Origin: Patescibacteria group bacterium
Lineage (GTDB): Bacteria > Patescibacteriota > Minisyncoccia > Moranbacterales > UBA2206
DNA: 44,858 bases
Assembly (NCBI GenBank): GCA_022709735.1
Contig: JAKLIG010000006.1
Location: 1-44,858 of the forward strand
Direction: 5' to 3'
This document shows positions 1-44,858 of the stretch, in pieces. The position numbers were made by a program, and so were the translations under genes. The stretch's first letter is position 1. Every line of letters begins with the position of its first letter. The notes below the pieces were generated by a model. The model did no database searches. It worked only from the letters and a program-made list of their open reading frames with translations, and had not been told where the DNA came from.

Positions 1-70
1 ATCCGTGCTTGATCTCATTGTCTCTAACTTTGAATCTACCTTTGGGTGGGTGAAGAAGATTGGGGAGTAG
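1..70 (+). CDS. 3' end of an unidentified upstream gene (partial)
   Basis: A frame beginning at base 2 stays open to a TAG at 68-70 and reads like protein (…LIVSNFESTFGWVKKIGE, 22 residues). It probably is the C-terminus of a gene that starts before the window. The piece is too short to assign to a family, and chance openness over 22 codons cannot be excluded. Confidence 0.3.
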   Translation, partial: SVLDLIVSNFESTFGWVKKIGE

Positions 71-117
71 AGGAGGAGTCAAAAATAAAACATTAGAGAA
101 AATAAGAAAGAGAAGTG

Positions 118-126
118 TGTTATAAT
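118..126 (+). promoter_or_regulatory. Extended -10 promoter for the sensor kinase gene
   Basis: TGT followed by TATAAT gives an extended -10 (TGnTATAAT) about 40 bases before the kinase start. No good -35 lies 16-18 bases upstream, which is usual for extended -10 promoters. The gene then has an AAGGAGG ribosome site at 152-158. Confidence 0.5.
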
Positions 127-165
127 TAAAATATTAAACAAAAGCAATTATAAGGAGGAAATAAA

Positions 166-1137
166 ATGGAATTTTGCAAAAACAAATTAAAAATAAAAAT
201 AGAATTCATAAACGACTTGGATCTTAGAAAGCAAGCTCAGGAATTAGGGATCAAAATTTGGCAAACTCCGAGCTTTCTTTTTATTGTTTTCGGCTTAGCG
301 ACGACTATCATCATGGCGGCGACTTATTTTATTTCGAAAAATTATGAAAATCCGGCCGTTTTAGTGGTTTCCGAATGCTTAGTAGTCGTGGTGATTTTTA
401 TTGTAGAAATGTTGGTAGCTAGATTTATCGAACAAATGGCAAGGCTCAACCGAATGAAAAGCGAATTTGTTTCTATCGCTTCGCATCAGCTTAGGACGCC
501 TCTTTCGGCGGTTAAATGGGAAGCTGAACTGCTTTTAAAAAAGCTGAAAAAGGGCTTAAGCAAAAAACAAATTAATAATATCGAAAGTATTTATTTAATA
601 AATCAAAGAATGATTCATCTGGTCAATGATCTTCTAGATGTGGCTAGGATTGACCAAAATCGGCTGATTCTTCGAAAACAAGAATTTGATTTTTCTAAAA
701 TGGTTGAAGAAATTGTCAGAGAAGTTGTTCCAACGATAAAACTTCGGCATATTGAAATTAGGATAAATGCAAAAAAAGATCTGCCAATGGCTGTCGGCGA
801 TCCGGAAAAAGTCAGGCTGGTAGTGGAAAATCTTTTGGACAATGCGGTGAAATATACAACCAGCGGAGGAAAGATTGGAATAAAAATATTCAAAACCGGA
901 AAATATCTTTCGTTTGAGATAAAAGATAATGGTGTTGGCATTCCCGAAGAACAATTGAATCGAGTTTTTGAAAAATTTTTTCGAAGTGACAACGCGGCTA
1001 AATATCAAACTGAAGGAACGGGCTTGGGACTGTATATTGCTAAAAATATTATAGAACAACTGGGAGGAGAAATTTGGTTTCGATCAATTGAAAATGTCGG
1101 ATCGGTTTTTAGTTTTTCATTGCCAAGTGGCAAATGA
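166..1137 (+). CDS. Membrane sensor histidine kinase
   Basis: This is the sensor half of a two-component pair: it autophosphorylates on His and passes the phosphate to a response regulator. Two membrane helices (about residues 36-56 and 63-86) lie close together with only a short loop outside, so there is no large extracellular sensor domain. The HisKA dimerisation helix follows, with the phospho-His in SHQLRTPLS (His107). The HATPase domain has the N box (ENLLDNAVKY, 221-230), G1 (DNGVGIP, 254-260), F box (FEKFF, 268-272) and G2 (GTGLGLYIAK, 284-293), so it looks fully active. The ATG is chosen because AAGGAGG sits 7 bases upstream. It precedes a receiver-only regulator and the pilus operon, so it may control piliation; that link is inferred from position only. 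Confidence 0.9.
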   Translation: MEFCKNKLKIKIEFINDLDLRKQAQELGIKIWQTPSFLFIVFGLATTIIMAATYFISKNYENPAVLVVSECLVVVVIFIVEMLVARFIEQMARLNRMKSEFVSIASHQLRTPLSAVKWEAELLLKKLKKGLSKKQINNIESIYLINQRMIHLVNDLLDVARIDQNRLILRKQEFDFSKMVEEIVREVVPTIKLRHIEIRINAKKDLPMAVGDPEKVRLVVENLLDNAVKYTTSGGKIGIKIFKTGKYLSFEIKDNGVGIPEEQLNRVFEKFFRSDNAAKYQTEGTGLGLYIAKNIIEQLGGEIWFRSIENVGSVFSFSLPSGK

Positions 1138-1138
1138 A

Positions 1139-1282
1139 TAAGATTCGCGCATTTGTCTTGAAAAACTATTGTTTCGCGAAAACTAAAAAAATTCTATTAA
1201 GAATAAAATATAAATTTATAATAAATATATTCTGCGTCGGGCTGGCTCCATAAATAGTTTTTCGCCAAACGCACGAATCTTA
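1139..1282. repeat. Long imperfect inverted repeat between kinase and regulator genes
   Basis: The left arm (1139-1170, starting TAAGATTCG and ending GAAAAACTATT) is matched by its near reverse complement at 1253-1282 (AATAGTTTTTC … CGAATCTTA). The arms are about 30 bases with a few mismatches, separated by about 82 AT-rich bases holding TTTCGCGAAA and a TATAAT at 1217-1222. It fills nearly the whole spacer and ends right at the next start codon. It could be a folded leader, a MITE-like remnant or a regulatory element. Confidence 0.6.
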
Positions 1283-1283
1283 C

Positions 1284-1664
1284 ATGATTAATATGACAAA
1301 CAAAAAAATTCTAATCATTGAAGATGAAGAGACTTTGCAAAAAGCGCTCACGCAATATTTGAGAGAAGAAAAATTTGAAACTATTAGCGCGATGGATGGA
1401 GAGAAGGGGATTGAATTGGCAGTGTCAGGAATGCCAGATCTGATTATCTTAGACATAATCTTACCGAAAAAAGACGGGTTTCAAGTTTTGGAAGAAATAA
1501 AAAAGAATGAAAAAACCAAAAATATTCCCGTGGTACTTCTCACAAATTTAGAAAGCATGGATGATATTCAAAAAGCTTTTGATAAGGGTGCGACTACTTA
1601 TTTGGTGAAGTCAGAATATAAATTAGAAGATATTGTTAAAAAAATTAATGAAATATTGAACTAA
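1284..1664 (+). CDS. Response regulator, receiver domain only
   Basis: A single CheY-like receiver domain of 126 residues with no output domain. It shows the acidic pocket (EDE, 13-15), the phospho-acceptor Asp57 in LIILDIILP, the switch Thr87 and the conserved Lys109. Without a DNA-binding domain it should act by protein contact, as PilG/PilH-like regulators do on pilus motors. The ATG at 1293 (MTNKKILII) is an equally good start; neither has a ribosome site. Its stop overlaps the start of the pilB-like gene by one base (TAATG), which ties it to the pilus operon by translational coupling and supports a role in pilus control. Confidence 0.88.
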   Translation: MINMTNKKILIIEDEETLQKALTQYLREEKFETISAMDGEKGIELAVSGMPDLIILDIILPKKDGFQVLEEIKKNEKTKNIPVVLLTNLESMDDIQKAFDKGATTYLVKSEYKLEDIVKKINEILN

Positions 1665-3412
1665 TGCGGATTGAAAATGCACAACTTAGGGAATTTATAA
1701 AAGATTCTGGAATGGTCGGAGAAAAAGAATTGGAAGAATCTTTTAAGGAAGCCCAAGACAGCAAAAAAAAATTAGGCGAAGTGCTTTTGGAGAAAAAGTT
1801 GATTGATGAAATGAAACTTCGAAAACTGTATGCCTATATTTTAGGCGTGCCCTTTGTCGATCTTTCCAAAGAAGTAATTTCGTCGGAAATTCTTCAGATA
1901 GTTCCCGAGCCGATTGCTAAAAAATATAAAATAGTGGCCTTTGAAAAAAATGGCCAAGAACTCAAGGTGGCGATGATTAATCCGGAAGATATGCAGACGA
2001 TTGATTTTATTCGGAAAAAAACCGGGCTGAAAATAATTTCTTGCCTTACGACCGAAGAAAGCATTGAGATAGTTTTGAAACAATATAGCCAAAGTCTCAA
2101 AGCAGAGTTTGGAGATATCATAAATAAAAATGCTTCAGAGATATCAGAAAAAGGGGAGGAAGAAGATTTGGAAAAAATAGCTCAAGGGCTTCCAATCATA
2201 AGAATTGTTGATACGCTTATAAAGCACGCTATTCTTCAAGAAGCCAGCGATATCCATATTGAGCCGGATGAAAAAGAAGTGCGGATAAGATATCGAATTG
2301 ACGGAATTTTGCATGAAGCAATGACGCTTCCAAAGCAAGTCAGAGACGGGATAATCGCCAGGATAAAAGTTTTGTCAAACTTGAAATTAGATGAACATAG
2401 AATTCCCCAAGACGGACGATTTAAAATTGAAAAAGATGGAAGCAAAATTTCTTTTCGCGTGAGCATTCTGCCGATTTTTGACGGAGAAAAAATTGTAATG
2501 CGTCTTCTCAATGAATCATCAAAAGGACTCACGATGGAATCGATGGGGCTTATGGGACAGGCGCTGGAAATAATTCACAAAGAAATCAAACGCCCGAACG
2601 GAATGATTCTTGTAACTGGTCCTACTGGAAGCGGAAAAACGACTACACTTTATACGATTATGGATATTTTAAATGTTCCGGAAGTGAACATTAGCACTGT
2701 GGAAGATCCGGTAGAATATCGAATGGTCAGGATAAATCAAACGCAAATTTTTCCCAAAGTCGGACTGACTTTTGCTGCGGGACTTCGCTCACTTCTTCGT
2801 CAAGATCCTGATATTATTATGGTTGGAGAAATTCGAGACAAAGAAACGATGGAAATGGCCATTCAAGCAGCAATGACTGGACATCTTGTTCTTTCCACGC
2901 TTCACACTAATAGCGCGGCCGGAACATTGCCTCGGCTTATTGATATGGGAGCCGAGCCATTTTTGGTTGCTTCCACAGCCAATGTGATTATTGCCCAGCG
3001 CCTTATTCGAAAACTTTGCAATGATTGCAAACAGGAATATAAATTAGAAAAAAAAGAATTGGAAACGCTTAGAAACAATTATGATATGGATAAAATTTTG
3101 GAAGTGCTTAGAAAAACTGAAGCGACAAAAAATATAATAAAAGAAAAAGACAATTGGGAAGACATTAATTTTTATAAAGCTTCTGGTTGTGGCCAGTGCG
3201 GGAAAGAAGGCTATCATGGCCGAAACGGCATATTTGAAGTTTTGGAAGTAGATGAAGAAATAAGAAAAATGATTTCTCAAAATGAATCAGCGGAGGCGCT
3301 GGAGAAAAAAGCTAAAGAGAAAGGAATGCTTACAATGATTGAAGATGGATTTGCCAAAGCAATTTTAGGAATAACTTCGGTGGAAGAAATATTACGAGTA
3401 ACTAAGGAATAA
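1664..3412 (+). CDS. pilB: Type IV pilus assembly ATPase PilB (GspE family)
   Basis: Hexameric cytoplasmic motor that powers pilin polymerisation. The N-terminal MshEN-type domain (about 1-150) is followed by the N2D region and the secretion ATPase core. Walker A is GPTGSGKTT (319-327), and the Walker B segment runs through DPDIIMVGEIRD (381-392). The His box TGHLVLSTLHTN lies at 405-416. A zinc-binding pair CNDC/CGQC (Cys452, 455, 509, 512) is typical of PilB/GspE extension ATPases and separates it from PilT. At 582 residues it has the usual length. It is the second gene of the operon that continues with pilC and the pilins. Confidence 0.95.
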   Translation: MRIENAQLREFIKDSGMVGEKELEESFKEAQDSKKKLGEVLLEKKLIDEMKLRKLYAYILGVPFVDLSKEVISSEILQIVPEPIAKKYKIVAFEKNGQELKVAMINPEDMQTIDFIRKKTGLKIISCLTTEESIEIVLKQYSQSLKAEFGDIINKNASEISEKGEEEDLEKIAQGLPIIRIVDTLIKHAILQEASDIHIEPDEKEVRIRYRIDGILHEAMTLPKQVRDGIIARIKVLSNLKLDEHRIPQDGRFKIEKDGSKISFRVSILPIFDGEKIVMRLLNESSKGLTMESMGLMGQALEIIHKEIKRPNGMILVTGPTGSGKTTTLYTIMDILNVPEVNISTVEDPVEYRMVRINQTQIFPKVGLTFAAGLRSLLRQDPDIIMVGEIRDKETMEMAIQAAMTGHLVLSTLHTNSAAGTLPRLIDMGAEPFLVASTANVIIAQRLIRKLCNDCKQEYKLEKKELETLRNNYDMDKILEVLRKTEATKNIIKEKDNWEDINFYKASGCGQCGKEGYHGRNGIFEVLEVDEEIRKMISQNESAEALEKKAKEKGMLTMIEDGFAKAILGITSVEEILRVTKE

Positions 3413-3424
3413 AAAATAAAAAAA

Positions 3425-4648
3425 ATGACAAAAATATTTTACACGGCCAAAAATTATCAAGGCCAAACAAAACAAGGAGAGTTAGATGTCAAAAATGAGC
3501 GGGAATTAGCTAATGACCTTCGCGCGGATGGATATATTTTGACTTCTTTCAAAGAAATGAAATCAACTGAAAAAGAAAAAATAAAGGTCAAATTTCTCAA
3601 TAGATTCATAAGCATTTCACTCACGGACAAGCTTATGTTTTCGAGAAATCTAAGTGTGATGATAGCTTCTGGTTTGCCATTGACGCGGGCGATAAAAAAT
3701 ATTTCTCTTCAAACAAAAAAGAAAAAATTTGCTGAAATTTTGGATGAAATTTACGAAAATATTCAAGCAGGCAAATCTTTTGCTGATTCTTTGGCGAAAT
3801 ATCCCGGAGTTTTCAATGATCTCTTTGTGAATATGATTCGGGTAGGAGAGGTGAGTGGAAATCTTGAGGAAGTGTTGAATATTTTAGCGTTGCAACTTGA
3901 AAAAGAACATGAACTTTTAAGCAAGGTGAAAGGAGCGATGACTTATCCAGCAGTCATTCTTGTGGCCATGATCGGCATAGGAATTCTAATGCTCACTTAT
4001 ATTTTGCCAAAACTTACCAGCGTTTTTACTGATATGAAAGTGACACTGCCGGCATCCACAATGGTTATCATAACAATCAGTAATGTTCTCAAAAACCATG
4101 GGGTTTTGGTGGCGTTAGTTTTTATCTCTCTGGGAGTATTTTTGCGATTTTTTCTAATGACAGAAATTGGCAAAAAAACTTTAGGATTTTTATTGATCAA
4201 TGCTCCGCTAGTTAAGATTATGGTGATAAAAGTAAATTGTTCGCGTTTTTCTCGAATTTATAGCTCACTTTTGAAAAGCGGAGTTTCTTCTGTCGAGGCA
4301 TTGAAAATTCTTTCGGCAACATTAACTAACTATTATTATCGAAATGCAATGAAGGATTGCGCGGTTAAGATTCAAAAAGGTGTTTCCTTGAGTTCTATTA
4401 TCAGCAAATATCCAAAAATATTTCCAATTTTAGTTTCGCAAATGATCCAGGTTGGAGAAGAAACTGGAAAAACTGAAACAATCCTTTTGAAGCTTGCAGA
4501 ATTTTATGAAGATGAAGTATCGCAGATTTCAAAAAACATGTCTTCTATAATTGAGCCGATTCTTATGATTCTTATCGGTTCAGCCGTCGGGTTTTTCGCG
4601 GTCTCAATGCTTCAGCCGATGTATAGCATTATGGACAACATCAAATAA
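3425..4648 (+). CDS. pilC: Type IV pilus inner-membrane platform protein PilC
   Basis: Polytopic membrane protein that anchors the PilB motor and transmits its stroke to pilin subunits. The 407 residues hold two GspF/T2SF repeats (about 70-190 and 270-395), each with the family pattern of helices; membrane helices lie near 170-195, 225-245 and 375-400. Motifs such as MIRVGEVSGNLEEVL and its second-repeat counterpart MIQVGEETGKTETIL are the hallmark G-E-x-x-G boxes. It follows pilB by 12 bases, so the two are surely co-transcribed. Confidence 0.94.
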   Translation: MTKIFYTAKNYQGQTKQGELDVKNERELANDLRADGYILTSFKEMKSTEKEKIKVKFLNRFISISLTDKLMFSRNLSVMIASGLPLTRAIKNISLQTKKKKFAEILDEIYENIQAGKSFADSLAKYPGVFNDLFVNMIRVGEVSGNLEEVLNILALQLEKEHELLSKVKGAMTYPAVILVAMIGIGILMLTYILPKLTSVFTDMKVTLPASTMVIITISNVLKNHGVLVALVFISLGVFLRFFLMTEIGKKTLGFLLINAPLVKIMVIKVNCSRFSRIYSSLLKSGVSSVEALKILSATLTNYYYRNAMKDCAVKIQKGVSLSSIISKYPKIFPILVSQMIQVGEETGKTETILLKLAEFYEDEVSQISKNMSSIIEPILMILIGSAVGFFAVSMLQPMYSIMDNIK

Positions 4649-4662
4649 ATCAAAAGTTAAAA

Positions 4663-6039
4663 ATGAAAAATTCAAAATTTTGGAAAAATTCAGGATTCAC
4701 CTTAATTGAAGCGCTGGTTTTGCTTTTCATTTTTTCTCTGATAACGACTACTTTCTACCAAGTTACAAGTGTTGGAACAAGATATATAATTTTTTCCAAA
4801 AATCGCTTAGGCGCGACTGCTCTAGCGAATGAAAAGATGGAGATTGCGAGAAATTTGAAATATGATGATGTAGGAATTCAGGGTGGCGCTTGCGCGGGGA
4901 ACATTCCCCAGGATGAAGATATTTTTGAAAATGGAAAAACTTATCATGTCCATACTCTAGCAGCTTATGTGGATGATTCATTTGACGGAACTTTGGGTGG
5001 GCATCCAAGCGATACGGCCTATAAGGATTATAAACTTTTGAAAATTACTGTTTCTTGGGGAAGTGAAGGATCGGCTGACTATGGCAGTGTATTTTTACTT
5101 TCTCGTTTTGTTCCGGCTGGACTCGAAACGGCTACTTCTGGAGATGGGATATTATCGATAAATATTTTTAGCGATCAAGATGACGGAGCAGGGGTTTCTG
5201 GCGCTACTGTCAAAGTAGAAAATTCTGACTTAGATTTTAGCGAAACGCGGCAAACGGATGATACGGGAAATGTTATGATTGTTGGCGCTAAAGAATCTAT
5301 TCAAAGATATAAAATAACTGTTTCAAAATCAGATTATGAAGAGGATATAGAAACGATGCCTCCCTATCCTGACACAGATTATAATCCGGTTGATACGCAT
5401 GCTTCGGTAGTGGCGGGAGCACTTAATGTAACAAATATTGCATTCAATAAAACGGCTGATTTGAAAATAAAAACTCAGGATTATTTTGGCACCGCCATTC
5501 CTAATATTAATTTTACCTTAAAGGGCGGGAGAATAAAGGGAACAAGTGCGGATTCTCCTTTTGCCTCTATTTATAATTTAGATAAAATTGATCAAACAAA
5601 TTCTTCTGGAGAAAAAAATTATGATTCAATCAGCCCGGGAGGATATGACTTTGAAGTAGCTGGTTCGGTTTCAGGTTACAAATTAATTGGAACTGATCCA
5701 GCGCCTCCGCTCTCACTGTCATCAGAACAGGAGCTAAATTTTAAGGTTGTTTTAGCGCCTGAGAATAAAACATCCGCTCTGATTAAGGTGACAACTGGAG
5801 AAAACGCTGATCCATCTTCTGGCGCAGTCGTGGAGCTAAGCAATGGTTCCGGTTATAGCGAAAGCACTACGACCGATGGAAATGGTTCAGCTTTTTTTCC
5901 AAAAACGGCGGAGCCGGAATTTCAAGCCGGGACTTATAACCTAAAAATCACAGTCGATGGATATAGGGAAATTTCAAAAGAAATAAATATAGAAGAGGAT
6001 AAATTAAAAACAGAAACAGTCCTGATGGAAGTTAGTTGA
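4663..6039 (+). CDS. Large pilin-like protein with Ig-like carboxypeptidase-regulatory repeats
   Basis: The N-terminus is a class III signal: after Gly11 comes FTLIEALVLLFIFSL, with Glu at mature position 5, so a prepilin peptidase should cleave and methylate it. It is a PilV/GspI-type minor pilin by position. At 458 residues it is much longer than normal minor pilins. The extra C-terminal part (about 165-458) consists of beta-rich segments resembling carboxypeptidase-regulatory/SpaA-like folds (GAGVSGATVKVEN…TDDTGNV; SGAVVELSNGSG…TTDGNGSAFF). Three such units can be made out. These are probably exposed at the pilus tip and could bind a surface or a partner cell; this is inference. Confidence 0.8.
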   Translation: MKNSKFWKNSGFTLIEALVLLFIFSLITTTFYQVTSVGTRYIIFSKNRLGATALANEKMEIARNLKYDDVGIQGGACAGNIPQDEDIFENGKTYHVHTLAAYVDDSFDGTLGGHPSDTAYKDYKLLKITVSWGSEGSADYGSVFLLSRFVPAGLETATSGDGILSINIFSDQDDGAGVSGATVKVENSDLDFSETRQTDDTGNVMIVGAKESIQRYKITVSKSDYEEDIETMPPYPDTDYNPVDTHASVVAGALNVTNIAFNKTADLKIKTQDYFGTAIPNINFTLKGGRIKGTSADSPFASIYNLDKIDQTNSSGEKNYDSISPGGYDFEVAGSVSGYKLIGTDPAPPLSLSSEQELNFKVVLAPENKTSALIKVTTGENADPSSGAVVELSNGSGYSESTTTDGNGSAFFPKTAEPEFQAGTYNLKITVDGYREISKEINIEEDKLKTETVLMEVS

Positions 6040-6050
6040 GTTTTACTAAA

Positions 6051-6695
6051 ATGAAAAAAAAATTAGAAAAAAAAATAAAAGGCCTGACTCTTATCGAAAT
6101 GATGATGGCCATTGCTATTTTTACCATTGGCATTGCCGGATTTACTCTTTTGTTTTCCAGAACTTGGAAATCTAACTCATATGTTTTGGAAATGGGGCAA
6201 TCTTCTATGGCGGCTTCGCAGGGCGTAAATAAAATAGTCAATTATATCAGAAAAACTAAACAAGCCGATGACGGAGCCTATCCGATAAAGTCAGCCAGTA
6301 GCAATGACCTGGTAATTTATTCTGATTATGATAAAGACGGAATTGCTGAAAGGTTGCATTTTTATAAATCCGGCCAAAATATTTTAATGGGGGCAACCAA
6401 TCCAACGACTACTCTTCCCAAATCATATCCTTCAGGCGACCAAGAAACTATCACTTTGGTTTCAAGTGTAACTAATGCTTCCGATGAACCAATCTTTTAT
6501 TATTATAATAAAGATTATCCGGGAGATTCGACAAATAATCCCTTGTCTTCCCCAGTGACCAGTCATCTAGCCGAAATTCGTCTTGTGAAAATATATGTTG
6601 AAATAAATACCAACCCAAATCGCGGACCGGAGAATATTAAAATTCAATCTTTTGTGGAAATGAGAAATCTAAGTGATTATGATCGCGTGCAATAA
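6051..6695 (+). CDS. Minor pilin (PilW/GspJ-like)
   Basis: A prepilin with leader MKKKLEKKIKG and the cleavage site before LTLIEMMMAIAIFTIGIAG (Glu at mature position 5). The remaining 200 residues form a short helical stalk plus a globular domain with little recognisable sequence. The ATG at 6051 is preferred over the TTG at 6036, which overlaps the preceding stop, because it gives a compact basic leader; there is no clear ribosome site for either. It lies in the minor-pilin block of the operon, where tip-complex pilins that prime assembly are usual. Confidence 0.82.
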   Translation: MKKKLEKKIKGLTLIEMMMAIAIFTIGIAGFTLLFSRTWKSNSYVLEMGQSSMAASQGVNKIVNYIRKTKQADDGAYPIKSASSNDLVIYSDYDKDGIAERLHFYKSGQNILMGATNPTTTLPKSYPSGDQETITLVSSVTNASDEPIFYYYNKDYPGDSTNNPLSSPVTSHLAEIRLVKIYVEINTNPNRGPENIKIQSFVEMRNLSDYDRVQ

Positions 6696-6697
6696 AC

Positions 6698-8245
6698 ATG
6701 AAGCATAAAACAAAAAACAAAATAAAGGGCTCGGCACTGGCATATGCGTTGATTATTATGGCAGTCGTTTTGATAATTCTCACTTCCATGCTCAATTATA
6801 TCGTGAGTCAGATTAAGTTCAGCGCTAATCGGTCAGAAAAAGAACAAGCTTTTCAAATAGCGGAAGCGGGAATATATTTTTATCGTTGGTATCTGGCGCA
6901 TGAGACAGCTGGAAAAACAGCGCGAGAAGTGGATGATTTTTGGCAAAATGGAGATCCTCTTGGGGTGGGCTCTGCGTATGAAAAAGATTTCAGTGATCCC
7001 GAAGGGGGAGTGATTGGGAGATATCAAATTGAAGCAGAGCGTCCCGATTCCGGCTCAACAATTGTTATTGTAAAATCTACCGGTTGGACAAACGACGAAC
7101 CGGATATGAAAAGAACAGTGCAAGTGAGATTTCGCCGACCGTCTTGGAGTGAATACGCAGTTTTAGCTAATGATTTTATGCGATTTGGCCAAGGGACGGA
7201 AGTTTTTGGAAAAATTCATTCCAACAAGGGAATCCGTTTCGATGGGGTTGTTCATAATATCGTTTCAAGCCTCATGACTACTTTTGATGATCCTGATCAT
7301 GGTGGCGGAAATGAATTTGGCGTGCACACGCATGTCAATGCTCCACCGTCTTCAGGAGTAAATAATAATTATCGTCCATTGGAAGCGCCGAATAATCCAG
7401 TTCAAACTCGAAGCGATGTATTTCTGATTGGTCGTGAATTTCCAGTACCGGAAGTAAGTTTTACCGGCATTTCTTCTGATTTAGCTTTCATGAAAACAGA
7501 GGCGCAATCAGGCCATGGGAGATATTTTGATAGCAGTGGATTGGGTCGGCAGATTATCTTAAAAACAAACGGGACTTTTGATGTTTATAAAGTGATGACC
7601 GTTGATTCTGACACTAATGGCATAACCGGCTATGAAGGAACAAGAAATTCAAATGGTTCTGGCGATTCTTGCATTGCGCCTACAACTACAGAGGGACCGA
7701 ATACTCAATGCAGAAACAGAACAAGTGGCTCAAGGTGTTATTGCAAATATTCTAGTTATGAAATTCCAAATGGAGGAATTATTTTTGTCGAAGATAATAT
7801 TTGGCTGGAAGGAACCATAAATTCAAGAAAGATTTCTGTTGTGGCGGCGGATATCGTTAGTGGGGCAGAGGCGAATATTTATGTGGGGAATAATAATATC
7901 CTATATTCTAACTTTGACGGGAAAGATATTCTTGGAATTATCGCGGAAAAAGATGTCGAGGTTATAAAAAACAGTCAAAATAATCTCATAATCGACGGAG
8001 CTTTTCTCGCTCAAAAAGGTCGAGTAGGAAGAAAAGATTATGGTTCTAGTGATCATAAAAATTCTATAACCTTAAATGGTTCGATGGCAACCAATCTTAG
8101 ATATGGCTTTGCTTGGACAAATGGAATATCGAATTGGGGCTATGAAGACAGGATTTTGAATTTTGATAACAACCTGCTTTATTATCCACCACCATATTTT
8201 CCGACCGGAACAGATTACTCAATTGATTTATGGGAGGAATTATAA
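6698..8245 (+). CDS. PilX/GspK-like pilus assembly protein with large ectodomain
   Basis: A basic leader MKHKTKNKIKG is followed by a hydrophobic helix (SALAYALIIMAVVLIILTSML) and the amphipathic stretch EKEQAFQIAEAGIYFY that is typical of PilX N-termini. Mature position 5 is not Glu, as in GspK-like tip pilins. The 515-residue protein has a long ectodomain with a Cys-rich patch (four Cys at roughly 326-345) and glycine/asparagine-rich beta segments (IYVGNNNILYS, GAFLAQKGRVG) of a possible beta-helix. It belongs to the same operon, two bases after the previous stop. Function at the pilus tip is inferred from family and context. Confidence 0.75.
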   Translation: MKHKTKNKIKGSALAYALIIMAVVLIILTSMLNYIVSQIKFSANRSEKEQAFQIAEAGIYFYRWYLAHETAGKTAREVDDFWQNGDPLGVGSAYEKDFSDPEGGVIGRYQIEAERPDSGSTIVIVKSTGWTNDEPDMKRTVQVRFRRPSWSEYAVLANDFMRFGQGTEVFGKIHSNKGIRFDGVVHNIVSSLMTTFDDPDHGGGNEFGVHTHVNAPPSSGVNNNYRPLEAPNNPVQTRSDVFLIGREFPVPEVSFTGISSDLAFMKTEAQSGHGRYFDSSGLGRQIILKTNGTFDVYKVMTVDSDTNGITGYEGTRNSNGSGDSCIAPTTTEGPNTQCRNRTSGSRCYCKYSSYEIPNGGIIFVEDNIWLEGTINSRKISVVAADIVSGAEANIYVGNNNILYSNFDGKDILGIIAEKDVEVIKNSQNNLIIDGAFLAQKGRVGRKDYGSSDHKNSITLNGSMATNLRYGFAWTNGISNWGYEDRILNFDNNLLYYPPPYFPTGTDYSIDLWEEL

Positions 8246-8275
8246 TAAAATAAAGGATATAGCAGATAAAAAATT

Positions 8276-9358
8276 ATGGCCATTTGGAATAAAAAAATAA
8301 TCAATTTGAAAAGTGGATATTTTAGTTTGGATATCAGTGATTTGTCAGTGAAAGTTTTTCAGTTGGAAAAAAATGGCGCGCTGGATTCGATAAGAAGTTT
8401 TGGAGTGAAAGAAATTCCTTTGGGTTGTATTGAAAATGGAAAAATAATTAATCGGGAAAAAGTAATAGAGATAATCAAGAACTTATTACAAACTTCCGGA
8501 CCGAAAAAAATCAATACGAAAAAAGTGATTTGTTCTTTGCCGGAATCAAAAGTATTCTTGCGCACGGTGGCTATTCCAGAAATGAATGAGGGAGAGGCAA
8601 CAGAAGCAGTTAAGTGGGAGATTGAAGCTAGCATTCCTTTGTCAGTTGAACAAGTTTATTATGATTGGCAATTTTTGGATAAAATTGAAGGAAAGCAGAA
8701 TGTTTTGACGGCCGCCGTAGCCAAGGAATTTGTGGATGAATTGATGGGAGTGCTCAAAGATTGTGAACTGGAAGTTTATGGACTGGAAATGGAATCAATT
8801 GCTTCAATCAGAAGTTTGATTTCAAAAGATGCCAAGCCGGAAGAAGTTTTTCTTATTGTCGATATTGGTTCGAATAAAACTAGTTTTACTGTTTGCGAAG
8901 GAACCACCCCATATTTTACCTCCAGTATTCCCTTTTCTTCTTCCGGTATAACAGATGAAATTTCCAGTCGAATGAATTTGGCGAAAGAAGAAGCCCAGAA
9001 TTTGAAATTCTCGCAAGGAATAGAAAATTCTTCCGGGAATAATTCTGTTTTAAATTCAATTGCTCCTCTTTTGGAAAACCTATCAACAGAAATAGAAAAA
9101 ACTATTGATTTTTACCAGAATATGCCGAAAACAAAAGCGGAGATAGGAAAAATTATTCTGATTGGCGGAGGAGCTAATCTCAAAGGACTTTTGACTTATT
9201 TGAAATCCAAGCTTTCCAAGGAAATATTTTTGGGCGATCCATGGATAAATTTAAATTTTGGAAAAAAAATACCCGATATAAGCCAGGCAGATTCAGCTCG
9301 GTATGCTGTTTCTGCTGGACTGGCGATGCGGGGAACAAATTATGGAAATAAAAATTAA
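8276..9358 (+). CDS. pilM: Pilus assembly actin-like ATPase PilM
   Basis: Cytoplasmic actin-fold protein that binds the N-terminus of PilN and links the inner-membrane alignment complex to the motor. The phosphate-1 region YFSLDISDLSVKVFQLE, the second phosphate loop FLIVDIGSNKTSFTV and the adenosine motif IILIGGGANLKGL are visible. Its 360 residues match the family. The pilN start lies inside its 3' end (17-base overlap), so PilM and PilN are translationally coupled. Confidence 0.93.
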   Translation: MAIWNKKIINLKSGYFSLDISDLSVKVFQLEKNGALDSIRSFGVKEIPLGCIENGKIINREKVIEIIKNLLQTSGPKKINTKKVICSLPESKVFLRTVAIPEMNEGEATEAVKWEIEASIPLSVEQVYYDWQFLDKIEGKQNVLTAAVAKEFVDELMGVLKDCELEVYGLEMESIASIRSLISKDAKPEEVFLIVDIGSNKTSFTVCEGTTPYFTSSIPFSSSGITDEISSRMNLAKEEAQNLKFSQGIENSSGNNSVLNSIAPLLENLSTEIEKTIDFYQNMPKTKAEIGKIILIGGGANLKGLLTYLKSKLSKEIFLGDPWINLNFGKKIPDISQADSARYAVSAGLAMRGTNYGNKN

Positions 9359-9896
9359 TCTAATCCCGCCGGAAAGAAAAGAGGAAATAGCCAAGAGAAA
9401 TCAGATAGGGGCGGCCATAAAAATAGAATTTTTTCTAACAGCAGTTTTTGCGATTTTTTTGATCGTGCTCTTGAGTTTTAATTATATCTTAAATTTGAAT
9501 CTTACTTCAATTTCAAAAGCAGAAGAGAAAAAAGAAAATAGCGGGAAATATGATAAACTGAAAGAATATGACGCGAATTTTTCCAAAATCAATCAAAAAC
9601 TTTCAGACATTGTTTCCATAAAAAAGAATCAATTATATTGGTCAAGATTATTTCTGAAATTAAATGAACTTGTTTTTCCGGGTATAAAATTAGTTTCCAT
9701 AACTACTAGCGACTACATGGTGAGTCTCGGCGGAATTTCTGATACGCGCGACAATCTGATTTTATTCAAGGATAAATTAATTAGCGAAAAATGTTTTCTG
9801 GATGTTAGTTTGCCACTGGATGATTTGGTGGATAAAAATAATGTCACTTTTAAAATAGATTTTTATATGGATAAAAATTGTTTAAAAAACCAATGA
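9342..9896 (+). CDS. pilN: Pilus assembly protein PilN
   Basis: Single-pass inner-membrane protein of the PilMNO alignment complex. The start at 9342 (MEIKINLIPPERKEE) carries the conserved INLLP-type PilM-binding motif; an upstream in-frame start would only add residues encoded by the pilM overlap. A membrane helix (about 29-50) is followed by a coiled coil and a small ferredoxin-like periplasmic domain. 184 residues is normal. Confidence 0.88.
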   Translation: MEIKINLIPPERKEEIAKRNQIGAAIKIEFFLTAVFAIFLIVLLSFNYILNLNLTSISKAEEKKENSGKYDKLKEYDANFSKINQKLSDIVSIKKNQLYWSRLFLKLNELVFPGIKLVSITTSDYMVSLGGISDTRDNLILFKDKLISEKCFLDVSLPLDDLVDKNNVTFKIDFYMDKNCLKNQ

Positions 9897-10555
9897 AAGA
9901 ACTTTGGCTAAAAAATAAATTGATAATAATTATTCTGGCTTTCGCTGTTGTTTTTTGCGCAGTTGCCTATTTTTTGGCTTTCCCTTTAGTAAAAAGAGTT
10001 AAATCTGTTTCAACTCAAATTCAAGAAAAAACAGTCGATCAAAAAATAGAAGAAGCTCGGCTTGGGAGTTTGCCACAAATGGAAAAAGATTGGCAGAATT
10101 TTCAGGAGAAAAAAAATTCAACGGATGTAATTTTGAGCCCCGGAAGCGAGATAAGTTTCATTGAAAGCATTGATTCTATTGCCCAAAATTCAGGGAATGT
10201 TATTGATCTAAAAATTGGCGATCAAGTAGATCCGGCGGAAATTGCAAAAATAAAAGCCAGCATAAAAAAAGGCAAGGATCAAAAGGGGATAATGGATGAA
10301 ATTTCATATGCAAATTATTTTCCTATGCAAATCAATCTTCGTGGCGATTATCAAAACTTGGTAAGTTTTGTCCATATGCTTGAGAATAATCATTTTTATG
10401 TGAATATAATTTCCATAGATTCGAAAAAACAAATGATAGATAATAATTTAGCGGGCAATGCAAGCATGTTTTCGCCGGATAACGAAAAAGCCAAAGATAA
10501 TATAAAGGAAACAATTATAACAGCGATAAATGCCATAGTTTATACGCAAAAATAA
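9893..10555 (+). CDS. pilO: Pilus assembly protein PilO
   Basis: Partner of PilN in the inner-membrane alignment complex. It has a short cytoplasmic tail, one membrane helix (about 9-31), a coiled coil and a C-terminal ferredoxin-like domain containing the PilO signature region (NYFPMQINLRGDYQNLVSFVHML). The ATG at 9893 overlaps the pilN stop in an ATGA junction, better than the upstream TTG at 9878. 220 residues is the usual length. Confidence 0.87.
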   Translation: MKELWLKNKLIIIILAFAVVFCAVAYFLAFPLVKRVKSVSTQIQEKTVDQKIEEARLGSLPQMEKDWQNFQEKKNSTDVILSPGSEISFIESIDSIAQNSGNVIDLKIGDQVDPAEIAKIKASIKKGKDQKGIMDEISYANYFPMQINLRGDYQNLVSFVHMLENNHFYVNIISIDSKKQMIDNNLAGNASMFSPDNEKAKDNIKETIITAINAIVYTQK

Positions 10556-10560
10556 GAAAT

Positions 10561-10908
10561 ATGAAAATGAACATGCAAATTGATGTCAAAGATTTAGGAA
10601 AGTTTTTTGATTTGAAAAATTTAGGGCGGAATTTGGCGGGATTTTTTTTCAAAAAATTGCAATTTTTTGCGTTGATTTTGATATTTTTGTCTGCGCTATT
10701 TCTGGTTTTTCTTTGGTATAATTTTATTTTTAATTCAGATTGGAATGAAGCGCGAGTGAAAGAATATACTCAAGCGAAACAGAATAAAAATGAAGCTATT
10801 TTTAACCGGGGGAATTTTGATAAAATTATAGAAGAATCAAATGCTCGTAGAGTTGAATTTGAAAAACCATTGGATAATCTGGAAGATATTTTCCGGCTGA
10901 ATAAATAG
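10561..10908 (+). CDS. Small single-pass membrane protein at the end of the pilus operon
   Basis: 115 residues with one membrane helix (about 35-55) and a C-terminal charged helix. It has no lipobox and is too short to call PilP. Its place directly after pilO, before the operon terminator, suggests an accessory pilus role. I do not recognise the family. Confidence 0.7.
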   Translation: MKMNMQIDVKDLGKFFDLKNLGRNLAGFFFKKLQFFALILIFLSALFLVFLWYNFIFNSDWNEARVKEYTQAKQNKNEAIFNRGNFDKIIEESNARRVEFEKPLDNLEDIFRLNK

Positions 10909-10922
10909 AAATTTTTGGAAAT

Positions 10923-10952
10923 AAAAAAGCACTGCAAGAAGCAGTGTTTTTG
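10923..10952 (+). terminator. Terminator of the pilus operon
   Basis: Stem CACTGC / GCAGTG around an AAGAA loop (10930-10946), followed by five T and preceded by six A, so it can work in both directions: for the pilus operon and for the tRNA-Arg transcript on the other strand. Confidence 0.85.
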
Positions 10953-10955
10953 TAT

Positions 10956-11031
10956 TGGTGCGCCCTGAGGGATTCGAACCCCCGACCCTCTGGTCCGAAG
11001 CCAGATACTCTATCCGCTGAGCTAAGGGCGC
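10956..11031 (-). tRNA. tRNA-Arg (anticodon TCG)
   Basis: A full cloverleaf is visible: acceptor GCGCCCT/AGGGCGC, D arm, anticodon loop CTTCGGA giving TCG, and T loop TTCGAAT. The 3' CCA is encoded, unlike in the other five tRNAs of the window. It should read CGA and CGG. Confidence 0.95.
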
Positions 11032-11053
11032 ATTATCCATTTTATTAGATATA

Positions 11054-11083
11054 AGGGGGAGGAGTAGTTTCAGACCTCCCCGT
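11054..11083 (-). terminator. Possible terminator hairpin after the zinc-ribbon gene
   Basis: GGGGAGG and CCTCCCC pair across a 12-base loop just downstream of the small minus-strand gene. The T tract behind it is weak, so it may instead separate the small-gene transcript from the tRNA-Arg by processing. Confidence 0.4.
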
Positions 11084-11111
11084 TATTGTTAAAATTAATG
11101 CCCTAAAATAT

Positions 11112-11261
11112 TTATGAGATGCTTGTAATTAGCCAAGCAATCTCTACTAAATATTTTTTATAATTACAAAAATAGTTGGTGCAATGATAATAAAAACTTC
11201 CATTATCTTGCTCCAAATTCATAATTTCCCCACAATACGGGCATTCCTTTTGTCGTTCCAC
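11112..11261 (-). CDS. 49-residue zinc-ribbon protein, topoisomerase-type
   Basis: A short gene opening with GTG behind a perfect AAGGAGG (11268-11274, 6 bases away). The product has four cysteines, CPYC (7, 10) and C-x4-C (27, 32), set in CPYCGE…YYHCTNYFCNY. This closely resembles the C-terminal zinc finger of topoisomerase I (CPxCG … GCSNYPxCxY), which binds single-stranded DNA. The C-terminus is a short hydrophobic tail. It lies between two tRNA genes on the same strand and may be co-transcribed with them. Role unknown; nucleic-acid binding is inferred from the fold. Confidence 0.75.
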   Translation of the reverse strand: MERQKECPYCGEIMNLEQDNGSFYYHCTNYFCNYKKYLVEIAWLITSIS

Positions 11262-11310
11262 CTTTTACCTCCTTGGGTTTTATAGTTTAGTTATTTATTT
11301 ATTCTCCTAG

Positions 11311-11383
11311 GGCGATCACTGGGAATTGAACCCAGATTCCAAGTTCCACAAACTCGTGTCCTAACCATTGGACGATGATCGCC
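11311..11383 (-). tRNA. tRNA-His (anticodon GTG)
   Basis: Anticodon loop TTGTGGA gives GTG. The His-specific extra G at -1 is encoded and pairs with C73, the identity element for histidyl-tRNA synthetase. D and T arms are complete. CCA is not encoded. Confidence 0.95.
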
Positions 11384-11402
11384 ATATTGATTTTATTTTT
11401 TG

Positions 11403-11475
11403 TGCGCCCAGTAGGACTTGAACCTACGACCATATCCTTAAGAGGGATCTGCTCTACCAACTGAGCTATGGGCGC
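11403..11475 (-). tRNA. tRNA-Lys (anticodon CTT)
   Basis: Acceptor GCGCCCA/TGGGCGC, anticodon loop CTCTTAA giving CTT for AAG codons, T loop TTCAAGT. One mismatch at the top of the anticodon stem. CCA not encoded. Confidence 0.94.
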
Positions 11476-11485
11476 ATTTTTTTTG

Positions 11486-11558
11486 TGCGCTCGGAGGGAA
11501 TCGAACCCCCGACCAAAAGGTTAGAAACCTTCTGCTCTATCCACTGAGCTACGAGCGC
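11486..11558 (-). tRNA. tRNA-Arg (anticodon TCT)
   Basis: Acceptor GCGCTCG/CGAGCGC, anticodon loop TTTCTAA giving TCT for AGA/AGG, T loop TTCGATT. CCA not encoded. It is the first gene of the minus-strand tRNA run. Confidence 0.95.
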
Positions 11559-11632
11559 GCAATCAATCAAAATAACATATGAAATACTAACTTAAATAAA
11601 AATCCTAGTCAATCCCGCGCTACATTCAAATA

Positions 11633-12937
11633 TTACATCCCATGTTCGTTTTTATATTTCTTCCATTCATTATTCGACCAATCTTTTGGTTTTTCAGTAA
11701 GAGTTGTCACGGAGCCGGGATGAGGATATTTATTTGGAGAATCATAGGCGCTGTTAAAAACATCTTCTCTGATCATATTTCCATCTTTGCCAAAAACTTG
11801 CTGGGTGAAAGTGGCTTTCATCGAGCCGTCCGGATTTCTTTCCAGGATTTTTGGTCCGATGACATTTGTTTTTCGGCCGTCATCCGTTCCATAAAAATCA
11901 AAAACCAATTCAGTTCCTTCAATTTTTGTTTGAATCAAAATATGTCCCGGAGTGTTATTGATAAAACGCAAATCCGGGCGAGGGACATAAACAGTCGCGT
12001 CCATGCCTTGGGGATTATAATAGCTTACGGGATAAGCATGATTTCTTCTCGCAGTTATTTCGAGTCCGGAATTAATCGCGGCGCGAAAAGCTGTGGTTGA
12101 AACTTGGCAAATGCCTCCGCCGAATTCCGGCTCGGTCTTATCTTTTTTGATGACAAGTTCCGGCAGATAACCATGTTCGCCGTCCACTTCGCCCAAGATT
12201 TTTACAAAAGAAAATTCTTCGCCAGGTTTGATAAGCACGCCATTGAAACGATTGGAAGCGACGTTTATGTTGAAAATCCTATTTTTTGGCGAGCCTTTGA
12301 AATTTGATTTTCCTTCACCGATAAGGCTTGAAATGCCCAAATCATTTTGCGAATTGGAAGAAACTTCTGGTGAAATTTTTTCGATTGGAAGATTTGGAGA
12401 AGTGGAAAAATTTTGCGCTAATAAATAATTTTCCAAAATCTCGGTGCTTTTTTCTTCATTGAGTTTTATCCCCGGGCTTGAAAGAGAAAAAACTGAAACT
12501 TTTCCGTCTTCAATTTGAAATTTTGCGTCCACCGGATCTTTGCTTACTTTTCGCGCCAAGTCTTTCACAAAATTTTCGATAGAAGTTCTATTAATTTCTA
12601 GAAAAAAAGATTTTTTGATATGCGTTTGGTTTTCATAAGGAAAAGACAGTCGGCACCCAAAAGATTTTTTGAAAGCGCAAAAATTTATGTTTTCTATTTC
12701 GGAAGAATAAGTGCTGTCATATGACAAATAATTTTTTTCTTCGAGCCAAAGAGAAATTTCCGCTTGGCTCAAGGGATAATTTGTTTCACCCGCGGTCAAA
12801 TTCAAATCAGCTGGAATTTTTTTCAAAATATCCGCTGGCAGGGATTCTCCCAAAACAAAACCTTGGGCCAAAATGTTTTTCGGCCAAAAGGCGAGGGAAA
12901 ACAACAATAAAAATAGGACAAGCTTTGTGAGTCTCAT
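11633..12937 (-). CDS. VanW-family exported protein
   Basis: An N-terminal signal/anchor (MRLTKLVLFLLLFSLAF) precedes a peptidoglycan-binding-4-like region (about 95-190) and the VanW domain. The latter shows NRFNGVLIKPGEEFSF, the invariant GGGICQVSTT and RRNHAYPVSYY … GMDATVY. A C-terminal beta tail follows. VanW proteins occur beside cell-wall genes; their biochemical role is unknown. ATG 12937 is preferred over TTG 12946. 434 residues, likely monocistronic. Confidence 0.9.
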   Translation of the reverse strand: MRLTKLVLFLLLFSLAFWPKNILAQGFVLGESLPADILKKIPADLNLTAGETNYPLSQAEISLWLEEKNYLSYDSTYSSEIENINFCAFKKSFGCRLSFPYENQTHIKKSFFLEINRTSIENFVKDLARKVSKDPVDAKFQIEDGKVSVFSLSSPGIKLNEEKSTEILENYLLAQNFSTSPNLPIEKISPEVSSNSQNDLGISSLIGEGKSNFKGSPKNRIFNINVASNRFNGVLIKPGEEFSFVKILGEVDGEHGYLPELVIKKDKTEPEFGGGICQVSTTAFRAAINSGLEITARRNHAYPVSYYNPQGMDATVYVPRPDLRFINNTPGHILIQTKIEGTELVFDFYGTDDGRKTNVIGPKILERNPDGSMKATFTQQVFGKDGNMIREDVFNSAYDSPNKYPHPGSVTTLTEKPKDWSNNEWKKYKNEHGM

Positions 12938-13065
12938 ATAATACAAGGATATATTAAAAAAGCCGTAAAATCAATACTTTTTATTATTGAAGAAATTAAA
13001 GGACAACTTTTTGATTTATCGTGAGAGATGGAGAGGGAATAATTTGATAGACTAGTAAGCTAATG
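12938..13065. other. Spacer between divergent genes
   Basis: AT-rich DNA between the VanW start and the promoter of the flavoprotein gene. I see no gene or strong hairpin in it; it should carry the VanW promoter on the minus strand. Confidence 0.4.
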
Positions 13066-13094
13066 TTGACTAAAAATTTATTTTATGCTAATAT
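13066..13094 (+). promoter_or_regulatory. Sigma-70 type promoter of the flavoprotein gene
   Basis: TTGACT (13066-13071), 17-base spacer, TAATAT (13089-13094). It predicts a leader of about 75 bases before the ATG at 13178. Confidence 0.7.
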
Positions 13095-13177
13095 GTCCAG
13101 TTCCTTGAAATAACAGCAATAAATTAATAATATAGTTAATAAAAAACTCATCTTTAAACAAAGCAAGGAGGGGAAAC

Positions 13178-14482
13178 ATGCACGACATTTACGCTAACTC
13201 AGGATTTCAGTTTTTTTTGTTTTCGCTTTATTTAATAGCGATGGTAGCTTATGCTTTCGGAGGAATTTCAAGACTTCGAAAAAGTAAGATAGCCAAAGAA
13301 AAAAACAAGAAAAAAATAGTGATTATCGGTGCAGGCGCGGCTGGTCTTTCGATCGCCGCCAGATTGGCACGGAAAGCCAAGCAGTTGGCTGAAGTCATTT
13401 TGGTCGAGCCAAGCAAGGTTCATTATTACCAACCCGGGTTTACATACATCGGGTTTGGGAAATTAAATCCTAAATTGGTTTCACGACCAATGCAAGATTT
13501 AATTCCCAAAGGGGTAAAATGGATCCAAAACAAGGCCACTGGAATTGATCCGATTACTCAGACCGTAACTCTTTCCCACAAAACAATTCAATATGACCAG
13601 CTGGTTATTGCCACTGGCCTGGAATTGTTATGGGATAAAGTAATTGGTCTTCGCCAAGCCCTTGGTGATCCCGATTCCGGTGTCATCTCGGTTTGTTCCC
13701 TTGGGAACACCAAGATGGCCTGGGAAAAAGTAAGGAAATTCTCTGGTGGGAAAATTCTTTCTACTATGCCAAACACCGAAACAAAGTGCCCGGGTGTACT
13801 GCAAAAGGTGTTGTTCTTAATGTGCAGCATCATGAAAAGGCTCGGCGGACATTGCAATTTTTTCATCTTTTCCCCGAAAACAGATTGTGCGATCGGACAA
13901 CCGTATCGCGGATACTTAGAGGGAGAATTGATGAAAATGGAAACCGAGATTAACTATGAAAGTACATTGATCGAAATTCGTCCCGCAGAAAAAATTGCAA
14001 TCTTCCAGAAATCGGACGGAAGAACATATGAGAGATCTTTTGATCTCCTTCATGTTGTTCCTCCGATGGCTGCTCCAGATTTCTTGTCAAACTTGGCAGA
14101 TGAAACTGGTTTTGTAACAGTTGACCCTAAAACTTTACAGCATAAGAAATATTCTAATATTTTTGCCGCTGGAGATTGCGCAGGTATTCCAACTAGAAAA
14201 ACGGCTGCCGCTGCTCGGAAACAAGGGCCGTTATTGGTTGAAAATCTTATCTCCATTATTAAAGGAGAAAAGATGACAGCTGATTACAATGGGTACTCAT
14301 GCTGCCCCGTTCCAATCGTGGACGGAAAAATTCTAATGATGGAATTTGGATATGCCGGAGTGATGCCTGGTCTGCTCAACAAGCTAGTCGGCGTCCGCCC
14401 CAGCCGGATTATGCATTTTATCAAAAAGCATGTCATTCCAAAAATGTATTGGCATGCCATGCTTAAGGGCATTAAAATCTAA
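13178..14482 (+). CDS. Membrane-anchored sulfide:quinone oxidoreductase-like flavoprotein
   Basis: FAD-dependent disulfide-oxidoreductase-fold enzyme. The family oxidises sulfide and passes electrons to quinone. The FAD-binding GAGAAG lies in IVIIGAGAAGLSIA (47-60), and the second FAD motif is NIFAAGDCAGIPTRKTAAAA (327-346). The redox cysteines are in place: Cys204 in KCPGVLQKV, the same context as the KCAGAPQK of SQOR-type enzymes, and Cys375/376. An N-terminal helix (about 10-30) not found in most SQRs would anchor it. AAGGAGG at 13165-13171 fixes the start. It stands alone with its own promoter and terminator. A quinone-linked enzyme is unexpected in a reduced CPR cell, which suggests acquisition by transfer or a different acceptor. 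Confidence 0.85.
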   Translation: MHDIYANSGFQFFLFSLYLIAMVAYAFGGISRLRKSKIAKEKNKKKIVIIGAGAAGLSIAARLARKAKQLAEVILVEPSKVHYYQPGFTYIGFGKLNPKLVSRPMQDLIPKGVKWIQNKATGIDPITQTVTLSHKTIQYDQLVIATGLELLWDKVIGLRQALGDPDSGVISVCSLGNTKMAWEKVRKFSGGKILSTMPNTETKCPGVLQKVLFLMCSIMKRLGGHCNFFIFSPKTDCAIGQPYRGYLEGELMKMETEINYESTLIEIRPAEKIAIFQKSDGRTYERSFDLLHVVPPMAAPDFLSNLADETGFVTVDPKTLQHKKYSNIFAAGDCAGIPTRKTAAAARKQGPLLVENLISIIKGEKMTADYNGYSCCPVPIVDGKILMMEFGYAGVMPGLLNKLVGVRPSRIMHFIKKHVIPKMYWHAMLKGIKI

Positions 14483-14500
14483 AAGTGATATTAACTATAG

Positions 14501-14533
14501 AAGCCGTGGTACATATTTATGCCACGGCTTTTA
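14501..14533 (+). terminator. Terminator of the flavoprotein gene
   Basis: Nine-base-pair stem AAGCCGTGG / CCACGGCTT with a 12-base loop, then TTTT. Confidence 0.88.
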
Positions 14534-14617
14534 TAATATAAGTCAACCTTATAATTAATCGTTGACTTTTGATTTTTGAGGAGAATGAGGGTAGTATGAA
14601 ACTAAAGATTAAAAATT

Positions 14618-15184
14618 ATGCATATCACATCAATTAAATTTGTGAAAGGAATTATCGGGCCTGACTCTGCTTTGGAAAATAATCTGGCGCAAGTGGCTTT
14701 TGTTGGTCGTTCCAATGTGGGGAAATCCAGCGTCATCAATTCGCTAACTAGGCAGAAAAATTTAGCGAGAATTAGCGCTCGGCCGGGACGCACGCAAGAG
14801 ATAAATTTGTTTTTGATAAATAATGCGTTCTATCTTTTGGATTTGCCCGGCTATGGATATGCAAAGGCTCCCGAGGAAGCCCAACTTGAATTGAAAAAAG
14901 TTATTCATGGCTATTTGTTTGAATCCGCCTATGTTCAAAAAAAGGTCGTGCTTATTATCGATGCGAATGTTGGTCCTAAACAGCTTGATTTTGAAATGCT
15001 CAAACAATTGGAAAAGCATAACAAAAATATTGTGATTGTAGCCAATAAGATTGATAAAATTAAGCCTTCAGAATACAAAAAACAATTAGCCGATATTCAA
15101 GAAAAAATCGGGCCATATTTGATCATCCCGTACAGCGCTAAAAACAATCTCGGTAGGAAAGAATTATTGCAAGAAATTTCCTAA
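14618..15184 (+). CDS. engB: Ribosome biogenesis GTPase EngB (YsxC/YihA)
   Basis: TRAFAC-class GTPase needed for late 50S subunit assembly. All G motifs are seen: G1 GRSNVGKSS (30-38), G2 region RPGRTQ (55-60), G3 DLPGYGYA (75-82), G4 NKIDK and G5 SAK near the C-terminus. 188 residues is standard. Confidence 0.96.
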   Translation: MHITSIKFVKGIIGPDSALENNLAQVAFVGRSNVGKSSVINSLTRQKNLARISARPGRTQEINLFLINNAFYLLDLPGYGYAKAPEEAQLELKKVIHGYLFESAYVQKKVVLIIDANVGPKQLDFEMLKQLEKHNKNIVIVANKIDKIKPSEYKKQLADIQEKIGPYLIIPYSAKNNLGRKELLQEIS

Positions 15185-15207
15185 AACCGTCAAAAAGGCG
15201 GTTTTTT
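15183..15207 (+). terminator. Terminator of engB
   Basis: AAAACCG / CGGTTTT stem around a 9-base loop with a run of T. It isolates engB from the following defence cassette. Confidence 0.85.
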
Positions 15208-15232
15208 GATTTATTGGGGGATGGGGGCTATA

Positions 15233-15252
15233 ATATAATTACGTAATTATAT
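15233..15252. promoter_or_regulatory. Left 20-bp palindrome of the defence cassette
   Basis: ATATAATTACGTAATTATAT is a perfect palindrome 11 bases before the AbrB-like start, and overlaps where the promoter must be. Its 14-base core TAATTACGTAATTA recurs at 21997-22010, just after the cassette. It is either an operator for the AbrB-like protein or a boundary repeat. Confidence 0.7.
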
Positions 15253-15263
15253 AAGTAATTATT

Positions 15264-15446
15264 ATGGCAAACAAAAAATCAACAGAGAGAAATATTCGAA
15301 AACTAACCAAGGCTGGCAAAAAATCAATTGCCGTCACGCTTCCGATTGAAATTATCCGCGAACTTGGCTGGAAAGAACGGCAAAAAGTAAAAGTTACAAG
15401 AATCAAGGGTGGGTTAGTAATTAGAGATTATAGAAGTAAAAAATAA
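15264..15446 (+). CDS. AbrB/MazE-type swapped-hairpin DNA-binding protein
   Basis: 60 residues with the AbrB-like core GKKSIAVTLPIEIIRELGWKERQKVKVTRIKGGLVIRDY, after a basic N-terminal arm. Such proteins dimerise and bind palindromes; as antitoxins or repressors they often regulate their own operon. The perfect palindrome just upstream and the position as first gene before hsdR (gap 4 bases) make it the likely regulator of the restriction cassette. No MazF- or PIN-like toxin is adjacent. Confidence 0.82.
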   Translation: MANKKSTERNIRKLTKAGKKSIAVTLPIEIIRELGWKERQKVKVTRIKGGLVIRDYRSKK

Positions 15447-15450
15447 AACT

Positions 15451-18006
15451 ATGCAAAAAGAAGCTAGCGCAAGAATTAAAATAAATAAACTTCTTGAGGA
15501 ATCAGGATGGCGATTTGAGGATGATAAAAAAGGCAAAGCCAACATTAAACTTGAGCCTGGAGTAAAATATTCGGAATTAGGGGATGATTTTGAACATGAA
15601 GCCCACGGCTTTATTGATTTTCTTTTGCTCGACAAGGATGGTCGTGCGCTGGTTGTGGTTGAAGCGAAACGCGAATCAGTTGATCCACTTTCTGCCAAGG
15701 AACAAGCGAGAAATTATGCTCGCAATGCTGGTGCTCGTTTTGTAATTCTCTCAAACGGAAACATTCATTATTTTTGGGATACTAAACACGGCAATCCAGA
15801 CACAATTTCTCGTTTTCCTACTCAAGACTCAATCACGCAATATGAAAAATATACACCCAATTCCGAGGAGCTAGTGAAAATAAGCGTGGATGAAAATTAT
15901 ATTATTGAAACGCAAATTCCTGGAGCGACAAAGGATCCTGATTTTCAGGATGAATCAAGGCGAGCTGAATTTTTGAGAAATAATAATCTTAAACAACTTC
16001 GCCCCTATCAAGTGCAAGCCGTGAAAGCCTTGCAGACATCTGCCAAGGAAGGTAAACAAAGATTTTTATTTGAAATGGCCACAGGCACAGGCAAGACTTT
16101 AATTTCGGCGGCCGTAATAAAATTATTTCTGAAATCAGGAAATGCTCGCCGAGTTTTATTTTTAGTTGATCGTTTGGAATTGGAAGATCAAGCACAAAAA
16201 GCTTTTGTGCAATATTTGGGCAAAGATTTTCGCAGTGTGATTTATAAAGAAAGCAAAGATTCTTGGCAAAATGCTAGTGTGGTAGTTTCCACTACTCAGA
16301 CTTTTATGGCAGGGGATAGATATAAAAAAGAATTTTCTCCAACGGATTTTGAAATGGTTATTTCCGATGAAGCTCATCGTTCCATTGGCGGAAATTCACG
16401 AGCAGTTTTCGAATACTTCGTGGGCTATAAACTTGGACTAACTGCCACGCCAAAAGATTATTTGAAAGGTTTTGATGGTGAGGGAGCAGATACACAAAGA
16501 GAATATGAGCGCCGATTGCTTTTAAATACCTATACGACTTTTGGTTGTGATTCCGGTGAGCCAACTTTTCGCTATGATTTAGTTTCGGGAGTGAATGATG
16601 GATTTTTAATCAATCCCATTATTGTAGATGCGCGAACAGACATCACCACTGAACTTCTTTCAGAAAAAGGCTATGCAGTGCACACCACAACCGAGGAAGG
16701 CGAAAATGTGGATGAAATTTTCAATGAAAGGCACTATGAAAGAAAATTTTTCAACGAAGAAACTAATATTGCTATGTGCAAAGCCTTTATTGAAAATAGT
16801 CTTTTTGATCCAGTGGCCAAGCAAAATGGAGTAGAACTTTTTGGAAAGTCGATTGTGTTTTGTGTTTCGCAAAAACACGCCGCGAGGATTACTAACATTC
16901 TCAATAGATTTGCTTTTGAAAAATGGCCAGAACAATATGGCGAATCTGATTTTGCGATGCAAGTCACTTCGCAAGTTTCCAATGCGCAACAAATGACCAT
17001 CAACTTTTCCAATAATATGCTAGGCGGAAAAGTGAAAAATCCAGCTGGTTATGATTCGGGAAAAACTCGAGTGGCAGTGACGGTCGGAATGATGACCACA
17101 GGTTATGATTGTCAAGATATTTTAAACATTGCTTTAATGCGTCCAGTCTTCAGCCCTTCTGACTTTGTGCAGATAAAAGGGCGAGGCACAAGAAAATATT
17201 TGTTTGAATATAAGGATTATGAAAATAATGAAACTATTGCGATTGCCAAAGATCGATTTAAGTTCTTTGATTTTTTTGCTACTTGTGAATATTTTGAAAA
17301 TGAATTTCCCTATGATGAAAAAGTAAAACTTCCGCAAATTAAAAAAGTGCCAATGCCAGAAACGACTGATGGTATAAAATCTACGCAGGGAGAATTTGTA
17401 GATGAAAATGGAAAGAAAATTTTTAAAGGTTTGATTGATATCGCAACGCCTGATGAAGTAGCTTCGATTTCAGAAACGCCAGTTGGCACCGAGGGGATGA
17501 GAATTGACCGAGAAGGATTTCGGCGAGCGGTGGAGGAAGATGTGCTTGGAAATGAAACACTCAAAAATATGTGGGAAAATGGCGATACCGAAGAAGCGGA
17601 AGATTTTGCTAAAAAACAAATTTTTGATAAACCAAAATATTTCTTGAATCTTGATAAGATCAGAAAATTATTCGATATTGATCGTCGCATTAGTGTGAAA
17701 GAATTTTTGCAGGTGGCTTTTGGAGACAAAGATAAATTTGAAATGAAAGATGAGCTTTTGGAATCGGAATGGGAAAAGTTTATGGAAATTAATCCAGTTG
17801 ATCAGGAACATTATGCTCCAGTGAAAATGTTTTTTAAGGCCTATGCCACCGATGAAAAAGTGCGAGAAATTATCACTAGTCGCCAAACTGGAAGATTTAA
17901 CACAGAATCATCTTTTCACTTTGATGAATATCAAAAATTGAATGGCTACAAAGCGACAGTTCCGCAATATGTGCATGATTATGCTTATCATCTAACAAAT
18001 TTATAA
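15451..18006 (+). CDS. hsdR: Type I restriction enzyme R subunit (HsdR)
   Basis: Motor and nuclease subunit of a type I restriction-modification complex. The N-terminal PD-(D/E)xK nuclease motif is FIDFLLL…VVVEAKRE (Asp56, Glu71, Lys73). The SF2 helicase follows with motif I MATGTGKT (209-216), DEAH (306-309) and GLTATP (329-334). Motif VI is QIKGRGTRKY. The C-terminal helical region contacts the methylase complex. 851 residues fits the shorter EcoEI-like R subunits. All catalytic residues are intact. The hsdMS gene begins 4 bases after the stop. Confidence 0.94.
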   Translation: MQKEASARIKINKLLEESGWRFEDDKKGKANIKLEPGVKYSELGDDFEHEAHGFIDFLLLDKDGRALVVVEAKRESVDPLSAKEQARNYARNAGARFVILSNGNIHYFWDTKHGNPDTISRFPTQDSITQYEKYTPNSEELVKISVDENYIIETQIPGATKDPDFQDESRRAEFLRNNNLKQLRPYQVQAVKALQTSAKEGKQRFLFEMATGTGKTLISAAVIKLFLKSGNARRVLFLVDRLELEDQAQKAFVQYLGKDFRSVIYKESKDSWQNASVVVSTTQTFMAGDRYKKEFSPTDFEMVISDEAHRSIGGNSRAVFEYFVGYKLGLTATPKDYLKGFDGEGADTQREYERRLLLNTYTTFGCDSGEPTFRYDLVSGVNDGFLINPIIVDARTDITTELLSEKGYAVHTTTEEGENVDEIFNERHYERKFFNEETNIAMCKAFIENSLFDPVAKQNGVELFGKSIVFCVSQKHAARITNILNRFAFEKWPEQYGESDFAMQVTSQVSNAQQMTINFSNNMLGGKVKNPAGYDSGKTRVAVTVGMMTTGYDCQDILNIALMRPVFSPSDFVQIKGRGTRKYLFEYKDYENNETIAIAKDRFKFFDFFATCEYFENEFPYDEKVKLPQIKKVPMPETTDGIKSTQGEFVDENGKKIFKGLIDIATPDEVASISETPVGTEGMRIDREGFRRAVEEDVLGNETLKNMWENGDTEEAEDFAKKQIFDKPKYFLNLDKIRKLFDIDRRISVKEFLQVAFGDKDKFEMKDELLESEWEKFMEINPVDQEHYAPVKMFFKAYATDEKVREIITSRQTGRFNTESSFHFDEYQKLNGYKATVPQYVHDYAYHLTNL

Positions 18007-18010
18007 AATT

Positions 18011-20425
18011 ATGAATAATGAAACAAAAAGACATATTGATGGTGCACGCCAAGTGCTCGTGGGAGTAGTGCCTAATCCAACTTCGCAAATTGATCAAATC
18101 ACCAATGCTTTGATTTATAAGTTTATGGATGATATGGATCAGTCGGCTATCAAACAAGGAGATGAGCCGTCTTTTTTTGTGGGGGATTTAGAAAAATATG
18201 CGTGGACACGGCTAATGGATGCGCGAATGGGAAATCAAGAAAGAATGAATCTCTATTCAGAAGCTTTGATGAAATTTTCCGAATCAAAACAACTTCCAGA
18301 ACTTTTTCGAGGAATTTTTAAATCTGCATTTTTGCCATATCGTTCACCGGAAGTGCTCGGATTATTTTTAAAAGAAATTAACTTTTTTGATTATTCTCAT
18401 CCCGAAGAATTGGGCAATGCCTATGAATATTTGCTTTCCATTATGTCCTCTCAAGGCGATGCGGGGCAATTTAGAACACCAAGGCATATTATTGATTTTA
18501 TTGTGGATGTCGTTAGTCCAACGGCCAGTGATAAGGTGCTTGACCCTGCTTGTGGCACAGGAGGATTCTTGGTTAGCTCCTACAAACATATTTTAGAGCA
18601 ACATGACGGGATGGATGATCCACAGAAAAAAGAAAAACCGCTCACTCCTGATCAACGCAGAAATTTGATGAATAATTTTGAAGGTTATGATATTGATCCA
18701 ACAATGGTGCGCATTGCGCAAGTGAATATGTATCTGCATCAATTTAAAAATCCAAAAATTGTCCAATATGATTCGCTTTCAATGGAAGAAAGATGGGGAG
18801 ATAAATTTGATGTAATCTTGGCTAATCCTCCCTTTATGTCGCCAAAAGGTGGAGTGAAAACGCATAGCAAATTTAGCGTGCAATCCAGTCGCTCAGAAGT
18901 TTTGTTTGTGGATTATATTATGAATCATATTCGGCCAAAAGGTCGAGCGGGTATCATTGTGCCAGAAGGAATTATTTTTCAATCAGGTGGCGCTCACAAA
19001 CAATTGCGAAAAAATTTAGTGGAAGATGGACTTTATGCTGTCGTGAGTTTGCCGTCGGGTGTATTTGCACCATATGCAGGAGTGAAAACTAGCATATTGC
19101 TATTTAATAATGAATTAGCTAAACAAAAAACAGAAATATTATTTGTTAAAGTTGAAAACGATGGTTTCGATCTGGGTGCTACAAAGCGACCAATCAGCAA
19201 GAATGATTTACCGACAGCTTTGGAAATTCTTAACAAGTGGAACACGGGAGAAAAGGTAGAAAAAAAACTGGCGGTGTATGTAGGAAAATCCAAGATTGCC
19301 GAGAATGGCGACTATAATCTTTCCGGTGATCGTTATCGCGTGGCGACCGATTACACCAACGCAAAATGGCCGATGGTGGAGTTGGGGAAAATTATTCATT
19401 TAGACTTTGGCGAAAGAATTACAAAAAACAACAAACGAGGTACAAAATACCCAGTTTACGGCGGAGGTGGAGAAAGTTTTAGAACAGACGAATTTAATCG
19501 CGAGAATGAATATGTTATCGCACGGTTTGCAATGTCGGAACATTGTGTTCGTTTTGTGGCGGGCCAATTTTGGATGATGGATTCCGGTGGGACTTTTTCA
19601 ATCAAACCCGAATACCAAGACAGATTAAGTAAAGATTTTGTTGGCAAGATTTTATTAAGTCGTCAGGAAGATATTTTCATGTGCGCGCGAGGGGGAGCAC
19701 AAAAAAATTTGAACACTGATCATTTTTACGAATTAAAAATTCCTTTTCCACCTCTCGAAATCCAAGAGCAAATCGTGGCGGAGCTGGATGGCTATCAAAA
19801 TATAATTTCTGGTGCCAAGCAGATCACCGCTAATTGGAAACCAAAAATTGAAATTGATCCGAAGTGGAGAAGAGTGACTATCGGAAATCTTTGTGATCTT
19901 TATAATGGTAAAGCATTTAAGCCAAGTGATTGGAAAAAAGAAGAGTCTGGTGGCTTGCCTATAATTAGAATCCAAAATCTTAATAACGATAAATCAGAAT
20001 TTAATTATTTTACTGGAAAAATTAATAATCAGGTCATTGTAAATAATGGAGATCTTCTATTTTCTTGGTCGGGCTCTCGTGGAACTTCTTTTGGCCCACA
20101 TATTTGGAAAGGTCAAAAAGCTATTTTGAATCAGCATATATTTAAAGTTATTCACAAAAATGATATTTTAAAAGAATTTTTCTATTTGATGCTAAAGGAC
20201 GCGGTAAAAGAAGTTGAGGAAAATCTTCATGGGGGAGTGGGCTTAGTTCACATAACAAAGGGAAACTTAGAAAGAATTGAGATACCGCTTCCATCTCTCG
20301 AAATTCAAAAACAAATCGTGGAAAAAATAGAATCCGAGCGCGCATTGGTGGAATCTTCTAAAAAATTAATTGAAATATACGAACAAAAAACCAAAGATGT
20401 AATTGAGAAACTTTGGGAAGAATAA
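18011..20425 (+). CDS. Fused type I methylase-specificity subunit (HsdM-HsdS)
   Basis: One 804-residue polypeptide carries what are usually two subunits. Residues 1-445 are HsdM: helical N-terminus, SAM-binding motif I DPACGTGGF (178-186) and catalytic motif IV NPPF (272-275), giving N6-adenine methylation. Residues 452-804 are HsdS, with two target recognition domains (about 452-580 and 619-760) each followed by a conserved spacer helix (PLEIQEQIVAELD and PSLEIQKQIVEKIE). There is no frameshift or stop at the junction. The fusion fixes a 1:1 M:S ratio, whereas classical complexes are M2S1. Target sequence unknown, presumably bipartite. Confidence 0.93.
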   Translation: MNNETKRHIDGARQVLVGVVPNPTSQIDQITNALIYKFMDDMDQSAIKQGDEPSFFVGDLEKYAWTRLMDARMGNQERMNLYSEALMKFSESKQLPELFRGIFKSAFLPYRSPEVLGLFLKEINFFDYSHPEELGNAYEYLLSIMSSQGDAGQFRTPRHIIDFIVDVVSPTASDKVLDPACGTGGFLVSSYKHILEQHDGMDDPQKKEKPLTPDQRRNLMNNFEGYDIDPTMVRIAQVNMYLHQFKNPKIVQYDSLSMEERWGDKFDVILANPPFMSPKGGVKTHSKFSVQSSRSEVLFVDYIMNHIRPKGRAGIIVPEGIIFQSGGAHKQLRKNLVEDGLYAVVSLPSGVFAPYAGVKTSILLFNNELAKQKTEILFVKVENDGFDLGATKRPISKNDLPTALEILNKWNTGEKVEKKLAVYVGKSKIAENGDYNLSGDRYRVATDYTNAKWPMVELGKIIHLDFGERITKNNKRGTKYPVYGGGGESFRTDEFNRENEYVIARFAMSEHCVRFVAGQFWMMDSGGTFSIKPEYQDRLSKDFVGKILLSRQEDIFMCARGGAQKNLNTDHFYELKIPFPPLEIQEQIVAELDGYQNIISGAKQITANWKPKIEIDPKWRRVTIGNLCDLYNGKAFKPSDWKKEESGGLPIIRIQNLNNDKSEFNYFTGKINNQVIVNNGDLLFSWSGSRGTSFGPHIWKGQKAILNQHIFKVIHKNDILKEFFYLMLKDAVKEVEENLHGGVGLVHITKGNLERIEIPLPSLEIQKQIVEKIESERALVESSKKLIEIYEQKTKDVIEKLWEE

Positions 20426-20428
20426 AAT

Positions 20429-21196
20429 ATGGAGGAAAAAGAAAGAATAGATAATGTTATAGCAGAATTTGAAAAAAAGGCAATTGGAATTGCTACTAAT
20501 TTTGCTGACTCTGATTATGAAAAGTATGAATCTGCTAGAAATGATTTGCTTTCTGAACCATTGCTTCACCCCATAATTCCCGATTGGATAATTAAGTACA
20601 GATGGGGAGGTCGATTTAGAAGTTTTATGCAACAGATGTCGGGGCAGTATGCACCGAGAAGAAAATTTATTTGGGATTCAATTCATGAATTAAGACAATT
20701 TGTTGAAAAAGGCGAAGGCCAGCCTGTTTCTCTTTCATTTGATGAAATTAAACACGCGATTAAAACTGCTAGCCTAGAGGGTCTGTGGAAAAAAATTCAT
20801 TCGAGGAGAGATAAGGATCCGGAAGGGGCGATAACGGCTTCGAAAACAATGCTTGAGTCCACTATGAAATATATTCTTGATGAGTTAGGTGAAGAATATT
20901 CAGAAAAAGAAGACATGCTAGATTTATATAAGAAAGTTTCCCAAAAACTTAATTTGAGTCCAGGCAATCATCATGAAAAAATATTTAAACAAATTTTACA
21001 GGGAGTATCATCGGTTGTTGTTGGATTTAGTTCTTTAAGAAATAAATATGGTGATGCTCACGGAAAAGGCAAATTATATGTTGGTCCGGATAAAAGGCAT
21101 GCGGATCTCGCAGTTAATCTATCCGGTACAATTTGTACATTTTTAATTGAAACCTTTAGGGTTCGCTCGGAAAAAACGATAAAGTCTAATAAATAA
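20429..21196 (+). CDS. Abi_C/HEPN-type abortive-infection protein
   Basis: 255 residues. The C-terminal part resembles abortive-infection C-terminal (Abi_C) domains: TASKTMLESTMKYILDE, and SSLRNKYGDAHGKG with the HEPN ribonuclease motif R-N-x5-H (Arg204, Asn205, His211). The N-terminal helical region (about 1-115) is unassigned. HEPN proteins of this type cut RNA when triggered and cause dormancy. It lies 3 bases after hsdMS in the same operon, so it may be a back-up effector if restriction fails. Motif seen; function inferred. Confidence 0.75.
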   Translation: MEEKERIDNVIAEFEKKAIGIATNFADSDYEKYESARNDLLSEPLLHPIIPDWIIKYRWGGRFRSFMQQMSGQYAPRRKFIWDSIHELRQFVEKGEGQPVSLSFDEIKHAIKTASLEGLWKKIHSRRDKDPEGAITASKTMLESTMKYILDELGEEYSEKEDMLDLYKKVSQKLNLSPGNHHEKIFKQILQGVSSVVVGFSSLRNKYGDAHGKGKLYVGPDKRHADLAVNLSGTICTFLIETFRVRSEKTIKSNK

Positions 21197-21219
21197 TTTT
21201 TTATGATCTCACCACTTCC

Positions 21220-21244
21220 TTCATATCTTTCGCTTCGATATGAA
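21220..21244. repeat. Inverted repeat between the Abi_C and anchored-protein genes
   Basis: TTCATATC / GATATGAA with a 9-base loop, extended outside by CACT / AGTG with a small bulge. No T tract follows, so it is not a simple terminator. It may stabilise or separate the mRNA segments. Confidence 0.5.
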
Positions 21245-21275
21245 AGTGAAGCGGAAAGCAATTTAAATTAAAAAT

Positions 21276-21932
21276 ATGCAAACTAGCGACTGGGTTTTAA
21301 TTGGAACGACATTATTTTTAGGTGCTATGGCTCTTTTAGCACCATATTTAATTGAAAAATGGAAATATCGATTTTATTCTGCAAAACTAAACTTCAAATT
21401 TTTTCATAAACCGCCATATTGTCATCAAACAGAAATGAGGAGTGGCAGTATCCGTTTCCCGGTATATTATTTTAGATTTAAAGTTGTTAATGATGGCAAG
21501 GTACAAGCCGAACAGTGTGAAGCGGTATTAGAAAAAATTTGGAAAGAAAATAGCGCAGGGGAATTAAAAAAATATAATGGTTTCTCGCCTGTCTCCTTGA
21601 AATGGTCTGGAATCGGAGGTATAAAATATTTAACAATACAACCAGGGAGAGAAATTTTTTGCGATATAGGCAGAATCCAGCATCCAAATCATGAGTCCTT
21701 CTCGGTTTATAAAGGAATAAGCGAACAAGATAGTAGAAAAAATAAATTCTTTTTTGAATTTCCAGATATATTTTTTTCACAGTGGGATTGTTTGGTTCCT
21801 GGGAAATACGAAATCGAAGTTGCTGTTTATAGTAAAAATGCCAAAAGAATTAGCAGAAGATTTAAAATTAGTTGGTCGGGAGAATGGAAGGATCGAGAAT
21901 CAGAAATGCTAAACGAGCTTACTATAAGCTAA
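21276..21932 (+). CDS. Membrane-anchored beta-domain protein of the defence cassette
   Basis: 218 residues. One N-terminal membrane helix (about 7-25) is followed by a soluble beta-rich domain (FPVYYFRFKVVNDGKVQAEQCEAVLEKIW…PGREIFCDIGRI) that looks like an immunoglobulin-type sandwich. No catalytic motif is seen. It lies inside the region bracketed by TAATTACGTAATTA palindromes and is probably transcribed with the cassette. It could be a sensor or membrane effector, but I do not recognise the family. Confidence 0.6.
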   Translation: MQTSDWVLIGTTLFLGAMALLAPYLIEKWKYRFYSAKLNFKFFHKPPYCHQTEMRSGSIRFPVYYFRFKVVNDGKVQAEQCEAVLEKIWKENSAGELKKYNGFSPVSLKWSGIGGIKYLTIQPGREIFCDIGRIQHPNHESFSVYKGISEQDSRKNKFFFEFPDIFFSQWDCLVPGKYEIEVAVYSKNAKRISRRFKISWSGEWKDRESEMLNELTIS

Positions 21933-21995
21933 AAATAAAAATATCAAAAATAATTCAGGATGATTTCGGAGTTTATATTGAAATTACTAACTAAT

Positions 21996-22011
21996 TTAAT
22001 TACGTAATTAA
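21996..22011. promoter_or_regulatory. Right palindrome of the defence cassette
   Basis: TTAATTACGTAATTAA, a perfect 16-base palindrome, shares 14 bases with the palindrome at 15233-15252. It sits between the last cassette gene and the anchored nuclease gene. Confidence 0.65.
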
Positions 22012-22056
22012 TTACTTACAAAAAAATCTCAGAAAGGTGATTTAATTCGAAAATCT

Positions 22057-22611
22057 ATGTCCGCGGTTGAAAGTAAAAAATCAAAAATAATCATTATCAT
22101 TGGCGTCTTTCTTTTGGGAATCGCAATCGGGTTTGGGATTGGATTTGAATTTGGCCGAGAGAATAGGGTGACGAAGCCATTGGATAATTCGCAAGCCAAG
22201 AAAGATGTGTATGTCGGGGAATATAAAGTTTTGCGTGTGATTGACGGCGACACGATTGAGATTGAGGGCGGGGAGCGGGTGAGATATATCGGGATCGATA
22301 CGCCGGAAGTGGGCGCAAACGGAAAAGCGGACGAATGCTATGCTCAAAAAGCTAAGGAAAAAAATCAGGAATTGGTTTTGGGGAAAAATGTAGAACTAAG
22401 AAAAGATGTGAGTGATCGCGACCAGTATGGCAGGCTACTGCGGTATGTTTTTGTGGACGGGCTTTCCATCAATATTGAGCTGGTGCGTTTAGGGTTGGCC
22501 AAGGTGGCGAGCTTTCCGCCGGATGTCAGATATCAAGACGAAATTACCAGCGCGCAAAGCGAAGCCCGAGAGAAAAAATCCGGCTTGTGGGTTGCTTGCC
22601 CGCAGGAATAA
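22057..22611 (+). CDS. Membrane-anchored thermonuclease (SNase family)
   Basis: 184 residues. An N-terminal helix (about 10-30) anchors or exports a staphylococcal-nuclease domain. The catalytic set is present: Asp63/65 in VIDGDT, Arg76 and the VRYIGIDTPE block (Asp81, Thr82, Glu84), and Arg126 in DQYGRLLRYV. It would degrade DNA and RNA outside the membrane, which in CPR cells could supply nucleotides, since these cells depend on scavenging. It may also add to the neighbouring defence genes. It lies outside the palindrome-bracketed cassette. Confidence 0.92.
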   Translation: MSAVESKKSKIIIIIGVFLLGIAIGFGIGFEFGRENRVTKPLDNSQAKKDVYVGEYKVLRVIDGDTIEIEGGERVRYIGIDTPEVGANGKADECYAQKAKEKNQELVLGKNVELRKDVSDRDQYGRLLRYVFVDGLSINIELVRLGLAKVASFPPDVRYQDEITSAQSEAREKKSGLWVACPQE

Positions 22612-22669
22612 ATAATTGCATAAAAGAGAGTTTAAAATTATATGACTAAACTTTCTAATCACAACACAC

Positions 22670-22701
22670 TTATCCTTAAATACTGGAGTTTTTAAGGATA
22701 A
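22670..22701. promoter_or_regulatory. Operator 1 upstream of the winged-helix regulator
   Basis: Arm ATCCTTAAATACT, spacer GG, then the reverse-complement arm with one mismatch; two further flanking bases pair (T70/A101, T71/A100 in the last digits). A TATGAT -10-like box follows at 22709-22714, so a bound protein would block the promoter of the regulator gene. Confidence 0.8.
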
Positions 22702-22759
22702 ATAAAATATGATAGAATTATTTAGAAGAGAATTGAACAAAAAATAAAGATAAATAAAT

Positions 22760-23068
22760 ATGCTGGCAAAAAAACGAAAATTTGAGCGAAAAATAAAAAC
22801 ACCCAAGCAGATGGAGCGTCATTTGAAAGGCATGGCTAATCATCACCGGATAGAAATACTTTTAATTGTTGATGAGAACAAGGGCATCACGCTAGACAAT
22901 ATCATTGAAATAACAAAAGCTAATGCCAAAACGATTGGGGAGCATACCCGGAGACTCCATCAGGCTGGACTGATCAATAAAAAATATCGTGGCCATTTTG
23001 TCGAACACGAATTGTCGCCTTATGGAAAAATATTCGTTCGTTTCCTCAAATCATTCAGAACAGACTAA
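22760..23068 (+). CDS. ArsR-like winged-helix transcription regulator
   Basis: 102 residues with a single winged helix-turn-helix: HLKGMANHHRIEILLIVDE, then recognition helix NAKTIGEHTRRLHQAGLI and the wing KKYRGHFVEHELSPYGK. There are no metal-binding Cys of the ArsR/SmtB type. The basic N-terminus (KKRKFERKIK) may add DNA contacts. Near-identical 28-base palindromes stand before this gene and right after it, before the hydrolase gene, so it most likely represses both itself and the hydrolase. Confidence 0.85.
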   Translation: MLAKKRKFERKIKTPKQMERHLKGMANHHRIEILLIVDENKGITLDNIIEITKANAKTIGEHTRRLHQAGLINKKYRGHFVEHELSPYGKIFVRFLKSFRTD

Positions 23069-23072
23069 ACTT

Positions 23073-23100
23073 ATCCTTAAATACTGGAGTATTTAAGGAT
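23073..23100. promoter_or_regulatory. Operator 2 between the regulator and hydrolase genes
   Basis: A perfect palindrome: arm ATCCTTAAATACT, spacer GG, exact reverse-complement arm. It differs from operator 1 by a single base in the right arm. It starts 4 bases after the regulator stop and ends 20 bases before the hydrolase ATG. Confidence 0.82.
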
Positions 23101-23120
23101 GAATAATAAGAAATTTAAAT

Positions 23121-23663
23121 ATGAAAAATGCAATAATTTTACATGGAACCGGAGACAAGCCAATTGATTTCTGGTTTCCGTATTTGAAAAATGGATTGGA
23201 AGAACGCGGTTATGAAGTTTGGCTTCCAAGCCTTCCCAATCCCGAATTTCCTAATCGCGCTGAGTGGCTGCCGTTTCTTTTTGAAAATGGAAAATTTACT
23301 GAAGAGACAGTAATTATTGGACATTCTGCTGGTGCGCAAATAATTTTGAGTCTTTTGGAAAAGCTGGATGCGAAAGTGAAGCAGGTTATTCTTGTATCCG
23401 GTTATGCCAAAGCATTGCGAAAAAATATGGAAAGCGAAAAAAATGTCGATGATTATAATTGGGAAGCAATAAAACCAAAATGCGATAATTTTATTTTTAT
23501 AAATTCTGACAATGATCCTTGGACTTGCGATGACACGCAGGGCCGAATTATGTTTGATAATTTGGGCGGAATGCAAATAGTCCTTCATGAAGGGCACATG
23601 GGATCAAATTTTTATAATCAACCATATAAAAAATTCCCTTTACTTTTAAAATTAATTAATTGA
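23121..23663 (+). CDS. RBBP9/YdeN-family alpha/beta hydrolase
   Basis: 180-residue serine hydrolase. The nucleophile elbow is GHSAG (Ser69); the acid is Asp132 (or Asp130) in NSDNDPW and the His is His159 in EGHMG. The substrate is not predictable from sequence. Operator 2 lies immediately upstream, placing it under the winged-helix regulator. Confidence 0.88.
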   Translation: MKNAIILHGTGDKPIDFWFPYLKNGLEERGYEVWLPSLPNPEFPNRAEWLPFLFENGKFTEETVIIGHSAGAQIILSLLEKLDAKVKQVILVSGYAKALRKNMESEKNVDDYNWEAIKPKCDNFIFINSDNDPWTCDDTQGRIMFDNLGGMQIVLHEGHMGSNFYNQPYKKFPLLLKLIN

Positions 23664-23672
23664 AATTTTACC

Positions 23673-24827
23673 ATGGAAAATGCAAATATTAATTACTTGC
23701 AAGAAAATAAGATTGAGGCTCGAGGCAAAGAAATTCACGAAAAAGAATTGAACGAGAAACTCGAGATGATTCAATTTATTTATGCAGACGAACAATATCA
23801 AAAAGAAATTGAGAAAGAGCTAGCTCCAACTTCTTTTTATGATATTCTCGAGCGAGATACTGGGGTGATTTCTAAAATTAAGGATGAGCATGAAAGAATT
23901 TTGAAGGATGATGACCAGATTGCTGAAGATTTAGGCAAAATTAAAAATAAAATAAATGAGATTTATGCAAGAAAAAACGAAGATTGGAAAAAAGAAATAG
24001 TTCAGTTCTTGGGTTCGATTCACGAGAGGTTTAACAGAAAGGAAGATGAGAAAAATGTTAAGAAGGCAGGTATTTTTATTTATAATATAATAAAAAGCCG
24101 ACCAGATCTCATAAAGCATGGAATTGGAGAAGGTGGGGATGTTTTGGAAATTCATTTAGAAAAAATGTATAAACAAGAGGGACAAAATTTTACTTCCCAG
24201 AGTATAAAAAAATCATTTATTGAACTAGCGGAAATGATTGCTGAAAAGCATCTTGGAGTAAGCGATTTAGCTGCTAGATCATGGATTCTTGATAGCGGTT
24301 TGGTAGAAGCATTTGGATTTGAAGAAGTAGAAAGAACAGATAGTCTGAATCATTTTTCGACTTGGTGGCAATTTATTGATAAAAATGGGCAAATCGACAA
24401 AAAGCGTTTTGAACAGTTTACAAAAAACGGTAAACCTCCTCTTCAAGTGGTTTTGGCCAAAGTCAAAGTGGAAGATTTTTTGAAAAAATATTTACCGCAA
24501 GAAAAAAAAGGCAAAATTTTGCTCAAAGAATATTCTTTCAAAAACAAAGAGGCTTTGGAATTTAGAAAAATGTTTGAAACAAAATTCAATTCAATAAAAC
24601 CGGAGGAAATTGCTGACTTGTTTAGTGAAAGCAGAGTTTATTCGGAGTTTTATCAAAAAGGAATTTTCAACGAATTGATTGAATTTTTAGTTGAGATGAA
24701 AAAGAAGGGATATACTTATCGGCAAATTGAGAACATGAAAAGTGAAAGACTGAATGTGATTTCGGAAAAGTTGAAAAAAGTCCTAGATGCTAATAATTAT
24801 GTCGAAAAAGAAATTTTTATTCCATAA
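23673..24827 (+). CDS. Unknown 384-residue soluble protein
   Basis: No family recognised. It is highly charged and mostly helical, with coiled-coil-like N-terminal stretches (about 20-115) and a central block SWILDSGLVEAFGFEEVERTDSLNHFSTWWQF with conserved-looking aromatic residues. No signal, membrane helix or nucleotide motif. It follows the hydrolase by 9 bases and probably shares its transcript, so it too may be regulated by the twin-operator system. Confidence 0.75.
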   Translation: MENANINYLQENKIEARGKEIHEKELNEKLEMIQFIYADEQYQKEIEKELAPTSFYDILERDTGVISKIKDEHERILKDDDQIAEDLGKIKNKINEIYARKNEDWKKEIVQFLGSIHERFNRKEDEKNVKKAGIFIYNIIKSRPDLIKHGIGEGGDVLEIHLEKMYKQEGQNFTSQSIKKSFIELAEMIAEKHLGVSDLAARSWILDSGLVEAFGFEEVERTDSLNHFSTWWQFIDKNGQIDKKRFEQFTKNGKPPLQVVLAKVKVEDFLKKYLPQEKKGKILLKEYSFKNKEALEFRKMFETKFNSIKPEEIADLFSESRVYSEFYQKGIFNELIEFLVEMKKKGYTYRQIENMKSERLNVISEKLKKVLDANNYVEKEIFIP

Positions 24828-24858
24828 CTTACATAAATAAAGTAATCAGGAAAAAGAA

Positions 24859-24884
24859 AAACACAGAAAATTTCTGTGTTTTTT
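24859..24884. terminator. Bidirectional terminator between convergent genes
   Basis: ACACAGAAA / TTTCTGTGT stem with A runs before and T runs after; serves the unknown gene on the plus strand and hsp20 on the minus strand. Confidence 0.85.
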
Positions 24885-24911
24885 ATATACTAAGAAATAA
24901 AATTTTGGAAT

Positions 24912-25445
24912 TTAGAATCCTCGCACTTGAATTTTTTTCGTGCGGGTGTTGTCAGCTTTTGGCAATCGAATGGTCAAAATTCCATTTTTCATCGAAGCTT
25001 CAATCTTGTCAGGTAGCACATCGACTGGCAAAATCACTGATCTTGAAAAACTTCCCCAATAACATTCCTGATAATAATAATTTTCTTCCAATACTTCCTC
25101 GTCTTTTCTTCTTTCTCCGCGAATGGTGATCATATCGTTGTTTATACTCACATCCAAATCTTCTGGCTTCACTCCGGCAATAGTTGAGCGAATCACAACA
25201 TCATTGTCAGTTTGATATACATCAATAGTGAGTTGGCCTTCGCCGTCTTCTTGTGGGCTGGAAAGTTGATTTTCTTCCCGTTCCATTTGGCGCGGGGAAG
25301 AATTGATAATCATCTCCGCTTCGGCGTCTTCGGAATAAATATTGGGCATATTCATTGGACGCTCTCTTTCAAAGCCATTTCCTTCATTATCGATGTTTCG
25401 AGAACCGGTAAGTTTTTCAAAAAAAGACCTTTTTACTTTTGTCAT
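24912..25445 (-). CDS. Small heat-shock protein Hsp20
   Basis: ATP-independent holdase chaperone. A long disordered N-terminus (1-70, rich in E, N and S) precedes the alpha-crystallin domain (about 70-165: LTIDVYQTDNDVVIRSTIAGVKPEDLDV…FSRSVILP…ASMKNGILTIRLPK, with the conserved A-x-x-x-N-G-I-L motif). The C-terminal IQV can act as the I-x-I/V tail that docks subunits. 177 residues. Confidence 0.93.
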   Translation of the reverse strand: MTKVKRSFFEKLTGSRNIDNEGNGFERERPMNMPNIYSEDAEAEMIINSSPRQMEREENQLSSPQEDGEGQLTIDVYQTDNDVVIRSTIAGVKPEDLDVSINNDMITIRGERRKDEEVLEENYYYQECYWGSFSRSVILPVDVLPDKIEASMKNGILTIRLPKADNTRTKKIQVRGF

Positions 25446-25478
25446 ATAATAGTGTTATTTATTTAGCTTAATTTAATT

Positions 25479-26027
25479 CTAATTTAATTTTTTCTTTTTG
25501 GCAAGAAAACCTATTTTTCCCATAATTAAAAGGAAAATTGCCAAGATAGAATTGGTCAAAATCGGGCTGATATCAAAGAAAACGGAAAAATTGAAAAGAA
25601 AATGGGAAAAACATCCCAAGGCAAAAATAGCCAATCCGCCTAAAACTGAAAAGCTTTCTTTTTTGGAAAAATAAAGACCGTAGATTGTAGAAGTGAAAGT
25701 ATGGATCAAAAATAATCCAAAATAGTTAAGAACAAACTCTAAATTAAAATTCAAAATATTTAGAAATATTTCAACAAAGGCAAAACCAAGCCCAAAGAAA
25801 ACAGCTAGCCAAAAAATATTTTTTTGATTTTCTGAAATTCTTGAAATTTTCCATATAGATATTAATTTAAGCAGTTCCTCAATTAAAATAGCAGTTAGCA
25901 GGTAAACATCGAAAGGCGAAGTTGCTTCAACTGCGGTTTTTAGAAAAATAATAGGAATAAGATTTTCAAAAACTAACGCTGCCAAGGCAGTTAAAATTCC
26001 AAAAATAAATATTTTAATTTTTCCCAT
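25479..26027 (-). CDS. PrsW-like intramembrane protease
   Basis: 182 residues with about six membrane helices. PrsW hallmarks are visible: IEELLK (Glu50/51), GLGFAFVE (Glu86), IHTFTSTIYG (His109) and SHFLFNF (His142). PrsW proteases cleave membrane anti-sigma factors in other bacteria. An ECF sigma factor and a membrane partner lie 1.2 kb away, so a link is possible but unproven. Confidence 0.75.
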   Translation of the reverse strand: MGKIKIFIFGILTALAALVFENLIPIIFLKTAVEATSPFDVYLLTAILIEELLKLISIWKISRISENQKNIFWLAVFFGLGFAFVEIFLNILNFNLEFVLNYFGLFLIHTFTSTIYGLYFSKKESFSVLGGLAIFALGCFSHFLFNFSVFFDISPILTNSILAIFLLIMGKIGFLAKKKKLN

Positions 26028-26031
26028 AATT

Positions 26032-27141
26032 TTATTTTAATTTTAAGTTGGCGTTGGCTTCCATTTTTTTCCAATTATCATCCAGATTTTTTTTATTTTT
26101 CTTAAGTTCATAGCGAAAAGCGGCAGCCGAAGCGATCATCGCGGCATTGTCTAGAGAGTATTTTATGTCGGGTATTTGATATTTGGTATTGGGCAAATTA
26201 TTTTTTACGGCTAAACCTAACTGCTTTCTAAGTTCCGAATTAGCGGAAACACCGCCGGCCAGCATTATAGTTTTGGGCTTATAAAATTTAGCGGCGCGAA
26301 TGGTTTTGGAGACTAAAACATCAATCGAAGCTTGCTGAAATTCCCGGCAAACCGCACTTATAAATTTTTTATCTTTTAATAAATTCTCATTCTTCTTGAC
26401 TAAATATAAAACTGCAGTCTTGAGTCCGGAAAAAGAAAAATTAAAATCTTTGGAATTAATCATAGGCCGGGGAAGTTGAATTACATTTTTTCTTAATTCT
26501 TTATTCTTAATTCTTAATTCTGCGATTTCCGCTTTTGCGGAAATCGCTGGTCCACCGGGATAACCTAACCCTAAAATTCTTGCTACTTTGTCAAAAGCTT
26601 CTCCGACGGCGTCATCTAGCGTTTGTCCGATAATTTCATAATCTAAATGTTTTTTCATAAGGATTAATTGCGTGTGCCCGCCGGAAACAACTAAGCATAA
26701 AATCGGAAAACAGCTTTTAGCTTTTAGCTTATAGCTTTTAGTTGCATTAATTTTATCCTGCTCAAGTGGGATAAAATTAGCGTAGATATGACCCTCGATA
26801 TGATGAATCCCAATTAACGGTTTTTTCCAAAGATAAGACAAAGTTTTAGCGGTTTCAACTCCGATGAGAAGCGCCGGGATAAGTCCAGGGCCGTTGGTGA
26901 CAGCAATTAAATCAATATCTCTGGAAGATATTTGTGCTTTTTCTAACGCTTCGTTTATAACTGGCATAATATTTTTCAAATGTTCTCGGGCGGCTAAATT
27001 TGGCACGACTCCGCCCCACTTGGAATGCAGGGAAATTTGGGAAGAAACAACATTGGATAAAATCGAAAAACTGCCATTTTTAGCTTCCAAAATAGCGCAG
27101 GCAGTTTCGTCGCAGGATGTTTCAATACTTAAGATATGCAT
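26032..27141 (-). CDS. tsaD: tRNA threonylcarbamoyladenosine synthase subunit TsaD
   Basis: Catalytic subunit that transfers threonylcarbamoyl to A37 of ANN-decoding tRNAs. It shows the N-terminal ILSIETSCDETA motif, the metal-binding HIEGH (His114, His118), SGGHT (153-157) and the C-terminal AGGVSANSELR. At 369 residues it is longer than usual because of two low-complexity in-frame insertions, one around 133-143 (lysine/serine-rich) and one around 205-222 before the PRPM motif. The second contains a perfect DNA palindrome. Active-site residues are unaffected. Confidence 0.95.
   Translation of the reverse strand: MHILSIETSCDETACAILEAKNGSFSILSNVVSSQISLHSKWGGVVPNLAAREHLKNIMPVINEALEKAQISSRDIDLIAVTNGPGLIPALLIGVETAKTLSYLWKKPLIGIHHIEGHIYANFIPLEQDKINATKSYKLKAKSCFPILCLVVSGGHTQLILMKKHLDYEIIGQTLDDAVGEAFDKVARILGLGYPGGPAISAKAEIAELRIKNKELRKNVIQLPRPMINSKDFNFSFSGLKTAVLYLVKKNENLLKDKKFISAVCREFQQASIDVLVSKTIRAAKFYKPKTIMLAGGVSANSELRKQLGLAVKNNLPNTKYQIPDIKYSLDNAAMIASAAAFRYELKKNKKNLDDNWKKMEANANLKLK
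26522..26547. repeat. Perfect palindrome inside tsaD
   Basis: GCGATTTCCGC, loop TTTT, GCGGAAATCGC: 11-base-pair perfect stem within the coding region, beside a run of near-repeats of TTAATTCTT (26490-26521). It resembles the TCCGC…GCGGA palindromes at the right end of the window. Confidence 0.75.
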
Positions 27142-27204
27142 ATAACTAATAATATAGTATCATTAATAGTACGAAATATAAAGTAATCGAATCAAGTATT
27201 ATAA

Positions 27205-27795
27205 ATGGCAGAAAATAACATAAAAAAAGAATTATCTGACAATGAACTGGTGGAAATAGTTCGCAGTTCCGATCAGGAAAGATACGGCGAAATAATTGAA
27301 AGATATCAAGGAAAATTATTTGCCTATCTTTTTCGCTTGATCGGTTCAAAAGAAGAAGTGCAGGATATTCTGCAAGATGTTTTTATCAAAGCGTATAAAA
27401 ATCTTATGAGCTTTGACGCCGAGCGAAAATTTTCTTCTTGGATTTATCGAATTGCGCATAATGAAGCGGTGAATTATATCAAAAGAAAATCGATAAAAAG
27501 ATTTATTCCTTGGGAAGATATTTCAGCGACGAAAGATAAAATAGAAATGGCCAGTTTTGAAGAAGGCGCGGAAAAAGCCTGGATCAGAAAAGAAACCGGC
27601 GAAGAAGTGAATTTGGCGATGGACAGACTGCCACTAAAATACAAACAAATTTTGGTGCTACGATATTATTCGGACAAATCGTATGAAGAAATCAGCGAAA
27701 TTTTGGGAAAGCCGGTGAACACTGTTGGAACGCTCATCAGTCGAGCCAAGAAAAAACTTTCCGAAGAACTTGAAGGACGGAATTTGCCATTTTAA
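27205..27795 (+). CDS. ECF-type sigma-70 factor
   Basis: 196 residues with region 2 (LFAYLFRLIGSKEEVQDILQDVFIKAY … FSSWIYRIAHNEAVNYIKR) and region 4 (RLPLKYKQILVLRYYSDKSYEEISEIL…NTVGTLISRAKKKL) and no region 3. It would direct polymerase to a specific stress or envelope regulon. Transcribed divergently from tsaD; the following gene, 30 bases away, encodes a membrane protein in the place where anti-sigma factors are normally found. Confidence 0.93.
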   Translation: MAENNIKKELSDNELVEIVRSSDQERYGEIIERYQGKLFAYLFRLIGSKEEVQDILQDVFIKAYKNLMSFDAERKFSSWIYRIAHNEAVNYIKRKSIKRFIPWEDISATKDKIEMASFEEGAEKAWIRKETGEEVNLAMDRLPLKYKQILVLRYYSDKSYEEISEILGKPVNTVGTLISRAKKKLSEELEGRNLPF

Positions 27796-27825
27796 CTATT
27801 TTACTAAGATAATTTTTAAATTTTT

Positions 27826-28494
27826 ATGGAAGAAGAAAAAGATATTGTCAAAAGCAAAGTGATGCAGGCGATAAAAGAGAAGAGAATAAAAATGCGAAGC
27901 CATTTTGTTTTTGTGGCGGAAAAATTAGGACTCGAAAGCGCGTTGGCTGTGGCGATAATTCTCGGAGCATTTTTCATTAGCATCTTGTTTTATTTTTTCA
28001 AAAAAACAGGACTCTTGAAATTTTTGAGTTTGGGCATTCCCGGGCTAAAAATTTTTCTTCTGACTTTGCCGTATGAATATATTGCTCTTTTTATTCTTTT
28101 TATAATTCTGGCTATTTATTTTGCCAACCAATTTGAACTTTGCTGTGGCAATTGCACGCACACCAATTCTTTCGCAATTTGTTTTTTTGCGCTCTCTTTG
28201 ATTTTAGGAATTTGTTTCGGCGCAATCGGGGTGGGGGAATATCTTAAAGGTTGGTCAAAGAAAGACATACCAAAAGAGAATGCCATTCATGGAAAAGTAA
28301 AAAATTTTTCAGATAAAGAAATTTTAATAGAAGATGAAGATGGAAAATTAATCAGAGTTTTCATAGAAACGCCGGAATCGGTAAGAAAAGATAAATATGA
28401 AGAAGAAAAATTTTTGCGAGCGATTGGAAACCGCGACCTTGATGATGAAAATTTATTCCACGCCCAGATAATCCGGTGCTGTGATGAAGACTAG
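27826..28494 (+). CDS. Membrane protein downstream of the sigma factor (possible anti-sigma)
   Basis: 222 residues: a cytoplasmic N-terminal helix (1-45), four membrane helices (about 45-155) and a soluble C-terminal domain (about 165-222, GKVKNFSDKEILIEDEDGKLIRV). Cysteines CCGNC sit near the third helix. There is no ZAS zinc motif (HxxxCxxC). Position suggests it holds the sigma factor via the N-terminal helix, but no sequence signature confirms that. Confidence 0.7.
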   Translation: MEEEKDIVKSKVMQAIKEKRIKMRSHFVFVAEKLGLESALAVAIILGAFFISILFYFFKKTGLLKFLSLGIPGLKIFLLTLPYEYIALFILFIILAIYFANQFELCCGNCTHTNSFAICFFALSLILGICFGAIGVGEYLKGWSKKDIPKENAIHGKVKNFSDKEILIEDEDGKLIRVFIETPESVRKDKYEEEKFLRAIGNRDLDDENLFHAQIIRCCDED

Positions 28495-28503
28495 TCTTTA
28501 CAT

Positions 28504-28531
28504 TTGATTTTTTATAAATGTGTGTTATAAT
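28504..28531 (+). promoter_or_regulatory. Promoter of tRNA-Glu
   Basis: TTGATT, 16-base spacer, TATAAT; about 60 bases before the tRNA 5' end. A GTGCC/GGCAC hairpin lies at 28553-28567 in between. Confidence 0.6.
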
Positions 28532-28593
28532 CCTTTTAGTTAGATTTTAGGCGTGCCTTTTAGGCACTCTATTTATTAAAAAAAGAATACTGC

Positions 28594-28669
28594 GCCGCGT
28601 TCGTCTAGTCCGGCCTAGGACGCCAGGTTTTCATCCTGGAAATCATGGGTTCGAATCCCATACGCGGTA
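28594..28669 (+). tRNA. tRNA-Glu (anticodon TTC)
   Basis: Anticodon stem CCAGG/CCTGG with loop TTTTCAT giving TTC, D arm GTC…GAC, T loop TTCGAAT. Acceptor ends in a G1-U72 wobble. CCA not encoded. Confidence 0.95.
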
Positions 28670-28680
28670 CGAAGTTTAAA

Positions 28681-28705
28681 TAAGGCTGAAATAAGCCTTG
28701 TTTTA
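28681..28705 (+). terminator. Terminator of tRNA-Glu
   Basis: AAGGCT / AGCCTT stem with GAAATA loop, then GTTTTATTTT. A closely similar sequence recurs around 42148. Confidence 0.7.
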
Positions 28706-28715
28706 TTTTAAATAT

Positions 28716-28744
28716 TTGACAACTAATAATTTATGTGCTAGCTT
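28716..28744 (+). promoter_or_regulatory. Promoter of the 182-residue membrane protein gene
   Basis: Consensus TTGACA (28716-28721), 17-base spacer, TAGCTT as a weak -10. AAGGAGA ribosome site at 28796-28802. Confidence 0.55.
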
Positions 28745-28808
28745 AGACTATTCAGAAAAAGACAGCTTTTTAAAATAACCCTAACATTTTTTATTAAGGA
28801 GATAGAAT

Positions 28809-29357
28809 ATGTTAAATAAAATGGATCCCATTTTTTTGTGGCTAAGGTTTGTAGTAGCCCGAAGGTTTTTTGATTCTGGACTACTACCAGAAGAAAATGC
28901 TTTTGTACTAAGCAATATTAGTAAGCACAGAAATGTGCTTTGGCTAAATGTGGTTTGTTCAGTGTTTGTATATTTTTCATTACTCAAAACAAATCCTGAT
29001 AAAATCAGCATTGTAATAACATCCTTACTTGCTCCAGTTATGGTTATGGGTGGTGCCTGGTTCGCCATTTCATTCGGTGGAATTCCAGCCAAATTAATGG
29101 ATATAGCGATGTCGACAACATCCTGGATGTTCGCAGCCTTCAGCATATCTTTATCATCAATGTTTATAGCTGTTGGATTTTCTACCTACCCACTGCTCTG
29201 GCCAGTACTTACTGTAATTTATATTGGGGCTCTCATTAGCTGTATTCAATATGACACGGCTGATGGTCTAAAGGCCGGTTTAGATGAGGCAGTTCTTAAA
29301 CATTCAAGAGCTGCATTAATTTTTTATCGAGAAAAACAGGGAATTGATATTAAATAA
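28809..29357 (+). CDS. Unknown four-helix membrane protein
   Basis: 182 residues with membrane helices near 43-60, 66-88, 100-125 and 128-148, a basic N-terminus and a soluble C-terminal helix (DTADGLKAGLDEAVLKH). No family recognised. It is a single-gene unit with its own promoter, a strong ribosome site and a strong terminator, and its codon use looks less A-rich than its neighbours. Confidence 0.75.
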   Translation: MLNKMDPIFLWLRFVVARRFFDSGLLPEENAFVLSNISKHRNVLWLNVVCSVFVYFSLLKTNPDKISIVITSLLAPVMVMGGAWFAISFGGIPAKLMDIAMSTTSWMFAAFSISLSSMFIAVGFSTYPLLWPVLTVIYIGALISCIQYDTADGLKAGLDEAVLKHSRAALIFYREKQGIDIK

Positions 29358-29391
29358 TTCGGCAAATATTTTTTGAATATTGCTATCAACT

Positions 29392-29432
29392 AAAAAACCG
29401 GAACTAACTTTAATGAGTTAGTTCCGGTTTTA
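29392..29432 (+). terminator. Strong terminator after the membrane protein gene
   Basis: Sixteen-base-pair perfect stem (29394-29409 with 29416-29431), 6-base loop, ending in TTTT and starting in AAAA, so it works both ways. Confidence 0.92.
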
Positions 29433-29569
29433 ATTTACATAATTTTTATTAACTAAATCTGACGCCGTAATATTTTTACACAGTATGATTAATTTGCTTT
29501 AATTCTTCTCACATCCTCAATTCTTGTATTATTTGGTTCCAATCGGTGAGTAGGTGGTGTACGAAAATT
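29433..29569. other. Spacer with a short open minus-strand frame
   Basis: No convincing gene. On the minus strand a frame continues past the stop of the next gene to a TAA near 29493 and reads RTPPTHRLEPNNTRIEDV, which looks protein-like (see findings). Confidence 0.3.
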
Positions 29570-29596
29570 AAAAAACTTCTTATACAAGAAGTTTTT
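29570..29596 (-). terminator. Terminator of the transglutaminase-like gene
   Basis: AACTTCTT / AAGAAGTT stem with 4-base loop and T run on the minus strand, directly after the stop codon. Confidence 0.8.
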
Positions 29597-30208
29597 TTAT
29601 TTCTTCCATTCCGGGATATTGCTCACGGCTATTTCAATTTTATCTGCAATACGCAGATTTCTAATCTGGTTTCTATTTAAGATTGGAAAATGTTTTACTT
29701 TTACCAAATATTCCGGGATATAATCAATTTCTTCCTGGGTCGTCATCCAGCCTAATCTATCAAACCTTTTTAGATTAACCGGAGCGCAGTAGCTTCGAAG
29801 AGTTTTTCGGCCTTTCGGGTCAGTGTATTCATGAAAATAACTCATCACGAGTTCTTGGATGGAACTGTAAACTGGCTCGCGATAGCGAAGAACGCTGTGG
29901 TTAGTTTTGGAAATCGCGCCCCATTTTCCATATTTTCGGAAAGGCGAAATCACATGATCAAAATCGTCCCGCGTGGCGGTAAGATCAAGAACGAGCGGAG
30001 GCTCTCCATTGACGCGAAACGCCAGCGCCGCCAAAACCGCTCCTTCAGTGCAATGGCAGACTTTTTTTTCTAAAACTGACATTGGAGAAAGAAAAGTTTC
30101 GCCGTCTTCTTCAAAATTCATCGGCATCAAATCCAGAAAATCCTGGATTTTTTTGGGTGTGTTTAGAGCTTTTAGAATTTTTAGTTTTTCTTTTGGAAGT
30201 TTAAACAT
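29597..30208 (-). CDS. Unknown protein, possibly transglutaminase/papain-like fold
   Basis: 203 residues, no signal peptide. The block VCHCTEGAVLAALAFRVNGE, then PPLVLDLTATRDDFDHVISPF, looks like a Cys … Asp/His arrangement of transglutaminase-like enzymes (Cys52 or Cys54; His in FDHV). The C-terminus (WMTTQEEIDYIPEYLVKVKHFPIL) is conserved-looking but unassigned. Substrate unknown; the fold call is tentative. Confidence 0.7.
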   Translation of the reverse strand: MFKLPKEKLKILKALNTPKKIQDFLDLMPMNFEEDGETFLSPMSVLEKKVCHCTEGAVLAALAFRVNGEPPLVLDLTATRDDFDHVISPFRKYGKWGAISKTNHSVLRYREPVYSSIQELVMSYFHEYTDPKGRKTLRSYCAPVNLKRFDRLGWMTTQEEIDYIPEYLVKVKHFPILNRNQIRNLRIADKIEIAVSNIPEWKK

Positions 30209-30264
30209 TTTTCTGGTATAATCTTAATTAAGAGACAGTGCATACTTCTATAATATCACTTCCT

Positions 30265-32490
30265 ATGTATTTGAAAAAGCTGGCAAAAAAGAAGAAGCAA
30301 GATATAAAAAAACATTTCAAAAAAATTCAAAAAAATAATTTTTTTTCTGTTAGGACTTTTTTGTTGGGAATTTTTTATTTTTTCATGGCTGTTATATTCT
30401 CTGGCCTGCTTTTTATTATTTTTGCCTATTTTTTTATAGCTCCGGGGGTTAAGGAACTACCGAATAGAATGGCCAAGGGGACGACAGTTATTTATGACCG
30501 GACAGGCGAACATATTCTTTATGAAATTTATGGAGAAGAAAATAGAAAAATTTTATCTCATGATCAAATTCCAAATTCTATCCGCGTTGCAACAATTGTA
30601 GCAGAGGACGCATCTTTTTATGAGCATCCGGGAGTGGATATCCCTTCGATTTTACGGGCGCTGGAGATAAATATCCGGCGCAGCAAATTTCAACAGGGCG
30701 GATCAACAATCACCCAGCAATTGGCGCGCAATGTTTTTTTGAGCCGAGATAAAACTCTGAAGCGAAAATTTTTAGAAACGATTATCGCCATTAAGCTTGA
30801 AAATAATTTCAGCAAAGATGAAATCTTAGATTTTTATCTAAACCAAATTCCGTATGGTTCGAATGCTTATGGTATTCAGTCAGCTTCCCAGACATTTTTT
30901 GGAAAAGACGCTATCAATTTAACCTTGGACGAAGCGGCGCTTCTCGCGGCTCTTCCTAAAGCGACCACGCTATATTCTCCTTATGGAAACAACAAAGATG
31001 CGCTAGTTTCTCGGCAAAAATCTATTCTTAGTGAAATAGAAAAAATAGGAGTAGCTGACAAGGAAATTATAAAAGAAGCTTTTGAAGAAAATACTTTGAA
31101 TAAAATTTTTCCGCCACGAAAAAATATTGAAGCCCCGCATTTTGTTTTTTATGTCAAAGAAATGCTTGAAAAAGAATATGGCGCATTGTCTCTTGAAACC
31201 GAAGGGCTAAAAATTTATACTACGCTGGATTATGATATGCAAAAGCGAGCAGAAGAATCAGTGCGAGAAGGAGCGGTGCGCAATGAAAAATATAGGGCGA
31301 GCAATGCTTCGCTGGTGGCCATAAATCCTAAAAACGGAGAAGTGCTGGCCATGGTTGGAAGCAAGGATTTTTTTGATTCATCAATCGACGGGCAAGTTAA
31401 CATCGCGACGAGCCTTCGCCAGCCTGGTTCTTCATTTAAGCCCTTCGCTTATGCAAGAGCTTTTGAAAAAGGTTATCAGCCCGAAACTCTCCTCTTCGAT
31501 GTGCCAACAAATTTTGGTCCGGATGGATCAGGAAAAGATTATATGCCCAATAATTATGACGGAACATCTCACGGGCTAGTTTCTATGCGTCAAGCATTAT
31601 CAATGTCGCTCAACATCCCAGCGGTGGAAACTTTATATTTAGCTGGGATAAATGAAACGATTGATCTTGCTGAAAAACTTGGAATTTCTACGCTGAATAA
31701 TCGAAATCGCTTCGGACTTTCGCTAGTGCTTGGCGGAGGGGAAGTGAAGCTTCTCGATATGGTTTCGGCTTTTTCTGTTTTTGCTAATGATGGAATAAAA
31801 AATCCGCCCTCAACTATTCTAAAAATTGTTGATCAAAAAGGAAATGTGATAAGAGAAAATTCAAATCATAATGAGCGCGTAATCTATGAACAAATTGCCA
31901 GGAAAATAAGTTCAGTTCTTTCGGATAATGCATCTCGGTCAGCAGTATTTGGCAGTTCTTCCCCATTAGCTTTCAAAGATCGTGAAGTGGCGGCTAAAAC
32001 TGGCACGACGCAGGAATTTCGCGATGCTTGGACGATAGGCTATACCCCGAGCATTGCCGTAGGAGTCTGGGTTGGCAATAATAATAATATTCCTATGAAG
32101 TCTGGGTCTGACGGAATTTATGTCGCGGCGCCTATTTGGCGGAATTTTTTGGACAAGGAATTAATGTTTTATCCGGACGAAAAATTTGGCTTGTATGAAA
32201 AAGTTGAATCTTCAAAGCCGATGATTACCGGAAAAGCTTCTGGAGAAGTTAGATATTATAAAATTGCTTCTGGTAAAAAAATTTCTGAAAATAAAGCGAA
32301 AAAATATAAAGCTTCCGAAGTTAGAAGTCAAATTGAGCCTGATCGGCATTCCATTCTTTTTTATGTGAACAAAAATGCTCCTCTTGGACCAGAAGAACCT
32401 GATTATACTGATCCAATGTTTGCTCGATGGGAAGAAGCGCTCGGCCAAGATTTTGAAAATACTCTTTTTAATGGTGAGCCAGCGCAATAA
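30265..32490 (+). CDS. Class A penicillin-binding protein (PBP1a family)
   Basis: Bifunctional peptidoglycan synthase. A cytoplasmic basic tail and membrane helix (about 34-60) precede the GT51 glycosyltransferase with catalytic Glu114 in VAEDASFYEHPG and QGGSTITQQLARN. The transpeptidase has SxxK (Ser389-SF-Lys392 in QPGSSFKPF), SLN (448-450) and KTGT (578-581). ATG 30265 is preferred over GTG 30238; a TATAAT lies at about 30215. 741 residues is typical. It shows that this cell makes its own murein. Confidence 0.94.
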   Translation: MYLKKLAKKKKQDIKKHFKKIQKNNFFSVRTFLLGIFYFFMAVIFSGLLFIIFAYFFIAPGVKELPNRMAKGTTVIYDRTGEHILYEIYGEENRKILSHDQIPNSIRVATIVAEDASFYEHPGVDIPSILRALEINIRRSKFQQGGSTITQQLARNVFLSRDKTLKRKFLETIIAIKLENNFSKDEILDFYLNQIPYGSNAYGIQSASQTFFGKDAINLTLDEAALLAALPKATTLYSPYGNNKDALVSRQKSILSEIEKIGVADKEIIKEAFEENTLNKIFPPRKNIEAPHFVFYVKEMLEKEYGALSLETEGLKIYTTLDYDMQKRAEESVREGAVRNEKYRASNASLVAINPKNGEVLAMVGSKDFFDSSIDGQVNIATSLRQPGSSFKPFAYARAFEKGYQPETLLFDVPTNFGPDGSGKDYMPNNYDGTSHGLVSMRQALSMSLNIPAVETLYLAGINETIDLAEKLGISTLNNRNRFGLSLVLGGGEVKLLDMVSAFSVFANDGIKNPPSTILKIVDQKGNVIRENSNHNERVIYEQIARKISSVLSDNASRSAVFGSSSPLAFKDREVAAKTGTTQEFRDAWTIGYTPSIAVGVWVGNNNNIPMKSGSDGIYVAAPIWRNFLDKELMFYPDEKFGLYEKVESSKPMITGKASGEVRYYKIASGKKISENKAKKYKASEVRSQIEPDRHSILFYVNKNAPLGPEEPDYTDPMFARWEEALGQDFENTLFNGEPAQ

Positions 32491-32504
32491 AAATATTGTA
32501 AGAA

Positions 32505-33782
32505 TTATTTTAACGAATCTGCGTATTGTTTTTTAGTTTCTTCGAAAATTTTCATTTGTTCTTCGTTTAGTGGGTTGCCTTTGGGTAAGTCCATCTTGAG
32601 CGGATTGACCGGAACGCCATTGAGTTTTATCCCATAATCAAGATGTGGACCGGTTGACCAGCCGGTTGATCCAACATAACCGATAATTTGTCCCCGGCTA
32701 ATTCTTCCGCTCGATCGGAGATTTTTAGCGAAAGCGCTTAGGTGCCCATAGTGCGTGGTATAACCATTGTCGTGGCTAAGCCGAACTATATTTCCCCAGC
32801 CGCCTTCCCAATTAGCGCTTATTAAATTTCCATTGGCCGAAGCGACGACCGGTGTTCCAGCGGGTGCGGCATAATCAATTTGATAGTGAGCGGAAACTTT
32901 TCGAGTAATTGGATGCATACGCGCGCCAGTAAAGCCGGAAGAAATATGGCGATAGCTTAGCGGAGCTTTGAGAAACTGCCGTTCGAGAAGTTTTCCATCC
33001 GCATCATAATATCCGCTCTTGCCGTCATTTTCAAAATAATAAGCATAATAAGCCACGCCGGAATTTATAAATTTTGCGCCAAGAATTTTCCCATCTGGTG
33101 CCTCTTTCCCATCGCGCGTTCTCTTTTCATAAATAATTGTAAATTCATCGCCGACTTGAATTTCGGTGGCAAAGTCGATATCGAAAGAAAAAATATCGCC
33201 GACTTCCAAGACCGTGCTTTCTGAAAGTCCGGCGTCCATCGCATCAACATAAAAAAAGTTTTCAATATTCCCGTGCGCAATTTCTTGGGATGTTTCATAG
33301 GAAATTTTTTCTTCGCGCGCGCTAAATTCGCTTCCATTTCGCTCAATAACAATTAATGCTTCTGTATTTTTGTCATATTCCACGCGTTTGGCTTTTTCTT
33401 CCTGGCCAAAATAAAAACGAAGTTTTTGCCCGGCTTTGATGCGAGTAAAATCATAAACATCCTTAGAAGAGAATAAAAGCGCTTCCACATCATTAGCATT
33501 AAATTTTCCATTCGATTCAAAAACTTCTGCTGGAATGTCACCTTCAGAAATTTTGTATTCCTCAACTCGATCGCTATTTTTTTCGAGAATTTCTTCGGGG
33601 TTTTTTTCTGTTGTTTTGACAATTTCATTTTTCGAAATATCATTTTTTCCTAAAATATTTTTTAGCCAAACGAATCCCTTAAAAAGGAAAAAAATAATAA
33701 CGAGAAAAAATAATCCCGTTAGAAGTTTTCTTTTAAGGTAAGATTTTTGAGTGCGCAATGTTTGGCGTTGTCTTATTTCCAT
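32505..33782 (-). CDS. M23-family murein endopeptidase with OapA-like domain
   Basis: Membrane-anchored (helix about 20-40) metallopeptidase of the MepM/Csd3 type. The middle region (about 150-270) resembles the OapA/Csd3 second domain. The LytM/M23 core has the Zn site SAHYQIDYAAP, the catalytic HYGHLS and TGPHLDY. In the last motif the usual H-x-H is H380-L-D382, so Asp replaces the third zinc ligand. It opens murein cross-links; convergent with the PBP gene (14-base gap). Confidence 0.9.
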   Translation of the reverse strand: MEIRQRQTLRTQKSYLKRKLLTGLFFLVIIFFLFKGFVWLKNILGKNDISKNEIVKTTEKNPEEILEKNSDRVEEYKISEGDIPAEVFESNGKFNANDVEALLFSSKDVYDFTRIKAGQKLRFYFGQEEKAKRVEYDKNTEALIVIERNGSEFSAREEKISYETSQEIAHGNIENFFYVDAMDAGLSESTVLEVGDIFSFDIDFATEIQVGDEFTIIYEKRTRDGKEAPDGKILGAKFINSGVAYYAYYFENDGKSGYYDADGKLLERQFLKAPLSYRHISSGFTGARMHPITRKVSAHYQIDYAAPAGTPVVASANGNLISANWEGGWGNIVRLSHDNGYTTHYGHLSAFAKNLRSSGRISRGQIIGYVGSTGWSTGPHLDYGIKLNGVPVNPLKMDLPKGNPLNEEQMKIFEETKKQYADSLK

Positions 33783-33817
33783 AAATTTATTGCATTAACC
33801 AATTATAACACAAAAAC

Positions 33818-33848
33818 AAAACCGCCCCGATAAATCGGGGCGGTTCCT
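33818..33848 (-). terminator. Terminator of the cold-shock gene
   Basis: AACCGCCCCGAT and its reverse complement with AA in the loop; T-rich (TTTTGTTTTTG) on the minus-strand side. Confidence 0.88.
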
Positions 33849-33865
33849 TCAAATACTAAAAAATA

Positions 33866-34066
33866 TTAGATCTTTGAAACGCTGATTGCGCATGGTCCTT
33901 TTGGGCTTTCGCTTACTTCGAACTGGACTTTGTCTCCTTCACGGAGTTCTTCAAAGGCTACGCCTTGAAGTTCTTTTGAATGAAAGAAAAGATCCTTGTC
34001 ACTTCCGTCTCGGGAAATGAATCCGAATCCTCGATCAGTCAATTTTTTGATTGTTCCTTGTTCCAT
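33866..34066 (-). CDS. Cold-shock domain protein (CspA family)
   Basis: 66-residue OB-fold RNA chaperone with RNP1 DRGFGFISRD and RNP2 DLFFHSKE. Standard length and layout. It has a consensus promoter about 100 bases upstream and a leader of about 93 bases. Confidence 0.95.
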   Translation of the reverse strand: MEQGTIKKLTDRGFGFISRDGSDKDLFFHSKELQGVAFEELREGDKVQFEVSESPKGPCAISVSKI

Positions 34067-34165
34067 TGTAATAGATATATAGGTTATTTAAATTTGTACC
34101 ATTAGAGGCTTTGCAAAAAAGTTCGACGAGTCTTCTAACTGCAGGCTTATTGGGACTTGTACTGT

Positions 34166-34194
34166 ATTATATATCAATCGCGGTTATTTGTCAA
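34166..34194 (-). promoter_or_regulatory. Consensus sigma-70 promoter of the cold-shock gene
   Basis: On the minus strand: TTGACA, 17 bases, TATAAT — a perfect consensus. Predicted start near 34159. Confidence 0.88.
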
Positions 34195-34213
34195 TGCGAT
34201 TTTTTTCATGCCA

Positions 34214-34241
34214 TTGACCATTGCAATTTAAAGGTTATAAT
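34214..34241 (+). promoter_or_regulatory. Promoter of the carbonic-anhydrase-like gene
   Basis: TTGACC, 16 bases, TATAAT, 27 bases before the ATG. Divergent from the cold-shock promoter. Confidence 0.7.
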
Positions 34242-34267
34242 AAATTATTATAAGATAAACAAAATTT

Positions 34268-35365
34268 ATGAAAGAAATAAATAAATATATCGATGCTCGG
34301 GAAGCCAATATCACTAAAAAGCCGATCAAAGACCGGATCAAGTGGCTTTTCAACTTAAGCAAGCATCATTCAGAAGTTTATTGTACATCAGAAGCCTATC
34401 TGGCGAGAAAAAGATATTTGGCCAAGCATCCAACTATGGTGATTGTTCTAAAATGCATGGACGGAAGAATTCATATTCCATATGCAACAAAGACGCCTCT
34501 CGGAATAATCAAGCCATTTCGAAATATTGGCGGAATGTTTAATTTAGGCTGGCCATATCTGGGCGAAGTGCTTTATAACACTGTGAACACTGCTATAAAC
34601 GATTCGCGCCGAGTTTTATTACTTATTACTTACCATTATTCCAAAGGCAACCATAACCGCGGTTGTGCCGGATTCAATCATGATCGTGAAGCTGCTGTTA
34701 AACATGTTTTTGAAGTGAAAAAACAAGTGGAATATATTTTCGGTCAAGATCATCAAACAGTTTATCCGGTAGTTTGCGGTTTTGAAACCGATGAAGACGC
34801 GATGATATTTCACGGCGAGAATAAAAAAGTTGCGAATTTGGCAGAAATCAAAGATACTTCCAAAGAATTTTGGATTAATAAATTAAGAGAAATGTATCCG
34901 GATATGCCAGACAGAATACTCTCGGACATGGTTCCACTGGCAACTGGCAATATTTCCCATATTGAAGATATTAGAAATTCGCACCGTAATCTCGAATTGG
35001 ATACAGTACATCGAGAATGGATTATTTGCGTTGGGCGCGGTTTTGATTTTTTGCATGTGCCAAACATTGCTCTTATCATCGGGCCGTATAGTCCTGATAT
35101 TGGGGGACCAATAACCAAAGCGGTCGGCATAATTAAATCCAATATGGAAAAAGGCATGATTCCCAAAGACGGTTTTCTTCTGCTCGCTTCATCGCCGTAT
35201 AATGAAATTGGCGTAGATCGGGCCAGAGCGGAACTCAAATCCCAATTTTTGGGTGATTACGCTTCGGAAGTAATAAAGAAAGCTTATCCGGAAATGCACA
35301 AATTAATGGTCAAAAAAACCGCTGTTCTAAACTGGCATACTCGGCATTTGGAAGTGAAAGACTAA
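34268..35365 (+). CDS. Beta-carbonic-anhydrase-like zinc protein
   Basis: 365 residues. The pattern KCMDGRIHIPY (Cys63, Asp65, Arg67), PFRNIGGMF, then TYHYSKGNHNRGCAGF (His123 or His129, Cys133) matches the C-x-D-x-R … H … C zinc site of beta-type carbonic anhydrases, including the divergent carboxysomal CsoSCA type. A C-terminal half (about 190-365) with TGNISHIEDIRNSHRN and FDFLHVPNIALIIGPY is a second, unrecognised domain. No carboxysome genes are near. Likely CO2/bicarbonate interconversion, but the activity is unproven. Confidence 0.7.
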   Translation: MKEINKYIDAREANITKKPIKDRIKWLFNLSKHHSEVYCTSEAYLARKRYLAKHPTMVIVLKCMDGRIHIPYATKTPLGIIKPFRNIGGMFNLGWPYLGEVLYNTVNTAINDSRRVLLLITYHYSKGNHNRGCAGFNHDREAAVKHVFEVKKQVEYIFGQDHQTVYPVVCGFETDEDAMIFHGENKKVANLAEIKDTSKEFWINKLREMYPDMPDRILSDMVPLATGNISHIEDIRNSHRNLELDTVHREWIICVGRGFDFLHVPNIALIIGPYSPDIGGPITKAVGIIKSNMEKGMIPKDGFLLLASSPYNEIGVDRARAELKSQFLGDYASEVIKKAYPEMHKLMVKKTAVLNWHTRHLEVKD

Positions 35366-35422
35366 ATTAGGGCTAGTTAAAATTGCGTGGTATAATAAAC
35401 TTGTAATTATTAAAATAAAAAA

Positions 35423-35827
35423 ATGAAAAAATACGCGTTGCTTTTTCTTCTGCCAGCCGTTTTTCTTTTGGCTGGGTGCGGAGAAAAGACAGGGACAAAA
35501 ATTGGGGGAGTAGATTATCCCGAACTCTATAAGAGTGAAAATCTTCCGCAGTATAAAGATGCTTCACTTGCGCAAATTATAAATAACGGACCGACGCTCA
35601 AAGAAGGAGTGCTTCTGCGATTGGAAAGCGCAAAAGATGTGAAAACTATCGCGACATATTATGATGAACAAATGAAAGCTCTGGGCTGGACAATGCCAGC
35701 TGTCAATACTCCGACAGAAACTAGCTATGCCACACAATATAACAAAGGGGATAAATATGTTCAGATGACTGTTTCAAATATTACCGGAAAAAGCCAGACG
35801 ATCACGCTAAGTTTGATGCAGAAATAA
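35423..35827 (+). CDS. Small lipoprotein
   Basis: 134 residues with a lipoprotein signal (MKKYALLFLLPAVFLLAGC, lipobox LAGC with Cys19). The mature part has an alpha/beta module: SAKDVKTIATYYDEQMKALGW … QTITLSLMQK, like surface lipoproteins of unknown function found across CPR. Confidence 0.85.
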   Translation: MKKYALLFLLPAVFLLAGCGEKTGTKIGGVDYPELYKSENLPQYKDASLAQIINNGPTLKEGVLLRLESAKDVKTIATYYDEQMKALGWTMPAVNTPTETSYATQYNKGDKYVQMTVSNITGKSQTITLSLMQK

Positions 35828-35849
35828 AAAATATTTCTCAAGAATAAAT

Positions 35850-35880
35850 TATAAAACACTCCGGAGCGGGGTGTTTTATA
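35850..35880 (+). terminator. Terminator of the lipoprotein gene
   Basis: AAAACACTCC / GGGGTGTTTT stem, GGAGC-type loop, T run. Confidence 0.8.
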
Positions 35881-35972
35881 AATACTAAGAAATTTAAAGA
35901 CAATAAGTTTGTATAATATATAGCAAGGTCGATTAAGTTATTTTAAATAATAATTTTTTAAATAATAAATAT

Positions 35973-36101
35973 ATGGAAAACAACAAAGAGGAAACTTGCG
36001 TTTGTGGCTGTGGTTGCGGAAAGGTTTGCAAATGTGGCTGTGGCACAGGAGAAGGGGAATGTAAATGCGGTCCGGATTGCGACTGTGGATGCAATAAGTA
36101 A
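35973..36101 (+). CDS. 42-residue metallothionein-like Cys-rich protein
   Basis: ATG to TAA with 12 cysteines among 42 residues, mostly as C-x-C units (CVCGCGCG; CKCGCG; CKCGPDCDCGC) and no aromatic residue. The spacing is that of metal-thiolate proteins that hold Zn, Cu or Cd. It stands alone between two terminators and no other metal gene is adjacent. There is no clear ribosome site. A repeat-like origin is possible, but the acidic start MENNKEE and exact stop before a terminator argue for a real gene. Confidence 0.75.
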   Translation: MENNKEETCVCGCGCGKVCKCGCGTGEGECKCGPDCDCGCNK

Positions 36102-36109
36102 GCCTTAAT

Positions 36110-36144
36110 AAAAACCACTCCGATTTAATCGGGGTGGTTTTTTT
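36110..36144 (+). terminator. Terminator of the Cys-rich gene
   Basis: AAAACCACTCCGAT / ATCGGGGTGGTTTT with TTA loop, then T7. Also serves as a boundary for the converging ABC genes. Confidence 0.9.
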
Positions 36145-36177
36145 CTTGCTAAATATGTTTGAATATATTCTTTGACC

Positions 36178-36996
36178 TTAGACTTCTGCACCGAAACGAG
36201 CCAATGCTCCACTTCGCAAATTAGCGCGATAAACGCGTAGGAAAAAAATATAAGCGAGCATTAGATAAAAAATAGCCAAAGCCGTTCCGACAAGAAGATT
36301 GCTTAATAGCCCTGAGAAAAAATAATTTCCAGACAAAATACTTCTGAAGCTTTCAAAAACATAAGAAGCTGGAATTAACCGAGCCAGAATTTGAAATGCC
36401 GAAGGCAAGGTGGCGATAGGATAAAACACTCCGGAAAAAATTGAAAGTAAAAAAGGAAGTGGCCAGCCAAGCCATTCAGCTGCTGGCCCAAAACGGAAAA
36501 TAATTGCAGTTATGAAAAGTCCTACCGCCATGCCGAACAAGAATAAAATTAAAAGAAAGGGGAGGATAAAAAGTCCGGCTTCTAAAATATTGTAGCCAAA
36601 AATAATTCCAGCCAGGAGAATGAGAACTGCAAAACTAGCCAGACTTGTGATGATGCTTGTCAGAACAAGCCCACCCAGATATTCCCGGATTTCCAGTGGC
36701 GAAGCAAAAAAATTGATGAAATTTTGCGACCAGATGTCTTCTAGAAAAGAGGTCATAATGCCTTGCTGGATCCGATTCATAAATTCCGAAAGAATGATTG
36801 CGCCCAAAAGGGCAGTGGCAAAGCTGAAAGCCGCCTGTCCAAGCGTTCCTAAATATTTAGTAATGAATCCCCAAAGAACTATGTTCATAATGCCCCACAA
36901 AAATACCGTCACTAGCCGGATTGGGTTACTTCGGAATAGGAACCATTGGCGGATAAAAATAACGTAGATTCTTTTAAAACTCATATCATTGCTCAT
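36178..36996 (-). CDS. ABC-2 type transporter permease
   Basis: 272 residues, six membrane helices, and the ABC-2 pattern GVFYPIATLPSAFQILARLIPASYVFESFR in the last third. It overlaps the ATPase gene by 11 bases and pairs with it as an exporter for a lipid, polysaccharide or drug. Confidence 0.9.
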   Translation of the reverse strand: MSNDMSFKRIYVIFIRQWFLFRSNPIRLVTVFLWGIMNIVLWGFITKYLGTLGQAAFSFATALLGAIILSEFMNRIQQGIMTSFLEDIWSQNFINFFASPLEIREYLGGLVLTSIITSLASFAVLILLAGIIFGYNILEAGLFILPFLLILFLFGMAVGLFITAIIFRFGPAAEWLGWPLPFLLSIFSGVFYPIATLPSAFQILARLIPASYVFESFRSILSGNYFFSGLLSNLLVGTALAIFYLMLAYIFFLRVYRANLRSGALARFGAEV

Positions 36997-37735
36997 TAAG
37001 AGTTAAGGGTTCTCTGGCGACGGTAATGAATAATTCTTCCAGGTCTTTTTTGCCTTGTTGCGCTGGCAAAGTTCGTGGATCGCCAGTGAGTAATATTTTT
37101 CCGTGCGACAAAAAAGCTACTCGGTTGCATACAGTTTCAATCTCTCGCATATTGTGCGAAGTCCAAACTACCGCTGCGCCGTTTTTTTTCGCGTAAGCCA
37201 TAACCATTTCCCGGATTTGTTGGGCAATGCTCGGATCAAGTGAAGCGGTTGGTTCGTCCAAAAGCAGAAGACAAGGCTCGTTGATGATAGCTTTGGCAAG
37301 ATTTAGTCGGCTAAACTCGCCTGAAGAAAGCAAACCGGCTTTGGTGGCGGAAAATTTTTTCAAATCAAATTCATTCATCAGTGTATCGATGCGAGAGCGC
37401 AGATTTTTTACTTCATAAAGTTTTCCAAAAATATAGAGATTTTGCCAAACTGTAAGGTTGGACGGAAGATGAGCATAAACCGCTGCGAAGTTGATAAGGC
37501 ATCGCACTTCAGCATGGTGTTCTGCCATATTTTTTCCAAGCATAATAATTTTTCCGTCAGTCGGCTCAAGAATGCCTAAGAGCATATTAATTGTTGTTGT
37601 TTTTCCGGCACCATTGGGACCCAAAAGTCCGAAAGTTTCGCCTGCTTCAACCGAAAACGAAATGCCATCAACGGCCTTGAGCTTCCCATAACTTTTTTCA
37701 AGATTTTCTATTTTTAGGATAGTTTCGTTTTTCAT
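36986..37735 (-). CDS. ABC transporter ATP-binding protein
   Basis: 249 residues: Walker A GPNGAGKTT, Q-loop region, signature LSSGEFSRLNLAKA (S-S-G-E in place of S-G-G-Q), Walker B LLLLDEPTASLD, and switch TSHN. Acts with the overlapping permease; a CcmA/NodI-like exporter ATPase. Confidence 0.93.
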   Translation of the reverse strand: MKNETILKIENLEKSYGKLKAVDGISFSVEAGETFGLLGPNGAGKTTTINMLLGILEPTDGKIIMLGKNMAEHHAEVRCLINFAAVYAHLPSNLTVWQNLYIFGKLYEVKNLRSRIDTLMNEFDLKKFSATKAGLLSSGEFSRLNLAKAIINEPCLLLLDEPTASLDPSIAQQIREMVMAYAKKNGAAVVWTSHNMREIETVCNRVAFLSHGKILLTGDPRTLPAQQGKKDLEELFITVAREPLTLNEQ

Positions 37736-37845
37736 ATAATAAATACAAGAACTAAAGAATAATATTTTCCAGCTAATAACTTCTGACCCATATTATAACA
37801 CAGTCTAATCTAAATAATTTATGAGATTTTACTTTAAAAAAAGTA

Positions 37846-37875
37846 AAAGGGCATTATTTAAAAACAATGCCCTTT
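37846..37875 (-). terminator. Terminator after the IMP cyclohydrolase gene
   Basis: AAAGGGCATT / AATGCCCTTT stem; T-rich on the minus side. A smaller hairpin GTGCTA/TAGCAC lies at 37883-37901, between it and the stop codon. Confidence 0.75.
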
Positions 37876-37971
37876 CCTGTTTGTGCTAGATGATATAGCA
37901 CTAAACAGATTAATGTTTGAAGCTTCGCTACCCTAAAAACAACATTACTATATCTGACCCGCCGACTTGTT

Positions 37972-38658
37972 TTACTGTTGGTTTTCGATTTGCGGATAAG
38001 TGCCCCGGATATTTTCGATGGTTTGTTTGCCCATGTAACTTGCAATGGCTGTATCATAGGACGCAGTGTGCTGAAAAGCTTTTTGGGCCAGATAGAAACG
38101 GATATCTAAGCCGGTTCTGCCTCCAGTTAGGAATAACTCATTGATGATTTTCCTATAGTCATCTGGGTCCACAACTGACGCCACGCGGATATAATTTTTT
38201 GCTGACGCGCGGATCATGCAAGGCCCGCCGATATCAATATTGCCGCGAGCCTTTTCTGGCGTGGCATCTGGCTTGGCAATCGTTTCCCGAAACGGATACA
38301 GGTTAACTACAACCATGTCAATCGGCATAGCTCCGGTTCGACTCAAATCACTTTGATGGTACAGATTGTATGTTTCTGTCAGGAGGCCCAGATAGATTTT
38401 GAAATCCAGGGTTTTCACAAGTCCTCCTTGGGTTTCACGTTGGCCGGTGTAATCGGACACCTGAAACATTCTTGGTCTATGGCGTCCCAATTTTTTAATA
38501 AAGTCATACGTTTTCCCGGTTGAATAAATTGTTACTGCCGGATTGGTTTTATTTAGCCCGAGGACGAAATCGTCCAGGCCGGTTTTGTCCGACACGCTGA
38601 TCAATACATGGTTGACCTTTACAAGATTATCAATTTTTTCTACTGTGTTGATTGCCAT
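37972..38658 (-). CDS. Stand-alone IMP cyclohydrolase (PurH N-terminal domain)
   Basis: Closes the purine ring (FAICAR to IMP). The 228 residues are only the MGS-like cyclohydrolase half of PurH; the AICAR transformylase domain is absent. Residues matching the catalytic set are kept: Lys82 in VKTL, Tyr121 in NLYPF, Asp142 in NIDIGGP and Lys154 in RASAKN. But the HPK…HGG motif after VKTL is changed to DFK…YLG. ATG 38658 is chosen for AAGGAGA at 38667-38673 over the longer TTG frame. An ahcY terminator separates it from the upstream genes. Confidence 0.87.
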   Translation of the reverse strand: MAINTVEKIDNLVKVNHVLISVSDKTGLDDFVLGLNKTNPAVTIYSTGKTYDFIKKLGRHRPRMFQVSDYTGQRETQGGLVKTLDFKIYLGLLTETYNLYHQSDLSRTGAMPIDMVVVNLYPFRETIAKPDATPEKARGNIDIGGPCMIRASAKNYIRVASVVDPDDYRKIINELFLTGGRTGLDIRFYLAQKAFQHTASYDTAIASYMGKQTIENIRGTYPQIENQQ

Positions 38659-38754
38659 CTGCTGCTTCTCCTTTTCTTTGCGGTTTGTAAAAGTTAACGG
38701 TTTTATATTCAAAACGACTCTTCGCGTATTATTTTTGAAGCTTCATTTTAAGGT

Positions 38755-38793
38755 ACAAAAAAGCTAATCCTCCTTAAATTTCCAGATTAGCTC
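38755..38793 (-). terminator. Terminator of the ahcY operon
   Basis: AGCTAATC / GATTAGCT stem on the minus strand with a T6 tail; the AAGGAGGA in the loop is not placed to serve a start. Confidence 0.75.
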
Positions 38794-38827
38794 AATGTTC
38801 TTAAAATAATTCTATTTTTGGGTTATG

Positions 38828-40240
38828 TCAATAACGATAGTGCTCTGGTTTATATGGTCCATCAATTGGCACATTGGAATAATCAGCTTGTTTTTTGGTT
38901 AGTTTTGTGAGAGAAACTCCAAGTTTATCGAGGTGAAGTCTGGCCACTTCTTCATCCAGTTTTTTTGGCAGAGTATAAACCCCAATCTCATGTTTATTTT
39001 TCCAAAGTTCTATCTGCGCCAAAATTTGATTGGTGAATGAAGTGCTCATAACGAAACTCGGGTGTCCGGTTGCGTTTCCTAAGTTAACCAAGCGCCCTTG
39101 CGAAAGAAGAATTATCGTGTGCCCGTCGGGGAACAAATATTTATCAACTTGAGGTTTGATATTTATTTTCTTAATGCCCTTATATTTTTCTAATTTTCCA
39201 ACCTGGATTTCATTATCAAAATGCCCGATATTGCAAACAATAGCTTCATCTTTCATTTTTTTCATGTGGTCGATTGTGATGATATCTTGATTTCCTGTGG
39301 CAGTCACATAAATATCGCCTTCATTTAGCGCCTCTTCAACTGTCTTAACTTCAAACCCTTCCATAGAGGCTTGGAGAGCACAAATCGGATCTATTTCAGT
39401 TATGATAACTCGCGCTCCAAAACCTTTCATACTTTGGGCACAACCTTTTCCGACATCGCCATAACCGCAAACAACAACCACTTTTCCCGCCACCATAATA
39501 TCTGTTCCGCGCTTAATTCCATCGGCCAAGCTTTCCCGGCATCCATAAAGATTGTCAAATTTACTTTTAGTTACAGAATCGTTCACATTAATAGCGGGAA
39601 ACAATAATCTTTTTTGTTTAAACATTTGATATAGCCTGTGTACTCCGGTTGTAGTTTCTTCGGAAACTCCCTTAACATCTTTTATTCTCTTGCTCCAAAA
39701 AATTTTGTCTTCCTGATAAATTTTGGCGAGAATTTTCATGAGTTCTTTTTCGTCCTCGCTTTTTTCGGAATAATTTTTCTTCAAAATTTTTGGTTCTTTT
39801 TCAATTTCTGTGCCAATGTGCAGCATCAGTGTTGCATCGCCACCATCGTCTACAATCAAGTTCGGCCCTAAATCCTTGCCGAATTGGAAAACTTGTTTTG
39901 TGCACCACCAATAATCTTCCAAAGTTTCGCCTTTCCAAGCAAAAACCGGAACGCCAGCTTTGGCTATAGCGGCAGCGGCATGGTCTTGGGTCGAAAAAAT
40001 ATTGCAAGAAACCCAACGCACTTTCGCTCCCAGCTCTACTAAAGTTTCAATTAAAACAGCAGTCTGGATAGTCATATGGAGACTGCCTAAAATTCGGGCA
40101 CCTCTAAGCGGATTTTTTCCTTTGAATTTTTTTCGCAGAGCCATAAGACCGGGCATTTCCTTCTCTGCCATTATAATTTCTTTTCGGCCATATTCAGCCA
40201 GATTAATATCCTTGACCTTATAATCTTGTTCTTTTTTCAT
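38828..40240 (-). CDS. ahcY: S-adenosylhomocysteinase
   Basis: Splits SAH to adenosine and homocysteine with bound NAD. The NAD site is GYGDVGKG (259-266). Other marks are [24 protein letters not shown] with the active Lys and Asp, and the C-terminal KPEHYRY. The insertion of about 40 residues around 145-190 makes it the long form. ATG 40240 overlaps the kinase gene's end by 23 bases, so they are coupled; the longer TTG start adds only overlap residues. 470 residues. Confidence 0.95.
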
Positions 40241-41249
40241 TTTGATATTTATAAATTGAATTAATATGCTTTTTGTCGAGTCGGGCGCCGCTGCTCCCAA
40301 CCACTAAGGCTGAAATATGGCTAGCCATTTCCCCAGCCTCTTGTAAGTCTAAATTATTTATGAGTCCGTGTAAAATCCCTGCGGCATAGGTGTCTCCTGC
40401 GCCGTTTGTGTTTATAACATCAACTTTTTGTGATTTAATTTTGAAAACATTCTTACCCTTCTTGATTAAGCTTCCTTTTTCTCCTAATTTCACAATTGCA
40501 ATATTGCAGTTTTTGGCGATTTTGTGCAAAGCCTCAAGCGGATTTTTTTTACCGGCAAATTCAACAGCTTCTTTTTCATTGGCAAACACGATGTCAATAT
40601 GTTCCTTAATAATATTTTTAAAAAGTTTTTTATTCCGCTGGATAAGTTCTGTATCAGAAAGATCAAGTGAAATCAAGACGCTATTTTTTTTTGCGATTTG
40701 AATCGCATGCAGGACTGCCTGGCGGGTAATTGAATTTTCCAATTGGTAAGCTTCAATGTGCAAAATTCTGCTATTTATAATCAAATCTTTTTTGATATGT
40801 TCTTTTGTAAAATTTAGGGATGCACCCAAATGCGTTGCCATCGTTCGCTCGCCGTCAGGAGTCACAAGAACAATCACATGGCCAGTCGCGTCTTTCTCAT
40901 GATAATGAAGATGAGAGTCGATGCCTTCTTTTTTTATTTTTGCATGATATTTTTTGCCATATGCATCTTTTCCGACAATTCCCAAAAATGATACCCGACT
41001 GCCTAAGATATTGGCTCCTGAAATGGTGTTGGAAACACTTCCGCCCGGAGTTAGTTCATATTTAATATTTCTAAAAAGTTTCAGAATATTTTTGCTTTCT
41101 TTTTTAGAAATTAAATTCATCGATCCCTTTTTGAAATTTAATTTGCGAAGCATATCATTGCTGACATTTATCACAATATCAAGCAGGGGACTGCCAATCC
41201 CTAAAATATCCCATTGCTTATTTTTGATTATTTTTTTTCTAATTTCCAT
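40218..41249 (-). CDS. PfkB-family kinase, likely adenosine kinase
   Basis: 343 residues with PfkB motifs: GGSVSNT (69-75) near the substrate site and [10 protein letters not shown] with catalytic Asp286 (anion hole GAGD, 283-286). Adenosine kinases share this layout, and the coupling to ahcY, which yields adenosine, supports adenosine to AMP. Ribokinase or another sugar kinase is the alternative. Confidence 0.85.
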
Positions 41250-41303
41250 GTATCTTTTTATTCAAGCTTCATACTAATTCTTTCCATTAAAGTTTTAGCT
41301 AGA

Positions 41304-42071
41304 TTATAACTTTATTCTTTCAATCAAATCATGGATTGGTTTTATGGAAACTTCTGTGCCATTTTCTCCATGCTCAGAATAATCGAAAGGGTTGTCTAGG
41401 TCTTTGATTAAAAATATCATATAAATCATTAGAAATGATACTAGGATAGTGAAGAAGAGCGCTTCATAAAATGGCTCAACTTTTATAATTAGAAGTCCAG
41501 TTATCACAAAAAAAGCCAAAGACTCTACAATTGCATAAGCCGATTGGATAAATGACATGTCGCGAATATTATCAACGCGGATAATCATTTTTCGCAAATT
41601 ACTTTGCTCATTTTTCATGCGAGTTAGAAAATTAGGCTGAATCATACTCTCCAGCTTGGCGAAGTGGTCATCCATTTGATGAAGTTTTGCAAGTATATCC
41701 TTGGTTTTTTCTTTTCGATAGAACCAATCAATAGTTGAATTTAAAAATTTTCCATAGAAATCTAAATAATTTTTAGTTATTTCATTGCTTTTGTTTTTAT
41801 CTAAAATATAAACCTCATCATAGAGAGCTTCGAGTCCCGCAACCATATCTCCTGGAATTTTTTCGCTCTCCTTATAATCGGAAATAACGCCGGTGATTAA
41901 AAACCCAATTAAAAAGGTTGTGGCCGCGATAAGGCTGGTGAACAAAGCATTAAGAGAAATATATTCGAAGCCAAATTTATGAAAAGCTAGCTTCAAGAGA
42001 AATATTCCAATTAGGATAGGAATAATTTTTATCGCTAAATTCCACTTTTTCAAGATAAACTTCATTTGCAT
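41304..42071 (-). CDS. Membrane protein (DUF4239/bestrophin-like)
   Basis: 255 residues with pairs of membrane helices (about 13-65 and 185-220) around a cytoplasmic helical region. The GVISDYKESEKIP and FLIKDLDNPFDYSEHG blocks recall DUF4239/bestrophin-like proteins. Function unknown; a channel is a guess. Confidence 0.65.
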   Translation of the reverse strand: MQMKFILKKWNLAIKIIPILIGIFLLKLAFHKFGFEYISLNALFTSLIAATTFLIGFLITGVISDYKESEKIPGDMVAGLEALYDEVYILDKNKSNEITKNYLDFYGKFLNSTIDWFYRKEKTKDILAKLHQMDDHFAKLESMIQPNFLTRMKNEQSNLRKMIIRVDNIRDMSFIQSAYAIVESLAFFVITGLLIIKVEPFYEALFFTILVSFLMIYMIFLIKDLDNPFDYSEHGENGTEVSIKPIHDLIERIKL

Positions 42072-42221
42072 ATAAATGTATTAATTTTTTTAGATACCTA
42101 ATTATACCATAACAAAATTTAGATCCTAATTTTGGTATAAAAAATCAAGGCTGAAATAAGCTTTGAAAATATTCGCTTCCATCTGGACGAAGTTAGAACT
42201 TCGTTTTCTTGGCGTAATTTA

Positions 42222-42253
42222 TAAAAACCGCCCTCATTTCTGAGAGCAGTTTC
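42222..42253 (-). terminator. Terminator of the DUF1428 gene
   Basis: ACTGCTCTC / GAGGGCGGT stem with wobble pairs and T5 on the minus strand. A second hairpin ACGAAGT/ACTTCGT with TTTTCTT lies at 42187-42211 on the plus strand. Confidence 0.7.
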
Positions 42254-42272
42254 GTGATTTAAATTCAGTTCT

Positions 42273-42653
42273 CTATCCTTCTACCTCAACTTGAAAACCA
42301 CCATAAGCCATTCGTTTCATGTCAAAAGGCACGGACATATCTTTGTTTCCTTCCATCGACTTACTCATTTCTTCCATCACTTTAGCATTGACCTCATCTC
42401 GATGTTTTTTGGATTTGAAGACTATAAAAGAAAACCAAACTGTATCATCATTTGTTGCTCCAGCCATTTCAGGAAATGCACGTGCTTTTTCACCACCCAT
42501 TTCCTGGGCAGCAAGGTCATCACCCCGGCATTCATAGTATTCAAGCGCGCCATGCTTTATCCACATATCGCGACCGTCTTCTGCCATTTTCTTGTATTCT
42601 TCAGATTTGTCTTTTGGAACTACAAGCACAAATCCGTCTACATATTTTGTCAT
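42273..42653 (-). CDS. DUF1428 (YbaA-like) protein
   Basis: 126 residues starting MTKYVDGFVLVVPK; the family core (WIKHGALEYYECRGDD, WFSFIVFKSKKHRDEVNAKVM, FDMKRMAYGGF) is clear. A dimeric ferredoxin-like fold of unknown role. The upstream extension is not coding-like; ATG 42653 chosen. Confidence 0.9.
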   Translation of the reverse strand: MTKYVDGFVLVVPKDKSEEYKKMAEDGRDMWIKHGALEYYECRGDDLAAQEMGGEKARAFPEMAGATNDDTVWFSFIVFKSKKHRDEVNAKVMEEMSKSMEGNKDMSVPFDMKRMAYGGFQVEVEG

Positions 42654-42783
42654 AATAAAAATTTTAATAATTATATTATTTACTACAATAAGTTTGAAAA
42701 ATAATTGCAAATAAAAATCACATATTTAAATATGTGATTTATAATGCTCGTATGATAAAAATATAATGTCGCTCAAAATATGG

Positions 42784-42816
42784 GCTCCGGCGATAGGACT
42801 CTCCGCCAGAGGCGGA
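42784..42816 (-). repeat. tRNA-3'-end-like fragment followed by GC palindrome, copy 1
   Basis: GCTCCGGCGATAGGACTC (42784-42801), the complement of a tRNA T arm and acceptor, joined directly to the hairpin TCCGCC-AGA-GGCGGA (42802-42816). No matching tRNA 5' half follows. It lies in a spacer of about 340 bases that otherwise shows no gene. Confidence 0.6.
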
Positions 42817-42942
42817 TCAGCCTTTGACTGAAGCTACGCTAAAAATAAAAAAAGATTCAAGGCTCCCTCTGCTGAATAAATTTAGAACTTTTGACTGGCT
42901 TAAGTTTCAAAAGATTTTTGATTAATTTGAATTTAAATGGAT

Positions 42943-42974
42943 ATGAAAAATCGACCATATGGACGATTTTTCAT
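42943..42974 (-). terminator. Terminator after the 100-residue gene
   Basis: TGAAAAATCG / CGATTTTTCA arms around a centre holding CCATATGG; T-rich on both strands. Confidence 0.6.
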
Positions 42975-42995
42975 TCATTGGTCGATATCAAGATA

Positions 42996-43298
42996 TCAAT
43001 TTGAGCTTCCCTCCGCATAAGTGATAAAACTAACGATCCATCCCGAACACCATTTGTGGCGTATCTGGACTCGCCAGAATCCGGCGACCTTAAAATAATT
43101 CACTTTCCACCGGCTCAGAAGAGAGCTTTTCCCTTCTTCTTGCAATCTAATTAATTGCAAGACTTGTCTTGAATTAAATTCCCCATCAAAATTTCGATGG
43201 AGAATCCCCTCGCAAAATTTAATTCCATCGCCTGTGTAATCAGGCAGGGGTCGCTTGTCAACAGTTTCTGTACTAAATTTAGTAATTTCGGTTTTCAT
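42996..43298 (-). CDS. Unknown 100-residue protein
   Basis: GAGGAG ribosome site 7 bases before ATG and a downstream hairpin support a real gene. The product has no signal; WKVNYFKVAGFWRVQIRHKW is aromatic and basic. No family recognised. Confidence 0.6.
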   Translation of the reverse strand: MKTEITKFSTETVDKRPLPDYTGDGIKFCEGILHRNFDGEFNSRQVLQLIRLQEEGKSSLLSRWKVNYFKVAGFWRVQIRHKWCSGWIVSFITYAEGSSN

Positions 43299-43400
43299 AA
43301 CACGCTCCTCTAAAATTAGTATATTTGATTATCTGGTTGCCAGTTTATTCACATGTTAAACAACAAGCAAAAATAGCATATGGAGTGCTATTTTTCAAAC

Positions 43401-43483
43401 GCTCCGGCGATAGGACTCGTCCGCCATCCGCCAACTGGCGGAGGCGGACCATAACCAGCCGTCAATTAATGGAGATTAACAGT
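43401..43483 (-). pseudogene. tRNA-Asn-like remnant interrupted by nested palindrome, copy 2
   Basis: The same GCTCCGGCGATAGGACTC (43401-43418) is followed by a nested palindrome TCCGCC…TCCGCCA/TGGCGGA…GGCGGA (43420-43448) and then GGAGATTAACAGT (43471-43483), a 13-base copy of the anticodon arm of the intact tRNA-Asn next door. Order and strand are those of a tRNA 3' half with an insert in the T loop. Confidence 0.55.
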
Positions 43484-43498
43484 AAATTAATTTCACAG

Positions 43499-43570
43499 CT
43501 CCGCAGGCAGGACTCGAACCTGCAACCTGGAGATTAACAGTCTCTCGCTCTACCATTGAGCTACTGCGGA
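43499..43570 (-). tRNA. tRNA-Asn (anticodon GTT)
   Basis: Acceptor TCCGCAG/CTGCGGA, discriminator G, anticodon loop CTGTTAA giving GTT, T loop TTCGAGT. CCA not encoded. Confidence 0.95.
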
Positions 43571-43587
43571 GCTATAAAATTAATTTT

Positions 43588-43836
43588 TTATTTTATAAAA
43601 CTTTTAATAAATTCTCTTCCTCTATAACTTTTTAATTGTTTTTCTCTTATTAATGCTTTTTTCCTTGTCTCAGTTTTCTCGCTATATATTAAAATCCATT
43701 CTCCATCAAACCGAGCCGTGTAACTGTTGCTGAATGTTTTATTATTGTGCATTTCTATTCTTTCTTTTATATTATTGCACTGGCCAATATATATTTTTTT
43801 ATTTTTGATATTGTAAATTCCGTAAATAAAATACAT
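43588..43836 (-). CDS. Solo GIY-YIG nuclease-domain protein
   Basis: 82 residues, essentially one GIY-YIG domain: YGIYNIKNKKIYIGQCNNIKER with Tyr and Arg of the active site, and a Glu in the EWILIYSEKT/IREKQLK region. UPF0213/endonuclease-like; acts on DNA branch structures or is a homing-type remnant. Directly upstream of tRNA-Asn on the same strand. Confidence 0.88.
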   Translation of the reverse strand: MYFIYGIYNIKNKKIYIGQCNNIKERIEMHNNKTFSNSYTARFDGEWILIYSEKTETRKKALIREKQLKSYRGREFIKSFIK

Positions 43837-43879
43837 TTGTTATCATTTTAAATATGAAATGTTCGGGGCTATGCCGGAA

Positions 43880-43895
43880 TCCGCCAGCTGGCGGA
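43880..43895. repeat. GC-rich palindrome, copy 3
   Basis: TCCGCCAGCTGGCGGA, a perfect 16-base palindrome in the spacer before the DM13 gene; same family as those at 42802 and 43420. Confidence 0.7.
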
Positions 43896-44011
43896 TCAGT
43901 TTTTAAAAACAAATTGATTATAACAGATATTTTCAATAAATCAAGAAGACTGCCAAACTCTCTAGCGAAATTTCAATTTTTGTTTTATAATTACAATATA
44001 AATAAAAAAAT

Positions 44012-44722
44012 ATGTTTTATAAAAAAATGAAAAAAGAGGAAATAAAAAAAGCCATCGCGGGCTTTTTGAAAAAAATTCAAAAATTAAAGAAACTGAAAAA
44101 ACCGGAAGTAATAATGCGAAAAACCTATCGAAAATCTTTTTGGAAGAAAAAAATTATAATTGCAATTCTGGTTTTGGTATTAATCTTGGGCATTGGTTTT
44201 GGAATATTTTTTTGGAAAAAACACCAGAAAAATTCTGCGCATCCGCTCAAAAAAAGTGCAATTTCTATCGATATGCAAACGCCTGGCAAAGTGGTGGAAA
44301 CGGATAAAATTGGTGAAGACGCTCCGCCAAAAGCGGAAATAATTTCTCAAGGGAGATTCAAAAATGTTGAGCAAACAGTGAAAGGCAAAGCGCTATTTGT
44401 GAAAAGCGGAGAAGATATTTTTCTTCGGCTGGAAGATTTTGAAACATTAAATGGCCAAGATATGCATGTGTATCTTTCGCCATTTCTAAATCTTGATCCA
44501 AATGACGCAATTGATGCCGGACTTTTGAAGGCGGTTTCCGGAAATATAAATTATAAATTGGATAAATCTACTAATCTTGAAAAATATAATAATGTTTTAA
44601 TTTGGTCTAATCGTTTCAGTGCTTTTTTTGGCTACGCGACTCTTTTGAAAGGGGAATTGCCTCCGGAAGAAATAGTAAATGAAAATCAAAGCAATCAAAC
44701 CCCAGAAATTCCTAAAGAGTAG
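44012..44722 (+). CDS. Membrane-anchored DM13-domain protein
   Basis: 236 residues. A basic cytoplasmic tail, one membrane helix (about 51-71), a linker, then a DM13 domain (about 110-215: GRFKNVEQTVKGKALFV, FLRLEDFETLNGQDMHVYLS, NVLIWSNRFSAFFGYATL). DM13 domains are linked to redox or electron-transfer proteins at the surface. The Cys usual in the IWC-x-R-F motif is Ser199 here, so a redox role through that Cys is excluded. Confidence 0.87.
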   Translation: MFYKKMKKEEIKKAIAGFLKKIQKLKKLKKPEVIMRKTYRKSFWKKKIIIAILVLVLILGIGFGIFFWKKHQKNSAHPLKKSAISIDMQTPGKVVETDKIGEDAPPKAEIISQGRFKNVEQTVKGKALFVKSGEDIFLRLEDFETLNGQDMHVYLSPFLNLDPNDAIDAGLLKAVSGNINYKLDKSTNLEKYNNVLIWSNRFSAFFGYATLLKGELPPEEIVNENQSNQTPEIPKE

Positions 44723-44761
44723 TGGTGCTTGACCCCGCACTAACTTTTGCTTTTTAAAAGT

Positions 44762-44858
44762 ATGCACTATGTTTATGTGGTAAAAAATGAGCTGGAAGAA
44801 TTATATTATGGTTGCACAAACAATTTAAGAAAAAGACTTTTTGAACATAATAATGATA
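44762..44858 (+). CDS. GIY-YIG domain protein, cut by the window end
   Basis: ATG at 44762 opens MHYVYVVKNELEELYYGCTNN and RKRLFEHNND, the N-terminus of a second GIY-YIG domain (YVYVV … YYG; Arg in LRKRL). The rest lies beyond the window. Confidence 0.75.
   Translation, partial: MHYVYVVKNELEELYYGCTNNLRKRLFEHNND

Follow-up and report, generated by a model that had tools for sequence, protein, structure and literature searches.

A winged-helix gene enclosed by twin palindromes is a widespread and apparently transferable unit in Patescibacteria

A gene for a 102-aa winged-helix protein in a Patescibacteria genome lies between two near-identical 28-bp palindromes, which we call UP and DN. The same dyad-gene-dyad arrangement recurs in changing surroundings across Patescibacteria and so is not a local oddity; judged by sequence comparison, it is apparently a widespread, transferable, self-regulating module. 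The reading that we favor, and hold to be probable as a whole, is that the gene represses itself, that DN serves as its auxiliary operator, and that the unit is transferred as a module.

The locus and its palindromes

The window, i.e., the whole 44,858-nt stretch that we analyzed, carries the unit downstream of a thermonuclease gene (Table 1). UP and DN differ at one base and start 401 bp apart; DN starts 4 nt past the stop codon of the 102-aa gene. Dinucleotide shuffles never reproduced the twin pattern (0/100) or any 28-bp dyad with at least 12 pairs (0/20), which ruled out a chance origin, and the sequence-only reading, which had described near-identical palindromes enclosing a winged-helix gene, was right as to both coordinates and the one-base difference. 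The window holds five other dyads, unrelated to these two. The 102-aa, hydrolase, and 384-aa genes lie on the same strand, separated by 52 bp and 9 bp, respectively; given the 9-bp gap, the last two are probably cotranscribed. Farther upstream, Type I restriction genes lie beside a protein with an abortive-infection C-terminal domain (Abi_C; 15451-21196), likely a defense island adjoining the unit, and an AT-rich palindromic stretch (21974-22027; core TTACGTAATTAATTAC) with short high-identity matches at many sites in other genomes of the genus is a separate dispersed repeat family.

Table 1. Features of the palindrome-flanked unit and adjoining genes in the window
Feature	Position	Strand	Remarks
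Thermonuclease (SNase), upstream of unit	22057..22611	+	Pfam SNase 3e-23
Upstream palindrome (UP)	22672..22699	.	ATCCTTAAATACTGGAGTTTTTAAGGAT; 13-2-13, one mismatch, 12/13 pairs
Putative −35 TGGAGT	22684..22689	+	UP palindrome center, site positions 13-18
Putative −10 TATGAT	22708..22713	+	18 bp past −35
Alternative putative −10 TAGAAT	22713-22718	+	Same promoter of 102-aa gene
102-aa ArsR/MarR-fold winged-helix protein, putative palindrome ligand	22760..23068	+	Pfam HTH_5, AlphaFold
Downstream palindrome (DN)	23073..23100	.	ATCCTTAAATACTGGAGTATTTAAGGAT; perfect 13-2-13, 13/13 pairs
180-aa RBBP9-like serine hydrolase	23121..23663	+	Pfam Ser_hydrolase 5e-12
384-aa protein, family unassigned	23673..24827	+	No Pfam or NCBIfam match

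A search of the whole genome assembly (988 kb, 96.6% complete) found only one further copy of the palindrome, at C10:73869-73896 between rnhB and argS, 45 bp past the former and 91 bp ahead of the latter. Three copies genome-wide rule out a plain scattered repeat, the alternative raised alongside the sequence-only reading. Congeners lack the rnhB-argS copy: the gap in G003 keeps the argS promoter, and the window's genome carries ∼115 extra bases upstream of that promoter, palindrome included. The window's genome also has a second unit (C1:150330), whose protein is 62% identical and which has its own, different palindrome pair. As a separate observation, stretches in its argS (about 7500-7600) and rnhB (8225-8300) genes in L004, VIASEVKQSQ..SAPRNDE and CHPDPPTGGEGSRTNFNNSTSAGFFASAQNDKAFN, match dispersed repeats elsewhere in the genus and are apparent in-frame repeat insertions.

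The winged-helix protein

The 102-aa protein scores 22.0 bits against Pfam HTH_5 (ArsR), exactly at the cutoff of 22, and 29.3 bits against NCBIfam HTH_metalloreg, whose cutoff is 55. Its AlphaFold model (pLDDT 83) has a predicted ArsR/MarR-type winged-helix fold and matches HlyU, SmtB, and CadC (E about 1e-4), MarR repressors, and the centromere protein AspA. The protein lacks cysteine; H21, H62, and H83 are invariant in the family and could be contacts of any kind. Profile searches matched winged-helix families only, with no Y1/HUH transposase or other catalytic domain found in the protein.

Autorepressors of the ArsR/SmtB and SdpR types (HlyU, SmtB, CadC, and SdpR) resemble the unit in having a winged-helix protein of about 100 aa and a dyad over the promoter, with autoregulation expected. 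However, the unit's protein scores under the NCBIfam metalloregulator and SdpR cutoffs, and the unit has a second dyad fixed at the 3′ end of the gene and no partner gene. The fold match to AspA of plasmid pNOB8, close in the predicted model (TM 0.79 on target) and accompanied by a weak sequence match, would suit a partition or DNA-coating protein that nucleates at the palindromes and spreads between them. We find this scarcely credible: ArsR and MarR repressors match equally well, a ParA-like partner was not noted beside the units, and the sites on the chromosome are not numerous and differ from one species to another.

Units across Patescibacteria

Of 94 related genomes, 33 encode relatives of the protein. 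Searching by palindrome pattern, we found pairs in two genomes of the same genus (G003 and G006) and in one of another family (G039), each enclosing a 79-80% identical relative; relatives at 54-65% identity, including that at C1:150330, are bracketed by another palindrome, ATTCTNNNATTCTNNAGAATNNNAGAAT. A scan of GTDB genomes added 80 loci, from Moran-, Nomura-, Uhr-, Lipton-, Kaiser-, Taylor-, Sung-, Levy-, and other Patescibacteria. Both UP and DN are present in 85 of 85 compiled nonredundant units from many Patescibacteria groups, a set that remained after a site-score cutoff that favors dyads (91 nonredundant loci before it); such scores are rare in the background. Start codons of the units were assigned by rule. 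Common to all units is a site consisting of AYNCYNANAWWCT plus its inverse, and C4, A9, C12, T13, A16, and G17 are invariant in UP sites. UP-DN spacings (307-520 bp, mostly 335) reflect gene length, and a reading in terms of helical phasing was set aside. More distant winged-helix relatives (L037-L043; 20-29% identity) frequently have just one dyad, ACTATTCTAATATAAATTAGAATAGT, which flanks the gene on one side.

The sites accompany the protein, being present in 16 of 21 genomes with it versus 10 of 73 without (P = 1e-7), at 2-9 palindrome copies per genome; in eight genomes there are real dyads, yet no close homologue of the protein was detected. We found no description of the dyad-gene-dyad arrangement in the open-access literature, which is weak evidence of novelty.

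Covariation of protein and site

We propose that the 102-aa protein binds the 28-bp dyad, in which AYNCYNANAWWCT occurs twice in inverted orientation. In any one unit, UP tends to resemble DN more closely than either resembles the sites of the nearest protein relative (54:21; P = 2e-4). Residue 60, in the predicted recognition helix (model helix 56-68), tracks half-site preference: 32 of the 33 proteins with S60 have ATTCT in all four half-sites, and proteins with G60 have half-sites AAACT or ATACT. L256 lies among the G60 proteins in the tree, yet it has S60 and all-ATTCT sites, having switched both independently. Since this covariation comprises only one to four independent switches, we regard it as a strong lead, short of proof, to such binding. 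One genome (G008) has two units with different palindromes (L045 and L046), plus solo sites similar to one or the other, the pattern that insulated regulator-site pairs would be expected to give.

Promoter geometry and the role of DN

UP is centered on the −35 hexamer (site positions 13-18), which is TTGAGA in 37 of the 85 units. A strong TATAAT-like −10 lies 4-9 nt past UP in 52/85 units, versus 2.8% at random positions, and past DN in 5/85 only (Fisher, 3e-15), making negative feedback the best reading. The commonest UP-to-ATG gap is 18 nt, which places the ATG about 6 nt past the −10, so that the mRNA of many units would be leaderless; the window's unit has a predicted 5′ UTR of roughly 40 nt. 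Bound at UP, the protein would block its own promoter. Where the sites lie, their pairing, and their covariation with the protein make such autorepression very likely; we hold no other step with as much confidence.

DN begins 1 or 4 nt past the stop codon or contains it (−16 and −7 classes), so that it lies at the stop in nearly all units; in the −16 class, its left half encodes C-terminal residues and TGA forms its center (L277 sequence). This position, together with a potential 14-bp hairpin (−15.7 kcal/mol), might suggest that the dyads act as RNA hairpins or as terminators where genes end. But a T-run is missing past DN in the window and in most units, and on that ground we rejected a terminator at DN; UP lies in a promoter, and the half-sites follow the recognition-helix residue; the hairpin explanation is highly improbable.

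Alternatively, DN could be an ordinary regulon operator governing the promoter of the downstream gene. The hydrolase ATG lies 20 nt past DN, like the usual UP-to-ATG gap, and among the extra sites some are likewise followed by a −10, with the start codon at 20 nt (L237:1762). However, no −10 lies between DN and the hydrolase start codon, few DN sites elsewhere have one (see above), and the downstream genes are unrelated from unit to unit: tspO is the commonest, followed by helicase, mnmA, SWIM-domain, and serine hydrolase genes (families named by eye from sequence, except the window's hydrolase, assigned by Pfam). The same unit has other neighbors in the congeners G003 and G006, and the hydrolases beside four units are in part only distant relatives (30-34% identity; L047 alone, 80%). 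We consider a regulon operator decidedly unlikely. On account of these varying neighbors we also rejected a circuit dedicated to the RBBP9-like hydrolase; of the negative-feedback circuit put forward by the sequence-only reading, self-repression therefore stands as the best reading, with UP on the gene's own promoter, and dedicated hydrolase control does not. As no −10 follows DN in the window, the hydrolase and 384-aa genes, sharing the regulator's transcript, would be affected mainly by read-through.

Nor did the genome-wide site search, suggested earlier as a way to define a regulon, deliver one. Copies are few, and most solo sites separate genes with unrelated functions and have no consistent −10, so a coherent regulon is not supported, although some solo sites occupy orthologous places in several species of one genus. 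Solo sites, and the eight genomes with dyads but no close homologue, are not predicted by a simple regulon.

With neither promoter nor terminator at DN, we chose by exclusion to view it as a putative auxiliary operator of the same protein, which most likely would strengthen repression, either by looping or as a roadblock that keeps read-through out of the following genes (in the window, the hydrolase and 384-aa genes). In lac, the main operator O1 is at the promoter and the auxiliary operator O2 is about 400 bp downstream. The UP/DN pair is similar in combining a promoter operator with an auxiliary one about 400 bp downstream, but it brackets the regulator's own gene, and looping here is only proposed.

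Transfer, junctions, and in-frame palindromes

A unit in L277 (Tagabacteria) is 89% identical in nucleotide sequence, over 340 bp, to one in L282 (a different Parcubacterium); on both sides the similarity stops within 2-3 nt of where the outer palindromes do, and the flanks are unrelated. L281 is 92% identical to L277 over 339 bp, ending at DN; its left side is cut by a contig end. Where two units resemble each other in DNA sequence, their flanks seldom do, and many of the exceptions listed involve L277, which has a second unit in its flank. The window's unit is 80% identical to that of G039, from another family, and 79-80% identical to those of congeners, versus 65% and 75-77%, respectively, for TsaD. 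We suggest that the dyad-gene-dyad, about 340-450 bp long, is passed on by descent and by transfer as a single module that comes to lie beside changing genes, its dyad copies supplying short homologies at which further rearrangement could occur. Named groups are intermingled in the winged-helix protein tree (35 changes), but good support is confined to 5 of its 82 branches, and we rejected it as proof of transfer; phage cargo was also rejected, as no relative was confirmed in IMG/VR. No clean empty site of the whole unit was found. By their flanks (87% identity) L257 and L270 are the same locus, yet their units are clearly different; L270 has an extra 201-aa gene between DN and tspO.

Palindromes also occur in frame within genes. 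In L215, L222, and L242, tspO contains one (QHPYILENVRMLR and variants), whereas tspO of L226, L238, L249, and L260 does not; mnmA carries them at two different places (L230 and L244). They are always in one frame (H-x-x-I-L-E/K-N/Y-x-x-M) and were seen only in genes adjoining a unit; none was seen in the window's genome. In L235, only the second half of tspO is present, and DN reads into it in that frame, the arrangement expected from a deletion between two palindromes. At the locus where G092 has a palindrome, a 577-aa gene, and a unit, G052 has just one palindrome, with no close homologue of the winged-helix protein; this case is weaker, because ∼300 bp by the junction are unaligned and a contig end lies nearby. 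Such junctions make recombination between copies credible. As for excision of the regulator through its repeats, also proposed from sequence, we saw no excised allele of the window's unit, but the junctions in relatives speak for such recombination. Genes separated by palindromes form cassette-like arrays in L277, L237, L235, and L051; in L277, an SNase gene is sandwiched by two palindrome-flanked units.

Genes for REP-associated tyrosine transposases (RAYTs) are flanked by two palindromes that coevolve with the gene (PMC2817692). The units are similar: a gene between two coevolving palindromes, solo palindromes in the same genome, and a transferable whole. They might then be a selfish system of this kind, in which the palindromes are mobile, the flanked gene is the master copy, solo palindromes are its offspring, mobilized in trans by some host activity (for example, a Y1 transposase), and regulation is secondary. 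Solo copies of the resident flavor, the in-frame palindromes in tspO and mnmA, the cassette-like arrays (L277 and L237), and Y1_Tnp genes in 20 of 25 genomes tested all fit. Yet a repressor-like DNA-binding protein without a catalytic domain takes the place of the HUH transposase; copies number 2-9, not over 100 per genome; UP and DN agree better in direct than in inverted orientation (59 to 11; P = 4e-9); and the palindrome is centered on a −35 box. Y1 genes are also present in site-less genomes (G016, G030, and G002) and absent from G024, which has a unit, and no target-site duplication was demonstrated. We judge this explanation unlikely. Rickettsia palindromic elements likewise lie in frame inside protein-coding genes, always in a single frame, but are about 150 bp, compared with 28-38 bp here, where the palindromes are confined to genes next to a unit and tied to a putative binding protein.

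Implications

Hardly anything is known of gene regulation and gene exchange in the ultra-small Patescibacteria. In the probably self-repressing units, sequence reveals the cognate operators of at least 85 regulators as well as a testable recognition residue, and the units join a standard promoter geometry (operator on the −35, leaderless start) to movement with clean edges. They are a ready operator-repressor set in which operator and element end coincide. More speculatively, and with rather low confidence, they may represent a class of minimal mobile element in Patescibacteria: a noncatalytic repressor gene with its own operators as termini, spreading when operator copies recombine or when a host transposase acts on it, forming arrays and seeding operators in coding genes. 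If that were true, regulation and mobility would share one DNA site.
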